Assembly (NCBI GenBank): GCA_003577275.1
Contig: QEVO01000001.1
Location: forward strand, 372,001-436,000
Reading direction: 5' to 3'
DNA length: 64,000 nt
DNA from: Pseudomonadota bacterium
GTDB lineage: Bacteria > Pseudomonadota > Alphaproteobacteria > Sphingomonadales > Govanellaceae
Shown here: one piece after another, positions 1-64,000 of the stretch
Position numbering within the stretch: position 1 is the stretch's first letter
Layout of the letters: each line of letters opens with the position of its first letter
Program-made: the position numbers and the translations under genes
The notes under the pieces: generated by a model
Told to the model about the DNA's origin: nothing
The model's input: only the letters and a program-made list of their open reading frames with translations
Databases searched by the model: none

Positions 1-936
1 CACCAGACCCATGTGGATGTCGGACTTGCGGAGAATTTCCAGCGCGTCCAGCATATCTGCGGCATCGGGGATAACGGGCGCCTGGCGCAGCAAGGCGCGG
101 ATATCAATCTCGCTATTCTCCAGTCCGCGGCCAATCAGATCCTTAACCCAAAGTATTCCCAGTAAGTCGTCAGGATTGCCCTCATGGGCCGGCAGTCGTG
201 AATGCGGGCTTTTGAGGACATCGGCGATAATTTTATTCGTCTTGTCGCGCAAGTTGATCATGTCTACGTCGCCACGGGGCGTCATCGCAACGCGCACCGG
301 GCGATCTCCCAGCCGCAACACGCTGGTAATCATATTTCGTTCGGCGGATTCCAGAACGCCGGCTCGTTCAGCCTCCATGACCAGGAGTTTGATTTCTTCC
401 TCGGTCACGGCGCTTTCCGACCCTGGCCGGCGTCCCAACAACCGCAGGACAACATTGCCGGAGTGGTCGAGCACCCATACCACCGGCGCGGCAATGCGCG
501 ACAACAACATCATGGCGGGCGCGACGCGCACGGCAATGGCTTCAGGGTTGCGCAGGGCGATCTGCTTGGGCACCAGTTCGCCAATGATCAGCGACAGATA
601 GGTGATGGCGGTGACGATAACGCCGACGCCCACCACATAAGACAGGTTGGCGGACATGCCGTTATCCATCAGCCAGTTGCTGAACCGGTCCCCGAGCGTA
701 GCGCCGGAAAAAGCGCCAGACAGCACACCAACCAGAGTGATGCCGATCTGCACCGTGGACAGAAATCGGCCCGGAGCTTCCGCCAGAGCAAGGGCGCGGC
801 GCGCCCCGCCTATCCGCCGATCTACCATGGTTTTCAAGCGCGCCCGCCGCGACGACACGATGGCCAGCTCGCTCATCGCCAGCACGCCATTCAGGACGAT
901 GAGGAGCAAGACAGCGGCTATTTCAAAATAAATCAT
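1..936 (-). CDS. HlyC/CorC (CNNM) family transporter, partial
   Basis: This gene is read from an ATG at 936 down to the left window edge, with no stop in 312 codons, so its C-terminal part is missing. The N-terminus is hydrophobic (MIYFEIAAVLLLIVLNGV) and is followed by a membrane domain of DUF21/CNNM type, with conserved-looking stretches such as FLSTVQIGITLVGVLSGAFS and IGELVPKQIALRNPE. A cytoplasmic CBS-pair region follows (VTEEEIKLLV, VLRLGDRPVRVAMTPR). The family comprises inner-membrane proteins linked to divalent-cation (Mg/Co) efflux, often annotated hemolysin. The membrane and CBS parts are visible; the CorC/HlyC C-terminal domain is presumed to lie outside the window. The substrate cannot be told from sequence. 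Confidence 0.9.
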   Translation of the reverse strand, partial: MIYFEIAAVLLLIVLNGVLAMSELAIVSSRRARLKTMVDRRIGGARRALALAEAPGRFLSTVQIGITLVGVLSGAFSGATLGDRFSNWLMDNGMSANLSYVVGVGVIVTAITYLSLIIGELVPKQIALRNPEAIAVRVAPAMMLLSRIAAPVVWVLDHSGNVVLRLLGRRPGSESAVTEEEIKLLVMEAERAGVLESAERNMITSVLRLGDRPVRVAMTPRGDVDMINLRDKTNKIIADVLKSPHSRLPAHEGNPDDLLGILWVKDLIGRGLENSEIDIRALLRQAPVIPDAADMLDALEILRKSDIHMGLV

Positions 937-968
937 ATGCGGGTCGAAGCGCCGGTTTGATCAAGGAA

Positions 969-1544
969 TCACAGCCGTTCCGACAGCCAGATGGCGGCGC
1001 GGCAGCCGGCCTTGATGGCCGCTGACAGGACGCGGTATCCCGGCGCATCCTCGGCGCCATGGGCGATGGCGGCGTCGCGATGAGCGATCTCGTCGCGGCG
1101 GCAGTCGGCGATGGTGGCGGAGAGTTCCGCTTCATCCTCGCCCAAGGCGGCGATCTGGCGGGCGTAGTGCTCGTCGATGGCTTCCTCCACCGCCGCCGTG
1201 CAGGCCATGGCGGCCTTCTCGCCCATGAACGCGGTGGCGGCGCCCAGGGCGTAGCCCGCCACGTGCCACAAGGGGGCAAGCGCTGTTGGCCGCACCCGGC
1301 GCTTCAAGATCAACTCATCGAAGGTTTCCAGGTGGCGCTTTTCCTGCCGCTCCATGTGGCGGATGGTCTTGCTCAACGGGTGCTTGTCGCCCAGCACGTC
1401 GAGCTGGCCGCGATAGATGCGCGCCGCGCCGTATTCCCCGGCATGGTCGACGCGCACCAGGCGCGCAATCAGGGTTTGGCGATCGAGGTCGCCGGGCAGG
1501 CGGTCCTCGGCGGTCTGGGGGGCGGTCTGGCGAGGGGCGGTCAT
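969..1544 (-). CDS. coq7: demethoxyubiquinone hydroxylase Coq7 family
   Basis: This is a 191-aa di-iron hydroxylase of the Coq7/CAT5 family, which adds the last ring hydroxyl in ubiquinone synthesis at the membrane surface. The carboxylate/His iron ligands are visible in order: E37 (HAGEYGA), E68 and H71 (ERQEKRH), E120 and the EEAIDEH block, and E152/H155 (DEIAH). Length and spacing match bacterial Coq7 proteins. The start ATG overlaps the dsbB stop by four bases, so it is the last gene of a translationally coupled YqaA-dsbB-coq7 string. Coq7-type hydroxylases are typical of alphaproteobacteria, whereas many gammaproteobacteria use UbiF. Confidence 0.95.
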   Translation of the reverse strand: MTAPRQTAPQTAEDRLPGDLDRQTLIARLVRVDHAGEYGAARIYRGQLDVLGDKHPLSKTIRHMERQEKRHLETFDELILKRRVRPTALAPLWHVAGYALGAATAFMGEKAAMACTAAVEEAIDEHYARQIAALGEDEAELSATIADCRRDEIAHRDAAIAHGAEDAPGYRVLSAAIKAGCRAAIWLSERL

Positions 1545-2050
1545 GGCGATGCCTTTTTGCGCGGGCGGGCGAAGTAGCCGCAGATGGCGGCGAGGCCCAG
1601 CGACAGCAGCACATTATATCCCGCCATGGAGACGCCGAACAGCGACCAGGCGACCTCATCGCAGCGCGCGATCGGGGTCGCCATCAGTTTGTTCAACATC
1701 ATCTCCACGTCGCCCACCAGATCATTGGCGGCGCAAGCGTCCAGCCCCCGCCACCACCGCTGCTCGACGCCGACATGATAGAAGGCGATCCCTGCGCCGC
1801 TGAAAAACACCGCCGCCAGTACGCCCATCATCCAGCGCACCATGGAGCGAGCGCCGATGCGTTCCAGCGAATAGCCGAGAAACGCCAGCGCCGCCGCCAG
1901 CATGTAGACGTAGCGCTGCCACCAGCACAGCTCGCACGGGGCAAGGCCGCCCCAATGCTCGAAAGCGAAGGCGCTGCCGAGGATTGTAAGCGCGGCAAGG
2001 CCGATCAGAAACACAGGGGAGCGCAGGGCGGACATGCGGTTCCAGTTCAT
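1541..2050 (-). CDS. dsbB: disulfide bond formation protein DsbB
   Basis: This 169-aa integral membrane protein has four hydrophobic segments and the two cysteine pairs of the DsbB family: C39xxC42 (APCELCWWQRY) and C106 with C130 in the second periplasmic loop. DsbB re-oxidises the periplasmic dithiol oxidase DsbA and passes electrons to ubiquinone. A longer open frame exists upstream, but it runs through the YqaA-like gene. The ATG at 2050 (MNWNRMSALR) gives the normal length and sits in a TGA/ATG overlap with the preceding gene. The second cysteine pair is close to the membrane segments, as in alphaproteobacterial short DsbBs. Adjacency to coq7 (quinone synthesis) is functionally suggestive. 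Confidence 0.93.
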   Translation of the reverse strand: MNWNRMSALRSPVFLIGLAALTILGSAFAFEHWGGLAPCELCWWQRYVYMLAAALAFLGYSLERIGARSMVRWMMGVLAAVFFSGAGIAFYHVGVEQRWWRGLDACAANDLVGDVEMMLNKLMATPIARCDEVAWSLFGVSMAGYNVLLSLGLAAICGYFARPRKKASP

Positions 2051-2625
2051 AAATACTTCAAGGCGACGAAGCCGCCGATCAGCAAAGCAAATAACAGCAC
2101 GGTGAGCAAGCCCAGCCGCCGTTCGATGAATTGGCGCATGGGCGGGCCGAAATACTTCAGCAACGCCGCCATGAGAAAGAAGATGCCGCCCCGCGACAAC
2201 AGGCTGGCGATAAAAAAGGTCATGAGATTCAAAGAGGTAACACCGCTCGCGATGGTGATGACCTTGTACGGGAAGGGGGTCGCGCCGAAGAAGGCGACGA
2301 TCCAGCCGCCCCATTCGTTGTAGCTCTCCTTAAAACGGGCGAACTCGGCCTCGAAGCCGTAAAGACGGATCATCGGTTCGCCGAGGAGATCGAACAGGAA
2401 ATAGCCGATGGCGTAGCCGGCAAAGCCGCCGGCCACCGACGCCGCCGTGCATACCCCGGCGATCAGCCAGGCCCGGCCGGGGGCGGCCAGCACCATGGGG
2501 ATGAGCAGGAAATGCGGCGGCACCGGGAATAGCGAGCTTTCGATGAAGGCGATGGCCGCCAGCCAGCCCAAGGCATGGGGATGGGCGGCCAGCGCCAGCG
2601 TCTTGTCGTATAAGCGGCGCAGCAT
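2047..2625 (-). CDS. YqaA/DedA-like (VTT domain) membrane protein
   Basis: This predicted protein has 192 aa. The start at 2625 (MLRRLYDKTL) is chosen because CAAGG precedes it and the family normally begins there; an upstream ATG would add 39 residues of unlikely sequence. It has several transmembrane segments and the SNARE-associated/VTT-domain signature: IESSLFPVPPHFLLIP, a glycine-rich GGFAGYAIGYFLFD and FFGATPFPYKVITIASG. DedA/YqaA proteins are inner-membrane proteins connected with lipid scramblase or carrier-lipid transport; the exact substrate here is unknown. Its stop overlaps the dsbB start by four bases, so both are probably co-transcribed. Confidence 0.85.
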   Translation of the reverse strand: MLRRLYDKTLALAAHPHALGWLAAIAFIESSLFPVPPHFLLIPMVLAAPGRAWLIAGVCTAASVAGGFAGYAIGYFLFDLLGEPMIRLYGFEAEFARFKESYNEWGGWIVAFFGATPFPYKVITIASGVTSLNLMTFFIASLLSRGGIFFLMAALLKYFGPPMRQFIERRLGLLTVLLFALLIGGFVALKYL

Positions 2626-2787
2626 GGCGCGACCTTGTTCCCCCATCATCCGGTTGGCTGGGGCAAGGTATCGACGACCGCCGCCGCGGTCAACGGCATA
2701 GCCGCACTGGGCTGTTGACGGCAAAGTCGCCATCGCTATCATGCGCGGGTCTTCCGGGGGCCTGACTCGCTCATGCCCCCGTCCCCG

Positions 2788-2874
2788 GCCCGGGTGGCGG
2801 AACTGGTAGACGCGCCGGACTCAAAATCCGGTGATAGCGATATCGTGTGGGTTCGAGTCCCACCCCGGGCACCA
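2788..2874 (+). tRNA. tRNA-Leu (anticodon CAA)
   Basis: An 87-nt class II tRNA. The acceptor arm GCCCGGG (2788-2794) pairs with CCCGGGC (2864-2870), followed by discriminator A and an encoded CCA. The anticodon stem CCGGA/TCCGG encloses the loop CTCAAAA, giving anticodon CAA. There is a long variable arm before the GTTCGAGTCC T-loop, as expected for leucine tRNAs. Confidence 0.96.
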
Positions 2875-2899
2875 CCTTGCCGCTTTTCTGGAAGCTCTT

Positions 2900-3523
2900 T
2901 TACGGCCGCACGCCGATGACGGCCAAAAATTCCCGCCGGGTGGCGGGGTTGTCGCGAAACGCCCCGGTCATGCGGCTCGTCACCATGGTCACGCCGGGCT
3001 TGTGTACGCCGCGGGTGGTCATGCATTGGTGGGTGGCCTCGATGACCACGGCGACGCCCAAGGGCTCTAACACCTCGGAAATACAGTCGGCGATCTGGGC
3101 GGTCATTTTTTCCTGCACTTGCAGGCGCTTGGCGAAAGCTTCCACGACCCTGGCCAGCTTGGAGATGCCGACCACGCGGTTCGTCGGCAGGTAGCCGACA
3201 TGGGCCTTGCCGATAATCGGGGCCAAGTGGTGTTCGCAGTGGCTTTCAAAATCGATGTCCTTCAAAAGCACCATCTCGTCATAGCCCTCTACCTCCTCGA
3301 AGGTGCGCTTCAGGTAGGCGGTGGGGTCCATGACGTAGCCGCCGAACCACTCCTCAAAGGCGCGCGCCACCCGGCGCGGCGTATCTTGCAGCCCCTCCCG
3401 CGTCGGGTCGTCGCCGGCCCATCGCAGCAGCGTGCGCACCGCTTCTTCCGCTTCTTCGCGGGCAGGGCGGAGTGGCGCGTCGGCGGCGGGACGGGCGAAC
3501 GTGGCGATCTGGGACGGGCTCAT
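2900..3523 (-). CDS. folE: GTP cyclohydrolase I FolE
   Basis: A 207-aa type I GTP cyclohydrolase, which converts GTP to 7,8-dihydroneopterin triphosphate in the first step of folate (and tetrahydrobiopterin/queuosine-type) synthesis. Zinc ligands are visible: C96 and H98/H99 in SHCEHHLAP, and C167 in HQCMTTRG. The GISKLARVV and MTTRGV blocks are family hallmarks. The N-terminal 25 residues are low-complexity and variable, as usual. It is a single gene on the minus strand between tRNA-Leu and a cytochrome gene reading the other way. The metal-dependent FolE1 motifs are intact, so this is not the FolE2 type. Confidence 0.96.
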
Positions 3524-3710
3524 CGGGCAATCTCATTTTCTGTGCAAATTATTATGATATTTTGAAGTTTAGGATTTTTCGGGCAGTCTGGCTATGTCCT
3601 ACGGCTGGCGCGGGCAAAAAGATCATCGCCGACGGTCTATTCTGGGCTTGCCCAAGGATAAACGCTTTTGCTACTCATTAGCAACAAGATCAACTCGTCA
3701 AGGAAATCTC

Positions 3711-4454
3711 ATGCGGATATGGATTGCCGCCGTTCTTGCTACCGGTTTGGCCTCGGCGTCGGCCATTGCCCAGTCCCACCTCAGCGATCCGGAAGGCGAG
3801 GTCGATGACGCCGGCCATGACTACGTCGGCGGCCGTCCCGACCATCCCAGCGAAGCCTGGCTGGTGGTGCGCGGCGGCAAGCTTTACGCCGACTGGATGG
3901 AAGCGCTGATGAAAAAAGGCCCGGAACAATCGCATCCGGCCTATCCTGCGGGCGGCGACCAATCCGGCGCGGCAACCTGGCGCTGCACCGCCTGCCATGG
4001 CTGGGATTATGGCACCCTGGCCGGGAAAGGGCCGTGGACGGAGGCGGACGTTACCGTCATCTTGCGCGATGACCGCCATCGCTACAGCGAGGACATGCTG
4101 CCGGCGGCGGAGATGGCGGCGTTGACCCTGTTTCTTAACAAGGGAGCGGCCGACACCGCTCCTTTCATCGATCGCGCCGCCGGTAAATCCAAAGGCGCGG
4201 CGGCGCAAGGCCAGCCCTATTACGAGACCATCTGCGCCGCCTGTCACGGCTATGACGGCCGCACGCTGGGCTTCTGGGATGGCGCCACCCTAACCTATCT
4301 TGGCACCGAGGCGGCGCAAGACCCGGCCAAGGTGTTCCACATGGCCCGCTTTGGCCATCCCGGCGAGCCCATGGTGGCGCTCTACCTGTTGCCGCCGGCG
4401 ACGGTGGCTGACATTCTGGCCTTCGTCCAGACGTTGCCCACGGGCGACCGCTAA
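3711..4454 (+). CDS. periplasmic diheme cytochrome c
   Basis: A 247-aa secreted protein starting at 3711 (AAGGAA upstream); the longer open frame starting at 3594 lacks a sensible N-terminus. It has a signal peptide (residues 1-21, ending ASAIAQS) and two covalent heme c motifs, CTACH at 92-96 and CAACH at 175-179. Candidate axial methionines lie in SEDML (about 129) and EPMVALYLLP (about 221). It is therefore a two-domain class I-like cytochrome c acting in the periplasm. Its electron partner is not evident. The downstream HIT gene starts 11 bases after its stop, so the two may form a small operon. Confidence 0.85.
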   Translation: MRIWIAAVLATGLASASAIAQSHLSDPEGEVDDAGHDYVGGRPDHPSEAWLVVRGGKLYADWMEALMKKGPEQSHPAYPAGGDQSGAATWRCTACHGWDYGTLAGKGPWTEADVTVILRDDRHRYSEDMLPAAEMAALTLFLNKGAADTAPFIDRAAGKSKGAAAQGQPYYETICAACHGYDGRTLGFWDGATLTYLGTEAAQDPAKVFHMARFGHPGEPMVALYLLPPATVADILAFVQTLPTGDR

Positions 4455-4465
4455 AAGGCGCGCCC

Positions 4466-4906
4466 ATGAGCAACGAGACCATGGCCAAATTCGGCTGGCC
4501 GCACAGCGAGATTGCGGCCTATACCCACTGGACGGTGCTGGTGCGGCCCAAGCAGGTAACCCTGGGATCGCTGGTGCTGGTCAACCGCTCCCAGGCTACG
4601 GCTTTTGCCGCCTTGAGCGCCGCCGCTTTCGCCGAGCTTGGCCGGGCGGTCGCCGACATCGAGGCGACGCTGAGCCGGCTCTGGGGCTATGACAAAATCA
4701 ACTACCTGATGCTGATGATGGTGGACCCGCATGTCCATTTCCACGCCCTGCCGCGCTACCAGGGCCCGCGAACCTTTGCCGGCAGGACGTTTAGCGATCC
4801 GGCCTGGCCGGGCCCGCCCAACCTGGCGTTGGCGGAGGATATATCGGCGGATGATCTGACCGCGATCCAAAACGCTCTTCAGGCGGCCTGGCCGAAATTG
4901 CCCTGA
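4466..4906 (+). CDS. HIT (histidine triad) family protein
   Basis: A 146-aa protein with the histidine-triad signature HVHFHALPRY (H89, H91, H93). The last histidine of the triad is the nucleophile in nucleotide-binding hydrolases of the HIT superfamily (Hint/Fhit-like). The N-terminal half carries the usual beta-strand run (THWTVLVRPKQVTLGSLVLV). The triad is slightly unusual in ending HALPR rather than HVIPR. Substrates of bacterial HIT proteins are nucleoside phosphoramidates or dinucleotides; none can be assigned here. It starts 11 bases after the cytochrome stop. Confidence 0.85.
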   Translation: MSNETMAKFGWPHSEIAAYTHWTVLVRPKQVTLGSLVLVNRSQATAFAALSAAAFAELGRAVADIEATLSRLWGYDKINYLMLMMVDPHVHFHALPRYQGPRTFAGRTFSDPAWPGPPNLALAEDISADDLTAIQNALQAAWPKLP

Positions 4907-4987
4907 ATTCTTAATCCATTGCGACCGACGCTAACGGTTTAGCAAGAAACCCTGCCTAGACTCTGCGCGGATCAATGGAGAATTCCG

Positions 4988-6079
4988 ATGCGGAGCTACC
5001 GGATTGGCGGGGTGATCGGCGGCATGGCCGCCGTTGTCGGTTTGGCCGCGCCAGAGGGTCAGGCGGCAACGCTGACGGCTATTGCCGAAGCGCCGGTGGG
5101 GGCCATGGAGCTTGCCGTCGGCCATGCCCGACTGCATCAGACGCAAAACAAAGACCTTGGTCCCGACGTGGGTTTTGACCACGCGATGAGCGTCAATCAC
5201 CACTGGGAAAGCGGCGTGGCGTACGACTGGGAATACCAGTTTACCGGCAGCGTCATCGTCTTCAAGCTCGGCGACACCACGGTAACGACGCCGGCCTCGC
5301 TGGCTGACGCGGCGACGGGGTTTGCCGGCAGTCTGCGCAATTTAAGATTCGCCAGCGACGAGGCTTACGAGCATCATGGCGACGATGATGACGACGATGG
5401 CCATGGCCAGGATAACGGCCATAAAGGCAACGACAAAGACAAAGACAAGGATAAGGACAAGGATAAGGACAAGGACAAGGACAAGGACAAGGACAAGAAC
5501 AACGACGACAGCAAGGACAAGGATAAAGACAAGGATAAAAACAAAAATAAGCGAGACGATGACCACGAAGACAAAGACAAAGATAAAAATAAAGACAAAG
5601 ACAAAGACAAAGACAAAGACAAAGACAAAGACAAAGATAAAAATAAGAGCGGTCACGACGACGATGATGACAAGAGCAAATCAGTCTTCGCCATCCCCAG
5701 CGATCTGGCGCTGTTCTTCTCCATCGACGAAATCAACGGCCAGTCAACCGGCCTTAGCGGATTTACGTTGCTGTTAGGGGACAGTTTGGATTTTGCCTAC
5801 AATGCAGATCTGGGCGACGCCTTCACGTTGAAGGGCACCGCCAAGGCCAGCTGGTCGGGCAAATTGAAACACAGCCCCAATCAGAATTTCGCGCTGTCCA
5901 TCGGCGCCTTTACCTACGATGATCCGACGCAGCAGGCGGGCGATATTGTCCCGCCGGACAATGACGCCGATGACGAGGGCCGCAATGCGCGCGCCGCGCC
6001 GTCGCCCTCCGCGCTTGCCCTACTGTTGACGGCCGGCCCGATGCTGTGGGCGGCATCGCGCCGCCGCCGTGGCGGATAA
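4988..6079 (+). CDS. secreted Lys-Asp repeat protein with PEP-CTERM-like C-terminus
   Basis: A 363-aa predicted surface protein. The start at 4988 is supported by GGAG seven bases upstream. Layout: signal peptide about 1-27 (ends EGQAA); a beta-rich domain to about 125; an Asp/His run (GDDDDDDGHG); a long alternating Lys-Asp tract at about 148-220; another Asp run; a second beta-rich domain at 232-320; and a C-terminal sorting-like tail with APSPSALALLLTAGPM, a Trp-containing hydrophobic helix and a basic RRRRGG end. The tail resembles PEP-CTERM signals cleaved by exosortase, though the PEP core is replaced by PSPS. The charged tract should be disordered and may bind cations. Function is unknown. 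Confidence 0.72.
   Translation: MRSYRIGGVIGGMAAVVGLAAPEGQAATLTAIAEAPVGAMELAVGHARLHQTQNKDLGPDVGFDHAMSVNHHWESGVAYDWEYQFTGSVIVFKLGDTTVTTPASLADAATGFAGSLRNLRFASDEAYEHHGDDDDDDGHGQDNGHKGNDKDKDKDKDKDKDKDKDKDKDKNNDDSKDKDKDKDKNKNKRDDDHEDKDKDKNKDKDKDKDKDKDKDKDKNKSGHDDDDDKSKSVFAIPSDLALFFSIDEINGQSTGLSGFTLLLGDSLDFAYNADLGDAFTLKGTAKASWSGKLKHSPNQNFALSIGAFTYDDPTQQAGDIVPPDNDADDEGRNARAAPSPSALALLLTAGPMLWAASRRRRGG
5429..5647 (+). repeat. hexanucleotide (GAYAAR) tandem repeat encoding Lys-Asp
   Basis: The stretch is built almost only of GACAAG, GATAAG, GACAAA and GATAAA units, with short interruptions (AACAACGACGACAGC; the KRDDDHED block). It is purine-rich on the plus strand and far richer in A than its surroundings. 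Because the unit is six bases, gain or loss of units keeps the reading frame, so the protein tract can vary in length. Both complementary-strand frames are also open through it, which explains the spurious antisense frames there. Confidence 0.95.
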
Positions 6080-6093
6080 ATTCCCAAAGGCTG

Positions 6094-7020
6094 TTACATC
6101 CGCCAATTGAGCATCACCGAGACGATGTGCTCCTGGTAGTCAACACTCGCCAGATTGGAGATGGCGTTAATGAATTCGTATTGCGGCTTTGCGCTGATGT
6201 TGCCGAAGAGCGGCGCCTCAAGGCTGGCGCGGAAGTGATGGCGTTTGTCCAGGCGTTCTTCGCCGATCGAAGGCGTGAGGTTGGAGAAATTTTTCACGGA
6301 GTAACGGTAGTCGGCGCGAAAAACCAGCGTCATATCGTCCGCCGCGATCGGCGCTTTGATGCCGACATCGAAGTAATGCCCCCAATAGGTAAATTCCGCT
6401 CCGTCGGCTTTCTCGCGCAATAACTTGTAGCCGGCATGAACATTGCTTTTCGGCGCAAAGGAATAATAGCCGGTAACGCCGACGTTATGCTGACGGGAAT
6501 CGCGCGGCGCAAGATCGTCATAGTCGCGCCACTGATATTCATAAGACGCACGGACGTAAACATCCTTGCCGACGCTGCCGCCCAGGCCGGGGCGTACGCT
6601 GTGGATGTCCAGAAAACCATCGCCGCCCAACAGGATGTGGCTGAAGCGGTAGCCGATGCTGGCGTCGAGGCCGCCGAATTTCGTCGCGCCGGTCAGCGAC
6701 AGTCCGTGAATTTGCAAATCAAAGTCGCTCAAATCCTCGTGCAGGCTTTGAAAGAAATCATAGCCGATTTCCAGCGAGCTATTGCCGTTCTGGATCGGCT
6801 TGAAGCTCAAGGCGGCTTCCAGGAGCGCCGCGACATCGCCCTCGTCGGTCGCCAGATCCTGGGCATCTACCGTAATGTTGCTGTCGTATTCGCCGCCTAT
6901 GCCGACGCCGATATCAAAGTTCTTATCATCCGCCGCGGCAGCGCTTTGCAAAGGTGCGCCCAGGAGCGTTGCGATAAGCAGCGTATAGGATACGGCGGTA
7001 GCTTGATCGAGCCGTTTCAT
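6094..7020 (-). CDS. outer-membrane beta-barrel protein
   Basis: A 308-aa protein with a signal peptide (cleavage near SAAAA at 25-29) and then a run of alternating amphipathic beta strands with aromatic girdle residues (LEIGYDFFQS, VRASYEYQWRDYD, LVFRADYRYSVKNF). It ends in an aromatic strand VSVMLNWRM, typical of proteins inserted by the BAM complex. The mature N-terminus FDIGVGIGGEYDSNI resembles the barrel part of DUF560/surface-modifier-like proteins, and similar barrels are found next to PEP-CTERM genes. It converges on the Lys-Asp repeat gene with only 14 bases between the stops. The transported or anchored partner is unknown. Confidence 0.8.
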   Translation of the reverse strand: MKRLDQATAVSYTLLIATLLGAPLQSAAAADDKNFDIGVGIGGEYDSNITVDAQDLATDEGDVAALLEAALSFKPIQNGNSSLEIGYDFFQSLHEDLSDFDLQIHGLSLTGATKFGGLDASIGYRFSHILLGGDGFLDIHSVRPGLGGSVGKDVYVRASYEYQWRDYDDLAPRDSRQHNVGVTGYYSFAPKSNVHAGYKLLREKADGAEFTYWGHYFDVGIKAPIAADDMTLVFRADYRYSVKNFSNLTPSIGEERLDKRHHFRASLEAPLFGNISAKPQYEFINAISNLASVDYQEHIVSVMLNWRM

Positions 7021-7530
7021 GACTGGTCCCCATCCAATGGTTTCAAGTTTTATGGCCGCATCGCATGGGAGGTGTTATTGGCTGGACGCGAAAAAGGGAG
7101 ACCGCACCGTCGATTAAGAAGATGCAGTCATCTTCGCGAGCGCCGCCCTCCATGGCGGGTTGCCCGGCTAAAACTCGGCGTATCCGTGGATGCCCAGTTC
7201 CCTGTACCCGTTACCCAGAGCCGCAGGGTCGTGGCGAAAGATGGTGAAAGTAGGGCGGAAGATGGTCAGCAAAGGGTAAATAAAAGTCGTATTTTTCCAT
7301 AAATATGAATGAGTTAAGATACCTGATCCGGAACCGCCCGGCAGGGGCTGCTAGCGATTCCTCTTGACAAAACAACGACCCTCACGTCACCTGTCGGGGC
7401 TGAGCGCGTTCTGGATTTCGACCCCTGACTGCCGCCGGTGTCAGGTAGCTGACAATGGCCGATCTCTCAGGTTTCGACCGGTAACTTACGCTTCGCACCT
7501 TGATCGACTACTCTATGCGGAGGTACTGGT
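7021..7530. other. intergenic region: leaders of the barrel gene and the cold-shock gene
   Basis: About 510 bases without a convincing gene. On the minus strand it is the 5' region of the barrel gene and contains a perfect 7-bp hairpin at 7118-7135 (loop CAGT) and a CCGCC/GGCGG hairpin at 7143-7158. On the plus strand it leads to the cold-shock gene, with a TTGACA hexamer at 7364-7369 but no good -10 box, leaving a long leader of the kind often seen in front of csp genes. The ribosome-binding site GGAGG lies at 7519-7523. I do not recognise a known riboswitch family. Confidence 0.5.
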
Positions 7531-7788
7531 ATGCCTGAGGGCACCGTCAAATGGTATAACCCCACCAAGGGGTTCGGTTTCATCGTTCCCGCCAGCGGCG
7601 GGAAGGATGTGTTTGTTCACATCAGCGCCGTCGAGCAGGCGGGCTTAAGCGGCCTTAATGAAGGCGACAAGGTCTCGTTCGAATTAACGACGGATCGCCG
7701 GGATCGGGTTTCTGCCGGCGAACTGAAGGTGCTCGAACGGGCGCCGGCGCAACAGCGGCCGCGCCGCAGCTTCGATTCGCGTTCTTAA
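7531..7788 (+). CDS. cold-shock domain protein (CspA family)
   Basis: An 85-aa protein with one cold-shock domain. The RNA-binding motifs RNP1 (KGFGFIVP) and RNP2 (DVFVHISAV) are present, and the opening [16 protein letters not shown] is canonical. The last 15 residues ([13 protein letters not shown]) form a basic, disordered tail. CspA proteins bind single-stranded RNA/DNA and melt secondary structure. It is monocistronic: preceded by a long leader and followed 41 bases later by a strong intrinsic terminator. GGAGG lies seven bases before the ATG. Confidence 0.96.
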
Positions 7789-7829
7789 AACTCAACGCGC
7801 GCGTCCGAGCAGAATAAAGATGAATGTCG

Positions 7830-7860
7830 CGGGGTCCGGCAACGGACCCCGTGATTTTTT
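7830..7860 (+). terminator. intrinsic terminator after the cold-shock gene
   Basis: A perfect 9-bp GC-rich stem, CGGGGTCCG (7830-7838) with CGGACCCCG (7843-7851), closes a GCAA tetraloop and is followed by TGATTTTTT. It ends cold-shock transcription before the convergent minus-strand gene at 7874. Confidence 0.92.
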
Positions 7861-7873
7861 AGGCCCACGATGT

Positions 7874-9148
7874 TCATTGAATAATGACCACCGGGGCAAA
7901 GCCGCCGCCCGGCGTGCGAAAATTGGTGGTCTGCCCTTGATAGAGCCTGGCCGCGGCCAGGAGCGGCGCGCCGGCATAGGTGTAAAGCCGCACGTCCATC
8001 TTCTGCATGTGTTCGTCGTTGCCGATCCGCACTCGGCGCTGGCTGGGGGCGGCGAAAGCCTGGGCGATGTAGCCGCCGCGGCGAATATCCTCGAAGACGC
8101 CGCGCGTCAACTTGTCGCCGCGATAGACCGCCTTGCCGGCATAGCCGGCGGCCGGCTTGAAGAATAAGCCCTTGCGGGCCGCCCATAAGGCGTCGGCATT
8201 CTCTGCGGTCACCATTTCGGCGCGCGGGATGGCGGCAAGCCAGGCGCGGATATCGGGCGCTACGCCCAATGCCGTCAAGCGATCAGGGTTGGAGAGCAGG
8301 GTTAGATTGCGCTTGTCGGCCAACAGCGCATGATGGCGCGGGCCAGGCGTCACCACCACGCCGCCCGCCAGATACGCGGCGCGCAGCGCGGCCGCCGGCG
8401 CGCTCGCCAGACTAAAGTCCACCAGGCGGTTATAAACCAGATCGATGGCCAGATCGCCCAGCATCAGACGGCCGTCTTGAAAGCCAAGCTCGGCCGGATC
8501 GGCGATCACCGTCTTGACGCCGCGGCGGGTGAAGAAGGCCTGGGCCAGCAGGAATTCGGGGTAAAGGTATTGCTCGGCGGGATTGTCGTCGACGATGGCG
8601 ATGACCGCCGGTATGCCGTGGCGGCCCTGGAGCCGCCATTCGGCCTCGAACATGCGCCACACATTGTCTTCGAACTGTGTCAAGAGATCGTTTGCGGCCA
8701 GCGCCTGCACCCTATCGCAACAGGCGGTCTGGGCTCTGGCCAGAAGGGCATTGAGAAAGGCCCCGCCGGCGTTGGTGTTGATCTCAATGAGCTGCGGGCC
8801 GGTGGCGGTGAGATGGAAATCATAGCCCATGAAGACGCCGCGGCTGGCGACCTCGTGGCGCGCGATGGCCGGCGCCCAGGCCAGGACCGCCGCCTGATAA
8901 GCGGGCTCCAGCGCCACCGTTTCGATGGCCGCGGCTATGGCCGCCATGGCGTCAAAATCCGCTTTGCCGAGGAAGATCGGCGCATGGGAGAAAAGGTGGG
9001 CGCGCTGCGCCGTCAGCGCCTGCCATGGAACGCTTTCGGCAGCGGCGGCCTCGACCGCCGACCATACCCGAGCGGGATCAACGGCGATGCAGGAGCAATC
9101 GCGGTTAAGCTGCTCCTCAAGTTTTAGCGACGGCTGCGGGTTCAACAT
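7874..9148 (-). CDS. ATP-grasp-like protein (possibly circularly permuted), function unknown
   Basis: A 424-aa cytoplasmic protein. Stretches resembling ATP-grasp ligases are visible: LIEINTNAGGAFLNA (about 130-145), GIPAVIAIVDDNP followed by YPEFLLAQAFFTRRGVKTV, a DLVYNRLVDF block, VTPGPRHHALLADKRNL, and FFKPAAGYAGKAVYRGDKL near residue 340. The order recalls circularly permuted ATP-grasp proteins that make amide bonds, but this is inference from motif shape only. It is divergent from an ArsR-type regulator whose start is 96 bases away, so that regulator may control it. No signal peptide or membrane segment is seen. Confidence 0.6.
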   Translation of the reverse strand: MLNPQPSLKLEEQLNRDCSCIAVDPARVWSAVEAAAAESVPWQALTAQRAHLFSHAPIFLGKADFDAMAAIAAAIETVALEPAYQAAVLAWAPAIARHEVASRGVFMGYDFHLTATGPQLIEINTNAGGAFLNALLARAQTACCDRVQALAANDLLTQFEDNVWRMFEAEWRLQGRHGIPAVIAIVDDNPAEQYLYPEFLLAQAFFTRRGVKTVIADPAELGFQDGRLMLGDLAIDLVYNRLVDFSLASAPAAALRAAYLAGGVVVTPGPRHHALLADKRNLTLLSNPDRLTALGVAPDIRAWLAAIPRAEMVTAENADALWAARKGLFFKPAAGYAGKAVYRGDKLTRGVFEDIRRGGYIAQAFAAPSQRRVRIGNDEHMQKMDVRLYTYAGAPLLAAARLYQGQTTNFRTPGGGFAPVVIIQ

Positions 9149-9244
9149 AAGTCATCTAAGCCTTGGCTTAAGGCGGCATGGTAGCGATAGGGCCGCCCGG
9201 ATTCACCACTTGTCTTAGTTCAATATTTCATATATTCTCGAAAA

Positions 9245-9538
9245 ATGGAAACAAAATCTGCGATCGCCGGTTTAAGCGCCCTGGCCAATGACACCCGTCT
9301 GGCCGCCTTTCGTCTGCTGGTGCAGGCGGGGCCGGCGGGGATGGCGGCGGGCGAGCTGGCGCGGCGGCTCGCGGTGCGTCCCAACACTCTGACCGCCGCC
9401 CTCACCATTCTCAGCCATGCCGATCTGGTGGTTGCACGGCGAGCCGGACGCTCGGTCATCTATGCGGTGCGCTACGAGACGATGCGCGCGCTCCTGGCGT
9501 TCATGACGGAAAACTGCTGCGCGGGTTCATCAGCCTGA
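9245..9538 (+). CDS. ArsR-family HTH transcriptional regulator
   Basis: A 97-aa winged-helix regulator. It has the ArsR layout: an N-terminal ALANDTRLAAFRLLVQAG helix, a recognition helix region RLAVRPNTLTAALTILSHADLV, and a wing ARRAGRSVIYAVRYE. The usual CVC metal box of arsenic sensors is absent; cysteines occur only near the end (ENCCAG), which could serve as a different effector site. It is divergent from the ATP-grasp-like gene. The 3' end is odd: a near-identical copy of its last 55 coding bases (without the stop) lies about 740 bp downstream, at 10213-10269, where it continues into a different tail. Confidence 0.88.
   Translation: METKSAIAGLSALANDTRLAAFRLLVQAGPAGMAAGELARRLAVRPNTLTAALTILSHADLVVARRAGRSVIYAVRYETMRALLAFMTENCCAGSSA
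9469..9523 (+). repeat. direct repeat copy 1 (arsR 3' end)
   Basis: Fifty-five bases of the arsR coding region, from GCGCTACGAG to GCTGCGCG, recur at 10213-10269. The only internal difference is two extra bases in the GC dinucleotide run. The two copies bracket the 9594-10079 gene. Confidence 0.95.
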
Positions 9539-9549
9539 AGTGGATGCGT

Positions 9550-9592
9550 GAACGCCTCCCTGTCTTCCACATATCAGAATGGGAGGGTGTTC
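9550..9592. terminator. inverted repeat between convergent arsR and Met-rich gene
   Basis: GAACGCCTCCC (9550-9560) pairs imperfectly with GGGAGGGTGTTC (9581-9592). The position between converging stops suits a shared terminator, but there is no run of T, so this is tentative. Confidence 0.35.
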
Positions 9593-9593
9593 C

Positions 9594-10079
9594 TTACTGA
9601 GATTGCTGTTGCATCTCTTGATTCATTAACCTCATCTGCTCGTTAAGTTCGTTCATTTGCCGGGTCATCTCGCGCATGCGTTCCTGTTCCATTTGTCCGC
9701 TACCAGCGCCATTGGTTTCCATTATCTGGCGCATCTTGCGCATCTGTTTGCGTAGCATTTCAGTCTGATTTTCCATCAGACGCAGCCGTTCCCGAATATT
9801 CTTGGTGGCTTGAACTTGTTGCATATTAGTCTGCATTTTTTTATCCCGGCTTAGCATTTCTTGGTGAATGCGGTCGCGATCTTGGCTTCTGGTCATGTCC
9901 TTGGCCCGTGTCGTGTCCATATCGCCACGGCCAGTCATCGTTTGCGTGGCGCCACCTCTGCTGCCGCCACCCCCGCCACCTCCTCCCCCTTGGGCCAATA
10001 CAGTACCAGGATCAGCCGCCAATAGCAGAGCGGCCAGAGGTAGCGCGATAAAGCGACGGGAAAGATGGTTGGGTCTCAT
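9594..10079 (-). CDS. secreted Met/Gln-rich coiled-coil protein
   Basis: A 161-aa protein. The start at 10079 (MRPNHLSRRF) is chosen because AGGAGG lies six bases upstream; an in-frame TTG further up is less likely. Signal peptide 1-30, ending VLAQ, then nine glycines, a hydrophilic section with Arg/Asp-Met-Thr repeats, and from about 70 to the end a heptad-like helix very rich in Met, Gln, Arg and Glu (LRKQMRKMRQIM, MTRQMNELNEQMRLMNQEM). It is probably a periplasmic or surface coiled coil; methionine richness could reflect metal or oxidant handling, which is speculation. No family recognised. Its 3' end faces arsR, with an inverted repeat at 9550-9592 between them. Confidence 0.65.
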   Translation of the reverse strand: MRPNHLSRRFIALPLAALLLAADPGTVLAQGGGGGGGGGSRGGATQTMTGRGDMDTTRAKDMTRSQDRDRIHQEMLSRDKKMQTNMQQVQATKNIRERLRLMENQTEMLRKQMRKMRQIMETNGAGSGQMEQERMREMTRQMNELNEQMRLMNQEMQQQSQ

Positions 10080-10212
10080 TTCATGCCTCCTGAAAGTATA
10101 TGACAAGTAATGTGGGGAGATGCTTTGTTACACATACGCCTCTAATGCCTTGGCCTCACTGATGATCGTCAATGGAGCAGGCTATTTTTAAGCGGCTGTT
10201 CTAGATCATGCC

Positions 10213-10269
10213 GCGCTACGAGACGATGCGCGCGCGCTCCTGGCGTTCATGACGGAAAACTGCTGCGCG
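10213..10269 (+). repeat. direct repeat copy 2 (arsR 3'-end remnant)
   Basis: A near-copy of 9469-9523 with two extra bases. Read in the arsR frame after the two-base insertion, the end becomes MTENCCANSLPYVPEA and then a stop, so this copy looks like an older or alternative arsR C-terminus without its gene. The rest of 10080-10469 holds no coding region I can support. Confidence 0.85.
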
Positions 10270-10398
10270 AATTCCTTACCGTACGTTCCCGAAGCGTAAG
10301 AGTTCGCCGTAAAACCGGTGGCCGACGTGTCGCTTTTTCTTACAACTTGAAGCTTAGGAACAGCGATAAAATCAGCTTAGTAATTGATTTTCAATGGG

Positions 10399-10414
10399 CG
10401 GCATAAAGCTTGCA
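10399..10414 (+). promoter_or_regulatory. candidate sigma-54 (-24/-12) promoter before the PEP-CTERM gene
   Basis: GG at 10400-10401 and GC at 10412-10413 are separated by exactly ten bases, and the flanks CGGCA and CTTGCA fit the consensus TGGCA-N-TTGCA well. The gene begins 56 bases downstream. PEP-CTERM genes in several proteobacteria are known to be RpoN-dependent through PrsK/PrsR, which makes the match meaningful. It has not been tested. Confidence 0.55.
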
Positions 10415-10469
10415 TAGGAAAAAAGACGTAGTAGGGTTGATGGATATTCAAACTCCCGAGGAGGCCGGC

Positions 10470-11108
10470 ATGCGCCAGATGATGAAACGGATCGTATTTA
10501 TGGCGGGCGTCATGCTTGCCGTCGGCTTCGCCGCTCCGGCCAGCGCGGCCCTGCTGACGTTTAATTTTGCCGGGACATTGAACGCTGGCAATACCATTGA
10601 TGGCTATGGCCCGGGATCACCCTTTTCGGGTAGTCTGAGTTATAACGTTCCGCAAGCTCCCATTGCGGCCTGCACCAACAACTGCCAATATCTGCCGGAC
10701 GCGGTCAGCGTATCGTTTGGCGTCGCCGGCCTGACCTCGCCGGGCGGCGGCACCAATCGCCTGCGGGTGCAAAACAACGTTGGTCCCGGTCTCGATTCAT
10801 TCTCGCTTAATCTTAACGCCGGGATCGTCGACACCATCCCCAATGTCACCGTGACCGGGGTTTCGATGGTGCTGCAGGACAACCAGGGGACGGTATTCGC
10901 CAATGCCTCCTTGCCCTTGACCTTTCCGCCGATTACCGATTTTGAGATCCGTTCGATCACCTTTAATTTCATTGACAATCTTGGGCTGACCGGCACCGCG
11001 GTCGGCACCTTGAGCAGCTTTGAAATCGCGCAAGCGTCCGAGCCGGGCATGCTCGGTCTCCTGGGGATCGGCATGATCGCCCTGGCGTTGAGCCGGCGTC
11101 GCGCTTAA
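10470..11108 (+). CDS. PEP-CTERM sorting domain-containing exported protein
   Basis: A 212-aa exported protein. The start at 10470 (MRQMMKRIVF) follows GAGGAGG by about six bases; the open frame extends 20 codons further up without a better start. Signal peptide about 1-27 (ends PASAA), a beta-rich middle with small residues (FSGSLSYNV, GGGTNRLRVQ), one cysteine pair (C68 and C72), and a C-terminal tail SEPGMLGLLGIGMIALALS followed by RRRA. That tail is the classic exosortase substrate pattern, with EPG in the PEP position, a hydrophobic helix and a basic end. The protein should be delivered to the outer surface or matrix after cleavage. No exosortase gene is in this window. Confidence 0.85.
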   Translation: MRQMMKRIVFMAGVMLAVGFAAPASAALLTFNFAGTLNAGNTIDGYGPGSPFSGSLSYNVPQAPIAACTNNCQYLPDAVSVSFGVAGLTSPGGGTNRLRVQNNVGPGLDSFSLNLNAGIVDTIPNVTVTGVSMVLQDNQGTVFANASLPLTFPPITDFEIRSITFNFIDNLGLTGTAVGTLSSFEIAQASEPGMLGLLGIGMIALALSRRRA

Positions 11109-11113
11109 TCAAC

Positions 11114-11145
11114 AGCCCCCGTCCCTTTGGAGGGTGACCGGGGCT
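11114..11145 (+). terminator. hairpin after the PEP-CTERM gene
   Basis: AGCCCC (11114-11119) pairs with GGGGCT (11140-11145), with further partial pairing inside. No clear T-run follows, so it may be a terminator of imperfect form or an mRNA-stabilising hairpin. It ends eight bases before the next start codon. Confidence 0.4.
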
Positions 11146-11152
11146 CTCCCTC

Positions 11153-12448
11153 ATGTATGTTATACCCCACGTCCAATGCGGCGGCAGGGGATATGACCGT
11201 CACGTCTACATCGAGGACGGCCGCGATGAAGGGCGAAAGAATTTGTCTGGCTTATTTCAAATTACCAAACTACTTGCCAACGCCAGCGTTAATCGCAAAG
11301 AACCTTATCCAGCTTCATTAAGAGACGTTCTTAATGAAAAGATGGCGGATGAGGCGGGCGCCGTCATCAAAAGCTGGCCTGGGTATGGGGAAACGCCGCT
11401 CATCAGCCTTGATGGCTTGGCGCGCGCCGTCGGTGTGAAAAAAGTTTGGTACAAGGATGAGAGCGCGCGCTTTGGCTTGCGCAGCTTCAAGGCCCTGGGC
11501 GGCGCCTATGCGGTGTTGCGCATCCTGTTGGATATGCTCATCGCCGAGGGCGAAAAAGTTGACATCAACGAGCGCGATATCTTCAGTAGCGAGCGCTTGC
11601 GAAATCTTGCCCGCACCGTAACGGTGACTTGCGCCACCGACGGCAACCATGGCCGCTCGGTCGCCTGGGGCTGTCAGATGTTGGGCTGCCGTTGCGTCAT
11701 CTATTTACATGAAGGCGTCAGCATGGAGCGGCAAAAGGCGATCGAATCCTTCGGCGCGGAGATTGTGCGCTGCAAGGGGAATTACGATGACTCGGTGCGT
11801 CACGCCGCGCAGGATGCGGCGACATATAACCGGATCGTCGTCTCCGATACCTCTTATCCCGGCTATACGGACATCCCGAAATATGTGATGGCCGGGTATA
11901 CGGTTATGTCGGGCGAAATTATCGACCGGATTGGCCCAGAACTCAGCCATGTTTTCGTGCAAGGCGGCGTCGGCGGTCTGGCGGCCGCCCTGCTGGCGCA
12001 CTTCTGGATGGCGTTCGGCAATCAGCGCCCGCATTTTCTGGTGATCGAACCCGACAAGGCCGATTGCCTTTATCAAAGCGCGCTGGCCGGCGCTCCCGCC
12101 GTCGTCCATGGCATGCTGGACACCATCATGGCGGGCCTTGCCTGCGGCGAGCCATCGCATCTGGCGTGGGCGATACTCGCCCAAGGCGCGGACAGCTTCG
12201 CCACCATTCCCGACGCCGGCGTTCCCGACGCCATGCGCTTGCTGGCGCGCAGCCCCTATGGCGACCCTAAGATCGAAGCCGGAGAATCGGCGGTGGCGGG
12301 CCTGGCGTTTCTGCTCGCCGCCGCTTCGCGGCCGGAGATTGTGCGATCGCTGGGGCTCGATCAAAACGCCGAGATCCTGGTGATTGGATCAGAGGGCGCC
12401 ACCGACCCCATCCTTTATCAGCGGATTATTGCCGGCCAGATTGCGTGA
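11153..12448 (+). CDS. dpaL: diaminopropionate ammonia-lyase (PLP fold-type II)
   Basis: A 431-aa enzyme of the tryptophan-synthase-beta superfamily. It converts 2,3-diaminopropionate to pyruvate and ammonia. Visible motifs: KDESARFGLRSFKALGGAYA with the PLP lysine in SFKALGG, the substrate/cofactor block TCATDGNHGRSVAWG, the phosphate-binding loop QGGVGGLAAA, and IEPDKADC and TIMAGLACGEPS, which closely resemble E. coli YgeX. The start is uncertain: ATG 11153 is the only ATG before residue 64, and the first 30 residues look unusual, so a GTG/TTG start a little downstream is possible. It stands alone, downstream of the PEP-CTERM gene. Confidence 0.88.
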   Translation: MYVIPHVQCGGRGYDRHVYIEDGRDEGRKNLSGLFQITKLLANASVNRKEPYPASLRDVLNEKMADEAGAVIKSWPGYGETPLISLDGLARAVGVKKVWYKDESARFGLRSFKALGGAYAVLRILLDMLIAEGEKVDINERDIFSSERLRNLARTVTVTCATDGNHGRSVAWGCQMLGCRCVIYLHEGVSMERQKAIESFGAEIVRCKGNYDDSVRHAAQDAATYNRIVVSDTSYPGYTDIPKYVMAGYTVMSGEIIDRIGPELSHVFVQGGVGGLAAALLAHFWMAFGNQRPHFLVIEPDKADCLYQSALAGAPAVVHGMLDTIMAGLACGEPSHLAWAILAQGADSFATIPDAGVPDAMRLLARSPYGDPKIEAGESAVAGLAFLLAAASRPEIVRSLGLDQNAEILVIGSEGATDPILYQRIIAGQIA

Positions 12449-12520
12449 TGCCCAGCGTGACCAAACCCAGCTGATGATGTAAACCTACCCATTAATCGCC
12501 CATCTTGCCCCTTGCCATCC

Positions 12521-12538
12521 TGTATCCATTCGGATACA
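12521..12538. promoter_or_regulatory. operator-like palindrome of HigBA-like module 1
   Basis: TGTATCC and GGATACA form a perfect 7-bp inverted repeat around ATTC, ending eight bases before the toxin-remnant ATG. Antitoxins of this class repress their own operons from such sites. Confidence 0.6.
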
Positions 12539-12545
12539 ATGCGCC

Positions 12546-12692
12546 ATGTATACGATTCTGCGCAGCGACGAGTTTGATGAATGGCTTAAGGGCCTGAAGG
12601 ATGACCGGGCGACGGTGCGCATCGTTGCTCGCATCCGCTCAGCCGAAGCGGGAAATTTCGGAGACGTGGCGCGGCGTTTGGGAAAGGATTGA
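12546..12692 (+). pseudogene. truncated RelE/HigB-like toxin of module 1
   Basis: Only 48 codons remain of a killer protein that is normally about 97-100 residues. MYTILRSDEFDEWLKGLKDD and the following RIVARIRSAEAGNFGDV align with the N-terminal half of the second toxin in this window (FHKWLKGLRDF and GNPGDV at 13487-13684). After GDV the sequence breaks into ARRLGKD and a stop, and the conserved YGPGYRVYF core and C-terminal LIVLLAGGDK block are gone. The antitoxin starts four bases after the stop. A deletion of the second half is the simplest explanation. It is too short to be tracked as a normal gene but clearly homologous. Confidence 0.82.
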
Positions 12693-12695
12693 AGC

Positions 12696-12995
12696 ATGGC
12701 CAAAGCAAAACCAGCGGTGCAAAAGTTTCGGTCCTTTGACGGGGCCGACTATCTGAAAAATTCGGCCATGATGCTGGACTATCTGGACGTGGCCGCCCAA
12801 GACCCAAACCCCGATGTGTTCCTGATGGCGCTGGCCGACGTTGCCAAGGCGCGGGGCATGGCGGAAATTGCCAAGGCAACCGGGCTTGGCCGGGAAAGCC
12901 TCTATAAGGCGCTCTCGCCCGGCGCCAAACCGCGATACGAAACCATTGCCAAAGTGGTGCAGGCTTTAGGCGGCAAACTGACCATCGCTGCTTAA
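12696..12995 (+). CDS. HigA-like addiction-module antidote, module 1
   Basis: A 99-aa helix-turn-helix antitoxin of the family that pairs with the RelE-like killer proteins. It has an N-terminal toxin-binding DGADYLKNSAMMLDYLDVA segment, then an HTH MAEIAKATGLGRESLYKALS followed by YETIAKVVQALGGKLTIAA. Intact in length and motif. Its toxin partner immediately upstream is truncated, so this antitoxin is now an orphan, possibly kept as a regulator or as an anti-addiction protein against related toxins. Confidence 0.9.
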   Translation: MAKAKPAVQKFRSFDGADYLKNSAMMLDYLDVAAQDPNPDVFLMALADVAKARGMAEIAKATGLGRESLYKALSPGAKPRYETIAKVVQALGGKLTIAA

Positions 12996-13097
12996 ATGGA
13001 GAGACTTTAGTTTTGGCGCGGCGAGAGGTTGAGCCGCAAGGTTGCAAGCTTGCCCCCTGTCCTTGTGCCGGCGCCGCTCACTGAATCTACAGTGAGC

Positions 13098-13382
13098 TTA
13101 GGCGGCGGCGTGAATGGTGATGCCCAGCGCCTTGGTAACTTTCATGATGGTGCTGAATTCCGGCCTGCCATCCGGCGACAGCGCCTTGTAAAGATTCTCC
13201 CGGGATAGCCCGGTTTCCCGCGCAATCTTCGTCATGCCCTTGGCGCGGGCAATATCGCCCAGGGCGGCGGCGATCAGCGCCGGATCGCCATCTTCAAAAG
13301 CGGCGGTGAGGTAAGCGGCCATATCGCGCTTGGATTTCAGATAATCCGCTGCGTCCCAGCGTTGGGTTTTAACCTTGGCCAT
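13098..13382 (-). CDS. HigA-like addiction-module antidote, module 2
   Basis: A 94-aa antitoxin, paralogous to the one at 12696-12995: AADYLKSKRDMAAYLTAAFED, then the HTH MTKIARETGLSRENLYKALS and a FSTIMKVTKALGITIHAAA tail. GGAG precedes the start. It lies 11 bases after the end of the interrupted toxin reading frame, the toxin-then-antitoxin order typical of HigBA-type modules. The gene is complete. Confidence 0.9.
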   Translation of the reverse strand: MAKVKTQRWDAADYLKSKRDMAAYLTAAFEDGDPALIAAALGDIARAKGMTKIARETGLSRENLYKALSPDGRPEFSTIMKVTKALGITIHAAA

Positions 13383-13393
13383 GGCTTTTTCTC

Positions 13394-13684
13394 CTATACA
13401 TCCTGGGCCAGTTCCTTTGCTCTGGCGATGTCCTTGGCTTGCGTCCGCTTATCGCCCCCAGCCAGCAGCACAATGAGCTTTTGCCCCTACTGCACGAAAT
13501 ACACCCGGTAGCCGGGGCCATAGTCGATCCGCAATTCCGAAACGCCTTCACCCACCGGGCGCACATCTCCCGGATTGCCCAAGGACAAGCGGCGAATCCG
13601 CAAATTGATCCGGGCGCGGGCAGTGAAATCACGCAAGCCCTTAAGCCATTTATGAAATACATCTGTCTGGCGGATTTCAATCAC
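13394..13684 (-). pseudogene. RelE/HigB-like toxin of module 2, interrupted by an amber codon
   Basis: Read from the ATG at 13684 the frame gives MIEIRQTDVFHKWLKGLRDF, then GNPGDVRPVGEGVSELRIDY and GPGYRVYFVQ, and then TAG. Beyond the TAG the same frame continues as GQKLIVLLAGGDKRTQAKD to a proper stop at 13394-13396 just before the antitoxin. The full frame is 97 codons, exactly the family length, so a single nonsense change (for example CAG or CGG to TAG) inactivated it. The missing C-terminal third includes conserved core strands, so the 65-residue product is unlikely to be active. Confidence 0.88.
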
Positions 13685-13692
13685 AACCCATA

Positions 13693-13710
13693 TGTAGTTT
13701 ATAAACTACA
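13693..13710. promoter_or_regulatory. operator palindrome of HigBA-like module 2
   Basis: TGTAGTTTATAAACTACA is a perfect 18-bp palindrome starting nine bases upstream of the toxin start codon at 13684. It is the natural binding site for the antitoxin repressor and overlaps the likely promoter. Confidence 0.65.
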
Positions 13711-13759
13711 ATTCGTCAAGAACGGACTAATGGGTCATTTATCGGGGTAGGAGGTTCAA

Positions 13760-13805
13760 TGGCGCGCCCGAAGAGATTCGAACTCCTGACCCCCAGATTC
13801 GTAGT
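13760..13805. repeat. attachment site, left (displaced tRNA-Arg 3' half)
   Basis: Forty-six bases identical to 19782-19827; the match ends in the anticodon loop, where this copy goes on with TAGCC instead of CTGG. The site lies 76 bases upstream of the module 2 toxin start. Confidence 0.93.
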
Positions 13806-13922
13806 TAGCCGGTATAGCATTTCCAGACGTTCCCCGAAATTCCAAATTCACCAAAAATATCTAATAAATCAAAGATATTACAGAATATCAAAATTCTTGG
13901 AGATTTCCCCGAGTTCCGTTAT

Positions 13923-13964
13923 GGTGATTGCTAGGTGCTTACTAGCGGTCTTCTAGCAATCACC
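13923..13964. repeat. inverted arm-type integrase sites, left end
   Basis: GGTGATTGCTAG (13923-13934) and CTAGCAATCACC (13953-13964) are perfect 12-bp inverted copies, 20 bases before the integrase start. The same 11-mer GTGATTGCTAG occurs twice in tandem at the other end of the element. Confidence 0.75.
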
Positions 13965-13984
13965 AAATAAGCACGGGGCTAGCC

Positions 13985-15265
13985 ATGGCGGTGAAGATAA
14001 CCAAGCGGACGGTGGACGCGGCAAAGCCGGGGGAGCGGGACCGCTTTCTATGGGATGCGGACCCCAAGGGCTTCGGCCTGAAAGTCACCCCAGCGGGGAA
14101 CAAGGTCTATATCCTGCAATACCGCATGGGCGGACGGGAAAGCCCTGTGAGGCGCTTCACCATTGGCAAGCATGGCAGCCCCTGGACCCCGGACACGGCA
14201 CGGGATGAAGCCCGGCGACTGCTGGCGGAAGTAGGCAAGGGTGTTGACCCCATGGCTACTAAGCGCCAGCGCCGGGAAGATGCCGTTAACCTGGAATTTG
14301 AACGCTATGCCGCTCAGTTCATTGAACGCTATGCCAAGGTGAATCAAGCCCGGTCATGGACGGAAGCCAAGCGGGTCTTGGACCGTGACCTTATTCCGGC
14401 CTTCAAAGGGCGAACCATTGCTGACCTGACGCGCCGGGACATTGCCCACACCTTGGAGGAAATAGACCGCCGCGCGCCCGCCGTGGCCCGCTTTGCCCAT
14501 GCCACCTTGCGCAAGCTGTTCCGCTGGGCGGTGGGGCGGGAAGATATTTCATCTTCCCCCATGGCCGATATGCCAGCCTTCAAGCCCCTGGCTTCCCGTG
14601 ACCGAGTATTGAGCGACGCTGAATTGCGCGCCGTGTGGCTGGCCTGTGACAAGCTGGACCATCCCTTTGGCCCGTTCGTGCGGCTTCTGGTTGCCACTGG
14701 GCAGCGATTGTCCGAAGTGGCGGAAATGGATTTTTCGGAGGTCGACTTTGACGCGGCGCAGTGGACCATCCCGGCGGCACGGGCGAAGAACGGATTGGCG
14801 CACACCGTCCCCTTGAACAACGCCGCCCTGAGCCTATTGGAAGCCTTGGGAGCGCATACCCGCAAACGTGGCCTAATCTTCACCACCACCGGCAAGACGC
14901 CCATTAGCGGCTTTTCCAAGGCCAAGAAACGGCTGGACCGCCTGGCGCTGGAAATCCTGCAACAAGACGCGGTTGAGAACGGCGGCAAGGCCGATGACGG
15001 GCACCTTGCCCCCTGGCGCTATCATGACCTGCGCCGCACCCTGGCCACCGGCCTGCAACGGCTGGGAACCCGTCTGGAAGTGACCGAGGCGGTTCTAAAT
15101 CATATATCGGGCAGCCGGGCGGGCATTGTGGGGGTCTACCAGCGCCACAACTGGGCCGATGAAAAGCGCGCCGCCCTGGCTGCCTGGGATGCCCACCTGA
15201 GCGCCATCATCGATGGCAAAGGCAAGGGGGCGAACGTCATCGCCCTGGCGGATAGACGGGGGTAA
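13985..15265 (+). CDS. int: tyrosine-type site-specific integrase
   Basis: A 426-aa integrase of the P4-like class. It has an N-terminal DUF4102-like arm-binding domain (residues 1-90, with GFGLKVTPAGNKVYILQYR), a SAM-like core-binding domain (about 105-185), and a catalytic domain with R241 (TGQRLSEV), H347xxR350 (YHDLRRTL), H373 (NHISG) and nucleophile Y385 (GVYQRH). All catalytic residues are present, so the element could still move. The gene sits next to the left att copy, facing into the element. It recombines the tRNA-Arg 3' half, the usual target for this class. Confidence 0.95.
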   Translation: MAVKITKRTVDAAKPGERDRFLWDADPKGFGLKVTPAGNKVYILQYRMGGRESPVRRFTIGKHGSPWTPDTARDEARRLLAEVGKGVDPMATKRQRREDAVNLEFERYAAQFIERYAKVNQARSWTEAKRVLDRDLIPAFKGRTIADLTRRDIAHTLEEIDRRAPAVARFAHATLRKLFRWAVGREDISSSPMADMPAFKPLASRDRVLSDAELRAVWLACDKLDHPFGPFVRLLVATGQRLSEVAEMDFSEVDFDAAQWTIPAARAKNGLAHTVPLNNAALSLLEALGAHTRKRGLIFTTTGKTPISGFSKAKKRLDRLALEILQQDAVENGGKADDGHLAPWRYHDLRRTLATGLQRLGTRLEVTEAVLNHISGSRAGIVGVYQRHNWADEKRAALAAWDAHLSAIIDGKGKGANVIALADRRG

Positions 15266-15271
15266 GGGCGC

Positions 15272-15619
15272 TTGTCACAACATAGCAAAGATGCTATATG
15301 GAAAGTGGAATGCCTCAATGCTAAGGTAGAGGCGGAAATCCTGGCCCTTCCGGCGGATATGCAAGCCCGGCTGTGGCGCATTGCCGAATTGTTGGAAGTA
15401 TGGGGGCCGCACAAGGTGGGGATGCCCTATACCCGGCACCTGGAAGGCAGGATTTGGGAAATCCGGCTGTCGGGTAAGGCGGGCATTTCCCGCGTGATGT
15501 ACGCGGCCTTGATGGACCGCAAGCTGATTTTGTTGCGGGCTTTCGTGAAGAAAACCCAAAAGACGCCCCGGCAGGAAATCGACCTAGCCTTGCGGCGATT
15601 GAAGGAGAGTGAATCGTGA
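15272..15619 (+). CDS. RelE/ParE-superfamily (Gp49-like) toxin of the island
   Basis: A 115-aa protein of the phage-derived Gp49-like toxin family: WKVECLNAKVEAEILALPAD, MPYTRHLEGRIWEIRLSGKAG, SRVMYAALMDRKLILLRAFV and KKTQKTPRQEIDLALRR. These match mRNA-interferase-like toxins of HigB type. The start is uncertain: a TTG at 15272 is used because the conserved WKV lies before the GTG at 15305. An ATAGC/GCTAT inverted repeat at 15282-15297 overlaps the beginning. It overlaps its antitoxin gene by four bases. Confidence 0.85.
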   Translation: MSQHSKDAIWKVECLNAKVEAEILALPADMQARLWRIAELLEVWGPHKVGMPYTRHLEGRIWEIRLSGKAGISRVMYAALMDRKLILLRAFVKKTQKTPRQEIDLALRRLKESES

Positions 15620-15900
15620 CCGTGCCGTTTTCCAAGCTCAAGAAAGAGATGCTGAAAAACCCAGTGGTGAAAAAAGCCTATGATGATATGGCGGAAGAAT
15701 TTGAAATCGCCGCCGCACTCATTGAGGCGCGCGCCAAGGCGGGATTGAGTCAAGACGAATTGGCAAAACGCATGGGCACCACGCAAAGCGCCATCGCCCG
15801 CATTGAAAGCGGCAAGCATTGGCCGAGCAAGAAAACGCTGGAAGGCTACGCCAAGGCGACCGGCCTGCGGCCCACCATCCGGTTTGTGCGGGCGAGTTAA
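15616..15900 (+). CDS. HigA/XRE-type antitoxin of the island
   Basis: A 94-aa XRE-family HTH protein. An N-terminal toxin-contact segment (LKKEMLKNPVVKKAYDDMAE) is followed by a classic HTH (AGLSQDELAKRMGTTQSAIARIESGK) and a GLRPTIRFV end. The start codon overlaps the toxin stop. Unlike the two chromosomal modules at 12.5-13.7 kb, both partners are intact, so this pair may stabilise the integrated element by post-segregational killing. Confidence 0.92.
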   Translation: MTVPFSKLKKEMLKNPVVKKAYDDMAEEFEIAAALIEARAKAGLSQDELAKRMGTTQSAIARIESGKHWPSKKTLEGYAKATGLRPTIRFVRAS

Positions 15901-15932
15901 TCCGAACTGGCGCGGCTAGGTGAGGAACAATC

Positions 15933-16298
15933 ATGAGCGATATTGTCAAACTGAGCGATATTCGGAAAGCACGGCGGAAACAAACTTCGGCCCCCTTACC
16001 GGATACCTTGTCATTCGTGAGCAAAAGGAAAGGTGGCGGCTTCAATTACTGGGACGTGAAACCGACCGGCTGTTCTTCCAAAGACTGCGAAACAGGCAAG
16101 GTGCTTGCCGAGGAATACTTGGCCTTTATCGGTGCTAACCCCACGATAGGCAACGTCTCCTTACTGGCCTGCATCGTGCGCGATATGTTTGAACAGGCGA
16201 AGAATGGCGGCGCTTGGAGTGGGGTGCATACCGCCTTTCTAAGCGACGTGAATGGCTACGCTATGATGGTCGCCCGTGTTGCGGTGTTGCCCGCCTGA
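15933..16298 (+). CDS. hypothetical island protein
   Basis: A 121-aa protein; GAGGAAC lies a few bases before the ATG. It starts MSDIVKLSDIRKARRKQT, a hydrophilic basic stretch, followed by a compact domain GFNYWDVKPTGCSSKDCETG and ending in hydrophobic GYAMMVARVAVLPA. Cysteines C67 and C72 form a CxxxxC pair. No family recognised. The gene is bracketed by two identical 14-bp sequences TGGCGCGGCTAGGT (15908-15921 and 16316-16329), which may mark insertion of a single-gene cassette. Confidence 0.6.
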   Translation: MSDIVKLSDIRKARRKQTSAPLPDTLSFVSKRKGGGFNYWDVKPTGCSSKDCETGKVLAEEYLAFIGANPTIGNVSLLACIVRDMFEQAKNGGAWSGVHTAFLSDVNGYAMMVARVAVLPA

Positions 16299-16405
16299 CC
16301 TCTTAAAGTTGACCTTGGCGCGGCTAGGTTTGGCCGCCGAACATCCCGTCCCGCACGGGACCGCCGCGCCATACCTTTCATGCGGGTAGCCTATGCGGGG
16401 GCGAT

Positions 16406-17653
16406 GTGAAAAAGCTTGACGCACGAAATCGCGGTCTAGTTTGGACCTTCGATGCTTGGCGCATTACCGGAAAATGGATTGCAAGAACCAGTACGCTAGC
16501 TGATCCGTTCCCGTCCCATCATGTTGACACTACATTGGTTGAAATGTTTGGCGGGGACAATCCAGATGCCTATGTGCGGCGGCAAAAAATTGGTGCCCTT
16601 GCGCAACATTTACTCGAGTGTGAATTGCTCACCGGAAACTTGGTAGCAAGTTTCCTTAAGGACGAACAGGCGCGCCCAATTCCGACATGGGCTTGGTCTA
16701 ACCCTCACAGAACGAAATATGCATGGCGTGAGGGGCTACTTCCACTTGATATACGGTTGCCGGATGAATGGCAGCAATGGAATTGCCGCCCTTGCGCATT
16801 AGACCGTAAACAGTTTGGCAACTGGATACGAGAGCAGCTTCCTGCTCTGATAGCGCCGCCAAAAGAAATTCCAGACCTCGCACAGATCGAACAGGAAATG
16901 CCTGTACTCATTAAAACACGGCTACCATCAGATCGGCCATGGATAGAATTGTCAGAGGCATTAACGTGGATAGCTTTTGACATTTCTATAAGCAAAGACA
17001 GACTTGGCCATGCGACCGACGCGGGCGAGCTAGGCCAGTCATCTGAGGTGGTCGAGACTGAACTTAGTAATGCCCTGATTCGCTTGGCTGATTTGGCAGC
17101 CGGTGGAAATATCGGATTGCGTGGTAAGTGGACGGATGGGGATAACTTTGAAGACACGCTCACTGAAGCCATACCCCAGCAACGTTTCCATGATTTCAGG
17201 CGTTACGATATTTTGCGCGATGGCTTGGGTTTTGGAAATGGTTTTAGTCCATCAGACCCATTAGCATTTCTGGACACGTCCCGAGGCCAATATTTTAGCG
17301 TCACGGTAAATCGGGCTGAGCTTCTGAAAGCTTTTCCGTCTCAGTCAAATGCAGCGCTTGAAAGCAGTGATGTGATGCTAAATAACTCTACAATAGAGTT
17401 GGATCAGCCCCAGCCTGACAGCCAAGTAAAAACTGTATCTAAAGTGGCACTAGAGGCCTGGATAAAGAAAACGACAGGGACAGCTTCCGGGGGAAGGCGG
17501 CTAGGGCAAGATGTAGCTTGGAAGTTAGCATGTGAGCATTTCGAGGATGAACACTTAAAAGTGCCAAGAGAGATTTTTAGATCCGCATATCAAAGCGCGG
17601 CCCCTTCACACCTAACAGCGCGTGGAAGGCCAAGAAAAAACTCGCCAAAATAA
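16406..17653 (+). CDS. hypothetical island protein with AT-hook-like C-terminus
   Basis: A 415-aa protein, visibly AT-richer than its neighbours, a sign of recent acquisition. No family recognised. The N-terminal half is globular with many Trp residues (GLVWTFDAWRITGKWIA, PIPTWAWSNPHRTKYAW, PDEWQQWNCRPCAL). The middle contains ELSEALTWIAFDISI and repeated acidic segments. The C-terminal part (about 350-400) looks helical: VALEAWIKKTTGTASGGRRL, then KLACEHFEDEHLKVPREIF. It ends in RGRPRK, an AT-hook core, suggesting DNA binding. A terminator-like hairpin follows directly. Cargo of this kind on small islands is often defensive or regulatory, but nothing here proves that. Confidence 0.65.
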   Translation: MKKLDARNRGLVWTFDAWRITGKWIARTSTLADPFPSHHVDTTLVEMFGGDNPDAYVRRQKIGALAQHLLECELLTGNLVASFLKDEQARPIPTWAWSNPHRTKYAWREGLLPLDIRLPDEWQQWNCRPCALDRKQFGNWIREQLPALIAPPKEIPDLAQIEQEMPVLIKTRLPSDRPWIELSEALTWIAFDISISKDRLGHATDAGELGQSSEVVETELSNALIRLADLAAGGNIGLRGKWTDGDNFEDTLTEAIPQQRFHDFRRYDILRDGLGFGNGFSPSDPLAFLDTSRGQYFSVTVNRAELLKAFPSQSNAALESSDVMLNNSTIELDQPQPDSQVKTVSKVALEAWIKKTTGTASGGRRLGQDVAWKLACEHFEDEHLKVPREIFRSAYQSAAPSHLTARGRPRKNSPK

Positions 17654-17694
17654 TATCGCCGGAATTTTCGGCGGCGCATTTTGCGATATTTTTC
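17652..17694 (+). terminator. nested hairpin terminator after the AT-hook-like gene
   Basis: AATATCGC (17652-17659) pairs with GCGATATT (17683-17690), with an inner CGCCG/CGGCG stem, followed by TTTTT. It overlaps the last codons of the upstream gene. Confidence 0.6.
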
Positions 17695-17771
17695 GGCGTA
17701 TTTTTATGGATGTAGGCTTCTCCTGTCGTCCCAACGTGCCGGGGCGATGATGCAACAGACAGGAGATATTC

Positions 17772-17990
17772 ATGCATCCACCGGACCATCAAAAGCTTCG
17801 CACACCTGAGGCCGCCAAGCGGCTGGGGGTTGCCCCTTCCACCATGGCTAAATGGCGTGTCTATGGCTGTGGGCCAAGTTACGCCGTTTTAGGCGTGCGT
17901 GGCCCCGTCGTCTATGACCCCGCCGACCTTGACGCCTGGGCAGCTTCCAAGAAGCGCACCAGCACCAGTGACGTTGGGAGGGCCGCATGA
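17772..17990 (+). CDS. AlpA/excisionase-like HTH protein
   Basis: A 72-aa MerR-type winged-helix DNA-binding protein: LRTPEAAKRLGVAPSTMAKWRVYG, GPSYAVLGVRGPVVYDPADLDAWAAS. This is the HTH_17/AlpA layout used by excisionases and by small activators of island genes. AGGAG precedes the ATG by seven bases. It opens a run of four genes whose starts overlap the preceding stops, so it is likely the first gene of an early operon. It may control integrase or act in excision. Confidence 0.82.
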   Translation: MHPPDHQKLRTPEAAKRLGVAPSTMAKWRVYGCGPSYAVLGVRGPVVYDPADLDAWAASKKRTSTSDVGRAA

Positions 17991-18181
17991 CACAGAAACG
18001 AAGAAACCCCACCGGGCAGGGTGGGGCTCTCCAAAATATCGAGATGCTGGCAGGCTTCGATGGATTGGAGATTACCCCCAGAAGCCCATTTAATCAAGCC
18101 ATCCGGCACATATCCCGGCGGGCGCGGGTATCCCGTCCCCATGCCAGTGTATTAGCAGAGCTGATGGGGGTGCGGCGATGA
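17987..18181 (+). CDS. small hypothetical island protein
   Basis: A 64-aa protein, basic at the N-terminus (MTQKRRNPTGQGG) and the end (SRRARVSRPHASVLAELMGVRR). Start and stop overlap the neighbouring genes by four bases on each side, which supports translation. The C-terminal VSRPHASVLAELMG looks like a short helix pair. No family recognised. Confidence 0.6.
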   Translation: MTQKRRNPTGQGGALQNIEMLAGFDGLEITPRSPFNQAIRHISRRARVSRPHASVLAELMGVRR

Positions 18182-18480
18182 ACCGGCTTAAGGTTATATT
18201 TGAAATCGGCGATGGCGGGCAAACCCGCCACACCGTCACGGGCCGCGATGCCTGGGCATTGCTGGAACTGCACAGGGTGGGGGAAACCGGCTGCACGCCC
18301 ATTGATAACCCCGGCCCGCGATGGTCCGCTTATGTGTTCAATCTTCGCAAATTGGGCGTGGCCATCGCCACGGTGAACGAATCCCACAAGGGACCATTTC
18401 CCGGCAGCCATGCCCGCTATGTGCTGCAAAGCCCGATCCGCATTGTATCCGTCACCGGCGGGGAAAGGGCAGCGGCATGA
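18178..18480 (+). CDS. hypothetical island protein (possible winged-helix-like domain)
   Basis: A 100-aa protein. The segment TGRDAWALLELHRVGETGCT followed by NPGPRWSAYVFNLRKLGVAI and SHKGPFPGSHARYVLQSPIR resembles the small winged-helix proteins annotated in phages and islands, where a cysteine-containing turn precedes the recognition helix. It is coupled by ATGA overlaps to both neighbours. DNA binding is inferred from this resemblance only. Confidence 0.6.
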   Translation: MNRLKVIFEIGDGGQTRHTVTGRDAWALLELHRVGETGCTPIDNPGPRWSAYVFNLRKLGVAIATVNESHKGPFPGSHARYVLQSPIRIVSVTGGERAAA

Positions 18481-18701
18481 CTATCATTCATGAGCTAAAG
18501 AAACCCGGCGGGGATTTGGTGCGGCTGATGCTGACCGAATACCGGGGCAAGCGCTATGCCGATATCCGGCTTTGGGCGGACAAGGGCAGCGAAGGCCACA
18601 TAGCCACAAAGAAGGGCGTCACCGTGCCCCTGGATAGCCTGGACGGCTTTGCGGAAGCCTTTGCCAAGGCCGCCGCACTTGCCCGTTCTGACGGCTCCTA
18701 A
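18477..18701 (+). CDS. PC4/p15-like transcriptional coactivator family protein
   Basis: A 74-aa protein starting at the ATG overlapping the previous stop; the longer frame from 18321 is an overlap artefact. It has the PC4-like pattern LVRLMLTEYRGKRYADIRLW, then an acidic turn and ATKKGVTVPLDSLDGFAEAF. PC4/YdbC-like domains form dimers that bind single-stranded DNA. It is the last gene of the AlpA-like operon and is followed by an intrinsic terminator. Sitting just before a predicted HUH-type nuclease, an ssDNA-binding role during replication or transfer of the element is plausible. Confidence 0.8.
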   Translation: MTIIHELKKPGGDLVRLMLTEYRGKRYADIRLWADKGSEGHIATKKGVTVPLDSLDGFAEAFAKAAALARSDGS

Positions 18702-18715
18702 TCGGCAATAAATGG

Positions 18716-18746
18716 GGGCGGTGGGAAACCATCGCCCTTCATTTTT
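18716..18746 (+). terminator. intrinsic terminator after the PC4-like gene
   Basis: GGGCGGTGG (18716-18724) pairs with CCATCGCCC (18729-18737) through a GAAA tetraloop, with one G-T pair, followed by TTCATTTTT. It separates the small-gene operon from the HUH-like gene, which therefore needs its own promoter. Confidence 0.82.
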
Positions 18747-18767
18747 CCCCCGAATTAAAAACTTGCG

Positions 18768-19523
18768 ATGACCTTCAAACACGCAAATGCCCAAGGCGTT
18801 GTTTCCAAACGCATTGCCCCGCCTGTACCCCAGTTGGCACAGTGTTTGCAATTATATCACGCGTATATTAGTGACGGCATATCCCCGCCCGCACCACAAG
18901 CCCGACGCATGGCCCGCCAGCGTTTAAGCCGTGACCGTGTAAGCCATTCCCTGAGTGAAAGCCAAGCGCAAAACATAATCGACGCGGCGCATTTTGCGGC
19001 CACCATGGCCAAGCCCTTAAACCGCTTCACCACCATCCATTGGCAGCAAGCGGGCGTCACCACAAACATTCAAGGAGCAACGTTGCGTTTCCTGAAACTG
19101 GCGGCGGACTGGCTACGGCTGCGGGGCGAAACGCTGGCCTATATCTGGGTACGGGAATCCGGCGATGGCAAGGGCGAACACGTCCACATTCTGTTGCATG
19201 TGCCGCCTTATCTGGGGCGCGCCTTTTCATCCCGGCAACGGGGCTGGCTGAAAGCCTGTGGGGCGTCATTCTCCAAAGGGATGATATTCAGCCGTCCCGT
19301 GGGCAGAAGCCTATCCCATGCCTTTGTGGGCATCCGCTATGGCGAACCTTATCAAGACCATCTAGATGCGGCGCTGAACTATGTGCTGAAAAGTACAAGC
19401 CCGCATGCCCATGCCCGCCTTGGCTTGCCAAAACATGAACCCAGCGGGGTCATCATCGGTAAGCGCTGTTCCACTAGTCAGAACATCGGGCGGGCGGCGC
19501 GATTGCCGCGTGTGGTTCCATAA
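18768..19523 (+). CDS. putative HUH-type replication/relaxase-like protein
   Basis: A 251-aa protein. Three features recall rolling-circle Rep and other HUH nucleases in order: a hydrophobic strand before the core (RFTTIHW, 87-92), the metal-binding pair H138-V-H140 in GEHVHILLHVP, and a Tyr-Lys motif Y205-V-L-K208 in AALNYVLKST. The N-terminal 80 residues are basic. The family is not recognised by name and the assignment rests on motif order only; an inactive or otherwise specialised relative is possible. It is the last island gene before tRNA-Arg and may let the excised circle replicate or be mobilised. Confidence 0.6.
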   Translation: MTFKHANAQGVVSKRIAPPVPQLAQCLQLYHAYISDGISPPAPQARRMARQRLSRDRVSHSLSESQAQNIIDAAHFAATMAKPLNRFTTIHWQQAGVTTNIQGATLRFLKLAADWLRLRGETLAYIWVRESGDGKGEHVHILLHVPPYLGRAFSSRQRGWLKACGASFSKGMIFSRPVGRSLSHAFVGIRYGEPYQDHLDAALNYVLKSTSPHAHARLGLPKHEPSGVIIGKRCSTSQNIGRAARLPRVVP

Positions 19524-19577
19524 AATGAATGGCTACTTTTCAATATGTTACATTGCTGTGAACGGCTTAACGAGACC

Positions 19578-19660
19578 ATTACGCATGCGTAATAATCATA
19601 CCAGGTAAAAATGAGGCGCGCGTGCCTGAGGAGGGGCAAGCGCCCACAGTATGCGCGCCT
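19578..19660. repeat. palindromes between the HUH-like gene and the right end
   Basis: ATTACGCATGCGTAAT (19578-19593) is a perfect 16-bp palindrome. Just after it, AGGCGCGC (19614-19621) and GCGCGCCT (19653-19660) form a perfect 8-bp inverted repeat around about 30 bases. Such structures could be a double-strand origin nick site, a terminator for the HUH-like gene or recombination-factor sites. The remainder of 19524-19781 has no gene. Confidence 0.5.
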
Positions 19661-19698
19661 GGGTACAAATGGGGCAAAGAGCCGCGAAACCCATCTCC

Positions 19699-19720
19699 GT
19701 GATTGCTAGGTGATTGCTAG
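19699..19720. repeat. tandem arm-type integrase sites, right end
   Basis: GTGATTGCTAG occurs twice head-to-tail (19699-19709, 19710-19720), 62 bases inside the right att copy. It matches the inverted pair at the left end. Confidence 0.72.
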
Positions 19721-19781
19721 AGCAGATTTTAGATGATTTTGAGGGGATACCAAAAAGGCGAAAATATCTAATAAAATCAAG

Positions 19782-19827
19782 TGGCGCGCCCGAAGAGATT
19801 CGAACTCCTGACCCCCAGATTCGTAGT
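19782..19827. repeat. attachment site, right (inside tRNA-Arg)
   Basis: Forty-six bases identical to 13760-13805, spanning from the tRNA anticodon loop to its CCA end. Confidence 0.93.
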
Positions 19828-19858
19828 CTGGTGCTCTATCCAGCTGAGCTACGGGCGC
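19782..19858 (-). tRNA. tRNA-Arg (anticodon ACG), integration target
   Basis: A 77-nt tRNA on the minus strand from 19858. Acceptor GCGCCCG pairs with CGGGCGC, with discriminator G and encoded CCA at 19782-19784. The anticodon stem CCAGA/TCTGG encloses CTACGAA, giving ACG. The element lies beyond its 3' end and supplies an identical 3' half, so the gene remains functional after integration. Confidence 0.96.
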
Positions 19859-19966
19859 CCTTGGCCTTGATGGCAAGCAGGCGGCGAACCTAGCCGCATC
19901 TCCTCTAAATGGCAAGCCCTTCCCCGCGCTTGTGGCGACGGGGGGGAATGGCTAAAGTCCGCCCTG

Positions 19967-20836
19967 ATGACCAGTCGCCGACAGAGCCTCGTTCTCCTTG
20001 CGCTGACGCTCCTCCTTGCGGGGTGCGCCCAGGGCCAATGGCCGCATTTGGGCGCGGTGGAGCGGCCGGTGACGGCGGTGGCTCCGGCCGCCGGCGGGGC
20101 GGCAACGGAGACACCGGCTCCCGCGCCCGCCGTCGCATCGACGGTGGATCGCGCCCGGCTCGCAGCCTTGCGCGCCCGCTTTGATGAACTGCGGGCCACC
20201 CTGCAAGGCAGCCTTGGCGTCTATGAGGCGATGCTGGATCGCCACCTGGCGGAAGCGCCGGCCACGCCCTATTTTGCCGAGGCGTGGAGCGGCGCGCAGT
20301 CGGCCTTAAGCCGCATGAGCGCCGAGATCGACGAGCTGCGGGCGCTCAATGACGAGGCGACGGCCTTCGCCGCGCCCTTGATCGCAATCCCCGCCGCCGG
20401 CGCCGATCTGCAGGAGGTGGGTAAACTGGTGGCGGACGTGGATGGCGCGCTGGGGCGTTGGCGGCAGCGGCTTTACGCCGAACAGAACCGTCTGGCGGTG
20501 CTGACGCCGGCGGCGGTGGGCGAACCCGGTCCCAATGCCATCGACGCCCACAACCGCACCGCCTTTGCCGAGATCAGATTCACCGCCGCCGCGCCGGCCT
20601 TCGAAGCCAAGCTCCGGACGGCGGTGCGCGCCCTCCAGGCGCAGGTGTCCAATGTCGCTTTCGATGTCATTGTCCGTGGCCCGGCATCGGCGCGGGATGA
20701 GGAACAGGCGGCGCTGCGCCGGGTGTTGCGGGCGCTCAAGGCGTCGGGCGTCGGCTATGAGCATACCGCCATCGCCTTAACGCCGGACGGCGAGAGCGTG
20801 GCGGTGGCGATCTATTTGAAGAAAACCTCCCTGTAG
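19967..20836 (+). CDS. hypothetical lipoprotein
   Basis: A 289-aa protein with a lipoprotein signal (SLVLLALTLLLAGC, lipidated Cys at 20), then a Pro/Ala-rich linker to about 55 and a long helical region (RLAALRARFDELRATLQGSL, LSRMSAEIDELRALNDEA). The C-terminal domain (about 185-289; AEIRFTAAAPAFEAKLRTAV, FDVIVRGPA, GVGYEHTAIALTPDGESVAV) has an alternating alpha/beta pattern like OmpA-type or secretin-associated folds, but no peptidoglycan motif is clear. Probably anchored in the outer membrane. It converges with the P1 peptidase, overlapping by 25 bases. Confidence 0.7.
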   Translation: MTSRRQSLVLLALTLLLAGCAQGQWPHLGAVERPVTAVAPAAGGAATETPAPAPAVASTVDRARLAALRARFDELRATLQGSLGVYEAMLDRHLAEAPATPYFAEAWSGAQSALSRMSAEIDELRALNDEATAFAAPLIAIPAAGADLQEVGKLVADVDGALGRWRQRLYAEQNRLAVLTPAAVGEPGPNAIDAHNRTAFAEIRFTAAAPAFEAKLRTAVRALQAQVSNVAFDVIVRGPASARDEEQAALRRVLRALKASGVGYEHTAIALTPDGESVAVAIYLKKTSL

Positions 20837-21828
20837 GCTTTGGCGTCCCCTAAGGTTGTGGCGGCCAGCACGCCGTGCGCCACGGCGCGGGCGACGCAAT
20901 CAGCGGCCACCGCGCCAAGCCGGGTCAGCGCCAGCGGCCGGTTGTCGCCCAACTCCCGCTCTCCCGTCGCCAAGGCGAACAGGGTGTCGCCGTCAAACGG
21001 CGTGTGCACCGGCCGGATGGCGCGCGCCAAGCCGTCGTGCGCCATGATGGCCAGACGTTCGGCTTCCGCTTTGGTCAGCCGGGCATTGGTGGCGACGACG
21101 CCGATGGTGGTATTGGCGGCCGGCAGCGCCGCCTTGGCAAGATCGGGCGTCATCGAAACCCCTTGGCCATTTCGCGGTAAAGCAAGGGCGGGCAGTGCGC
21201 CGAATTCCCCTCCTTGCTCAAAGGGGGCGGCCATGAGCGCGTCCGATGGGCCTCCCGTCGTGACGCTGCCGAAGGAATTAACCGCGATCAGCGCGCCGAC
21301 GATAAATCCGTCGCCGCAATCGGCCGAGGCGCTGCCCAACCCGCCTTTCAGCGCTCCGGCAATGGCGCCGAAGCCGGCCCCGGCGTTGCCTAAGGAGAAG
21401 ACTTCGCCGGCGGCCGCCAGCGCTTGGCGGCCCAACCCGGCGTAGGGCGGGGCCTCGCCCCACTCCTTGTCGCCGCCGTTGCCGAGATCATAAAGGATCG
21501 CCGCCGGCACCACCGGCACGGCGCGCGGGGTGAGGGCAAGGCCGATACCCCGCGCCGACAGCGCCGCGGCCACGGCGTCCGCCGCCGCCAGGCCGAACAC
21601 CGAACCACCGGCCAGCACGATGGCGTGGGCTTCCGCCACCAGACAATTGGGGTCGAGGGCCGGGGTCTCCCGGGTGCCCGGCGCTCCGCCCCGCACATCA
21701 ACGCCCACCGTCGCCGGCCGCGTCGGCAGGATCACGGTGACGCCTGAGCGCGTCGCTTCATCGGCGGCGTTGCCGATCAGGACGCCTGGCACGTCGGTGA
21801 TGAGATTTCGCCGCCCCGGCTTGACCAT
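20812..21828 (-). CDS. P1-family (S58, DmpA-like) peptidase
   Basis: A 338-aa Ntn-type self-processing aminopeptidase. Typical blocks: RNLITDVPGVLIGNA at the N-terminus, GVDVRGGAPGTRETPALDP, EAHAIVLAGGSVFGLAAADA, and an autoprocessing region around KGGLGSASAD where the Gly-Ser bond would be cut to free the nucleophilic serine, then GALIAVNSFG and TIGVVATNARLTK. DmpA-family enzymes hydrolyse N-terminal D- or L-amino acids or beta-peptides; the actual substrate is unknown. No signal peptide is seen, so it is cytoplasmic. Confidence 0.9.
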   Translation of the reverse strand: MVKPGRRNLITDVPGVLIGNAADEATRSGVTVILPTRPATVGVDVRGGAPGTRETPALDPNCLVAEAHAIVLAGGSVFGLAAADAVAAALSARGIGLALTPRAVPVVPAAILYDLGNGGDKEWGEAPPYAGLGRQALAAAGEVFSLGNAGAGFGAIAGALKGGLGSASADCGDGFIVGALIAVNSFGSVTTGGPSDALMAAPFEQGGEFGALPALALPRNGQGVSMTPDLAKAALPAANTTIGVVATNARLTKAEAERLAIMAHDGLARAIRPVHTPFDGDTLFALATGERELGDNRPLALTRLGAVAADCVARAVAHGVLAATTLGDAKAYREVFFK

Positions 21829-21871
21829 GCGTTCCTTGATCCTCTATCGCTGATGCTTAGAGAAGCTACGG

Positions 21872-23620
21872 ATGTTTCCGTCGCCGCGTCAATCGGAGTT
21901 AAGGCATTTGAGGATTACCTGGACACGTCTGCTGCTGGCGGCGCTGATTTTCGCCCATGGCCCGGCGCTGGCCCGGGCCCCGGCGGTGGCGCATCACGAA
22001 ATGGTTGCGGCGGCCAACCCTTATGCCGCCGAGGCGGGGCTCGCGATCTTGCAGCAGGGCGGCGGCGCGATTGATGCGGCGATCGCCGTGCAGTTGGTGT
22101 TGGGGTTGGTGGAGCCGCAATCCTCAGGGATCGGCGGCGGCGCCTTCCTGCTTTATTACGCGCCGGTGGAGAATGGCGCGCCGATCTTGACCACGGTCGA
22201 TGGCCGCGAAACCGCCCCCGCCGGCGTCACGCCGCTGCTGTTTGCCGGCACGCCGCGCACTTTTGAAGGCTATCTGGAGGCGGTGGCCGGCGGCCGCTCG
22301 GTGGGCACGCCCGGGGTCATCGCCATGCTGGCGCTCGCCCATGAACGTTATGGCCGCCTGCCGTGGGGCGACCTGTTCGCGCCGGCCATCAGGCTTGCCG
22401 AGGACGGGTTCATCGTCTCGCCGCGGCTGCAATACTTGGCCGACAGCGATCCCCTGTTGCGGGATTTTCCCGCCGCCAAGGGCTATTTGTTCGACCAGGC
22501 GGGCAAGGCGCTCAGCGCCGGCACGCCCCTGAAGAATCCCGCCTACGCCGCTACCTTGCGGGCCATTCAACACCATGGGCCACGGGCTTTCTATGAGGGG
22601 CGCATCGCCAAGCACATGGTGCGCGCAGTCAGACAGGCGCCGCGCCACCCCGGCGCGTTGTCGCTCGATGACTTACGAGCCTATCGGGCGCTGGAGCGCG
22701 CGCCGCTCTGCGGCGTTTATCGCGGTCGGGAAATCTGCGGCATGGGGCCGCCGTCCTCCGGCGGCACCACGGTGCTGGCGATGCTGAAGCTTCTTGAACG
22801 GTTCGATCTGGCGGCGGAACAGCCGATGTCGCCCCGCGCCCTGCATCTGATCGTCGAGGCCGCGCGGCTGGCCTACGCCGACCGCGACCGTTATGTGGCC
22901 GATCCCGACAAGGTCATGGTGCCGACGGCGGGGCTCGTCGATGAGCAATATTTGAAAGCCCGCTCGGCGCTGATCGATCCCGCGCGCGCCATGACGACGG
23001 TTGCGCCCGGCGCGCCGCCCGGCGCGCCGCCGCGGGGGGCGGGGATCACCCCCGAAGTGCCGTCGACCAGCCATTTCGTGGTGGTGGATAAAAAAGGCGC
23101 GGTGGTCTCCATGACCACCAGCGTCGAGAGCGCGTTCGGCAGCCGATTGTTCGTGGATGGCTTCTTTCTCAATAACCAGTTGACCGATTTTGCCTTCGAG
23201 CCGGTGGCCGACGGCGCGCCGGTGGCCAACCGGGTGGAGCCGGGCAAGCGGCCGCGCAGCTCGATGTCGCCGACCATCGTATTTGATCGCGACGGACGAT
23301 TCGAGCTGGCCGTCGGCTCGCCCGGCGGCAACGCCATCATCGGCTTTGTCGCCAAGACGCTGATCGGCGTACTTGATTGGGGGCTTGATATTCAGGCCGC
23401 CATCGAATTGCCGAACTTCATCGCCGCAGGCGGACCCGTGACCCTGGAGGAAGGCGCGCCCGCCGGCCTTGCGCCGGCGTTGTCGGCGCTTGGCCATACC
23501 GTCACAACGCGACGCATCGCCAGCGGCCTGCACGGCGTGATGGCGGTGGGCGAAGGCAGGGATCGGCATTTGCAAGGCGGCGCCGACCCGCGCCGCGAAG
23601 GCGTGGCGATCGGAGAATAG
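21872..23620 (+). CDS. ggt: gamma-glutamyltransferase
   Basis: A 582-aa periplasmic gamma-glutamyltranspeptidase that cleaves glutathione and related gamma-glutamyl compounds. A signal segment (LLLAALIFAHGPALARA) is followed by HHEMVAAANPYAAEAGLAIL, and AVQLVLGLVEPQSSGIGGGAF is the family hallmark. The self-processing site lies in EVPSTSHFVVVDKKG, where the threonine of STSH becomes the N-terminal nucleophile of the small subunit. The nucleotide/oxyanion region PRSSMSPTIVFD and the GSPGGNAIIG loop are intact. An in-frame TTG at 21908 with GGAG before it is an alternative start that shortens the n-region by 12 residues. Confidence 0.93.
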   Translation: MFPSPRQSELRHLRITWTRLLLAALIFAHGPALARAPAVAHHEMVAAANPYAAEAGLAILQQGGGAIDAAIAVQLVLGLVEPQSSGIGGGAFLLYYAPVENGAPILTTVDGRETAPAGVTPLLFAGTPRTFEGYLEAVAGGRSVGTPGVIAMLALAHERYGRLPWGDLFAPAIRLAEDGFIVSPRLQYLADSDPLLRDFPAAKGYLFDQAGKALSAGTPLKNPAYAATLRAIQHHGPRAFYEGRIAKHMVRAVRQAPRHPGALSLDDLRAYRALERAPLCGVYRGREICGMGPPSSGGTTVLAMLKLLERFDLAAEQPMSPRALHLIVEAARLAYADRDRYVADPDKVMVPTAGLVDEQYLKARSALIDPARAMTTVAPGAPPGAPPRGAGITPEVPSTSHFVVVDKKGAVVSMTTSVESAFGSRLFVDGFFLNNQLTDFAFEPVADGAPVANRVEPGKRPRSSMSPTIVFDRDGRFELAVGSPGGNAIIGFVAKTLIGVLDWGLDIQAAIELPNFIAAGGPVTLEEGAPAGLAPALSALGHTVTTRRIASGLHGVMAVGEGRDRHLQGGADPRREGVAIGE

Positions 23621-25036
23621 TCAGCGCGGCAGCGTGATGCGGAACGTCGTACCGGCGGCATCGCTGTCAATGAGCGTGATGGCGCCGCCGTGGGCCTCGA
23701 CGATTTCCTTGGCGATGGCCAGCCCTAAGCCGCTGCCGCCGGCGGTGGCGCTGCCGCGAAACGGCTCGAACAGATGCGCGCGCGTGGCGGCCGGCAGGCC
23801 GGGGCCGGTATCCGACACCTCGATCACGGTGGCGGCGTCATCCTGGCGCGCGGCGACGCGAATATCGCAGGGCGCAGCTTTTGCCGGCGCGGCCTCGATG
23901 GCGTCGCGGGCATTGCGGCACAAGTTCATCAGCACGCGGAAGAATTGTTCGCCATCGACCCGCACGGTCATGGCGTCATCTACCGTATTGCAGAAGCGAA
24001 GCTTGCCGCCGTCCTCCCGCATCAGGCCCAGCGCGGCGACGACTTCTCCCACCAGCGCGCGCAGATTGACCGTTGTTGGCTGCAAGGTCGTCTCCGGCGC
24101 GCGGCCATAAGCCAGCGTCGCCGCGCACAGATTGATGGCGCGGTCGATGGCGCGCATGAAGCGCGGCGACAGCGCCCGCACGGTCGGGTCTTCCACCGTG
24201 GCGAGGCGGTCGGACAGCAGTTGCGCGCCAGCGAGGATGTTGCGCAGATCATGATTGATCTTGGCCACCGCGGTGCCGAGATTGGCGAGCCGCGTCTTTT
24301 GCGTAAGCGCCGCTTGCAGGTCGGCCTGCATGGTGGCAAGCTCGCGCTCCACAACGCCGATCTCGTCGCTGCGCGCCGACGGATTCAAGCGCGAGGAAAT
24401 GGCCTCCGGCGCTTGCCGGAACGCCACCACGCTGCGAGTGATGCGGCGGATGGGCTGCACCATGAGGCCGGTGAGCGCCACATAAACCAGGCCGGCGGTG
24501 ACCAGCGAAATGACGATGGAGAGCAGCAGGATGTTGCGCGAGTAGTCGATCATGGCGCGCTTCAATTCGCCGGGATAGAGCATGATCTGCACATATTCGC
24601 CGGAGCCTTTGCGGGCGCTGCCCGTCACCTCGATCAGGCGATCGTCAGCAAGCAAGATCATGGTCTCGAAAGCATCGCCAATCAGCGTCCATGGCCGGGC
24701 GGCGCGCAGGTCATACATGGCGGCGATATTCATGGCCATGTCGCCGCGTAAAATCAGCCGCCGCGCATCGCCGCGCTTTAGCACCACCGCCGCGACGCCG
24801 GCGTTGGTCAAAAGCTCGCGCGCCAGATCGGCGCTCAGCATATGGCTGGATGTCGCCTCCAAGGCGAGCGCCGCGATCTGCGCCGAGCCCAGCCGCTCCT
24901 CCAACCAGGTGCGGCGATATTGGGCGATGGAGGGCACGTAGATCAGCACTTCGGCCAGCATCACGAAGGCCGCCGTCAGAATGAGGAGGCGCGCCGACAA
25001 TTTGGATTTGAGGGCCTTCAGGATGCCCCGCCGCAT
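23621..25036 (-). CDS. membrane sensor histidine kinase
   Basis: A 471-aa kinase. The start at 25036 (MRRGILKALK) is chosen because GAAGGA precedes it and the open frame further up overlaps the flavoprotein gene. Two membrane segments (about 17-35 and 175-198) bracket a periplasmic sensor of about 140 residues. A HAMP-like region (LMVQPIRRITRSVVAFR), the H-box AKINHDLRNILA, an N-box NLCRNARDAIEAA and G-boxes SDTGPGLP and GGSGLGLAIAKEIVEAHGG follow. It autophosphorylates on the His of the H-box. No response regulator is adjacent, so the partner is elsewhere. Last gene of the DUF547-TVP38-flavoprotein-kinase operon. Confidence 0.92.
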   Translation of the reverse strand: MRRGILKALKSKLSARLLILTAAFVMLAEVLIYVPSIAQYRRTWLEERLGSAQIAALALEATSSHMLSADLARELLTNAGVAAVVLKRGDARRLILRGDMAMNIAAMYDLRAARPWTLIGDAFETMILLADDRLIEVTGSARKGSGEYVQIMLYPGELKRAMIDYSRNILLLSIVISLVTAGLVYVALTGLMVQPIRRITRSVVAFRQAPEAISSRLNPSARSDEIGVVERELATMQADLQAALTQKTRLANLGTAVAKINHDLRNILAGAQLLSDRLATVEDPTVRALSPRFMRAIDRAINLCAATLAYGRAPETTLQPTTVNLRALVGEVVAALGLMREDGGKLRFCNTVDDAMTVRVDGEQFFRVLMNLCRNARDAIEAAPAKAAPCDIRVAARQDDAATVIEVSDTGPGLPAATRAHLFEPFRGSATAGGSGLGLAIAKEIVEAHGGAITLIDSDAAGTTFRITLPR

Positions 25037-25067
25037 GACGTCCTTCGTTTGTTGGCGCAGCGATCCG

Positions 25068-26474
25068 TCAGCCGAGCTTGGCCAAGAGAGCGACGAGCCG
25101 CCTTGTCCACGGACCAAACAGGGCGGGTTCGTAAAAAGCGCCAGCGGCGCGCTTCGTCGCCTCGCCCAAGGTCGGGTACGGGGCAATATAGCCGGCCAGC
25201 GCGCTCAGCTTCAAGTTGCGGCTGAGCGCCAGACACCACGGCTGAATGAGGTCGCCGGCATGGGGGCCGACAATGCCGACGCCCAGGATACGGCCGCCTT
25301 TACCGGCGATGATCTTGATCAGGCCTTCGGTCTCGCCCTCGGTCCTGGCGCGATCGTTGTCGGCGAATTTCCCGGTGATGACGCGGATGTCGCCGTGGCC
25401 GGCGGCGCGGGCGGCGGCTTCGGTGAACCCTACCTGGGCCAGCTCGGGCGCGCTGAAGGTGCACCACGGGGTGATATCCGCGCGCGCCCGAACGGGCAGG
25501 CGAAACAGGGCATGGCGGATGACGATGCCGGCGTCGTAGCCCGCCATATGGGTAAAAAGCGCCCGGCCGGTGACGTCGCCAATGGCGTAAACCCGGCGAT
25601 TGGCGGTGCGCAGCCGACGATCCACCACGACGCCCCGGGGGGTGGCGGCGATGCCGGCCGCCACAAGTCCCAGGCCGTCGATGTTGGGCCGGCGGCCGGC
25701 GGCGATCAGCAGGCGGCTGCCGCGCAGCGTCTCGCCGCCGGCGGTGTGGGCGGCAATGCCGGCATCCGTAGCGCTGACGCGGACCAGGGTGTCGCGCCGC
25801 ATCTCGACGCCGTCCCGGCGCAAGGAGTCCAAGACCACGGCGGCAAGCTCGGGATCGTCGCGCTTGAGAAAACTATGGCTGACGATGGTCACCCGGCTGC
25901 CTAAGCGGCGAAACGCCTGCCCCAGCTCGCAGCCGATGGGTCCGCCGCCGAGCACGATCAAGTGCGCGGGCAGGGCTTCCAGGTCGAATATCGTCTCGTT
26001 GGTCAGAAAGGGCGTCACGGCCAGGCCGGGGATGCCGGGGATCGCCGGCGAGGAGCCGGTGGCGATGACGAAGCGGCGGGCGCGGATGATCCGCTCCCCG
26101 GCGGCGACGCGGTCGGGGGCGATGAAATACGCCGCCTCGCGGATCACGGTGCAGCCCAGGGCTGCGAAACGCTCCTCTGAATCATGGGGCGCGATGGCGG
26201 CGATGACGCTTTGCAGATGATCGCGCACGGCGGCGAAATCGACCTTCGGCGGGTCATAGGTGACGCCGAGGCGCTCGCCCACTAAGCTCGCCCGGCGGGC
26301 GGCGGCGATCAGCGCTTTGGACGGCACGCAGCCGAAATTCAGACAATCGCCGCCCATGCGGCCCTTTTCAACGAGCGCCACGCGCACACCCAGCCGCGCC
26401 GCCGCCGCAGCGACGCTCAAGCCGCCGGCGCCGGCGCCGATGACGCAGATATCGGCGGCGATCTCGTTATTCAT
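25068..26474 (-). CDS. FAD-dependent disulfide oxidoreductase, MerA/LPD-like
   Basis: A 468-aa flavoprotein of the pyridine nucleotide-disulfide oxidoreductase family. FAD-binding CVIGAGAGGLSVAAAAARLG, the redox dithiol GGDCLNFGCVPSKAL, NAD(P)-binding VLGGGPIGCELGQAFRRLG and the second FAD motif RRVYAIGDVTGRALFTHMAG are all present. The C-terminal catalytic HxHPTxSE of dihydrolipoamide dehydrogenase is replaced by APYPTLGE, so the acid-base histidine is missing. This points to a different substrate, as in the mercuric-reductase-like group that commonly follows TVP38 genes. No cysteine-rich metal-binding N-terminus is present. It overlaps the TVP38 gene by eight bases. Confidence 0.9.
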   Translation of the reverse strand: MNNEIAADICVIGAGAGGLSVAAAAARLGVRVALVEKGRMGGDCLNFGCVPSKALIAAARRASLVGERLGVTYDPPKVDFAAVRDHLQSVIAAIAPHDSEERFAALGCTVIREAAYFIAPDRVAAGERIIRARRFVIATGSSPAIPGIPGLAVTPFLTNETIFDLEALPAHLIVLGGGPIGCELGQAFRRLGSRVTIVSHSFLKRDDPELAAVVLDSLRRDGVEMRRDTLVRVSATDAGIAAHTAGGETLRGSRLLIAAGRRPNIDGLGLVAAGIAATPRGVVVDRRLRTANRRVYAIGDVTGRALFTHMAGYDAGIVIRHALFRLPVRARADITPWCTFSAPELAQVGFTEAAARAAGHGDIRVITGKFADNDRARTEGETEGLIKIIAGKGGRILGVGIVGPHAGDLIQPWCLALSRNLKLSALAGYIAPYPTLGEATKRAAGAFYEPALFGPWTRRLVALLAKLG

Positions 26475-27195
26475 CAGCCGACCTTAATACGCCGAGCCGA
26501 CGCAATAAGATGGGCAATGCCGCCAGCGCCGACAGCGCCAGCAAGGGCAGCAGCACCGGGGGCGTGAAGATGATATTCAGATCGGGCGCGCCGCCGGCGT
26601 CGAGAATGGCCCCAAGACCGCTGCCGACGCTGGCGTAGACAAAAGTGCCGGGCATGATGCCAAAGAACGTGGTGGCGACATAAAGCGAAGTGCGCACGCC
26701 CAAAAACGCCGGTGCGATGTTGACCACAAAAAACGGAAAGACCGGCGCTAATCTTAGAATCAGCAGATAGCTCGCGGCATGACGCTTAAATCCCGTCTCG
26801 AAGCGCTTCAGCCACGGCGCGGCGCAATTTTTCAAGAAATCGCCGAAGGCATAGCGGGCGGCAAGAAAAACGATGGTTGCTCCCATGGTCGCGCTGATGA
26901 CCGTCGCCGCGCCGCCGATGAGGGTTCCGAACAGAAAGCCGCCTGCGACGGTCAAGAGCGTGGCAACCGGTAGTGACAAGGCGACGACTGCACCATAGAA
27001 CGCGGTATAGATCAGGAGCGCCGCAAGCTGGTGATCGGCGACGTATGCTTGTAACGCGGCGCGATGCTCACGCAGCGCGGCGAGGCTTAAATAGCGATCA
27101 AGATCGAACGCGAACGCCAGCGCCGCCGCCGCGAGGAGCAGTCCAAGCGGCAGTACACGCCGCCATCTCGTGTGCGTCGCCGTTGTCGCAATCAT
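26467..27195 (-). CDS. TVP38/TMEM64 family membrane protein
   Basis: A 242-aa polytopic inner-membrane protein of the VTT/DedA superfamily. The family core is visible: ALLIYTAFYGAVVALSLPVA, LTVAGGFLFGTLIGG and RLAPVFPFFVVNIAPAFLGV, where the proline-containing re-entrant motif FPFFVVN is diagnostic. The end of the gene overlaps the downstream flavoprotein start. TVP38 plus flavoprotein plus DUF547 is a recurring proteobacterial trio of unknown physiological role. Start ATG at 27195. Confidence 0.9.
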   Translation of the reverse strand: MIATTATHTRWRRVLPLGLLLAAAALAFAFDLDRYLSLAALREHRAALQAYVADHQLAALLIYTAFYGAVVALSLPVATLLTVAGGFLFGTLIGGAATVISATMGATIVFLAARYAFGDFLKNCAAPWLKRFETGFKRHAASYLLILRLAPVFPFFVVNIAPAFLGVRTSLYVATTFFGIMPGTFVYASVGSGLGAILDAGGAPDLNIIFTPPVLLPLLALSALAALPILLRRLGVLRSADE

Positions 27196-27199
27196 CGGT

Positions 27200-28072
27200 T
27201 TATTTCACCGTGGCGGCGTCGTTGAGACGCCAATCATAGCGATAATCGACGATGCGCCGGCTGTCTTCAATCTGCTCTTTAAGGTCGGGCGCGGCATAGC
27301 GCAGGAGATGGTCAAGCAGATAGTCGCGCGCGCCGCCGAAATCATCGGCGTACCATTTATAGATCGACGATACCTCAATGCCCGCGTCGGTGACCTTGAC
27401 GCCGCGCGAGTGATTGACGAAAGAACGCGCCGCCACTTCGAGCATCAGTTTCAAACGATCGGCGGTATAGGCGGTAAGCGCCAGATTGGGGCAGCCGAGG
27501 GAGGCGCAATTGAGCGCATAATGAATACGCGCGTCGCGCCAGATCGGCCGCAGGATGCTGTGTTCGATCTCGTCGAGCGACAAGGGCTCGCCGGTGACGG
27601 TAACCAGCTTTGCTCCCCACGGGCCGGTGGAAAAGAAGCCCTTGGACAGGTTGATGTCGCGGATGCTGTTGACCGGGTAATGGTCGAGCACCACCTTGAC
27701 GGTGACGGCGTTATAAAGGTTGATCCAATAGGCCAACTGCTGGTCCCGGGTCAGGCGGTCGACCTTAACAGCGCCCAAGGCCTTGATGTAGGCGGCCAGC
27801 GCCTGGCGATCTTCGGCCGTCACCTTGCCGTAAGCCACACGGTTAATGCCGTCCGCGCCGACCACCACGTAGGTCTGCAGAAAGCGGTCCCAGGGCCCGT
27901 GATCGACTCGCAGGGTGGCAACCATGGAATGGGCCTGCCAGCGCGGCAGCAGCCGCATTTCCGGCGCCGCCGCCGCCGAAACGGCCATCAGCCCCGCCGC
28001 CATCGCCGCCAGGCCAAGCGCCCGCCATCTTCGGCGCACCCATTGTCGCGCTGTTCTCACCATCAGCTCCAT
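27200..28072 (-). CDS. DUF547 domain-containing exported protein
   Basis: A 290-aa protein with a twin-basic n-region and hydrophobic signal (ALGLAAMAAGLMAVSAAAA). The DUF547 core is seen in DQQLAYWINLYNAVTVKVVL, SIRDINLSKGFFSTGPWG, LSLDEIEHSILRPIWRD, HYALNCASLGCPNL and SIYKWYADDFGG. A conserved Cys (NCASLGC) and the Asn-Tyr pairs resemble transglutaminase-like folds, but function is unknown. First gene of the operon, with five bases between its stop and the TVP38 start. Confidence 0.9.
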   Translation of the reverse strand: MELMVRTARQWVRRRWRALGLAAMAAGLMAVSAAAAPEMRLLPRWQAHSMVATLRVDHGPWDRFLQTYVVVGADGINRVAYGKVTAEDRQALAAYIKALGAVKVDRLTRDQQLAYWINLYNAVTVKVVLDHYPVNSIRDINLSKGFFSTGPWGAKLVTVTGEPLSLDEIEHSILRPIWRDARIHYALNCASLGCPNLALTAYTADRLKLMLEVAARSFVNHSRGVKVTDAGIEVSSIYKWYADDFGGARDYLLDHLLRYAAPDLKEQIEDSRRIVDYRYDWRLNDAATVK

Positions 28073-28279
28073 CCCCCCGACCCCTCTTAATTATCGCCAC
28101 AAGGTACTCTATTTTGGCCGCAGGCGCATGGCCCTATCACCGGGGCGTGATCGGCCGCGAGAGATTTTGACGGTATCTGCCGGTCGTTGACTTCCGGCCG
28201 CCCAGCCACTATAGAGCAAGGCTGATTTGGCGCGCCCCGCCATCATGGGGCGGGCGAGCTTAAGAATACGGAGGTTAGC

Positions 28280-28414
28280 GTGAAACGGACTTTTCAACCG
28301 AGCCGGCTGGTGCGCAAGCGCCGCCATGGCTTTCGCGCCCGGATGGCGACCAAGGGTGGCCGGGGGGTTCTCTCGTCGCGCCGCGCCAAGGGGCGCAAGC
28401 GGTTAAGCGCTTAA
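28280..28414 (+). CDS. rpmH: 50S ribosomal protein L34
   Basis: A 44-aa basic protein with a GTG start preceded by [25 protein letters not shown], then [20 protein letters not shown] and RLSA is canonical L34. It opens the conserved rpmH-rnpA-yidD-yidC-engB-argB cluster. It is short and easily missed. Confidence 0.97.
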
Positions 28415-28487
28415 CCCTCCCGACCTGGCGGATTGGCATCGCCGGCCTGCGGTTACGCGGCCGGCGATTCGCATTTTAGAGGGCGAT

Positions 28488-28853
28488 ATGCGGCCCATGG
28501 TGCTGAAGCGACGAGGGGATTTCCTGCGGGTGGCCGCCGGCGGCCGCAAGTGGGCGACCCCCGGCATTCTGGTGCAGGCCGCTCCGACGCCACCTGGCAT
28601 CCCCCCCGTCAGCCTACGCTACGGCATCACCGCCAGCCGCAAGGTCGGCAACGCGGTAACCCGCAACCGCGCCAAGCGCCGGCTGCGGGCGCTGGCGGTC
28701 AATCACCTGCCGCTGGTGGCCGCCCCCGGCTTCGACTACGTGCTCATCGCCCGCCAGGCCACCGCCAGCCGGCCGTTCACGGCCCTGATCGATGACTTGA
28801 ACGCCGCAGTCTCTCGGCTTAAGGTAGCGCGCCCCAAGGATGGGAATGGGTGA
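28488..28853 (+). CDS. rnpA: ribonuclease P protein component
   Basis: A 121-aa basic protein that assists the catalytic RNA in removing tRNA 5' leaders. The RNR signature is visible as [20 protein letters not shown] (about 61-80), with the preceding YGITASRK. The C-terminus is slightly longer than in enterobacteria. Its stop overlaps the yidD start. Confidence 0.95.
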
Positions 28854-29113
28854 TGGCGGCGACGGATTGGGTTAAGTTTATGGCGCTGGCGCCGGTGCGG
28901 GTCTATCGCTACCTCATCTCGCCGCTCATTCCTCCACGCTGCCGGTTTACCCCGACCTGCTCAGCTTACGCCATCGAGGCCGTGGAGAGTCATGGTCTGG
29001 GGCGCGGCTTTGCCCTGGCGCTGCGGCGGTTGGCGCGCTGCCATCCCTGGGGCGGTTCCGGCTTCGATCCGGTGCCGCCGTCCCCTTCGACCTATCAACC
29101 GTCCGACCGGTAA
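28850..29113 (+). CDS. yidD: membrane protein insertion efficiency factor YidD
   Basis: An 87-aa protein with the signature [20 protein letters not shown] followed by [15 protein letters not shown] and [14 protein letters not shown]. The conserved CRFTPTCS and RCHP cysteines are intact. It is a peripheral inner-membrane factor that helps YidC-dependent insertion. Overlaps rnpA by four bases and ends 10 bases before yidC. Confidence 0.96.
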
Positions 29114-29123
29114 GCGTATTTTG

Positions 29124-30836
29124 ATGTCTGAAAATAAAAACCTGATCCTCGCCTTCGTGATTTCGCTGGTCATCCTCCTCGGCTATGACCTGTTGTTCAT
29201 GCGCCCGAAGATGGAGGCGGAGCGCGCGCGCCAGGCGGCGGAGAGCGAAGCGGCGGCGACGCCGCCGGCCGCCGCGGTGGGCGATCTGCCGCCGGTGCGA
29301 GAAACGGCGGTCCCCATTAGCCGCGAGGACGTCATCAAGCAAGCGCCGCGCATCGCCATCCGCTCGGCGAAATTGACCGGCTCCGTCTCGCTCGTCGGCG
29401 GCCGCATCGATGATCTGGTGCTGACCGACTATCGCACTTCGTTGGATAAGGGCGCGCCGGCGGTGACGTTGCTGTCGCCCGTCGGCTCGGCGGACGCCTA
29501 CTTCGTTGACGTCGGCTGGGCGGTGGCGCCGGGTAGCGGCATTGACGTGCCGACGGCGGATAGCGTGTGGAGCAGCCGCGATACCGTACTGTCGCCGGGC
29601 AAGCCGGTGACGCTCACCTGGCAAAGCCCGCAGGGCGTCACATTCACCCGCACCATCGCCGTTGACGATAATTATCTTTTTACGGTGACGCAGCGGGTCG
29701 ATAACGGCAGCGACAAGACTCTGAGCATGGCGCCATTCGCCTTGGCCTCGCGCCGCGGCGCGCCGGCGGGGCAGGCCACCTATATTCTTCATGAAGGGCC
29801 GATCGGCGTCTTCGGCGAAACCCTGGTGGAAAAATCCTACGGTGAGATCGAGGAAGAAGGCCGCTTTACGCAGCAGGGCGCCGGCGGCTGGCTCGGCATG
29901 ACCGACAAGTACTGGCTGACCGCGCTCATTCCCGATCAGGGACACGCCTATGAGGGACGCTTCGCCTTTGTCGGCGATAACGGCGCCAAGCGCTATCAGG
30001 TGGATTATCGGCTGGACGCCCGCGCCATCGCGCCGGGACAATCGAGCGAAGTGACGAGCCGGATTTTCGCCGGCGCCAAGGTGGTGTCGCTGCTCGACGA
30101 TTATGAACAGAAGCTGGGCATTTCGCGCTTCGACCGCGGCGTCGACTGGGGCTGGTTCTATTGGTTCACCAAGCCGATTTTTTATACCTTGCATTATTTC
30201 CATAACGTGATGGGCAACTTCGGACTGGCCATCATGGCGCTGACCGTCCTCTTGAAGCTCGCCTTCTTTCCGCTCGCCAACAAATCCTATGTGGCGATGA
30301 ACAAGATGAAGCAGCTGCAACCCAAGATGCAGGCCATCAAAGAACGCTGCGGCGACGACAAGCTGCGCATGCAGCAGGAAATGATGGAGCTCTACAAAAA
30401 AGAGCAGGTCAACCCGATGGCGGGTTGCCTGCCGATCCTGTTGCAGATCCCGGTGTTCTTCGCGCTCTATAAGGTGCTATTCGTTACGCTGGAGATGCGT
30501 CATGCGCCGTTTTACGGCTGGGTGCATGATCTCTCGGCGCCCGATCCGTTGACGGTGGTCAATCTCTTTGGCCTTATTCCCTGGGATCCGCCGCAGCTTC
30601 TCGCCATCGGCATCTGGCCGATTCTGATGGGCGTCACCATGTACATCCAGCAGCGCCTCAACCCGACGCCGCCCGATCCCATTCAGGCCAAGGTGATGAT
30701 GTTCCTGCCGCTGATTTTTACCTTCATGCTGGCATCATTCCCGGTCGGTCTCGTCATTTACTGGACGTGGAACAACCTGTTGTCGATCCTGCAGCAGTGG
30801 GTGATCATGAAGCGCATGGCGGCGGCTCCGGCGTAA
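29124..30836 (+). CDS. yidC: membrane protein insertase YidC
   Basis: A 570-aa insertase. The start at 29124 (MSENKNLILAFVISLVILLG) gives the normal N-terminal membrane anchor; the frame extends further up through yidD. It has a large periplasmic domain (about 40-345), then five membrane segments from FYTLHYFHNVMGNFGLAIMA. The cytoplasmic loop YVAMNKMKQLQPKMQAIKER and the groove region NPMAGCLPILLQIPVFFALY are characteristic. It inserts and folds inner-membrane proteins with or without SecYEG. Confidence 0.97.
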   Translation: MSENKNLILAFVISLVILLGYDLLFMRPKMEAERARQAAESEAAATPPAAAVGDLPPVRETAVPISREDVIKQAPRIAIRSAKLTGSVSLVGGRIDDLVLTDYRTSLDKGAPAVTLLSPVGSADAYFVDVGWAVAPGSGIDVPTADSVWSSRDTVLSPGKPVTLTWQSPQGVTFTRTIAVDDNYLFTVTQRVDNGSDKTLSMAPFALASRRGAPAGQATYILHEGPIGVFGETLVEKSYGEIEEEGRFTQQGAGGWLGMTDKYWLTALIPDQGHAYEGRFAFVGDNGAKRYQVDYRLDARAIAPGQSSEVTSRIFAGAKVVSLLDDYEQKLGISRFDRGVDWGWFYWFTKPIFYTLHYFHNVMGNFGLAIMALTVLLKLAFFPLANKSYVAMNKMKQLQPKMQAIKERCGDDKLRMQQEMMELYKKEQVNPMAGCLPILLQIPVFFALYKVLFVTLEMRHAPFYGWVHDLSAPDPLTVVNLFGLIPWDPPQLLAIGIWPILMGVTMYIQQRLNPTPPDPIQAKVMMFLPLIFTFMLASFPVGLVIYWTWNNLLSILQQWVIMKRMAAAPA

Positions 30837-30841
30837 AACCC

Positions 30842-31486
30842 ATGACCGAAGCGGACGAGGCGATCGATCGCGGACGTTGGCTGTTTGCCCAGCCGTGCGC
30901 GTTTCTAAAAGGCGTCGTCGCGCTTGACGCCCTGCCGCCCGCCGATCTGGCCGAGGTGGCGTTCGCCGGGCGCTCCAACGTCGGCAAGTCGAGCCTCTTG
31001 AACGCGCTGACCGGCCGCAAGGCGCTGGCTCGCGCCTCCAATACCCCGGGCCGCACCCGGGAGATCAATTTCTTTCGTCTGGGCAATGAAACCGGCCCGG
31101 CGCTCTATCTCGTCGATCTGCCCGGCTATGGCTACGCCAAGGCCCCGAAGTCCATGGTCGAGCGCTGGGTCAGACTCCTTAAAAGCTATTTGAAGGGCCG
31201 CCCCAGCTTGCGGCGCGTCTGTCTCCTGGTGGATGCCCGGCATGGCATAAAGCCCAGCGATGAAGAGATGATGGACATGCTGGACGAGGCGGCGGTGTCG
31301 TTCCAGGTGGTGCTGACCAAGGCCGACAAGCTGACCGTCGCCGAGCGCCAGAGGGCCGTCGCCGCCGCCGAAGCGCAGGCCAAGCGCCATGCCGCGGCTT
31401 ACCCCGAGGCGCTCATGACCAGCGCTGAGACGGGCTCTGGGATCGCGGAGTTGCGCGCCCGCATCGCCGCCTTTGCGAGCGGATAA
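30842..31486 (+). CDS. engB: ribosome biogenesis GTPase YihA/EngB (YsxC)
   Basis: A 214-aa single-domain GTPase. G1 AGRSNVGKSSLLNALTG, G2 region TPGRTREINFF, G3 DLPGYGYAKAP, G4 TKAD and G5 SAETG are all present. The start at 30842, five bases after the yidC stop, is preferred over a longer frame overlapping yidC. It acts in late assembly of the 50S subunit. Confidence 0.96.
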   Translation: MTEADEAIDRGRWLFAQPCAFLKGVVALDALPPADLAEVAFAGRSNVGKSSLLNALTGRKALARASNTPGRTREINFFRLGNETGPALYLVDLPGYGYAKAPKSMVERWVRLLKSYLKGRPSLRRVCLLVDARHGIKPSDEEMMDMLDEAAVSFQVVLTKADKLTVAERQRAVAAAEAQAKRHAAAYPEALMTSAETGSGIAELRARIAAFASG

Positions 31487-31552
31487 AGTTTAGGCTATAA
31501 CCCGGCCGAATTCTTAGACGGACTCTAAGCTCGCGAGGGGGCGCTTAAGGCC

Positions 31553-32488
31553 ATGGCTGAGACCACATCGAAGCTGACGGATAAGGAAAAGGAACAGAAG
31601 CGCTGGCTGAAGCAGGCCGGGACGCTGGTCGAGGCGCTGCCCTATATGCGCCGCTACAACGGCAAGACCTTCGTCATCAAGTACGGCGGCCATGCCATGG
31701 GCGACGAGGCGCGCTCCTTAGAGTTCGCCCGCGACATCGTGCTTCTCAAACAGGTGGGCATCAACCCCATCGTGGTGCATGGCGGCGGTCCGCAGATCGG
31801 CCGCATGCTGGAGCGCTTGAAAATTCAAAGCTCGTTCGTCGATGGCTTGCGGGTCACCGACGCCGCCACCATGGAAATCGCCGAGATGGTGCTCTCCGGC
31901 AGCATCAACAAATCCATCGTCGCTTCCATCAACGAAGCGGGCGGCATGGCGGTGGGATTGTCGGGCAAGGACGGTAATCTGGTGCGGGCGCGGCGCATCC
32001 AGCGCACCCGGCGCGACCCTGATTCCAACATCGAGCAAGCAGTGGACATCGGGTTTGTCGGCGATCCCCACGAAGTCAACCCGCATGTGTTGGAAGTCTT
32101 CACCCGCTCCGACATCATTCCGGTGATCGCGCCCATCGGCTTTGGCGATAATGGCGATACCTACAACATCAATGCCGACACCATGGCCGGCGCCATCGCC
32201 AAGGCGGTCAAGGCGGAGCGGCTGCTACTGCTGACCGATGTTGCCGGCGTGCTCGACGGCGCGGGGCAACTGATTGCCGCCATGACGGCGCGGGAAGCGC
32301 ACAAATACATCGCCGACGGCACCATTCACGGCGGCATGGTGCCGAAGATCGAAACCTGTCTGGATGTGGTGGACGCCGGCGTGCCGGGCGCGGTGATCAT
32401 CGACGGCCGTGTGCCGCACGCCGTGCTCCTCGAAGTGTTCACTGAACACGGCGTCGGCACGCTCATCCGGCGCGAGAGCGTAGTATAG
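31553..32488 (+). CDS. argB: acetylglutamate kinase
   Basis: A 311-aa amino-acid kinase that phosphorylates N-acetylglutamate, the second step of arginine synthesis. [19 protein letters not shown] and [16 protein letters not shown] are nucleotide- and substrate-binding blocks; [20 protein letters not shown] and [20 protein letters not shown] complete the fold. The N-terminal extension [20 protein letters not shown] is the helix found in arginine-inhibitable hexameric enzymes. It is next to engB, as in many alphaproteobacteria. Confidence 0.97.
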
Positions 32489-32512
32489 GGTGTCCTCGGT
32501 GCAGATAGCATG

Positions 32513-32720
32513 GTCATTGCGAGCGCCCCGCGCGCTTTGCGCGCAGATTTTATAATTGCGGCGCTACACGCCGCGAAGCAATCCTGCTTCTATTTTCTGG
32601 ATCGCCACGGCGCGTTCCGCGCCTCGCGATGACGAGACGTGACGGTCATGCGAGCGAAGCGAAGCAATCCATGCGATGACCTGGATTGCTTCGTCGGCTT
32701 GCGCTTCCTCGCAATGACGA
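32513..32720. repeat. cluster of palindromic intergenic repeats (ATTGCGAG / GAAGCAATCC family)
   Basis: The gap between argB and the DUF2336 gene is filled with imperfect hairpins built from TCATTGCGAG, GAAGCAATCC, TTTTCTGGATCGCCACG and CTCGCGATGACGA units. The same units occur at 41419-41550. A second head-to-head pair of GAAGCAATCC/GGATTGCTTC arms lies at about 32663-32690. No coding potential. These are short dispersed palindromes of the kind common in alphaproteobacterial genomes. Confidence 0.8.
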
Positions 32721-32743
32721 TTCTATTTATCTCGAAGGCGCAT

Positions 32744-33991
32744 CTACTTCAGAAAGCGCTCAAAGAGGCTGGCCATCAGATCGTTGCTTAAGGGGTAGTC
32801 CATGCCGCCGCGGGCGTTCAGGATCTGCTGCGGCGGCACGAAGGCGACCTCGGTCTGCACGCGATAGGCGGTGCGCATGGACAGCCCCGCCTTCCATACC
32901 AGCGCCGTAACATTGCGGCCGTTCTTCGATGCAAACACCTTGCGCACCGTGGCGTCATCGCAATGCGCCAGGATGGCCAGCGCCTGGATCACCACCTCGC
33001 GCTGCTTGTTGTCGATGGCTTCGGTGATGAAGGCGTCGTTCAGGAGACCGCGGGCGTGAAAATCCCGCACCGTTTGCGTCACCGAGTCGATATCATCCTG
33101 ATTGACGGATTCGTTGGCCAAGCGCTCCTTGACCCGGCCCAAGAGCGCCTTGCCGTCGCCGGCGCCCAGATCATTGCGCTCCACCATCACCTCCACCAGC
33201 GCCGAGGCGACAAAGGTGGCGATGCGGCGCATCAGACGCAACGACAGATTGGGACGCTTGGCCAAGGGCTCGTGCCATTCGATTACGTCCGGCGCATGAT
33301 CGACGATGAAGTTCAAGGTATCCTCGCGAATGCGCGCGCTTTGGTTGGCCAGGAGCGCGGCCACCGCCGGCACGTCGAGGGAAGCGGCGATTTCCTGCGC
33401 CACGTCCTCGCCGAGCCCTTGCCGGCGGGCAATGGCGACGAGCGCGTCATGGGCCTTGGTATAGGCGATGATTTCCCGCAAGTCCTCGTCGCTCAAGAGC
33501 GGCGAATATTCCAGTATCGGCGCGCAAACTTGTGATTCCTGGTCACGTGCCAGATGCTGGATGACGGCTTTAGGCGCATGCGGCGATGCTTTCAACTCCT
33601 CGGCGATAACCTGGCGCACGTGGGTTGCCTGGTCTTTGGCGAGAAGGTCGAGAAGCTCGATGACCCGCTCGCGGGTTTCCCGAATTTCGCCGGCGTCGCA
33701 ATCGGGCAGCAGCCGCGCCACCTTGCGCGCCAGTTCGACGCGCACCTCGTCTTCCTTGTCGTTCGCCAGCAGGCGATTGGCGTGATAGGGGGTGAGCGCG
33801 TTGCGCGCCACTTCGCGGCGGATCTCGCTCGATTGCTCGCCGGCCAGATAGTAGAGCATTTCCGGGCGCGCATCGACGCGGCTGGCAAGCTCCAGCTTGG
33901 CGGCGTGGTTTTTCTCCTCCAGAATGGCCCGCGCCTGTTCATAGGACAGCCGCGCCGGCAAGGCCGTAGGCGACGGTTGAGGATTTTTCAT
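32744..33991 (-). CDS. DUF2336 domain protein (HEAT-like repeats)
   Basis: A 415-aa cytoplasmic protein. The start at 33991 (MKNPQPSPTAL) is chosen over a longer frame overlapping the upstream gene. Tandem helical pairs resembling HEAT repeats run through it: YYLAGEQSSEIRREVARNAL, DKEDEVRVELARKVARLLPD, DQATHVRQVIAEELKASPHA, then NQSARIREDTLNFIVDHAPD and so on. DUF2336 is largely alphaproteobacterial and found next to signalling genes. It is 43 bases downstream of the PAS/GAF/GGDEF-like gene and probably co-transcribed with it. Confidence 0.85.
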   Translation of the reverse strand: MKNPQPSPTALPARLSYEQARAILEEKNHAAKLELASRVDARPEMLYYLAGEQSSEIRREVARNALTPYHANRLLANDKEDEVRVELARKVARLLPDCDAGEIRETRERVIELLDLLAKDQATHVRQVIAEELKASPHAPKAVIQHLARDQESQVCAPILEYSPLLSDEDLREIIAYTKAHDALVAIARRQGLGEDVAQEIAASLDVPAVAALLANQSARIREDTLNFIVDHAPDVIEWHEPLAKRPNLSLRLMRRIATFVASALVEVMVERNDLGAGDGKALLGRVKERLANESVNQDDIDSVTQTVRDFHARGLLNDAFITEAIDNKQREVVIQALAILAHCDDATVRKVFASKNGRNVTALVWKAGLSMRTAYRVQTEVAFVPPQQILNARGGMDYPLSNDLMASLFERFLK

Positions 33992-34034
33992 CGTTGGCCG
34001 GAACACCGCGTTGTCACTCCCTTGCGCAATAAGG

Positions 34035-35789
34035 CTATGCGCCGCCGGCGGCCAGCGCTTGCGCCCATTGGCCGCGTCCCTTGCGCTTGGCCTCGTCAAG
34101 CGCCGCCGACGCCAGCGCCAGCAAGGCCGGCGCCGAAGCCTGCTTGGCCGCCATGGGCCAGGGGGCGACGCCGCAGCTTAAGCTCAGCGTAGATTTGGCC
34201 AAGCCATTGGCGTCGGCGATTGCCTTCAGCGTAGCCTTCAGCCGTTCGATTTTGCTCACCGCGCCATTCAGATCGCTGCGATCGAGCCACAACGCAAACC
34301 GCGCCTCGCCCAGCCAGGCCAGCAAGTCGCCATGGCGCGTGCTGTGGCGCAAGGTGCGGGCGAACTCGTTCAGGATGGCTTCGCCGATGGCGTGATCAAT
34401 GCGCGCCATGGCGGCGAGATAACCGTCGATTTCCAACACCAAGAGATGCGACGTCCGGCTCGATTGCCCGGCGCTCTCCAAGCGTGCGGCGAGCGCACGA
34501 TCGAAATCCGCGCCGTTGTGGAGGTTGTGCAGATCATCGATGCCCGGCGCGCGGGCGCTGGCGGCGGTCAGCCGCGCGTGATCCAGCACCACGCCCAGCG
34601 TATTGGCGGCCAGTTCGAAGGGAGCGGCCAGCGCGGCGTCGTCATTGCCCGATGCCTCCGCCAAGGCGACCATCAGCACGCCAAGGATGGTGGCGCCAAG
34701 CCGGACCGGCACCGCCAGGAGCGGCTTGTCGCCTGGTTCAGCGAGCAAGAGCGGCCGCACGCCGCCGCCGCTATCCGGGCGCGTCATGGCGGCGACGATG
34801 GGCCGCAGATTGGGATGCGCCGCAATCTTGTGCGGGTCGCAGGCGACCAGGCCGTCCTCGGCGACGAGAAAGATGGCGCAAGAAGCGCCCCAGGCCTCGC
34901 CGATGATGGCGGCGGCTTGGCGGACGATGTCGCGCTGCCGCAAACCGCGCCCGGCCAGGGCCAAAATATCGGATGACAGGGATTCGGCGCGGGCCAAGCG
35001 GCGCGTCGCCTCTTGCTGTTCCCGTTCGGCGGTGATGTCGCGGCAGATGCCGCGGGCGCCGCCATAGCGCCCATCCGAGCTGATCACCGGAAGGGCCGAG
35101 ATCATGACTTCGGCCAGCGAGCCGTCGCCGCGCCATAAGCGGCGGATGGCGCCGTCGATGCGGGCGCGGGCCGTGAACGGATTGTCGGCGGCGCTATCAT
35201 CCTCGGCTAGAAAATCAACAGCGGCGCGCCCGGTCATTTCGTGGGCGGCATAGCCGAAGCCGCCGATGGGCGAGACATAGCGCAAGATGCCGCCGGCGTC
35301 GGTCTCCCAGGCAAAGTCGCCGGCGCAGCTCAACAAATCCTTGAACATCTGTCGGGAGTCCACCAGCGCCTGGGTCAGATTCTGCTCCAGCGTCGTGTCG
35401 CGGGCCAAAATGATCACCGCCGGCGCGGATGAGCGGCTCTGTTTGCCGCGGCTGAGGCGGCCGGGCATGGCGATCAGCTCCACATGATGGACGCCGGCCT
35501 TGCCGCGCAAGGTGACTTTATGGGTGATCGGCGCGCCATGGGCGAAGGTGCGGTGGACTAGGGTGGCCACCGGGCTGTCGGCGTTTTTCAGGGCCTCCTC
35601 CAGGAGACCGGCATGAACGTTGGCCGCAAGAACCTTCAAGTCGCCATCGACGGCCAGGGCCGGACCGGGAAATTTGCCGATGACGTCGGGCGACAGCAGG
35701 GCCGCGCCGACCTCGCCCGACGGCCGAGGAAGCTTGTCCCCGGCCGGTAATTTCATCACCTTGGCTGTCTCGCGCGATACTTGAACCAC
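34035..35789 (-). CDS. PAS-GAF-degenerate GGDEF signalling protein
   Basis: A 584-aa protein without membrane segments. A PAS-like N-terminal domain (about 30-130) is followed by a second PAS (about 145-255, FAWETDAGGILRYVSPIGGF, then SDGRYGGARGICRDITAERE), a GAF-like domain (about 270-405, SLSSDILALAGRGLRQRDIV and CAIFLVAEDGLVACDP), and a C-terminal diguanylate-cyclase-shaped domain (LLVLEIDGYLAAMARIDHAI). The active-site GGDEF is replaced by LGEARFAL, so cyclase activity is unlikely; it may bind a nucleotide or act as an adapter. Upstream of and likely co-transcribed with the DUF2336 gene. Confidence 0.8.
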   Translation of the reverse strand: MVQVSRETAKVMKLPAGDKLPRPSGEVGAALLSPDVIGKFPGPALAVDGDLKVLAANVHAGLLEEALKNADSPVATLVHRTFAHGAPITHKVTLRGKAGVHHVELIAMPGRLSRGKQSRSSAPAVIILARDTTLEQNLTQALVDSRQMFKDLLSCAGDFAWETDAGGILRYVSPIGGFGYAAHEMTGRAAVDFLAEDDSAADNPFTARARIDGAIRRLWRGDGSLAEVMISALPVISSDGRYGGARGICRDITAEREQQEATRRLARAESLSSDILALAGRGLRQRDIVRQAAAIIGEAWGASCAIFLVAEDGLVACDPHKIAAHPNLRPIVAAMTRPDSGGGVRPLLLAEPGDKPLLAVPVRLGATILGVLMVALAEASGNDDAALAAPFELAANTLGVVLDHARLTAASARAPGIDDLHNLHNGADFDRALAARLESAGQSSRTSHLLVLEIDGYLAAMARIDHAIGEAILNEFARTLRHSTRHGDLLAWLGEARFALWLDRSDLNGAVSKIERLKATLKAIADANGLAKSTLSLSCGVAPWPMAAKQASAPALLALASAALDEAKRKGRGQWAQALAAGGA

Positions 35790-35932
35790 GAAATTCCCTC
35801 ACCGCCACCGGGTAAAGACTAGCGGCCGAGCGTTAATACAGCTTTAATCAGGCCGCCGACGTCTGTTGACAGCGGCCTTGGCCTTTGCCATCTCATGGCG
35901 GCAAGAAAGCAACCATTAAAGGGGATCGACGC

Positions 35933-36781
35933 GTGCCCACCGATGTTTCCGCCTGCCAAGCCGTTATTGAAGCGGCCTGGGATAACCGTGACGCCATCAA
36001 CGCCCAGACCACGGGAGAGGTGCGGGAGGCCGTGGACGCGGCGCTCCTGGCCCTGGATCAGGGGAAGCTGCGGGTGGCGAGCAAGGAAAAGGGGGGGTGG
36101 ACGGTCCATCAATGGCTCAAAAAAGCGGTGCTTTTATCCTTTCGGCTGAATGACATGGCCCCGATACCCGGGGGTCCGGGCGGGGCCCTTTGGTTTGACA
36201 AAGTGGCCCCCAAATTCGCCGGCTGGGACGAGGCGCGCTTTCGCGCCGCCGGCTTTCGCGCCGTGCCCGGCTCCCTGGTGCGGCGAGGCGCCTATATTGC
36301 CCCGGGGGTGATCCTGATGCCGAGCTTCGTCAACCTCGGGGCCTATGTGGATCAGGGCACCATGGTGGATACCTGGGTCACCATCGGCTCCTGCGCCCAG
36401 ATCGGCAAGAATTGTCATATTTCGGGCGGCGTCGGCATCGGCGGGGTGTTGGAGCCCCTCCAGGCCGGCCCGGTGGTGATCGAGGATAACTGCTTCATCG
36501 GCGCCCGCTCGGAAGTGGCCGAGGGGGTGGTGGTGGAGGAAGGCGCGGTCTTGTCCATGGGGGTGTTCATCGGCGCGTCCACCAAGATCATCGACCGCGA
36601 CACCGGCGAGGTGTTTTACGGCCGGGTGCCGGCCTACTCGGTGGTGGTGCCGGGCGCGCTGCCGGGCAAGCCGCTGCCCGATGGCGCGCCGGGGCCCAGC
36701 CTTTACGCCGCCGTCATCGTCAAGAAGGTGGACGCCCGCACCCGGGAGAAGACCTCCATCAACGAGCTGTTGCGGTCGTGA
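35933..36781 (+). CDS. dapD: tetrahydrodipicolinate N-succinyltransferase DapD
   Basis: A 282-aa enzyme of lysine/diaminopimelate synthesis. The GTG start at 35933 (AAGGGG upstream) gives [20 protein letters not shown], matching the family N-terminus; an ATG 16 codons further up is possible. The left-handed beta-helix of hexapeptide repeats is visible ([60 protein letters not shown]). It transfers succinyl from succinyl-CoA to tetrahydrodipicolinate. Its stop overlaps the dapE start. Confidence 0.97.
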
Positions 36782-37956
36782 ACCGGACCCCGGCGATGGT
36801 TGACCCCCGCGATCCCGTCGCTCTCACTCAGGCATTGATCCGTTGCCCGAGCGTGACGCCGGTGGACGCCGGCGCGCTCGACGTGCTGGAAGCGGCGCTC
36901 AAAGGTCTGGGCTTTGCCTGCCACCGCCTGCGCTTTACGGAAGCGGGGGCTGAGGCGGTGGATAATCTGTACGCCCGCATTGGCGACCGGCAGCCTAACT
37001 TTTGCTTTGCCGGCCATACCGACGTGGTGCCGGCGGGCAGCGTCGAGGAATGGTCATCCGACCCCTTCGCCGCGACCCTTGCGGGCGGCATGATCATGGG
37101 TCGCGGCGCCGCCGACATGAAGGGCGCGATCGCCGCCTTCGTGGCGGCGGCGGCAGGGTTCATTGACGACCATGGCGGCAAGCTCCCCGGCAGCGTCAGC
37201 CTCCTCATCACCGGTGACGAGGAAGGGGTCGCCATCAACGGCACCCGCAAGGTGCTCGACTGGATGCGGCAGCATGGCGAGGCGATGGATGCCTGCGTGG
37301 TGGGCGAGCCGTCCAATCCCCATGCGCTTGGCGACATGATCAAGATCGGCCGGCGCGGCAGCTTGAACGCCGAGATCACCATCCATGGCGCGCGCGGCCA
37401 TGTCGCCTATCCGCAGCTCGCCGACAATCCCATTCCGCGGCTGATCAAATTGCTCGACAAACTGATCTCGCATCGCCTCGATGAAGGCACGGCGCAATTC
37501 GATCCCTCCAACCTGGAAGTCACTTCCATCGACGTCGGCAACCCGGCGGTCAACGTCATTCCCTCGCGCGCCACGGCGCGGCTCAACATTCGCTTCAACG
37601 ATCGCCATAGCGCGGCCTCGCTGATGCGCTGGCTGCAAGCATGCTGCGCCGAGGCCGGCCAGCACGACTTGACCATTCAGGTCTCGGGCGAAGCGTTCCT
37701 GACCGCGCCGGGGCCGTTCACCGATGTGGTGGCGGGCGCGGTGGAAACAGTCACCGGGCGGCGGCCGGAACTATCGACCAGCGGCGGCACGTCGGACGCG
37801 CGCTTCATCAAGGACATGTGTCCGGTGGTGGAATTCGGTGCGGTGGGCGAGACCATGCACAAGACGGACGAGCGCATCGCGGTCGCCGACCTCGACACCT
37901 TACGCCGCATCTATCGTCTGATCCTCGAGCGCTATTTCGCGACTCAACGTTCGTAA
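36778..37956 (+). CDS. dapE: succinyl-diaminopimelate desuccinylase DapE
   Basis: A 392-aa M20 metallohydrolase that removes succinate from N-succinyl-diaminopimelate. Zinc-site motifs: [13 protein letters not shown] (His, Asp), [12 protein letters not shown] (bridging Asp), [13 protein letters not shown] (catalytic Glu pair), and a C-terminal [16 protein letters not shown] His. The start is GTG at 36778 overlapping the dapD stop; ATG 36796 ([10 protein letters not shown]) is a good alternative. It runs into convergent truA, overlapping it by 13 bases. Confidence 0.96.
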
Positions 37957-38687
37957 TCCGCCGCCACGAAATAAAGCCCGTCGGGCGGCGCGGTGGGGCC
38001 GCAGGCGGCGCGGTCGCGTGCCTGTAGCGCTTTCGTCACGTCGTCCGCCGACCACTTGCCTTCGCCCACCAGTTTCAGCGTGCCGACCATGGAACGCACC
38101 TGATGGTGCAGGAACGAGCGCGCGGCGGCGTGGATGAAAATTTCCGCGCCGTCGCGCTCGACCACCAAATGATCGAGGGTCTTGACCGGCGACGCCGCCT
38201 GGCACTGGGCATGGCGAAAGGTGGTGAAGTCATGCTTGCCGACCAGGCGCTGCGCCGCCTCGTGCATGGCTTCATCATCGAGCGGCACCGGTACCTGCCA
38301 CGCCTTGCCGCGATCCAGCGTCAACGGCGCGCGGCGGTTGATGATGCGGTAAAGATAGGTACGGCGGATGGCCGAGAAGCGGGCGTGAAAATCATCCGGA
38401 ACTTCTTGCGCGCCAAGCACGGCGATGCCTTGTTGGCAGAGATAGAAGTTGAGCGCGCCCTCGATGCGTTCAATGGGGCGGGGTGCTGCAAGATCAAAAT
38501 GCGCCGCCATGCCCAGCGCGTGCACGCCGGCGTCGGTGCGGCCGGCGGCGTGAACCCGCGCCTCCTCGCCGCAGAAGGACAGAATGGCGGCTTCCAGCGC
38601 GCTTTGCACGCTCGGCCCGTTGGCCTGCGTCTGCCAGCCGACGAAGCGGCTGCCGTCATATTCGAGAAGGAGTTTGTATCTCGGCAT
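37944..38687 (-). CDS. truA: tRNA pseudouridine(38-40) synthase TruA
   Basis: A 247-aa pseudouridine synthase. The catalytic aspartate lies in [13 protein letters not shown] ([10 protein letters not shown] is the hallmark), preceded by [36 protein letters not shown] and [17 protein letters not shown] complete the family pattern. The start at 38687 ([10 protein letters not shown]) is preferred; the frame extends 20 codons further up. It is downstream of fmt on the same strand with a 16-base gap. Confidence 0.96.
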
Positions 38688-38703
38688 GGGGCGTACTGTG
38701 CCG

Positions 38704-39630
38704 TCAGCCCAGCACGCTGCCAAGGGGGATTGGCAGTCCACGGACAAAAGTTGCCGCGTCCATTGCCCCTTTGCCCTCGCGCTGCAAGCGGGTGAGCGCC
38801 ACCGCGCCCTCGCCGCAGGCGACGGTCAACGGCAAAGCAATCACCGCGCCCGGCGCGCCGCTCACGTCCGCCACCTGCGCCGCCAGCGCCTTGACCCGCG
38901 CGCCATTGAGTGCGAACCAGGCGCCGGGGTGGGGCGAGAAGGCGTGGATCTGACGCTTGACGTCAAGGGCCGGGCGCGTCCAGTCGATGCGGGCCTCGCG
39001 CTTGTCGATCTTGGCGGCATGAATTACCCCCTCGGCCGGCTGCGGCCGCGCCGTCATCTCGCCGGCGGCGACGCCTTCAAGGGCGCGTACCATGAGGGAA
39101 GCGCCGATCCGGCTTAAGCGGTCATGGAGCGTGCCAGCGGTGTCGGCCTCGGCAATGGGCGTCGCTTCTTTCAAGACCATGGGCCCGGTATCAAGCCCGG
39201 CGTCCATTTTCATGATGGTAACGCCGGTCTCCAAGTCGCCAGCCAGGATCGCCCGCTGGATCGGGGCTGCCCCCCGCCAGCGCGGCAACAGCGAGCCATG
39301 GACGTTAAAACAGCCCAGGCTCGGCAGATCGAGCACAGCCTTGGGCAGCATCAGGCCATAGGCCGCCACCACGACGGCGTCGAGATTAAGGCTGCGCAGT
39401 CGCTCGACCTCCGCCGGGTCTTTCAAGCTGGTCGGGGTATGGACGGGCAGACCCAGGGCGGCGGCCGCGGCGGCCACTGGGGAGGGGCGGGGTTTTTGGC
39501 CGCGTCCCGCCGGGCGGGGCGGTTGGCTGTAGACGGCGACTATTTGGTGTCCTGCCGCCTGGAGCGCCGCCAAGGTCGGCACGGCGAAATCGGGGGTGCC
39601 CATGAAGGCGAGACGCAAGGGGGTTGGCAC
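38704..39630 (-). CDS. fmt: methionyl-tRNA formyltransferase
   Basis: A 308-aa enzyme that formylates initiator Met-tRNA. The N-terminal Rossmann part [20 protein letters not shown], the folate-binding and active-site regions [20 protein letters not shown] (Asn, His), [16 protein letters not shown] (Asp), and the C-terminal tRNA-binding barrel (about 205-305) are present. It is 13 bases downstream of def, giving the usual def-fmt coupling. Confidence 0.97.
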
Positions 39631-39643
39631 GATCCGCCCGCCC

Positions 39644-40162
39644 TTAGCCGACAGCGCCGATACGCTGCGCCTTTTTCAGCTTGCGCAGGATCATGCCGCG
39701 TTTGAGGGCGGAGATGTGGTCGATAAAGAGAATGCCGTCCAGGTGGTCCATTTCGTGCTGGAGGCAGGTGGCGAGCAGGCCGGTGGCGTGAATTTCCTGG
39801 GGCTTGCCCTGGTAGTCGAGGTAGCGCACACGCACCTCCGCCGGGCGCTCGACATCGGCGTAATGCTCGGGCACCGACAGGCAACCCTCGTTGTAAAGGG
39901 CCAATTCCTCGGACGCCCAAAGAATTTCGGGGTTTACAAAGAAATGGGGCTGGCGCGCCTCGCCTTCGCCGGCGGTGTCGATGACCAGCACCCTTTTCGC
40001 CACCCCTACCTGGATCGCCGCCAGGCCGACCCCCGGAGCGTCGTACATGGTCTCCAGCATGTCGTCCATCAGCCGGCGCACGGCGTCATCCACCGCCGCC
40101 ACCGGGGTGGAGACGGCCTTCAGGCGCGGGTCGGGCGCGGTGAGGATGGGCATGAGGGCCAT
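39644..40162 (-). CDS. def: peptide deformylase
   Basis: A 172-aa metalloprotease that removes N-formyl groups from nascent proteins. Three motifs are visible: [11 protein letters not shown] (GxGLAAxQ), [14 protein letters not shown] (EGCLS, metal Cys) and [14 protein letters not shown] (QHExDH, metal His pair and catalytic Glu). The start at 40162 ([10 protein letters not shown]) is chosen; the frame continues to a TTG four codons up. First gene of def-fmt-truA. Confidence 0.97.
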
Positions 40163-40236
40163 GGCATTTTCCAAAAGACTAAGTGGTGATGGTTTAGGTA
40201 ATATGGGGGCCGGACCCCGTCAAGGAGCATGGGCAG

Positions 40237-41364
40237 ATGATGGTTGATCCCTTGTTTAGCCTGATCGCCGTCGCGGCGGCGGTGACGCTGGCCGTTCTGG
40301 TGCTATGGCTCAAGGGCGAGCGGGGCCGCGCCGAGGCTCAGGCCAAGATCGACCAGTTGACCCAGATCGCCGGTTCGCTCGATGCCGCCAACCGCGAGCT
40401 TGCCGGCCGGCTTGGCCAGTTGGCGGATTCCCAGGCGCGGGCCACGGCGCAATTGACGAAATCCCTGGAAGAGCGGCTCGATGCGGTATCGCAGCGGCTG
40501 GGCGAAGGCTTGGAGAAATCCGCCACCACCACCGCCAAGACCATCGGCGAGCTGCAAACCCGGCTTACCGTCATCGACGAGGCGCAAAAGCACATCAGCG
40601 AGCTTTCCGGCCAGGTCATCGGATTGCAGGACATTCTCGCCAACAAGCAGGCGCGCGGCGCATTCGGCGAAATCCAGCTCAACGCCATCGTGCAGAATGC
40701 GTTGCCGCCCTCGGCCTATGAATTCCAGACGGTGCTGTCCAATAACCGCCGCGCCGACTGTCTGATCAAGCTGCCCAACCCGCCGGGCGCCATCGTCATT
40801 GACGCCAAGTTTCCCCTGGAAAGCTATCAGGCGCTCAGAAACGCGCCGGACGATGGCGCGCGGGCGGCGGCGGCGCGGCAGTTCGCTGCCGATGTGTTGC
40901 GCCACGTGGCGGCCATCGCCGAGCGCTACATCATCGCCGGCGAAACCGCGGAATCAGCCTTGATGTTCCTGCCCAGCGAAGCGGTTTATGCCGAGCTGCA
41001 CGCCTCGTTTCAGGGCGTGATGGAGAAGGCCTACGCGGCGCGGGTGTGGATCGTCTCGCCCACCACCTTGATGGCGACCTTGAACACTGTGCGCGCGGTC
41101 TTGAAAGACGCGCAGATGCGCGAGCAGGCGCACGTCATCCAGCGTGAGGTGGGGTTGTTGCTCGCCGATGTCGGCCGGCTTGACGATCGGGTGGGCAAGT
41201 TGCAAACCCACTTTGCCCAGGCGGAGCAGGATTTAAAACAGATCGGCATTTCCACCGCCAAAATCACCAGCCGCGCCGAACGCATCGAGGCGGTGGAGCT
41301 GGAAGATCCGGACGCCCTCGCCGGCGCGACAAAATCCCGTCCGACGCTGGTGGTCAGCGAGTAA
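40237..41364 (+). CDS. rmuC: DNA recombination protein RmuC
   Basis: A 375-aa protein with an N-terminal membrane anchor (LFSLIAVAAAVTLAVLVLWL), a long coiled coil (about 28-125), and a nuclease-like core: KQARGAFGEIQLNAIVQNAL, DCLIKLPNPPGAIVIDAKFP, ALMFLPSEAVYAELHASFQG and VWIVSPTTLMATLNTVRAVL. RmuC family members limit inversions between short repeats; the core is related to PD-(D/E)xK nucleases. It is divergent from def with 74 bases between starts. Confidence 0.94.
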   Translation: MMVDPLFSLIAVAAAVTLAVLVLWLKGERGRAEAQAKIDQLTQIAGSLDAANRELAGRLGQLADSQARATAQLTKSLEERLDAVSQRLGEGLEKSATTTAKTIGELQTRLTVIDEAQKHISELSGQVIGLQDILANKQARGAFGEIQLNAIVQNALPPSAYEFQTVLSNNRRADCLIKLPNPPGAIVIDAKFPLESYQALRNAPDDGARAAAARQFAADVLRHVAAIAERYIIAGETAESALMFLPSEAVYAELHASFQGVMEKAYAARVWIVSPTTLMATLNTVRAVLKDAQMREQAHVIQREVGLLLADVGRLDDRVGKLQTHFAQAEQDLKQIGISTAKITSRAERIEAVELEDPDALAGATKSRPTLVVSE

Positions 41365-41418
41365 GGGGATCTTGTCCCGCGAAACAGATAGACCGATGAA
41401 TTCAAAGTCATAAAAAAT

Positions 41419-41550
41419 CGTCATTGCGAGGAACGACCTGCCTTCGCCGAAGCGAAGCCGCTTCGGCTTCGCGCAGGCAGGAGTGACGAAGCAATCCAGA
41501 ACTTTATTTTCTGGATCGCCACGCCGCTTAACAGCGGCTCGCGATGACGA
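41419..41550. repeat. palindromic intergenic repeat (same family as 32.5 kb)
   Basis: It contains TCATTGCGAG, a long GC-rich hairpin with CCGAAGCGAAGCCGCTTCGG, then GAAGCAATCC, TTTTCTGGATCGCCACG and CTCGCGATGACGA. The order of units matches 32513-32720. It lies between rmuC and recR, which converge. Confidence 0.82.
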
Positions 41551-41563
41551 TAAATACGCCCCC

Positions 41564-42172
41564 TTAAAACGGCCGGCGGCTTTTCAAGGCGGCGGCCAGG
41601 GTGCCTTCATCCAAATAATCAAGTTCGCCGCCCACCGGCACGCCATGCGCCAATTGCGAGACGGCGACGTTGGTTTGCGCCAGCCGGTCCATGATGTAAT
41701 GGGCGGTGGTTTGTCCATCCACCGTGGCGTTGGTGGCCAGGATCACTTCCTTGATCTCGCCGCCGCGCACCCGTTCCACCAGGCTGGCGATGTTGAGATC
41801 TTCCGGGCCGACGCCATCGAGCGCGGAGAGCACGCCGCCCAGCACATGATAAAGCCCGCGATAAGCGCCGGCGCGCTCCAACGCCCACAAGTCGCTGACA
41901 TCCTCGACCACGCACACCAGCGCGCGGTCGCGGCGCGGATCGGCGCACAGTTGGCAAGGATTGGCGGTATCAAGATTTCCGCACACGCGACACGGCGCGA
42001 CATGCTCGGCCGCCGCCTCCAACGCCTGCGCCAAGGGCAGCATCAAGCTTTCCTTGCGTTTGATAAGATAGAGCACGGCGCGCCGCGCCGAACGCGGGCC
42101 CAAGCCCGGCAGCTTGGCGAGCAGCCGGATGAGATTTTCCAGTTCCGAGCCTTGGGGGGAAGCGCCGGCCAT
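41564..42172 (-). CDS. recR: recombination mediator RecR
   Basis: A 202-aa protein of the RecFOR gap-repair pathway. An N-terminal HhH ([20 protein letters not shown]), a C4 zinc finger ([18 protein letters not shown]), a Toprim domain ([20 protein letters not shown] and [20 protein letters not shown]) and the C-terminal [20 protein letters not shown] are complete. It is downstream of ybaB and dnaX on the same strand, the conserved dnaX-ybaB-recR order. Confidence 0.97.
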
Positions 42173-42218
42173 AGGGTTCGTCCTTTAGCGCAAAGGCGCG
42201 ATCGTCCAGCCCTTCGCC

Positions 42219-42279
42219 GTCATTCCCGCGTAAGCGGGAATCCAGAAATAGCCTGGACCCCCGCCTTCGCGGGGGTGAC
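42219..42279. repeat. double palindromic repeat (CATTCCCGCG family)
   Basis: CATTCCCGC/GCGGGAAT with loop GTAA and CCCCCGC/GCGGGGG with loop CTTC stand side by side between ybaB and recR. A related unit occurs at 48523-48620. Such pairs are common dispersed repeats in alphaproteobacteria and may terminate or stabilise the transcripts. Confidence 0.82.
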
Positions 42280-42323
42280 AATAAAGGATAGGACACATCA
42301 TTACGATAAGCGCGAACAAGACT

Positions 42324-42650
42324 TCAGAACGGCATTTTGAAGCCGGGCGGCAGGCTCATGCCGCCGGTGATCTTGCTCATTTCCTCGCTCATGCGCGCCT
42401 CGACCTTGGCGCGGGCATCGGCGTGCGCGGCCTTGAGGAGGTCTTCGAGCACCTCGGCTTCATCAGCCACCAGGAGCGAGGGATCGATCTTGACGCCGTG
42501 AAGCGCGCCCTTGCCGTTCAAGGTGATGCTGACCATGCCGCCGCCGGAGGTGCCCGTTACTTCCATCGCTTCCAGCGCCGTCTGCATCGCCTGCATGCGC
42601 TCCTGCACCTGCTGCGCCTGCTTCATCAATTGGCCAAGATTTTTCATCAA
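42324..42650 (-). CDS. ybaB: YbaB/EbfC family nucleoid-associated protein
   Basis: A 108-aa DNA-binding protein: MKNLGQLMKQAQQVQERMQA, a central GTSGGGMVSITLNGKGALHG, and the end MSEEMSKITGGMSLPPGFKM. These are standard YbaB features; the dimer binds DNA like tweezers. It begins 18 bases after the dnaX stop. Confidence 0.95.
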   Translation of the reverse strand: MMKNLGQLMKQAQQVQERMQAMQTALEAMEVTGTSGGGMVSITLNGKGALHGVKIDPSLLVADEAEVLEDLLKAAHADARAKVEARMSEEMSKITGGMSLPPGFKMPF

Positions 42651-42668
42651 CGCCCTTCCCTAAACTTG

Positions 42669-44411
42669 TTAATCATCGAGTCCGAAGGCGTCGACATCCG
42701 ATCCTTCGGGCGTAAACATTTCTTCAAGCTCGCCGGATGACGCGCGATCGCGAATATCGGTGATTTCCGCGCCGGGAAACGCCGCGAGAATATCGCGCAC
42801 CAAGGGATCACGCTCGATCTCGGCGCGCAGCCGCGCCTTCATCGCCTGTTCCTGATCGTGCAGCGTCGCCTCGCCATCGTCCTGCGACAGGCTGACGATC
42901 CACGGCCGGCCGGTCCATTCTTTGAGGCGGGTGGTGACCTTGTTCAATAAATCGGCGGGTGCTTCCGGCTTCAGGCGCACCTCCAGACGGCCGGGCGCGA
43001 AGCGCACCAGATGCACGTTGTCGGTCAAGTTTTGCGCAATGCGCATTTCGCGATGGGTCTCAAACAGCGCCACCACATCGGCAAAACGCTGCGGCTCGGC
43101 GTAGGCGGTGGGCGCCGATTCAGGCGCTGAGATGGGCGCGCTGCGGGCGGCGCTGACGGCGCTGGTCTCGCCGCCGCCGCGCGCTATCGGCGATGACGCG
43201 GGCCGGCTTGGCGCGCCCAGCGATCGGCTGCCGGCCGCGCGGCGGGCGAGGTCGGCCGGGCTCGGCAGATCGGCGACATGGGCCAGGCGCACGATGATCA
43301 TTTCGGCGGCGGCGATGGGCGAGGGCGCGGCGCGCACTTCCTCCAAGCCTTTCAACAGCATCTGCCAAGCGCGGGTCAACACCGGGATGGAGAGATCGCG
43401 GGCGAACTCGCCGCCCAGGGTGCGCTCGGCCTCGCTCACCGCGACATCGCTGCCGGCGTCCGGCGCCACTTTCAGCCTTGTCACCCAATGCGTCAGTTCC
43501 AGCAGATCCTGCAATACCACCAGAGGATCGGCGCCTTGATCGTACTGGCTGCGCAGGCGTGAGAGCGCGTCTTCAACCTCGCCCGCCATGATGGCGCGAT
43601 AAAGATCGAGCACTTGCGCGCGGTCGGCCAGTCCCAGCATATCGCGCACTTGGCCTTCATCCACCGCGCCCGCGCCGTGAGCGATCGCTTGATCAAGAAG
43701 CGACAGCCCATCGCGCACCGAGCCTTCGGCGGCCCGCGCGATGAGCGCCAGCGCGGCGTCATCGATCTCGGCGTTTTCTTTTTTGGCGATGGCGCGGAAG
43801 TGCTCGATCAAGAGCCGCGTCTCCACCCGCTTCAAATCGAAGCGCTGACAGCGCGACAGCACGGTCACCGGCACCTTGCGAATCTCGGTGGTGGCGAAGA
43901 TGAATTTCACATGGGGCGGCGGTTCTTCCAGCGTCTTTAGAAGCGCGTTGAACGCATTGCGCGACAGCATGTGCACTTCGTCGATGATGTAGATTTTATA
44001 GCGCGCCGACACCGGGCTGTAGCGCACGCCCTCGATGATCTCGCGAATATCCTCAACGCCGGTGCGGCTGGCGGCGTCCATTTCCAAAACGTCCACGTGG
44101 CGCGAATCGGCGATCGAGCGGCAGGGCTCGCATTGGCCGCAAGGGCTGACCGTGGGCCCGCCCTTGCCGTCGGGGCCGACGCAGTTAAGAGCGCGGGCGA
44201 TGAGCCGGGCGGTGGAGGTCTTGCCGACGCCGCGCACCCCAGTGAGGATGAAGGCGTGGGCCAGCCGGCCCGAGGCGATGGCGTTCGCCAACGTGCGCAC
44301 CATGGCGTCCTGGCCGATGAGTTCGGCGAAGGTCTGCGGCCGGTACTTGCGGGCCAGCACCCGATAGCCGTCGTCGCGGGCAGTGGTCGCGGGGCCGGCG
44401 AGGTCGGTCAT
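42669..44411 (-). CDS. dnaX: DNA polymerase III subunits gamma/tau
   Basis: A 580-aa clamp-loader ATPase. YRVLARKYRPQTFAELIGQD, Walker A GVRGVGKTSTARLIARAL, the C4 zinc module (CGQCEPC plus an upstream Cys), Walker B IYIIDEVHMLS and the SRC motif LSRCQRFDLK are present. Domain III (about 240-365) is followed by a Pro/Ala linker (about 385-430) and a tau-like C-terminal region. I see no obvious slippery frameshift site and did not search exhaustively; many alphaproteobacteria make the short form otherwise. It follows the SRP RNA gene on the same strand. Confidence 0.97.
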   Translation of the reverse strand: MTDLAGPATTARDDGYRVLARKYRPQTFAELIGQDAMVRTLANAIASGRLAHAFILTGVRGVGKTSTARLIARALNCVGPDGKGGPTVSPCGQCEPCRSIADSRHVDVLEMDAASRTGVEDIREIIEGVRYSPVSARYKIYIIDEVHMLSRNAFNALLKTLEEPPPHVKFIFATTEIRKVPVTVLSRCQRFDLKRVETRLLIEHFRAIAKKENAEIDDAALALIARAAEGSVRDGLSLLDQAIAHGAGAVDEGQVRDMLGLADRAQVLDLYRAIMAGEVEDALSRLRSQYDQGADPLVVLQDLLELTHWVTRLKVAPDAGSDVAVSEAERTLGGEFARDLSIPVLTRAWQMLLKGLEEVRAAPSPIAAAEMIIVRLAHVADLPSPADLARRAAGSRSLGAPSRPASSPIARGGGETSAVSAARSAPISAPESAPTAYAEPQRFADVVALFETHREMRIAQNLTDNVHLVRFAPGRLEVRLKPEAPADLLNKVTTRLKEWTGRPWIVSLSQDDGEATLHDQEQAMKARLRAEIERDPLVRDILAAFPGAEITDIRDRASSGELEEMFTPEGSDVDAFGLDD

Positions 44412-44469
44412 GGGGAGACTGTCTCCGTCTCAGCGCTCTATTAAGGGGGCGCATCGTGTCAATGCGGGT

Positions 44470-44563
44470 GGGAGCTGGCAGGCGACCCAAGCGAATCTCG
44501 TTACGGCTGCTTCCTTCCGGACCTGACCGGGTTGGCGAGCAGCTTGCCCGCCGCCAGACTCCC
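44470..44563 (-). ncRNA. ffs: small bacterial signal recognition particle RNA (4.5S)
   Basis: On the minus strand this reads GGGAGTCTGG at the 5' end and ends CCAGCTCCC, with the universally conserved core GTCAGGTCCGGAAGGAAGCA in the middle and the GGAA tetraloop. Helix ends pair over about 94 nt. It binds Ffh for co-translational targeting. Its position just upstream of dnaX is widespread in alphaproteobacteria. Confidence 0.95.
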
Positions 44564-44630
44564 GGTCCAGTATATCGGGCATTTCGCCCCGGGGTGCAAG
44601 TCCGGGGGCGGCAACAGGGAGAACTATCAG

Positions 44631-45515
44631 GTGATTGCTTTTACCGGGGGCATAATCGACCGCGCCGACGCCAGACGGAACGATAAGGCATGGCTGGAGG
44701 AACAACGCCATAGCCGCGACCTGCGGGTGTTGGCGCTGGCGGACTTAAAGCCGCTCCTTGCCAACGGCGGCCTCAGCTGGCTGGCGCCGGAGGATATCCC
44801 CGAGGACGCCTGGGCGACGCGGCTGGCGGTGCTCCTGGGCCTCATTGGCGGCGCGCCGCGATTCGCCCTCGATCTGAGCGGCCTCAGCCTGCCCGCCGGG
44901 CGGGGAGACTATGTGGATTTGCGCGCCGCCGCCGGCCTCTTGCCGCCGGACGAGCTGGCGCTGGCTGGCCTGGCGCGCTCGCTCGTCGACTGGCACGCCC
45001 GGCACCGCTTTTGCGCCGCCTGCGGCGGCCCCACCGCGCTGCGGCGGGGCGGGGCGCATCGCCAGTGCATCACCGAGGCCTGCGCCGCCGAGCATTTCCC
45101 TCGGGTCGATCCGGTGGCGATCATGCTGGCGACCCGGGGCGAGCACTGCCTGATGGGCCGCCAGACCCGCTTCCCGCCGGGCATGTTCTCGGCGCTCGCC
45201 GGCTTCATCGAGGCCGGGGAGAGCATCGAGGAGGCGGTGCGGCGCGAGATCATGGAAGAGGCCGGCGTGGCGGTGGGCGCTGTACGTTATATCGCCAGCC
45301 AGCCCTGGCCGTTCCCCTCAAGCCTGATGATCGGCTGTCTGGCCGAGGCGCTAAGCAAAGAGCTTATCCCCGACAGCGACGAACTGGAGGAATTGCGCTG
45401 GTTCAGCCGCGACGAGGTCAGGCAGGCGCTTTGCGGCCAAGCCAAGGATTTCTTCGTGCCGCCACCCATCGCCATCGCCCATCACTTGCTGAAGGCGTGG
45501 ATTGCGGGCGGTTAG
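44631..45515 (+). CDS. nudC: NAD(+)/NADH diphosphatase NudC
   Basis: A 294-aa Nudix hydrolase. The GTG start at 44631 (AGGGAG upstream) gives VIAFTGGIIDRADARRND, like other NudC N-termini; the longer frame would run into the SRP RNA. A four-Cys zinc ribbon (FCAACGG and a second pair QCITEACAA), then the Nudix box GFIEAGESIEEAVRREIMEE followed by AGV, and the NADH-specific SQPWPFPSSLM. It cleaves NADH and removes NAD caps from RNA. Divergent from dnaX; converges with pheA, overlapping by four bases. Confidence 0.95.
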   Translation: MIAFTGGIIDRADARRNDKAWLEEQRHSRDLRVLALADLKPLLANGGLSWLAPEDIPEDAWATRLAVLLGLIGGAPRFALDLSGLSLPAGRGDYVDLRAAAGLLPPDELALAGLARSLVDWHARHRFCAACGGPTALRRGGAHRQCITEACAAEHFPRVDPVAIMLATRGEHCLMGRQTRFPPGMFSALAGFIEAGESIEEAVRREIMEEAGVAVGAVRYIASQPWPFPSSLMIGCLAEALSKELIPDSDELEELRWFSRDEVRQALCGQAKDFFVPPPIAIAHHLLKAWIAGG

Positions 45516-46366
45516 CCGTTCTTCAGCCGGAAGGGGTGCGCCGGGTAGACGCCGAAGATGCGGATCGAGGTGGTGAAAAACGCCAGTTCTTCCATGGCGA
45601 ATTTCACCCGCTGCTCGCTGGGGTGGCCTTCGATGTCGGCATAGAACTGGGTGGCGGTGAAATTGCCGTCCACCTGATAACTTTCCAGCTTGGTCATGTT
45701 GATGCCGTTGGTGGCGAAGCCGCCGAGCGCCTTGTAAAGCGCCGCCGGCACGTTGCGCACCTGGAACATGAAGCTGGTGATGGTTGGTCCGTTGTCGGCC
45801 GGCGGCTCGGCCGCCTCCCGGGCCATGATGATAAAGCGGGTGGTGTTGTGCTCGGCGTCCTCGATGTCTGAGGCGAGGATTTTCAGGCCATAAATCTCCG
45901 CCGCCAGGGCCGAGGCGATGGCGCCTACCGCCGGATCATTACGTTCGGCGATCCATTTCGCCGCCCCGGCGGTGTCGGCGTGCACCAAGGATTTGAGCCC
46001 CAAGCGGCGCAGCGTCCCCCGGCACTGCCCCAGCGCCTGGACATGACTGTGCACCTCTTTGAGGGTCTGCAAGGTGGCGCTCTTAGGGGCGAGAAGCTGG
46101 TGGTTTACCCGCAAGAAGTGCTCGCCGATGATGTGCAGACTGGAATGGGGCAGGAGCTGGTGAATGTCGGCGACGCGGCCGGCCACCGAGTTTTCGATGG
46201 GGATCATGCCGAGCCGCGCCGCGCCGTCTTCCACCGCCTGGAACAAGTCCTCGAAGGTGGCGCAGGGCAGCGCCTCCATGGTCGGGTACACCTGCCGGCA
46301 GGCGAGGTGAGAATTGGCGCCGGGCTCGCCCTGGAAAGCTATGCGGTTGGTACGATCGGCCGCCAT
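45512..46366 (-). CDS. pheA: prephenate dehydratase
   Basis: A 284-aa monofunctional enzyme converting prephenate to phenylpyruvate in phenylalanine synthesis. IAFQGEPGANSHLACRQVYP, LGMIPIENSVAGRVADIHQL, and the catalytic TRFIIMARE (Thr-Arg-Phe) are intact. A C-terminal ACT domain (about 195-275) carries the feedback-binding GALGF/ESRP-equivalent motifs as KALGGFATNGINMTKLESY. No chorismate mutase domain. Confidence 0.96.
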   Translation of the reverse strand: MAADRTNRIAFQGEPGANSHLACRQVYPTMEALPCATFEDLFQAVEDGAARLGMIPIENSVAGRVADIHQLLPHSSLHIIGEHFLRVNHQLLAPKSATLQTLKEVHSHVQALGQCRGTLRRLGLKSLVHADTAGAAKWIAERNDPAVGAIASALAAEIYGLKILASDIEDAEHNTTRFIIMAREAAEPPADNGPTITSFMFQVRNVPAALYKALGGFATNGINMTKLESYQVDGNFTATQFYADIEGHPSEQRVKFAMEELAFFTTSIRIFGVYPAHPFRLKNG

Positions 46367-46545
46367 GGCCCCTCTTCCTGGTTATTTTTGAAGGGGCGCA
46401 GTATCCATGGCGCGGCCATGCCTGTCAACGCGGGGCGCCGGCGGCCTAGACGCTTGTTCTTGGTCGCAAACGACGGTACATAAAGGCAGTCAATTGGCGC
46501 CTGGACCGTGCCGGGCGGAACCGTAGGGAAGACGGGGGCAAGACC

Positions 46546-47274
46546 TTGAATATATTTGAATTGAATAAGATCGCCGCCGCCGTGATCGTCAGCGCGCTGG
46601 TCATCATGGGCATCAACCAGGTCGGCCACATGATGTTTAAGCAGGAACCGGCCGAGCGCGCCGCTCCGGCTGCCGCGCCCGCAGCGGAAGAAACAGCCGC
46701 CATGAGCGAGGAAGCCGCCGCTCCGGCCGAAGAGGCCGTTGCCGCTGCGGAAGAGGCCGCTGCCCCAGCGGAAGAAGCAGCACCGGAAGCCGCTGCGCCC
46801 GCCGAGCCTGTAGCGGCTCCCGCTGAGGCGACGCCAGCGGCCGAAGCTCCCACCGCTCCCACAGCAGCTCCAGTCCCCGCAGCGCCGGCGGCCGTCCCAG
46901 CCGCCGCCGGTTCGGCCCTGGCCGCGCTCTTGGCGCAAGCCAAGCCCGAGGATGGCGTCAAGGTCTTCAGGAAATGCTCCGCCTGTCACACGGCGGAAGC
47001 CGGCGCGCCCAACCGCACCGGGCCCAATCTTTATAATACCGTCGGTCGTCCGGTGGCTGGGCATGCCGGGTTCACCTACTCCGACGCCATGAAGAGCCAC
47101 GGCGGGACCTGGACCTTCGAAGCGCTGGACGCTTATCTGGAAAATCCAAAGGACGCCATTCCCGGCAATAAGATGTCCTTCATCGGCTTGAAGAAGCCGA
47201 CCGACCGTGCGGCGGTGGTCGTTTATTTGAATTCCAAGAGCGACAACCCGCTGCCGCTGCCCGCTGCGCCGTAA
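46546..47274 (+). CDS. cycM: membrane-anchored cytochrome c (CycM-type)
   Basis: A 242-aa protein with a TTG start: NIFELNKIAAAVIVSALVIM is the uncleaved membrane anchor and is strongly like CycM of other alphaproteobacteria. A long Ala/Pro/Glu-rich flexible linker (about 30-125) holds the heme domain above the membrane. The heme motif is CSACH at about 143-147 and the distal Met is in GNKMSFIGL. CycM carries electrons from the bc1 complex to terminal oxidases. The linker's GC-rich repeats also open shadow frames on the other strand. Confidence 0.93.
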   Translation: MNIFELNKIAAAVIVSALVIMGINQVGHMMFKQEPAERAAPAAAPAAEETAAMSEEAAAPAEEAVAAAEEAAAPAEEAAPEAAAPAEPVAAPAEATPAAEAPTAPTAAPVPAAPAAVPAAAGSALAALLAQAKPEDGVKVFRKCSACHTAEAGAPNRTGPNLYNTVGRPVAGHAGFTYSDAMKSHGGTWTFEALDAYLENPKDAIPGNKMSFIGLKKPTDRAAVVVYLNSKSDNPLPLPAAP

Positions 47275-47278
47275 TATT

Positions 47279-48121
47279 CTAAAGACGCCGGGCGCGCAGC
47301 CAGGCGTCCGGCTTTTCCCGCCGCACGATGGCGATCACCTCTTCCAAGGGGTCGATGGTGACCGCCATCGAGGAAGCGTTGGCGTGCAACAGCCGCCTCT
47401 CATCCGCCATGATGCCGACGTGACCGGGAAAGAAGACGATATCGCCGCGCCGCAGCGGCGCGCCTTCGGCCAACGCTTCGCCCACCGTCGCCGCCTGCAT
47501 GTCGGAATCGCGCAAGGTGCGCCGGCCGCACGCCAACAGCGGCATCTGGACCAACCCCGAGCAGTCGATGCCCGCCGCCGTCCGCCCGCCCCATAAATAA
47601 GGCGCGCCGAGAAAGCGTTCCGCGGCATCCAGCGGGTCGGCAAGCCATTCCCCCAGCGGGCGGACATGACGTACCGGCACCCAGCCGCCGTCAGCCAGCG
47701 GCAGGAAGCCTTTGACCGGGGCGGCGTCAACGATCGCCAATAGGCTGCCGAAATAAAGGGGATGCAACGGCGGCCGCTTCAGGTCGGGCGCGGCATAGCG
47801 GTGGCTGGCGGTGGCCGACAGCCAATGGGTGGGCTCGGCCGCCTCGGCCAGCATCGAGGCCGGCAGGTAGCCGACATAGTCGTCGCGGGTCGATTGGCCC
47901 CACGCCAGGCCATCGGCCTGGTCATAAACCAGAAATCCTTCGCCATAGAGAAGCTCGCTGGCCATGGTGGCTGCGTCGGGTTTGGACCACAGCGGCGCGG
48001 CGGCGGCGGTGACGCGGCGCAGTGCGCCCACCACGTAGCGCTCTGCCGGGATCTGATCTCTCAGGCTCTCTGCCGCCACGTCCGGTCGGGCCGGCGTCAG
48101 CCGGGGGTCAAAAGACGTCAT
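47279..48121 (-). CDS. NlpC/P60 (C40) family peptidase
   Basis: A 280-aa protein starting at 48121 (MTSFDPRLTP); the frame further up overlaps the MarR gene and is rejected. The N-terminal half has SH3-like segments (PLWSKPDAATMASELLYGEG, DDYVGYLPASMLAEAAEPTH). The peptidase half has the catalytic cysteine in AAGIDCSGLVQM, the histidine in FPGHVGIM and the third residue in LLHANASSM. No signal peptide is evident, so location is uncertain. Alphaproteobacteria often encode this protein next to leucyl aminopeptidase, as here. Confidence 0.9.
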   Translation of the reverse strand: MTSFDPRLTPARPDVAAESLRDQIPAERYVVGALRRVTAAAAPLWSKPDAATMASELLYGEGFLVYDQADGLAWGQSTRDDYVGYLPASMLAEAAEPTHWLSATASHRYAAPDLKRPPLHPLYFGSLLAIVDAAPVKGFLPLADGGWVPVRHVRPLGEWLADPLDAAERFLGAPYLWGGRTAAGIDCSGLVQMPLLACGRRTLRDSDMQAATVGEALAEGAPLRRGDIVFFPGHVGIMADERRLLHANASSMAVTIDPLEEVIAIVRREKPDAWLRARRL

Positions 48122-48480
48122 GACGTCAACTCCGCCTGAGCCAGGGCCGCGCCGGCCGCCTCGATGCGCGCCGCAAGGTCGCTTAAAAAAACCGAGCCGG
48201 CGACGGTGCGCTGAATTAGGACATTGCGCTTGTCGGTCTCGTCCTTGCGCCGTCGAGCGAGCCCCAAGGTCGCCAAGCGGTCGAGCGCGCGAGTGACCAC
48301 GGGCTTGGAGAGCTGCAACGCGGCGGCCAGACCGCGCACGGTGTGCGGCGGCGGCAGCAAATAGACATGCAGCAGGATTGCCAGTTGCCGCGCGGTGAGG
48401 TCTGGCGCGTCGCTTTGCACGGTGGCGCTCAAGGCCCGCTGCCATAACGTCAGCGCCGATATGCCCTTCAAGCTGTCCAT
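48118..48480 (-). CDS. MarR-family transcriptional regulator
   Basis: A 120-aa winged-helix protein: LTARQLAILLHVYL, VRGLAAALQLSKPVVTRALD, RLATLGLARRRKDETDKRNV. The HTH plus the Asp-Arg-rich wing fit MarR proteins, though somewhat short. It precedes and overlaps the NlpC/P60 gene by four bases; both are probably co-transcribed. Effector unknown. Confidence 0.85.
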   Translation of the reverse strand: MDSLKGISALTLWQRALSATVQSDAPDLTARQLAILLHVYLLPPPHTVRGLAAALQLSKPVVTRALDRLATLGLARRRKDETDKRNVLIQRTVAGSVFLSDLAARIEAAGAALAQAELTS

Positions 48481-48522
48481 GTCGTTCTCTTAAGAGACTG
48501 TTGTGAAACTCAGCATAACACG

Positions 48523-48620
48523 GTCATTCCCGCGAAAGCGGGAATCTACTGTTTGCGCAATACACTGTATTCCCTATGGATTCCGGATCGCGCCGCTACG
48601 CGGCTTGTCCGGAATGACGA
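48523..48620. repeat. palindromic repeat (CATTCCCGCG family) with nested arms
   Basis: CATTCCCGCGAAAGCGGGAA forms a compact hairpin, followed by a second arm GATTCCGGATCGCGCC, then GCTTGTCCGGAATGACG. The outer arms GTCATTCC and GGAATGAC pair across the unit. Related to 42219-42279. It separates the MarR-NlpC pair from the aminopeptidase gene. Confidence 0.82.
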
Positions 48621-48659
48621 TGCTAATCCTGCAAAAAACCACTTTCGCAGAAACCTCCT

Positions 48660-50066
<1,407 letters not shown>

Positions 50067-50101
50067 GACTGTCTGCTCTCGCTAATGTGAAGTATGCCCA
50101 T

Positions 50102-50177
50102 CTAATGTGGGGTTCTGAAATTTGTAAAATCAGTTATATCAGCACCGAATCCAACTTCGAAATCAAAATGACCCTAG
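50102..50177. repeat. MITE-like palindromic element, copy 3
   Basis: This 76-bp unit starts CTAATGT and ends CCCTAG and shares CAGTTATATC, GCACCG and TTCGAAA segments with the reverse complement of 54862-54940. It is more diverged than the other two. It lies in the spacer before the GST gene, where no gene is otherwise seen. Confidence 0.75.
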
Positions 50178-50266
50178 TGTTGTGGAACTGAAGTTCGCGA
50201 AGGGACGGGCTGCAATATGAGGCGAACCTCGGATTCAGGACACTCGCAAATGTGGAAGGTAAAAAC

Positions 50267-50890
50267 ATGACCAAACGTACCCTGGCGATCGGCGACAAAC
50301 GCTATTCCTCATGGTCCCTCAGACCATGGCTGCTCCTTAAAATGGCGGGCATTCCTTTCCAAGAAGCCTGCATCAAGTTGCGTCAGCCCACGACCCTGGC
50401 CGAGTGCCTGCGTTATTCGCCGACGGGCAAGGTGCCGGTGCTGCTCGACGGCGCGCTGACCATCTGGGACACGTTGGCGATTGCCGAATATGTCGCTGAA
50501 ACCTGGCCGGAGAAGCAATTATGGCCGGCTGATCGCGCGGTCCGGGCGCGGGCGCGCAGCGTGGTCGCCGAAATGCATTCGGGATTTGCCGACATGCGGC
50601 GCGAAATGGCCATGGACTGCATCAGCGTCCTGCCGCGGCCCGAGTTGAGCGAAGGGGCCACGCGGGACGTGGCCCGGGTGCAGGAAATCTGGCAAAGCTG
50701 CCGTGAGGCGGCGCAGGGCGGACCGTTCCTGTTCGGGGCATTTACCATCGCCGACGCCTTCTTTGCGCCGGTGGCGACCCGTTTTGTCACCTATCAAATT
50801 CCCATGACAGGCGCGGTTCAAGCCTATGCCGATACCATCCTGTCCCTGCCGGCGATGCAGGAGTGGATCGCGGCGGCGACGCAGGAGTGA
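50267..50890 (+). CDS. glutathione S-transferase family protein
   Basis: A 207-aa protein starting at 50267 (MTKRTLAIGDKRYSSWSLRP). It has an N-terminal thioredoxin-like GSH-binding domain with SSWSLRPWLLLKMAG (catalytic Ser region) and GKVPVLLDGALTIWDTLAIA, where the cis-Pro and the Asp/Thr of the G-site are seen. The all-helical C-terminal domain carries PFLFGAFTIADAFFAPVATR. Zeta- or beta-like groups use this serine motif; the substrate is unknown. Possible detoxification role. Confidence 0.88.
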   Translation: MTKRTLAIGDKRYSSWSLRPWLLLKMAGIPFQEACIKLRQPTTLAECLRYSPTGKVPVLLDGALTIWDTLAIAEYVAETWPEKQLWPADRAVRARARSVVAEMHSGFADMRREMAMDCISVLPRPELSEGATRDVARVQEIWQSCREAAQGGPFLFGAFTIADAFFAPVATRFVTYQIPMTGAVQAYADTILSLPAMQEWIAAATQE

Positions 50891-50907
50891 GCCAGGCTCG
50901 TCTTGCT

Positions 50908-50932
50908 ACTGTTATCAAATTATGATAACAGT
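50908..50932. promoter_or_regulatory. operator palindrome before the TumE-like gene
   Basis: ACTGTTATCA and TGATAACAGT are perfect 10-bp inverted arms with a 5-bp spacer (AATTA), ending six bases before the ATG at 50938. It overlaps the probable promoter and is a good site for autoregulation by the partner HTH protein. Confidence 0.7.
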
Positions 50933-50937
50933 TGTCC

Positions 50938-51294
50938 ATGATCCAACGCCGCGACCCGAGCCTTGATTTACTGCTCGATCTTGACGGCCAGGTTCTGGTG
51001 GTGGATCCGGCAGGCGGATATTGGGTTAAGTTCGTGGTGACGCGGGTGCCGCCTACGGCGGAGCGGCCCCATGGTCTTGACTACTCGCTGACGCTGCACG
51101 GCCCGGAGGGCGAACGACTGGTCGGGTTTGATAATGCCCATCCAGTGGGCAAGCGGCATCACCATCAACCGCATGACCATCACCATCGGTTGAGGACTGT
51201 CAAACCCTACGATTATCGCGATGCGGCGACTTTGCTGGGCGATTTTTGGACTATGGTTGATGCCGTGTTACGAGACAGAGGAGTGATCCCATGA
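50938..51294 (+). CDS. TumE-like (DUF6516) toxin-antitoxin component
   Basis: A 118-aa protein: LLLDLDGQVLVVDPAGGYWV, GLDYSLTLHGPEGERLVGFD followed by NAHPVGKRHHHQPHDHHH, a histidine cluster, then YRDAATLLGDFWTMVDAVL. This matches the DUF6516/TumE pattern, where a DN.H segment with several His is conserved. TumE is a proposed toxin in pairs with a small HTH antitoxin. It overlaps the next gene by four bases. Metal or RNA binding through the His cluster is plausible but unproven. Confidence 0.78.
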   Translation: MIQRRDPSLDLLLDLDGQVLVVDPAGGYWVKFVVTRVPPTAERPHGLDYSLTLHGPEGERLVGFDNAHPVGKRHHHQPHDHHHRLRTVKPYDYRDAATLLGDFWTMVDAVLRDRGVIP

Positions 51295-51668
51295 CCACCC
51301 TGAAAGTGGGCATCGCCAGCTATGAAGACATGAAGGCGCGCACCTTGGCCATTGCGCGCGGCGCCCGGCGCCCGTCACCCGACGAGCCGAAGGTATGGTT
51401 TACTTCGACTGAGTCTTTCGCCAAGGTATTATCGGCAGGCAATCGCAAATTGCTGCGCACCATAGCTGAGAAAACGCCGGGGTCGCTTGAGGAATTATCG
51501 CGACTTACCGGGCGGGCGAAGTCGAACCTGTCGCGCACGCTTAAGACGATGGAGGGCTACGGACTAGTGCGCTTGGAGCGCGGCAAACGGGGGCAAATTA
51601 CGCCAAAAATAATGGCCGATCGCGTGGAATTACAGCTACCGATCATCGCCGGAAAGGGCTTGGTTTAA
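51291..51668 (+). CDS. TumA-like winged-helix antitoxin/regulator
   Basis: A 125-aa HTH protein: GNRKLLRTIAEKTPGSLEEL, SRLTGRAKSNLSRTLKTMEG, YGLVRLERGKRGQITPKI. This is the MarR/HVO_A0114-like winged helix seen in the second gene of TumE-type modules. It probably binds the palindrome at 50908-50932 and represses the pair. Its 3' end overlaps the converging membrane-protein gene by four bases. Confidence 0.78.
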   Translation: MTTLKVGIASYEDMKARTLAIARGARRPSPDEPKVWFTSTESFAKVLSAGNRKLLRTIAEKTPGSLEELSRLTGRAKSNLSRTLKTMEGYGLVRLERGKRGQITPKIMADRVELQLPIIAGKGLV

Positions 51669-52378
51669 GGATAATCGCAGCGATCCATGGTGACGACGAT
51701 CAGGCCGTGCGAACCGGCTTGAATCTGGAATCGGAATTCGTCGCTGCCGATGGCGATGGCGTGTTGCAGCGGCAGGATGCCTTGGGCGCGGCTGGTTGCG
51801 CCGTTCAGATGCAGAAAGTTCACCACCACCGGTTGCGCCGGGTCGAACCAGGCTTCAGGCGCGCCGGATTGATTAAGGGCGGAACGGCCCTCGGCGCGCA
51901 CCGTGATGGCGTTGTCGGCAAAGCTCGCCGCCGCTCCTTCCTCGCCGCCGCCCAACGGCGTGCGCACCCGGAAGCGCTTGGTGGCGGGCGTATTGTCGCA
52001 GCGCCGCGTAACGCTGGCGGCGCTGATGATCTCATTCAAGCGGGCTAGCGAGACGCCCTCGGCCGTCTTGCGCCGCACCGTCTCCAGCAGCGATCCTTCC
52101 TCGGCGCTGGGCAACTGGGCCTGAAGGGCCGACTCGCGCACTACCGCCTCGCGGGCCGCCGCCTCCAGATCGCCAACCTTGGTTTGCAGCGTCTGGTTGG
52201 CGGTTTTTAGATCATTCGCCTCGCGCCAGGCCACCTTGGAGGCGGTTGCCCAAGCGTACCAGCCGGCGAGGATAATGAGCCCCAGGAAGAAGGCCCATTT
52301 CATGACAAACGCCAACAGCCGCCGGCGTCGCCGTTGGCGTTCACGTTGCAGGGAAGAGCCGAGCTTCACAATGGGCAT
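51665..52378 (-). CDS. hypothetical membrane-anchored coiled-coil protein
   Basis: A 237-aa protein: basic N-terminus (RERQRRRRRL), one membrane helix (FVMKWAFFLGLIILAGWYAW), a coiled coil (about 52-95, LKTANQTLQTKVGDLEAAAR), then a soluble domain containing RRCDNTPATKRFRVRTPLGG and VVVNFLHLNGATS. Two Cys (C127 and the C-terminal CDYP). Orientation N-in, domain in the periplasm. No family recognised. Convergent with the TumA-like gene. Confidence 0.68.
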   Translation of the reverse strand: MPIVKLGSSLQRERQRRRRRLLAFVMKWAFFLGLIILAGWYAWATASKVAWREANDLKTANQTLQTKVGDLEAAAREAVVRESALQAQLPSAEEGSLLETVRRKTAEGVSLARLNEIISAASVTRRCDNTPATKRFRVRTPLGGGEEGAAASFADNAITVRAEGRSALNQSGAPEAWFDPAQPVVVNFLHLNGATSRAQGILPLQHAIAIGSDEFRFQIQAGSHGLIVVTMDRCDYP

Positions 52379-52403
52379 TCCTTAGGCCGGAGGCAGGGCG
52401 AAA

Positions 52404-52493
52404 TGGCGGAGGGGATGAGATTCGAACTCACGAGGGGCTTTCACCCCCACACACTTTCCAGGCGTGCGCCTTAAACCACTCGGCCACCCCTCC
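52404..52493 (-). tRNA. tRNA-Ser (anticodon GGA)
   Basis: A 90-nt class II tRNA on the minus strand. Acceptor GGAGGGG pairs with CCCCTCC, discriminator G, encoded CCA. The anticodon stem CACGC/GTGTG encloses CTGGAAA, giving GGA; a long variable arm GGGGGTGAAAGCCCC follows. Confidence 0.95.
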
Positions 52494-52654
52494 GCTATGC
52501 ATTGTCATGCCCCTGAGGGCAAAACCAACGGCACTATACTCATAGAAATGAGGGAGGCAAGAAGTACGCTCCGCCGCGACACGGATGGCGGATTTCAAGC
52601 GTCAGGGCTATACTGCCGACACCGGAGGGGCGGGGGCCTGCAAAGGACGACGCG

Positions 52655-52954
52655 ATGGTGCGAAAGACCCTGGCCTGGACGGCATTCTGCTTTGCCATTG
52701 CCGTGCTAGCCTCGGAAATCTGGGCGTTTGGCGACAGCGGCCACCATGTCTCGCTGAACCTGGGCGACGTGTGGCGGAGCCTCTCGCCCGCCACCTATGG
52801 GCAGGCCGAGACGTTTATCATCACCAAGGTTTCCGCGAAAATTTGGCAGCCTGGATTGACCACGGTGTTGGCGGCGCCGCTGTGGCTGTCGCTGGCCGCG
52901 CTGGGCGCCGGCATATATCCCTGGCAGCGGCAGCCTAGCCGCCATCCACTTTGA
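52655..52954 (+). CDS. small hypothetical membrane protein
   Basis: A 99-aa protein with two hydrophobic segments: [20 protein letters not shown] near the N-terminus and [20 protein letters not shown] near the C-terminus. The loop between contains [19 protein letters not shown] precedes the start. It overlaps the 3' end of lepA (opposite strand) by 20 bases. No family recognised; it may be a real but poorly conserved gene. Confidence 0.6.
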
Positions 52955-54737
52955 GGGCGGCGATGAAGGCGTCATGGGGGATTTCCACCTTGCCGTAGGT
53001 GCGCATCCGCTTCTTGCCTTCCTTCTGCTTTTCCAGGAGCTTGCGCTTGCGGGTGATGTCGCCGCCATAGCACTTGGCGGTGACGTCTTTTCTGAGCGCC
53101 GAAATGGTCTCCCGCGCCACCACCCGGCCGCCGATCGCCGCCTGGATGGGAATTTTAAAGAGGTGGCGGGGGATTAAGTCCTTCAGCCGCTCGCACAGCG
53201 CCCGGCCACGAGATTCGGCGCGGCTCTTATGCACCATGGTGGACAAGGCATCCACCGGCTCGCCGTTGACCAGGATCGACATTTTAACCAGGTCGCCGTC
53301 GCGGTAGCCGTCCATCTGATAATCGAAGCTGGCATAGCCGCGGCTGACCGATTTCAAGCGGTCATAGAAATCGTAGACCACCTCGTTCAAGGGCAGGCGG
53401 TAGACCAGCATGGCGCGGCTGCCGGCGTAGGTCAGCTCCACCTGCTCGCCGCGCTTATCCTCACAGAGCTTCAAGACCGAGCCCAAATGCTCGTCGGGGA
53501 CGAAGATGGTGGCCTTGATCCACGGTTCCTCGATCCTTTCAATCTTCACCGGATCGGGCATGTCGGCGGGATTATGAAGCTCGCGCATCTCGCCGTTGGT
53601 CAGATGCACGCGGTAAATAACGCTGGGCGCGGTGGTAATGAGGTCAAGGTCGAATTCGCGATGCAGCCGCTCCTGAATGATCTCCAGGTGCAGCATGCCC
53701 AAAAAGCCGCAGCGGAAGCCGAAGCCCAGCGCCGCCGAGCTTTCCGGCTCGAACTCGAAACTGGCGTCGTTCAAGCGCAATTTGTGCAGGCTTTCCCGCA
53801 AATGCTCGAACTGGGCGGCGTCGGCCGGAAACAGGCCGCAGAATACCACCGGCTGCACCGGCTTGAAGCCGGGCAGCGGCGCGGATGCCAGCCGCCCTTC
53901 CTCGGTCAGGGTGTCGCCGACCTTGGTCTGCGCCACTTCCTTGATGGCGGCGGTCAGGAAGCCCATCTCGCCGGGGCCTAGCTCGTCGACAATGACGTGC
54001 TTAGGCGTAAAGACGCCGACCCGCTCCACGGTATGGGTGCTGCCTGCCGCCATCATGCGGATCTTCATGCCCTTTTTGAGCCGCCCGTCGACGATGCGCA
54101 CCAGCACGACGACGCCGAGATAGGGGTCATACCAGCTATCGACGAGGAGGGCCTTTAAGGGCGCGTTGATGTCGCCCTTGGGCGGCGGCAGGCGGGTTAC
54201 CAGGGCTTCCAGCACGTCGCGCACGCCAAGCCCGGTCTTGGCCGAGATCGGCACCGCATTCGAGGCGTCAAGGCCGATCACATCCTCGATCTGCTGGCGC
54301 ACCCGTTCGGGCTCCGCCGCCGGCAGGTCGATCTTGTTCAAGACCGGCACAATCTCGTGATTGTTCTCGATCGCCTGATAGACGTTGGCGAGCGTCTGCG
54401 CCTCCACCCCTTGGCTGGCGTCGACCACCAGGAGCGAGCCTTCGCAGGCGGCCAAGGACCGGCTGACCTCATAGGCGAAGTCCACATGGCCCGGCGTATC
54501 CATCAGGTTGAGGATGTAGGTCTTGCCGTCCGTGGCCTGATAGTTGAGGCGCACCGTCTGGGCCTTGATGGTGATGCCGCGCTCGCGCTCGATATCCATG
54601 GAATCCAGCACCTGTTCGCGCATCTCACGCTCAGATAGGCCGCCGCAGTGCTGAATGAGGCGATCGGCAAGCGTCGACTTGCCGTGGTCGATGTGGGCGA
54701 TGATGGCGAAGTTGCGGATTTGGCTGAGCTCTGGCAT
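52935..54737 (-). CDS. lepA: elongation factor 4 (LepA)
   Basis: A 600-aa translational GTPase. G1 [17 protein letters not shown]2 [17 protein letters not shown]3 [21 protein letters not shown]4 NKID; then EF-Tu-like domain 2, EF-G-like domains III and V ([36 protein letters not shown]-like region) and the LepA-specific C-terminal domain ([20 protein letters not shown]). Complete. It acts on ribosomes under stress or in initiation. Usually transcribed alone or before lepB; here it stands alone. Confidence 0.97.
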
Positions 54738-54769
54738 GCGGCGCTTGTATCATTGTCGGCGCGCCGTCG

Positions 54770-54847
54770 CTAGTGTCCTGATTTTCAAAATTCGTCCTAC
54801 CTCTATATCAGCATACAGGCGAATTTTGAAAATCAACAGGACACTAG
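54770..54847. repeat. MITE-like palindromic element, copy 1
   Basis: A 78-bp element with nearly perfect terminal inverted repeats of about 25 bp: CTAGTGTCCTGATTTTCAAA at the left (54770 onward) and the matching arm ending in GACACTAG at the right. Three extra bases occur in one arm. The centre contains TATATCAGC. It lies upstream of lepA. Confidence 0.88.
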
Positions 54848-54861
54848 CAATCTATTGAATC

Positions 54862-54940
54862 CTAGTGTCGTTTTGGTTTTCGAAGGTTGCTACGGTGCGG
54901 ATATAACTGATTGCGCCAACTTTGGAAACCACGACACTAG
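54862..54940. repeat. MITE-like palindromic element, copy 2
   Basis: A 79-bp element with the same termini (CTAGTGTC at the start, GACACTAG at the end) and an imperfect stem CGTTTTGGTTTTCGAAGGTT/CAACTTTGGAAACCACG, with GATATAACTGATT in the centre. Only 14 bases separate it from copy 1. Confidence 0.85.
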
Positions 54941-54951
54941 CTTCTTTAAGG

Positions 54952-55935
54952 TCACCAATCCGACATGGTTTTGGTAGCCTTTCTGACTGCCAGAAAGCGG
55001 CGCATTTGCAACAAGCCTTCAGCCAGCATCTTGGAGCGCCGGGACCACAACTCCGCCTCGCGCATCAAGACCTCCACCAGTTGGCGGCCTTCCTCGCCCT
55101 GACTTAAGAGCTTGGCAACAACTTGGTCGGCCTCCGACCAGGCGTGGGCGATCATGGTTTGATAATGTTCCGAAATGTCCTCATTGACGCGCACCGTAAA
55201 GCCGGAATTGCCAAAAATGTCGACCATCTCCTCGGCGGTGACCAGATAGGGCCGGGCCGGCTCTTTATCCTTCCATTCCTTGTAGGCATCGCTGTTGACG
55301 GCGCTGTCACGGCCGAGGAAGTAATCGGTAATGAGGAACAGGCCGTCATTTTTCAGCTTTTTTTGCACCTGACGCACCAGCGCCAGCTTGTCCTCAACGG
55401 TGTGCAGGCCTTCCTTGGAAAAGGCGCGGTCGAAGTTGCGCTCAAAGGCGTCCGGATGCTTGGGATCGTAATGCTTAATGATCGCCTTCTTGGCGAGCCC
55501 GGCCATGACCGACAGCTCCATGCCGGCCTCCGCCAGTTGTTTGGATTCCTCGACCCCGGTGATCCACACGCCGAACTCCTGGGCCAGCACCCGGCAGGGA
55601 CCGCCCAGCCCGGCGCCGATGACCAGCGCGCTCATTTCCGGCGATAAGGCGAGCAGCTTCGACAGGGTAACCACATATTCCGGACCGCCTGGTCCGCAAT
55701 AGCCTTCGCCCCAGATATACTGGGCAATGTCGATCCGCCGGCTGTCCCACGGCTCCACCGGCAGGTTGGGATCGATGGGCTTGGGCGGCGGCGGCGGCGC
55801 TTTTACCGGGCGCGGCGGGTCCTTGGGCTCCAGGGCGCGCAGCCGCGCCTCGACATCATGGATGTCGTATCCCTCCCACCAGACCTTGAATTTGGTCTTT
55901 AAAGGAATTTTCGGCTTGTTGCCTGAGTCTCCCAT
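54952..55935 (-). CDS. SAM-dependent methyltransferase
   Basis: A 327-aa class I methyltransferase (start ATG 55935; a GTG five codons up is possible). A proline-rich N-terminal segment (about 40-60) is followed by the Rossmann core: the SAM loop is VIGAGLGGPCRVLAQEFG and motif II GVEESKQLAEAGME, then FDRAFSKEGLHTVED and GLFLITDYFLG. The C-terminal part is helical. It looks like UbiE/methyltransferase-11 type; the substrate is unknown. Upstream of lepA on the same strand, with the two palindromic elements between them. Confidence 0.82.
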   Translation of the reverse strand: MGDSGNKPKIPLKTKFKVWWEGYDIHDVEARLRALEPKDPPRPVKAPPPPPKPIDPNLPVEPWDSRRIDIAQYIWGEGYCGPGGPEYVVTLSKLLALSPEMSALVIGAGLGGPCRVLAQEFGVWITGVEESKQLAEAGMELSVMAGLAKKAIIKHYDPKHPDAFERNFDRAFSKEGLHTVEDKLALVRQVQKKLKNDGLFLITDYFLGRDSAVNSDAYKEWKDKEPARPYLVTAEEMVDIFGNSGFTVRVNEDISEHYQTMIAHAWSEADQVVAKLLSQGEEGRQLVEVLMREAELWSRRSKMLAEGLLQMRRFLAVRKATKTMSDW

Positions 55936-56080
55936 CAAACTGCCCGCCACCTTAGTATCCAGCCACGAAAGATCGTGGTTATCCGGCCGCCGCCCTGGCG
56001 CGCGCGGCAGCCGATTGCCCCTGATTGGACCCTAGAGGGGAAATGAAAAAAAAGAGTAAAGGGCGTCGCTGGCGCCTAGA

Positions 56081-56163
56081 GTTTAAGCCGTTCATGGTTC
56101 GACAGGACTGTCCTGCGTGACGCCGCAGGCGGCGTCGCAGGGCTCGCCCCGAACGGCTCAAAC
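56081..56163. repeat. long hairpin in the gap before metK
   Basis: GTTTAAGCCGTTC (56081-56093) pairs with GAACGGCTCAAAC (56151-56163) with one or two mismatches, and inside GACGCCGC/GCGGCGTC (56119-56136) forms a perfect inner stem. It is either a dispersed palindrome or a leader structure. The rest of 55951-56317 has an AT-rich stretch (about 56185-56240) that may hold the metK promoter, and no gene. Confidence 0.65.
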
Positions 56164-56317
56164 CTGAAACGCAGCGCCCCGATACTTATACGTTAAATAT
56201 AAAGAAATCTTTATATAAGATCATCTTTATTCTTGTGTTTTGCCGCCCGTGGCGGTAAGTGGGATCGACCCGGCGGCCAGTCTGCCCCCTGTCCGCCCAA
56301 CTAAGGAGAAGTGGCGC

Positions 56318-57481
56318 GTGGCACGGCAAAATTATCTGTTCACCAGCGAATCGGTTTCCGAAGGCCATCCCGACAAGGTCGCCGACCGTATTTCCGACGA
56401 AATCCTCGATGCCTATCTGCGGCAAGACCCGGTGTCCCGGGTGGCGCTGGAGACCCTGACCACCACCAACCGCGTGGTGCTGGCCGGGGAAGTGCGCTCG
56501 CAGGCGGCGGTGGATCAGACCACCATGGAAGAGATCGTGCGCCGCGCCGTGCGCGACATCGGCTATGAGCAGTCGGGCTTCCATTGGCGGAATCTGGAGG
56601 TCCAGGTTTATGTCCACGGCCAATCCTCCGACATCGCCCAGGGCGTCGACGCCGCCGGCAACAAGGACGAAGGCGCGGGCGACCAGGGCATCATGTTCGG
56701 CTACGCCTGCCGCGAAACCGACGTCCTGATGCCGGCCCCCTTAACCTTTGCCCACCGCATCCTGAAAACCCTGGCTGACGCCCGCCACGGCGGGGTGAAG
56801 GAGCTGGGCCCCGACGCCAAAAGCCAAGTCACCTTGGCTTATGAGAACGGTAAGCCGGTCAAGGCCACTAAGATCGTCGTCTCCACCCAGCATGATGAGG
56901 CGCTCAGCCAAGATCAGGTCAAAAAACTGGTGCTGCCCTATGTGGAAGCCGCGCTGCCCAAGGGCTGGATGCCGGGGCTGGAGGACATCTACATCAACCC
57001 CACCGGCAAGTTCGTCATCGGCGGCCCCGACGGCGACGCCGGCCTCACCGGACGCAAGATCATCGTTGATACCTACGGCGGCGCGGCCCCCCATGGCGGT
57101 GGCGCGTTTTCCGGCAAGGATCCGACCAAGGTCGACCGCTCGGCGGCCTATGCGGCGCGCTATTTGGCGAAAAACGTCGTTGCCGCCGGCCTGGCCGAGC
57201 GCTGCACCATTCAAATCTCCTACGCCATCGGCGTCTCTCATCCGCTGTCGTTCTATGTCGACCTTCACGGCACCGGCGCGGTGGGCGAGGACAAGCTGGA
57301 ACAGGTGCTGCCCGAGCTGTTTGATCTTCGGCCGCGCGGCATTCGCGAGCGTCTGGCGCTCAACCGGCCGATTTACGCCCGCACCTCCGCTTATGGCCAC
57401 TTCGGCCGCGAGCCCGACAGCGACGGCGGTTTTAGCTGGGAAAAGACCGATCTGGTGGACGCCCTGCGCGCCGCGCTTTAA
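56318..57481 (+). CDS. metK: S-adenosylmethionine synthetase
   Basis: A 387-aa enzyme making SAM from Met and ATP. The GTG start at 56318, with AAGGAG upstream, gives [23 protein letters not shown]-binding and active-site motifs: [36 protein letters not shown] (the GAGDQG signature), the GGGAFSGKD phosphate loop and [15 protein letters not shown]-like [20 protein letters not shown]. Complete. It is the first gene of metK-trmB. Confidence 0.97.
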
Positions 57482-57493
57482 AAACCTCTCTTC

Positions 57494-58186
57494 ATGACCG
57501 GGCAGGCTAGCGACCATCGCTTCTATGGCCGGCGCAAGGGGCATCCCTTGCGCGCCTGGTCGCAGATGCTGGTGGATGACCTGTTGCCCAAGATCCGCCT
57601 GACCCTGCCTGATGTCGGCCCCCTCGATCTGAGCGCGGTCTTTCCCGAGCCGTCACGGCCGCTGTGGCTGGAGATCGGCTTCGGCCGCGGCGAGCACCTG
57701 GCGGCCCAGGCCATGGCCCACCCGCAAGTCAATTTCATCGGCTGCGAGCCGTTCTTGAACGGGGTCGCCGGCTTGCTCCAGGAAATTGACGCCAAGAGCT
57801 TGAAAAACATTCGTATTTTCGACGAGGACGCGCGCCGGCTGCTGCCCCGGCTGGCCGATGCCTCGGTGGACCGCCTGTTCCTCCTTTATCCCGATCCCTG
57901 GCCCAAGCTCCGCCACCACAAGCGCCGCTTCGTCAACCGGGAGAACTTAGACCAGATGGCCCGCGCCTTACGCCCCGGCGGCGAGTTCCTGTTCGCCACC
58001 GATCATAGGGACTATTGCGCTTGGACCTTGCGCGAAGTCTTAAGCCATGGCGCTTTCTTGTGGACCGCCGAGGGGCCCGAGGATTGGCGGCGGCCGCCCA
58101 TCGGCTGGGTCGCCACCCGCTACGAGCAAAAGGCGCTGGCCGCCGGCGGCCGCGCCGTCTACCTGTCCTTTCGCCGCCGGCCGTGA
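57494..58186 (+). CDS. trmB: tRNA (guanine-N7-)-methyltransferase TrmB
   Basis: A 230-aa enzyme methylating G46 in tRNA. The SAM loop is LEIGFGRGEHLAAQAMAHPQ and the signature FLLYPDPWPKLRHHKRRFVN is intact, followed by LRPGGEFLFATDHRDY. The start is 13 bases after metK. The N-terminal basic RRKGHPLRAWSQMLV contacts tRNA. Confidence 0.95.
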   Translation: MTGQASDHRFYGRRKGHPLRAWSQMLVDDLLPKIRLTLPDVGPLDLSAVFPEPSRPLWLEIGFGRGEHLAAQAMAHPQVNFIGCEPFLNGVAGLLQEIDAKSLKNIRIFDEDARRLLPRLADASVDRLFLLYPDPWPKLRHHKRRFVNRENLDQMARALRPGGEFLFATDHRDYCAWTLREVLSHGAFLWTAEGPEDWRRPPIGWVATRYEQKALAAGGRAVYLSFRRRP

Positions 58187-58299
58187 GGGCTATGTAAAAG
58201 GACCGTAGGGGTGGTATAGTAGGAAACGCTTGCAGTGGTGCGCCGCATCACTATATTACCGCCAGTCGACTCCGACGTGTAGATCACGAGCCTTATCGG

Positions 58300-58325
58300 A
58301 AGTGGGTCATTGGCCCACTTTTTTA
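58300..58325 (+). terminator. intrinsic terminator/attenuator in the rimP leader
   Basis: AAGTGGG (58300-58306) pairs with CCCACTT (58314-58320) around TCATTGG, followed by TTTTT. It lies between trmB and rimP, 79 bases before the rimP start. It can end the metK-trmB transcript or act as an attenuator for the rimP-nusA operon. The other part of 58187-58403 has small imperfect hairpins and no gene. Confidence 0.75.
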
Positions 58326-58403
58326 TTGGGTCGACCCGCAAAAATCGCGGTGCGCCGGTTCCGATGAGGCTCGGACGGGGCCGCACGGCGGCGGGGAGAC
58401 ATC

Positions 58404-58898
58404 GTGGCGATTGACAAAGAGCCGCTGGCAGACCTGATCGCGCCTTGGGTGGAGGCGGAGGGGTTCGAGCTTGTGCGCGTGTCGGTCATGAAGGCGCCGG
58501 GGCGGAGCCGAGGCTTGACCGTGCAGGTGCTGGCGGAGCGGCCGGGCGGCGGCATGTCGGTGGATGACTGCGCTAAGCTCAATCGGGCGCTTTCGGAGCG
58601 GCTCGACGCGGTCGACCCGATCCACGGCGCTTATGTGCTGGAGGTCAGCTCGCCGGGGATCGATCGGCCATTGGTGCGCCGCGGCGACTTTGAGCGTTTT
58701 GCCGGACAACAAGTCAGGTTGGAAACGACCGAGCCGGTGGCGGGCCGTCGCCGGTTCAAGGGCAGGCTGTTGGGCTTATCCGGCGAGGCGGTGCTCGTCG
58801 ACGTCGAGGGCGAGCGCATGGCGTTCGCCCTGGATAGCATCGCCAAGGCGAAGCTTGCCGCGAGCGAGGCGCTGGCGGCGGCCAAGCGCGGCGGGTGA
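58404..58898 (+). CDS. rimP: ribosome maturation factor RimP
   Basis: A 164-aa protein. The GTG start follows GGGGAG. LADLIAPWVEAEGFELVRVS, VDDCAKLNRALSERLDAVDP and YVLEVSSPGIDRPLVRRGDF are canonical RimP, and the C-terminal SH3-like domain runs from KGRLLGLSGEAVLVDVEGER. It acts in 30S assembly. First gene of the rimP-nusA-ylxR-infB-rbfA operon. Confidence 0.96.
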   Translation: MAIDKEPLADLIAPWVEAEGFELVRVSVMKAPGRSRGLTVQVLAERPGGGMSVDDCAKLNRALSERLDAVDPIHGAYVLEVSSPGIDRPLVRRGDFERFAGQQVRLETTEPVAGRRRFKGRLLGLSGEAVLVDVEGERMAFALDSIAKAKLAASEALAAAKRGG

Positions 58899-58945
58899 AT
58901 AAGACAGGATTTTAGATTTCATATGCAGGATATGGAGTTTTGAAG

Positions 58946-60493
58946 ATGGCAGTGGCTGTGAGCGCAAATCGGCTTGAGCTTTTGCAAATCGCCGATGCGG
59001 TGGCGCGCGAGAAGACCATCGACAAGGACGTGGTCTTGGGCGCCATGGAGGAAGCCATTCAGAAGGCGGCGCGCTCGCGCTATGGCGCCGAGAACGAAAT
59101 CCAGGCCCAGATCGACCGCAAGACCGGCGAAATTCGCCTGTTTCGCATTCTCGAAGTGGTCGAGACGGTGGAAAATCCCGCCACCCAGATCGATCTCGCC
59201 GAAGCGCAGGCGCGCAAGGCCGACGCCAAGATCGGCGATTTTCTCGCCGACAGTCTGCCGCCGCTCGATTTTGGCCGCGTCGCGGCGCAGACCGCCAAGC
59301 AGGTGATCGTGCAGAAGGTGCGCGACGCCGAGCGCGAACGCCAGTACAACGAATTCAAGGATCGCGTCGGCGACATCATCTCCGGCGTGGTGAAACGGGT
59401 CGAATACGGCAACGTCATCATCGACATCGGCCGCGCCGAAGCCATCATCCGCCGCGACCAGTTGATCCCGCGCGAGCATTTCCGCAACGGCGACCGCGTG
59501 CGCGCCTTCATCTATGAAGTACGCCGCGAGCAGCGCGGCCCGCAGATTCTGCTGTCGCGCACCCGGCCGGAATTCATGGCCAAGCTTTTCATGCAGGAAG
59601 TGCCGGAAATTTACGACGGCATCATCGAAATCAAGGCGGTGGCCCGCGATCCCGGCAGCCGCGCCAAGATCGCCGTCATGTCCAACGACCACAGCATCGA
59701 TCCGGTGGGCGCCTGCGTCGGCATGCGCGGCAGCCGCGTGCAGGCGGTGGTCGGCGAACTGCAGGGCGAGAAGATCGATATCATCCCGTGGTCGCCCGAT
59801 CCCGCCACCTTCGTCGTCAGCGCGCTGGCGCCGGCGGATGTGGTCAAGGTGGTGATGGACGAGGACAGCCGGCGCATTGAGGTGGTGGTGCCCGACGATC
59901 AGTTGAGCCTCGCCATCGGCCGGCGCGGCCAGAACGTGCGGCTCGCCTCGCAGCTTACCGGCTGGATCATCGACATCCTGACCGAGGCTGACGAATCGCA
60001 GCGCCGCCAGGAAGAATTCAAGCAACGCACGGCGCAGTTCGTCGCCGCGCTCGACGTTGACGAAACCTTGGCCCAACTCCTGGTCGCCGAAGGCTTCGCC
60101 GATCTGGAGGACGTGGCCTACGTCGACGCCGGCGAGTTCGCCAGCATCGAGGGCTTTGACGCGGAGCTGGTGGACGTGCTGCAATCGCGCGCCCGCGAGG
60201 CCTTGGCGGCGCAAACGGCGGAAGCCGAGGAAAAGCGCGTCGCCCTTGGCGTGTCCGATGACTTGGCCGCCATCGAGGGCTTGACGCCGCAGATGCTGGT
60301 CGCCTTGGGCGAGGCGGGCGTCAAGACCATCGATGACCTGGGCGATCTGGCCAGCGACGAGCTCGTTGGCGCTGAAGACGGCATCTTACGCGACTTCGGC
60401 TTAAGCGAGGAGGAGGCCAACGCCATCATCATGGCTGCCCGCGCCCATTGGTTTGCCGACGAGGAAGCGGCGACCGGCGACGCGGCCGGTTAA
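58946..60493 (+). CDS. nusA: transcription termination/antitermination protein NusA
   Basis: A 515-aa protein. The start ATG 58946 is chosen with GGAG eight bases before. N-terminal RNAP-binding domain (about 1-125), S1 (VKRVEYGNVIIDIGRAEAII), KH1 and KH2 (DPVGACVGMRGSRVQAVVGE, LSLAIGRRGQNVRLASQLTG), and two C-terminal acidic helix-hairpin repeats (LLVAEGFADLEDVAYVDAGE and IEGLTPQMLVALGEAGVKTI). The C-terminal repeats are typical of proteobacterial NusA. Confidence 0.97.
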   Translation: MAVAVSANRLELLQIADAVAREKTIDKDVVLGAMEEAIQKAARSRYGAENEIQAQIDRKTGEIRLFRILEVVETVENPATQIDLAEAQARKADAKIGDFLADSLPPLDFGRVAAQTAKQVIVQKVRDAERERQYNEFKDRVGDIISGVVKRVEYGNVIIDIGRAEAIIRRDQLIPREHFRNGDRVRAFIYEVRREQRGPQILLSRTRPEFMAKLFMQEVPEIYDGIIEIKAVARDPGSRAKIAVMSNDHSIDPVGACVGMRGSRVQAVVGELQGEKIDIIPWSPDPATFVVSALAPADVVKVVMDEDSRRIEVVVPDDQLSLAIGRRGQNVRLASQLTGWIIDILTEADESQRRQEEFKQRTAQFVAALDVDETLAQLLVAEGFADLEDVAYVDAGEFASIEGFDAELVDVLQSRAREALAAQTAEAEEKRVALGVSDDLAAIEGLTPQMLVALGEAGVKTIDDLGDLASDELVGAEDGILRDFGLSEEEANAIIMAARAHWFADEEAATGDAAG

Positions 60494-60525
60494 CCGTTTA
60501 CGAGCCGAAGAAGGATGCACCCGGC

Positions 60526-61212
60526 GTGGCCAAACCCCAGGAGGCAGAGCGCGAACGACGCTGCCTGGTGACCGGCGAAAGCGGTCCCGCCGATGGGCTG
60601 TTGCGATTCGTTATTGCCCCCGATGGCGCGGTGACGCCCGATCTTGCCGGCAAGCTGCCGGGGCGCGGTTTTTGGGTGACCCTACGGCGTGACGCCGTCG
60701 ATACGGCAGTCAAGAAAAAGCTGTTTCAAGCCGCCGCCGCCCGCGCCGGCATCACCGGGCCGGTCACGGCGGATGAGCGTCTTGGCCAACAGGTCGGCGA
60801 TCTGCTAACAAAGAACGCCCTTGGCCTCCTTGGCCTGGCCAAGCGGGCGGGGCTGGTGTCCACCGGCTTTGAAAAGGCCAAGGCGGTGCTGGCGGAGCGC
60901 CCCGATGCGCTGTTGGTTTTCGCCGCCGACGGCAGCTTGGACGGCCGGCGCAAGCTGGTCCGTCGCGACCGCCAGGTGGTCGATCTTTTCGACCGCGAGC
61001 AATTGAGTTTGGCGTTGGGACGGGAAAATGTGGTACATGCTGCCCTGGTCCCGGAAGGGGTCGGGGCGCGTTTCGTCGCCGTATCGCGCCGGCTGGCCGC
61101 TTACCAGGCGGCAAGGCCCAGCGAGCAGACGACGACAACCGGGAGGAAACGGGCGGCAGGCGGCCATAAACCGCGTCGCCCATCAGCACTAAAGGCAAGT
61201 AGGAATGAGTGA
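60526..61212 (+). CDS. ylxR: YlxR/DUF448 - L7Ae fusion RNA-binding protein
   Basis: A 228-aa protein. GTG at 60526 is used because the DUF448 motif follows soon ([20 protein letters not shown], then [18 protein letters not shown]). The second half resembles the L7Ae/ribosomal L30e fold ([40 protein letters not shown]) and ends in a basic tail. This fusion, rather than two genes, is usual in alphaproteobacteria. It overlaps infB by eight bases. Start alternatives exist nearer nusA. Confidence 0.92.
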
Positions 61213-63820
61213 TACCGATAGCCAGGACGACACCAAGACCAGCGAGGGCCGACGGACGCTGCAATTGAAGCGGCCGCTGGAAGGCGCTCCCTTGCGCAGC
61301 GGGTTTGCGTCCGGCGGCCGCGGCAAGCCCACGGTCATCGTCGAGCACAAGCGCAAGCGGGCGGTGGTTGGCCGTCCCGGTACGCCGACGCCGGCTGGCC
61401 GGCAGGAGCCCCCGGTCCAGACCTTTGATCCTTCCCTGTTGAAGCCGAAGCGGGTGGAAAAGGCTGCGCCCGAGCCGGTCAGCGAAGAACCCGCCCGCAG
61501 CTTGACCGAGGAAGAGCGGGTGGCCCGCCTGCGGGCGCTGGAAGGCGCCAAGCACGCCGAAGAGGAGATGCGTCGCCACGAAGAGGAAATCGCCCGCCGC
61601 TTCGCCGAGGAGCAGGCGCGCCGCGATTCCGAGGACCGCGCCGCCCAGGAAGCGCGCCGCCGCCGCGAGGAGGACGCCAAGCGCAAGGCCGAGGAGGAAG
61701 ACCGTCGGCGCGGCGAGGAAGAACGCCGCAAACAAGAGGAAGAATCGAAGAAGCGCGAGGACGAGGCCCGACAGGCCGGCGTCCAGGCCAAGCAGAAGTT
61801 GGAAAGCCGCCGCCCTGCCTTGGGCGAGTTGGAGGAAGAAGAAGTCGAGGAAACGGCCTTTCGACGGCCCGGCAAAGTGGCGGTGCATCGGCCGACGCCG
61901 GTCCGCAAGGGCGAGGAAAAGCGCCGCGCGCCGAAGCTGACGGTCACCAAGGCCTTGACCGATGACGAGGAAGGACCGCGGCCGCGCAGCCTGGCCGCCT
62001 TGCGCCGCGCCCGCGAGAAGGAAAAGCGCCATCTGCGTAATGACTCTCAGCCGCCGCAAAAAGTGGTGCGCGACGTCATCATTCCGGAAGCCATCACCGT
62101 TCAGGAACTGGCCAACCGCATGGCGGAACGTTCGGTGGACGTCATCCGCGCGCTGATGAAAATGGGCGTCATGGCCACCATCAATGACGTGCTCGACGCC
62201 GATACCGCCGAACTCCTGGTCAATGAATTCGGCCATAAGATGAAACGGGTGAGCGAGGCGGACGTGGAGATTGGTCTTGAAGGCGAAGCCGACCGCGCGG
62301 AGGATCTGCGGCCGCGACCGCCCATCGTTACCGTCATGGGTCACGTCGACCACGGCAAGACGTCGCTCCTCGACGCGCTGCGCACCACCGACGTGGCGGC
62401 CGGCGAAGCGGGCGGCATCACCCAACACATCGGCGCCTATCAAGTGCAGATGAAGTCGGGCGCCAAGATCACCTTCCTCGACACCCCGGGCCACGAAGCG
62501 TTCACCGCCATGCGCTCGCGCGGCGCGAAAGTCACCGACATCGTGGTCTTGGTGGTGGCCGCCGATGACGGCGTCATGCCGCAGACCGTGGAGGCGATCA
62601 ATCACGCCCGCGCCGCCGAGGTGCCCATCATCGTCGCCATCAACAAGGTCGATAAGCCGGGCGCTAACCCGAACCGGGTGCGTCAGGAGCTCCTCCAGCA
62701 TGGCGTGGTGGTGGAGGACATGGGCGGCGACATTCTGGATGTCGAAGTCTCAGCGATCAAGAAGACCAACCTTGATAAGCTGGAGGAAGCAATCCTCCTG
62801 CAATCGGAAATCCTCGAACTGAAAGCCAATCCCAATCGCGCCGCCGAAGGCGTGGTGGTGGAAGCGAAACTCGACAAAGGACGCGGCCCAGTGGCCACCG
62901 TGCTCATCCGTCGCGGCACCTTGAAAGTCGGCGACGTGCTGGTGGCCGGTTCGGAATGGGGCCGGGTGCGCGCCTTGATGGACGATCGCGGTCAGCGCGT
63001 GGACGCCGCCGCGCCGGCGCAGCCGGTGGAAATCTTAGGGCTTAACGGCACGCCCGGCGCCGGCGATGACTTCATCGTTGTCGAGAACGAGGCGCGGGCG
63101 CGGGAGATTGCCGATTTCCGCGGCCGTCAGCGCAGCGCGCGCCGTCACGCCATCGGCCGGCCGGCAACGCTGGAGACCATGTTCGACCGCTTGAAGGCGG
63201 GCGAAGTGAAGTTCCTGCCGATCGTGATCAAGGCCGATGCCCAAGGCTCGGTGGAAGCCATCGCCGCCGCCCTCGACAAGCTCGGCACCGACGAAGTGGA
63301 AGCGCGCCTCATCCACGGCGCGGTGGGCGCCATCACCGAAAGCGACGTGACGTTGGCGCAAGCCTCGCACGCGCCGATCATGGCGTTCAACGTGCGCGCC
63401 AGCAAACAGGCGCGAGAATTGGCGGAGCACGATGGCGTCGAGATCCGCTACTACTCGGTGATTTACGATCTCGTCGACGATGTGAAGAAGGCCCTGTCGG
63501 GTCTGCTCACGCCGGAGCGCCGGGAAACCATTCTCGGCACCGCCGAAGTGTTGCAGGTGTTCTCCGCCGGCAAGGCCGGCCGCGCCGCCGGCTGTCTGGT
63601 CACCGATGGCGTCATGCGCGCCAACGCCAAGGCGCGACTGTTGCGCGACAACGTGGTGGTGTTCGACGGCGAATTGTCATCGCTGCGCCGCTTCAAGGAC
63701 GAAGTTGCGGAAGTCAAGGCCGGCACCGAGTGCGGCATCGCGTTTAAGAACTACACCGACATGAAGGCCGGCGACGTGGTCGAGGTCTACACCGTCGAAG
63801 AAGTCACGCGCACGCTCTAA
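61205..63820 (+). CDS. infB: translation initiation factor IF-2
   Basis: An 871-aa GTPase that delivers initiator tRNA to the 30S subunit. A long charged N-terminal section (about 100-220) is full of Glu/Arg/Lys repeats ([20 protein letters not shown]). An IF2N-like region lies at about 290-345 ([20 protein letters not shown]). G-domain: [39 protein letters not shown]; then domains II, III and the C-terminal fMet-tRNA domains. The complete gene ends at 63820. Confidence 0.97.
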
Positions 63821-63859
63821 CGGTTAAGCGATGAATCCAGCAACGAAAGGGGGCTTGCG

Positions 63860-64000
63860 ATGCGCGCCGGGCAAAGCCACAGGTTGTTGCGGGTGGGCGA
63901 GGCGTTGCGCCACGCCCTATCCGACATTTTGATGCGCGGCGATCTGCGCGATCCGGCGCTGGAAGGGGCGTCGGTCACGGTGACCGAGGTGCGCCCCAGC
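63860..64000 (+). CDS. rbfA: ribosome-binding factor A, partial
   Basis: The ATG at 63860 follows AAAGGGGGC. The visible 47 codons read MRAGQSHRLLRVGEALRHAL, then SDILMRGDLRDPALEGASVT, matching the RbfA N-terminus. The rest is beyond the right edge. It follows infB by 39 bases, as in the conserved infB-rbfA order. RbfA is a KH-fold factor for 16S maturation. Confidence 0.92.
   Translation, partial: MRAGQSHRLLRVGEALRHALSDILMRGDLRDPALEGASVTVTEVRPS

Follow-up and report, generated by a model that had tools for sequence, protein, structure and literature searches.

The window, by which we mean the whole 64,000-nucleotide stretch of DNA that was analysed, contains an island of 6,022 bp bounded by perfect 46-bp direct repeats at a tRNA-Arg gene. 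The gene under study, encoding a putative HUH endonuclease, is the last gene of this island, which comprises the following features:

13760..13805: left att copy (46 bp), duplicating the 3' part of tRNA-Arg; perfect direct repeat with 19782-19827, spacing 6022
13924-13945, and inverted at 13942-13963: further GTGATTGCTAG arms
13985..15265, + strand: tyrosine integrase (Arm-DNA-bind_3 + Phage_integrase; Pfam PF13356, PF22022, PF00589)
15272..15900, + strand: toxin-antitoxin pair, cargo, two ORFs
15272-15619, + strand: Gp49/HigB-like toxin of that pair (PF05973, 3.6e-26)
15616-15900, + strand: HTH_3/HigA-like antitoxin of that pair (PF01381, 1.8e-15)
16317..16386, + strand: int-alpA RNA (Rfam RF02996; 41.4 bits, gathering 35.8)
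16406..17653, + strand: 415-aa protein, cargo, no usable family match
17772..17990, + strand: AlpA/excisionase-like small HTH protein (HTH_17, 2.1e-5; phrog_66 excisionase, 3.4e-7)
18178..18480, + strand: winged-helix protein HTH_91 (PF22324, 9.5e-37)
18471..18701, + strand: PC4-like protein (p15 family, ssDNA-binding fold; PF02229, 4.9e-8)
18716..18737, + strand: hairpin, stem GGGCGGTGG / CCATCGCCC, loop GAAA, then a T-rich stretch
18756..18768, + strand: conserved cis motif TAAAAACTTGCGA, candidate nick/origin site; only genome copy of TWRAAACTTGCGA
18768..19523, + strand: putative HUH endonuclease (E130, H138, H140, Y205, K208, R233; from profiles, model and conservation)
19699..19720, + strand: GTGATTGCTAG repeat arm near the right end
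19782..19827, - strand: right att copy, inside tRNA-Arg(ACG) 19782-19858

The GTGATTGCTAG arms are probable integrase arm sites. The 415-aa protein belongs to no family in Pfam, PHROG or NCBIfam, and an ORF in a locus of the same genus (L126) is possibly related to it. The int-alpA RNA lies downstream of the integrase region and ahead of the AlpA-like gene; with Rfam, it was not found above gathering score in eight relatives or in L126, and L126 keeps an 89.5% DNA match to the stretch 16317-16386. This locus (positions 2061-4371, genome G001) occupies the same tRNA-Arg site, with one att copy, HigBA-like genes that are 93% identical, and the int-alpA stretch. The site is thus not the clean empty one that had been expected in G001; integrase and HUH gene are absent from it, and L126 is either a remnant or a different element. 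Just beyond the left end of the island, translations alone give the impression of further small toxin-antitoxin-like ORFs at 12696-12995, 13098-13382 and 13487-13684.

Reading frame, profile matches and predicted fold

Positions 18768-19523 form a single ORF of 251 residues on the + strand, whose stop lies 259 bp short of the right 46-bp repeat copy, in agreement with its original placement at the end of the island. Translation also puts the two proposed motifs where they had been reported: H138-V-H140 (codons 19179-19181 and 19185-19187 for the histidines) and Y205xxK208 (19380-19382 and 19389-19391). The stretch RFTTIHW spans residues 86-92, and a further HxH is found at residue 213. The conserved cis motif (18756-18768) runs into the ATG, residues 1-57 are poorly conserved and modelled with low confidence, and the start codon is uncertain.

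Taken alone, the motif pair is a weak and only mildly unusual signal. Shuffled proteins, matched in composition only, are expected to carry 0.67 HxH and 0.28 YxxK each, and both motifs occur at such spacing in 4.3% of shuffles (P about 0.04). Since chance produces the combination in about 4% of cases, evidence from the family is needed.

Profile searches offer a first indication of the type of enzyme. Residues 106-157 match PF23343 (REP_ORF2-G2P) with an E-value of 1.3e-5, the 25.8 bits lying below the gathering cut-off of 27.8, and residues 115-143 match PF11726 (YagK/YfjJ) at E 0.0097, with 16.3 bits against a gathering score of 25.8 and thus also below the cut-off. In PHROGs, the protein matches phrog_2969, 'replication initiation protein' (E 0.011). 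Among 16 diverse relatives, 11 match PF23343 at E<=0.1, the best at 5.1e-8. Sequence searches of the PDB with the protein were uninformative.

AlphaFold gave no usable model from the single sequence (pLDDT 38.5). The usable AlphaFold2 model was built from five sequences and has a mean pLDDT of 70.9 and a pTM of 0.67, with core blocks mostly at 83-95. Its predicted order is beta(86-90)-alpha-beta(125-132)-beta(136-143)-alpha-beta(173-177)-alpha(195-206)-beta(229-236). The HUH histidine pair sits on the central strand 136-143, and Y205, followed by K208 as YxxK, on the later helix 195-206. E130, a candidate third metal ligand, is predicted on the strand neighbouring the HUH strand. On this model, the protein has the five-strand HUH fold.

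Structural comparison with Foldseek agrees with this topology, as the best matches are HUH nucleases. Against the PDB, the top matches are the nuclease domains of MVM NS1 and AAV Rep (E 4e-3 and up, probability up to 0.97); the E-values are weak and the TM-scores low, partly because the N-terminus is disordered. Against viral models, the list is headed by replication initiators of microviruses and by an ORF2/G2P protein, with E-values down to 8.8e-7 and a probability of 1.00, although a large share of the highest-ranked entries is unnamed.

Conservation and distribution of the family

Relatives were gathered from the same taxonomic family, from plasmids, from the class (385 genomes) and from the order (399 genomes). 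Judged by the names of relatives, the order appears to be Sphingomonadales. Relatives from the same taxonomic family are 61-63% identical to the window protein. The survey at class level detected the HUH family in 9 of 385 genomes and that at order level in 61 of 399 (about 15%, or ~1 in 7). A profile scan of contigs with a query built from a close alignment recovered four loci, and a single-protein query none. In several copies, including L101 and other loci from the class and order surveys, a frameshift or in-frame stop codon interrupts the gene, and the elements therefore appear to decay in place.

The alignment used for conservation counts holds 68 members, 67 of which reach as far as Y205, K208 and R233. 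E130 is kept in all 68, H138 in 66 and H140 in 65, while Y205, K208 and R233 are each found in 67/67; H144 is kept in 58 members. Ala replaces H138 in L005 and L065, and N or Y replaces H140 in L006, L008 and L068. The family further displays a conserved C-terminal G-[KR]-R motif, with R233 invariant. It is this conservation of H138, H140, Y205, K208, E130 and R233 that leads us to judge the motif pair real. The HUH-nuclease reading given originally is thus upheld by predicted fold, family conservation and Pfam/PHROG matches alike, and we regard membership of the HUH nuclease family as very likely. Neither of the two outcomes named beforehand as speaking against it, a non-HUH predicted fold or a family with unconserved histidines and Y205, was observed.

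The order of the motifs is informative as to the kind of HUH enzyme. In the window protein the HUH pair comes first and is followed by one tyrosine, in YxxK, which is the opposite of canonical MOB relaxases. As judged from this sequence feature, the protein would be a Rep-type enzyme and not a canonical relaxase. Altogether, the evidence supports an HUH endonuclease with one domain and one tyrosine, of the Rep (REP_ORF2/G2P-like) type, and a widespread, unannotated family of such enzymes tied to small integrative elements.

An integrase and a cis site linked to the gene

The HUH gene is preceded in 38 loci by a tyrosine integrase gene on the same strand, at a distance of 0.4-4.8 kb and usually 1-2 kb. 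Between the two, the relatives encode HTH_17/AlpA-type (29 proteins), HTH_91 (13) and PC4-like (9) proteins, and the elements carry variable cargo, in one case a type IIG restriction-methylase. Distances among HUH proteins and among integrases are correlated, with a Mantel r of 0.585 against a permutation maximum of 0.327. This co-variation indicates that the HUH gene belongs to the core of the element and is not a passenger; together with the integrase and the excisionase-like HTH gene, it makes up the core that a family of small integrative elements has in common. The nearest well-delimited relative, L117, measures 4.7 kb and sits at tRNA-Lys, compared with 6.0 kb and tRNA-Arg for the window element, both being bounded by 46-bp repeats. 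Among the other 37 loci, L117 alone has att repeats as clear as those of the window, so the sizes of the remaining elements are estimates. No capsid, terminase, primase or conjugation families were detected in the element proteins scanned.

A second conserved component lies just 5' of the HUH gene, where a hairpin accompanies a motif with the family consensus TTGAAACTTG. The most enriched k-mer upstream of HUH genes, TTGAAACTT, occurs in 29 of the 68 upstream windows, each 400 nt long, compared with 1 match in controls five times as long. AAACTTG is found upstream of HUH genes 25 times in sense and once in antisense orientation. A position weight matrix detects a strong site in 35/64 non-redundant upstream regions, with a near-invariant AAACTT core among the selected sites. 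A stable hairpin usually comes immediately before the strong site, on its 5' side (mean z -2.5 across 37 loci, 27 of them below -1.5); in the window, the 70 nt leading up to the motif have a z of -2.97. The hairpin has no match in Rfam. In the most distant family members, the cis site is weak or absent.

The site is closely confined to the HUH gene. Elsewhere in 119 kb of elements, strong copies number only 3 in sense and 4 in antisense orientation, two of the latter being the second half of a palindrome. The 13-mer TWRAAACTTGCGA occurs once per HUH gene, with one copy each in the genome of the window (G000) and G002 and two each in G225 and G721, and nowhere away from HUH genes in these four genomes searched whole. 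In six loci (L064, L069, L070, L072, L075 and L077), the motif is one arm of a palindrome that is nearly perfect, TTGAAACTTCACCG-N10-12-CGGTGAAGTTTCAA, and in G499, G612 and G775 this palindromic version is present beside HUH genes only. Initiators of the pC194 and phiX174 type nick at CTTG^A. By analogy, the resemblance of this nick site to AACTTG in the cis motif may serve as a lead.

Proposed function and closest known systems

We think it likely that the HUH protein is a nickase acting at the hairpin-TTGAAACTTG site, and reasonably likely that, as a Rep-type enzyme, it starts rolling-circle processing of the excised element there. Int and Xis would excise the element as a circle, upon which the HUH enzyme would bind the hairpin-TTGAAACTTG site and nick within or beside AAACTTG, remaining attached via Y205, with the metal held by E130, H138 and H140. 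The free 3' end would then drive rolling-circle displacement, possibly with the PC4-like protein coating the displaced strand. Multicopy circles, concatemers or ssDNA would result, raising the copy number, and these products could feed transfer by a helper, either through phage packaging or through a resident conjugation system. In this manner, the HUH gene might account for spread without conjugation genes, as originally suggested. Only tentatively do we extend this to a wider picture of undescribed alphaproteobacterial integrative elements of ~4-6 kb, whose sole replication or transfer gene would be a stand-alone HUH nickase at a hairpin-TTGAAACTTG origin and which helper phages or conjugation systems would move as rolling-circle concatemers or ssDNA.

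Whether such a nickase would serve replication or mobilisation is a finer distinction, in which the balance tips slightly toward a replication initiator rather than a relaxase, because the motif order is Rep-type. As a relaxase, the protein would make the island an integrative mobilizable element, with the hairpin-TTGAAACTTG site as oriT and a resident conjugation system receiving the nicked strand. An inverted repeat immediately 5' of a conserved core is the layout of an oriT, and the cis site shares it. Plasmids that carry a member of the family (a pSM103mini-type of 4.3 kb, pRPA of 8.4 kb, pRm1132f, pCP157_12, pP18_i and others) point in the same direction, as the small ones encode a RepA of their own and in most cases lack a recognised relaxase; of 17, 13 are typed non-mobilizable. 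With a separate replication initiator encoded there, the HUH member is not the main Rep of these plasmids. Moreover, ICEBs1 can use the Rep-type HUH enzymes of pC194 and pUB110 as relaxases (PMC5714925), so the two functions are not exclusive. Against a relaxase stand the Rep-like motif order, as canonical MOB relaxases place the tyrosine first, the relaxases already present on some plasmids (MOBV on pRm1132f, TraA on L005), and the accessory Mob genes, none of which were recognised in the chromosomal elements. Overall, we find the relaxase reading possible but doubtful.

Two of these plasmids deserve a further remark. According to work cited in PMC10194956, pRm1132f replicates by rolling circle. 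On L005, a Sphingomonas plasmid, the HUH relative (6001-6531), which has the H138 to Ala replacement, lies directly upstream of a gene (6790-8505) whose annotation is a reverse transcriptase of the retron Ec67 type.

A minimalist, PICMI-like phage satellite, in which the HUH protein would stand in for the primase and produce concatemers that a helper phage packages, appears unlikely. The core is of the same kind (integrase, excisionase and one replication gene, with capsid and conjugation genes not recognised), and PICMI, with int, AlpA and prim, replicates in a rolling-circle-like manner and is then packaged in concatemer form (PMC10803314). However, neither the window protein nor the DNA of 17660-19760 has a match in phage records or viral contigs, and no link to a phage, a cos site or particles was found. 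HUH relatives were likewise not found in these two collections, which leaves a phage origin unsupported here. Concerning the use of the enzyme, the satellite reading is compatible with Rep-type rolling-circle processing.

It is quite improbable that the protein is a DNA-binding regulator, with the palindromic or hairpin TTGAAACTTG site as operator or promoter region of its own gene. The motif stands where the gene begins and takes palindromic form in one subgroup, and a terminator-like T-rich tract follows several hairpins; the site could be an operator or a terminator/promoter. Binding alone, however, needs none of the catalytic residues, whereas nearly every complete member retains the whole set, Y205 and K208 among them. 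A promoter reading of the motif was rejected, as no -10 box follows it at promoter spacing. An IS200/IS605-like or RAYT transposase inserted beside an integrase would share the superfamily and the single tyrosine, but can be set aside given the position and co-variation of the HUH gene with the integrase, the lack of a match to the Y1_Tnp profile in Pfam for the protein or its relatives, and the lack of dispersed palindromic ends, the motif or palindrome lying beside HUH genes only in every genome where it was found.

For small islands that have an integrase and neither conjugation nor capsid genes, the HUH family provides a putative missing DNA-processing gene, and the copying or movement of such tiny elements is now open to testing. 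The gene-linked cis site is the new and directly testable part of the finding: conserved and unique in the genome, it can be used directly as the substrate of a nicking assay. Where a small plasmid is typed non-mobilizable, its HUH member is a candidate unrecognised nickase; family copies on plasmids are annotated as hypothetical or lack annotation in every record seen.

Among known families, the HUH region aligns with PF23343 REP_ORF2-G2P (an inovirus-type and other phage replication-associated protein) and PF11726 ('inovirus Gp2 family'). The Gp2 type is known to reside in islands that carry an integrase (PMC6174562). The window protein differs from both families in scoring below their gathering thresholds, and the C-terminal G-[KR]-R motif of its family is a candidate further difference. 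With microvirus initiators and the parvovirus and AAV Rep domains, the model suggests a common fold and a common E/HxH/Y arrangement, the latter being that of the AAV Rep active site. Identity to these proteins is 9-22%, and the window protein is, in contrast, a stand-alone domain without helicase, encoded in a bacterial integrative element.

At the level of the whole element, PICMI satellites (PMC10803314) are also small, with int, AlpA and one replication gene and no capsid-remodelling genes, and they establish that such a set suffices for a phage-packaged element. PICMI is found in Vibrionaceae at the fis site and has a primase, whereas the window element sits at tRNA-Arg and has the HUH gene and no primase. 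The strand-biased circularizing integrative elements (SE; PMC9345347) are similarly small and non-conjugative, with tyrosine recombinases. According to that paper, they encode no HUH endonuclease, whereas the window element has a predicted one.
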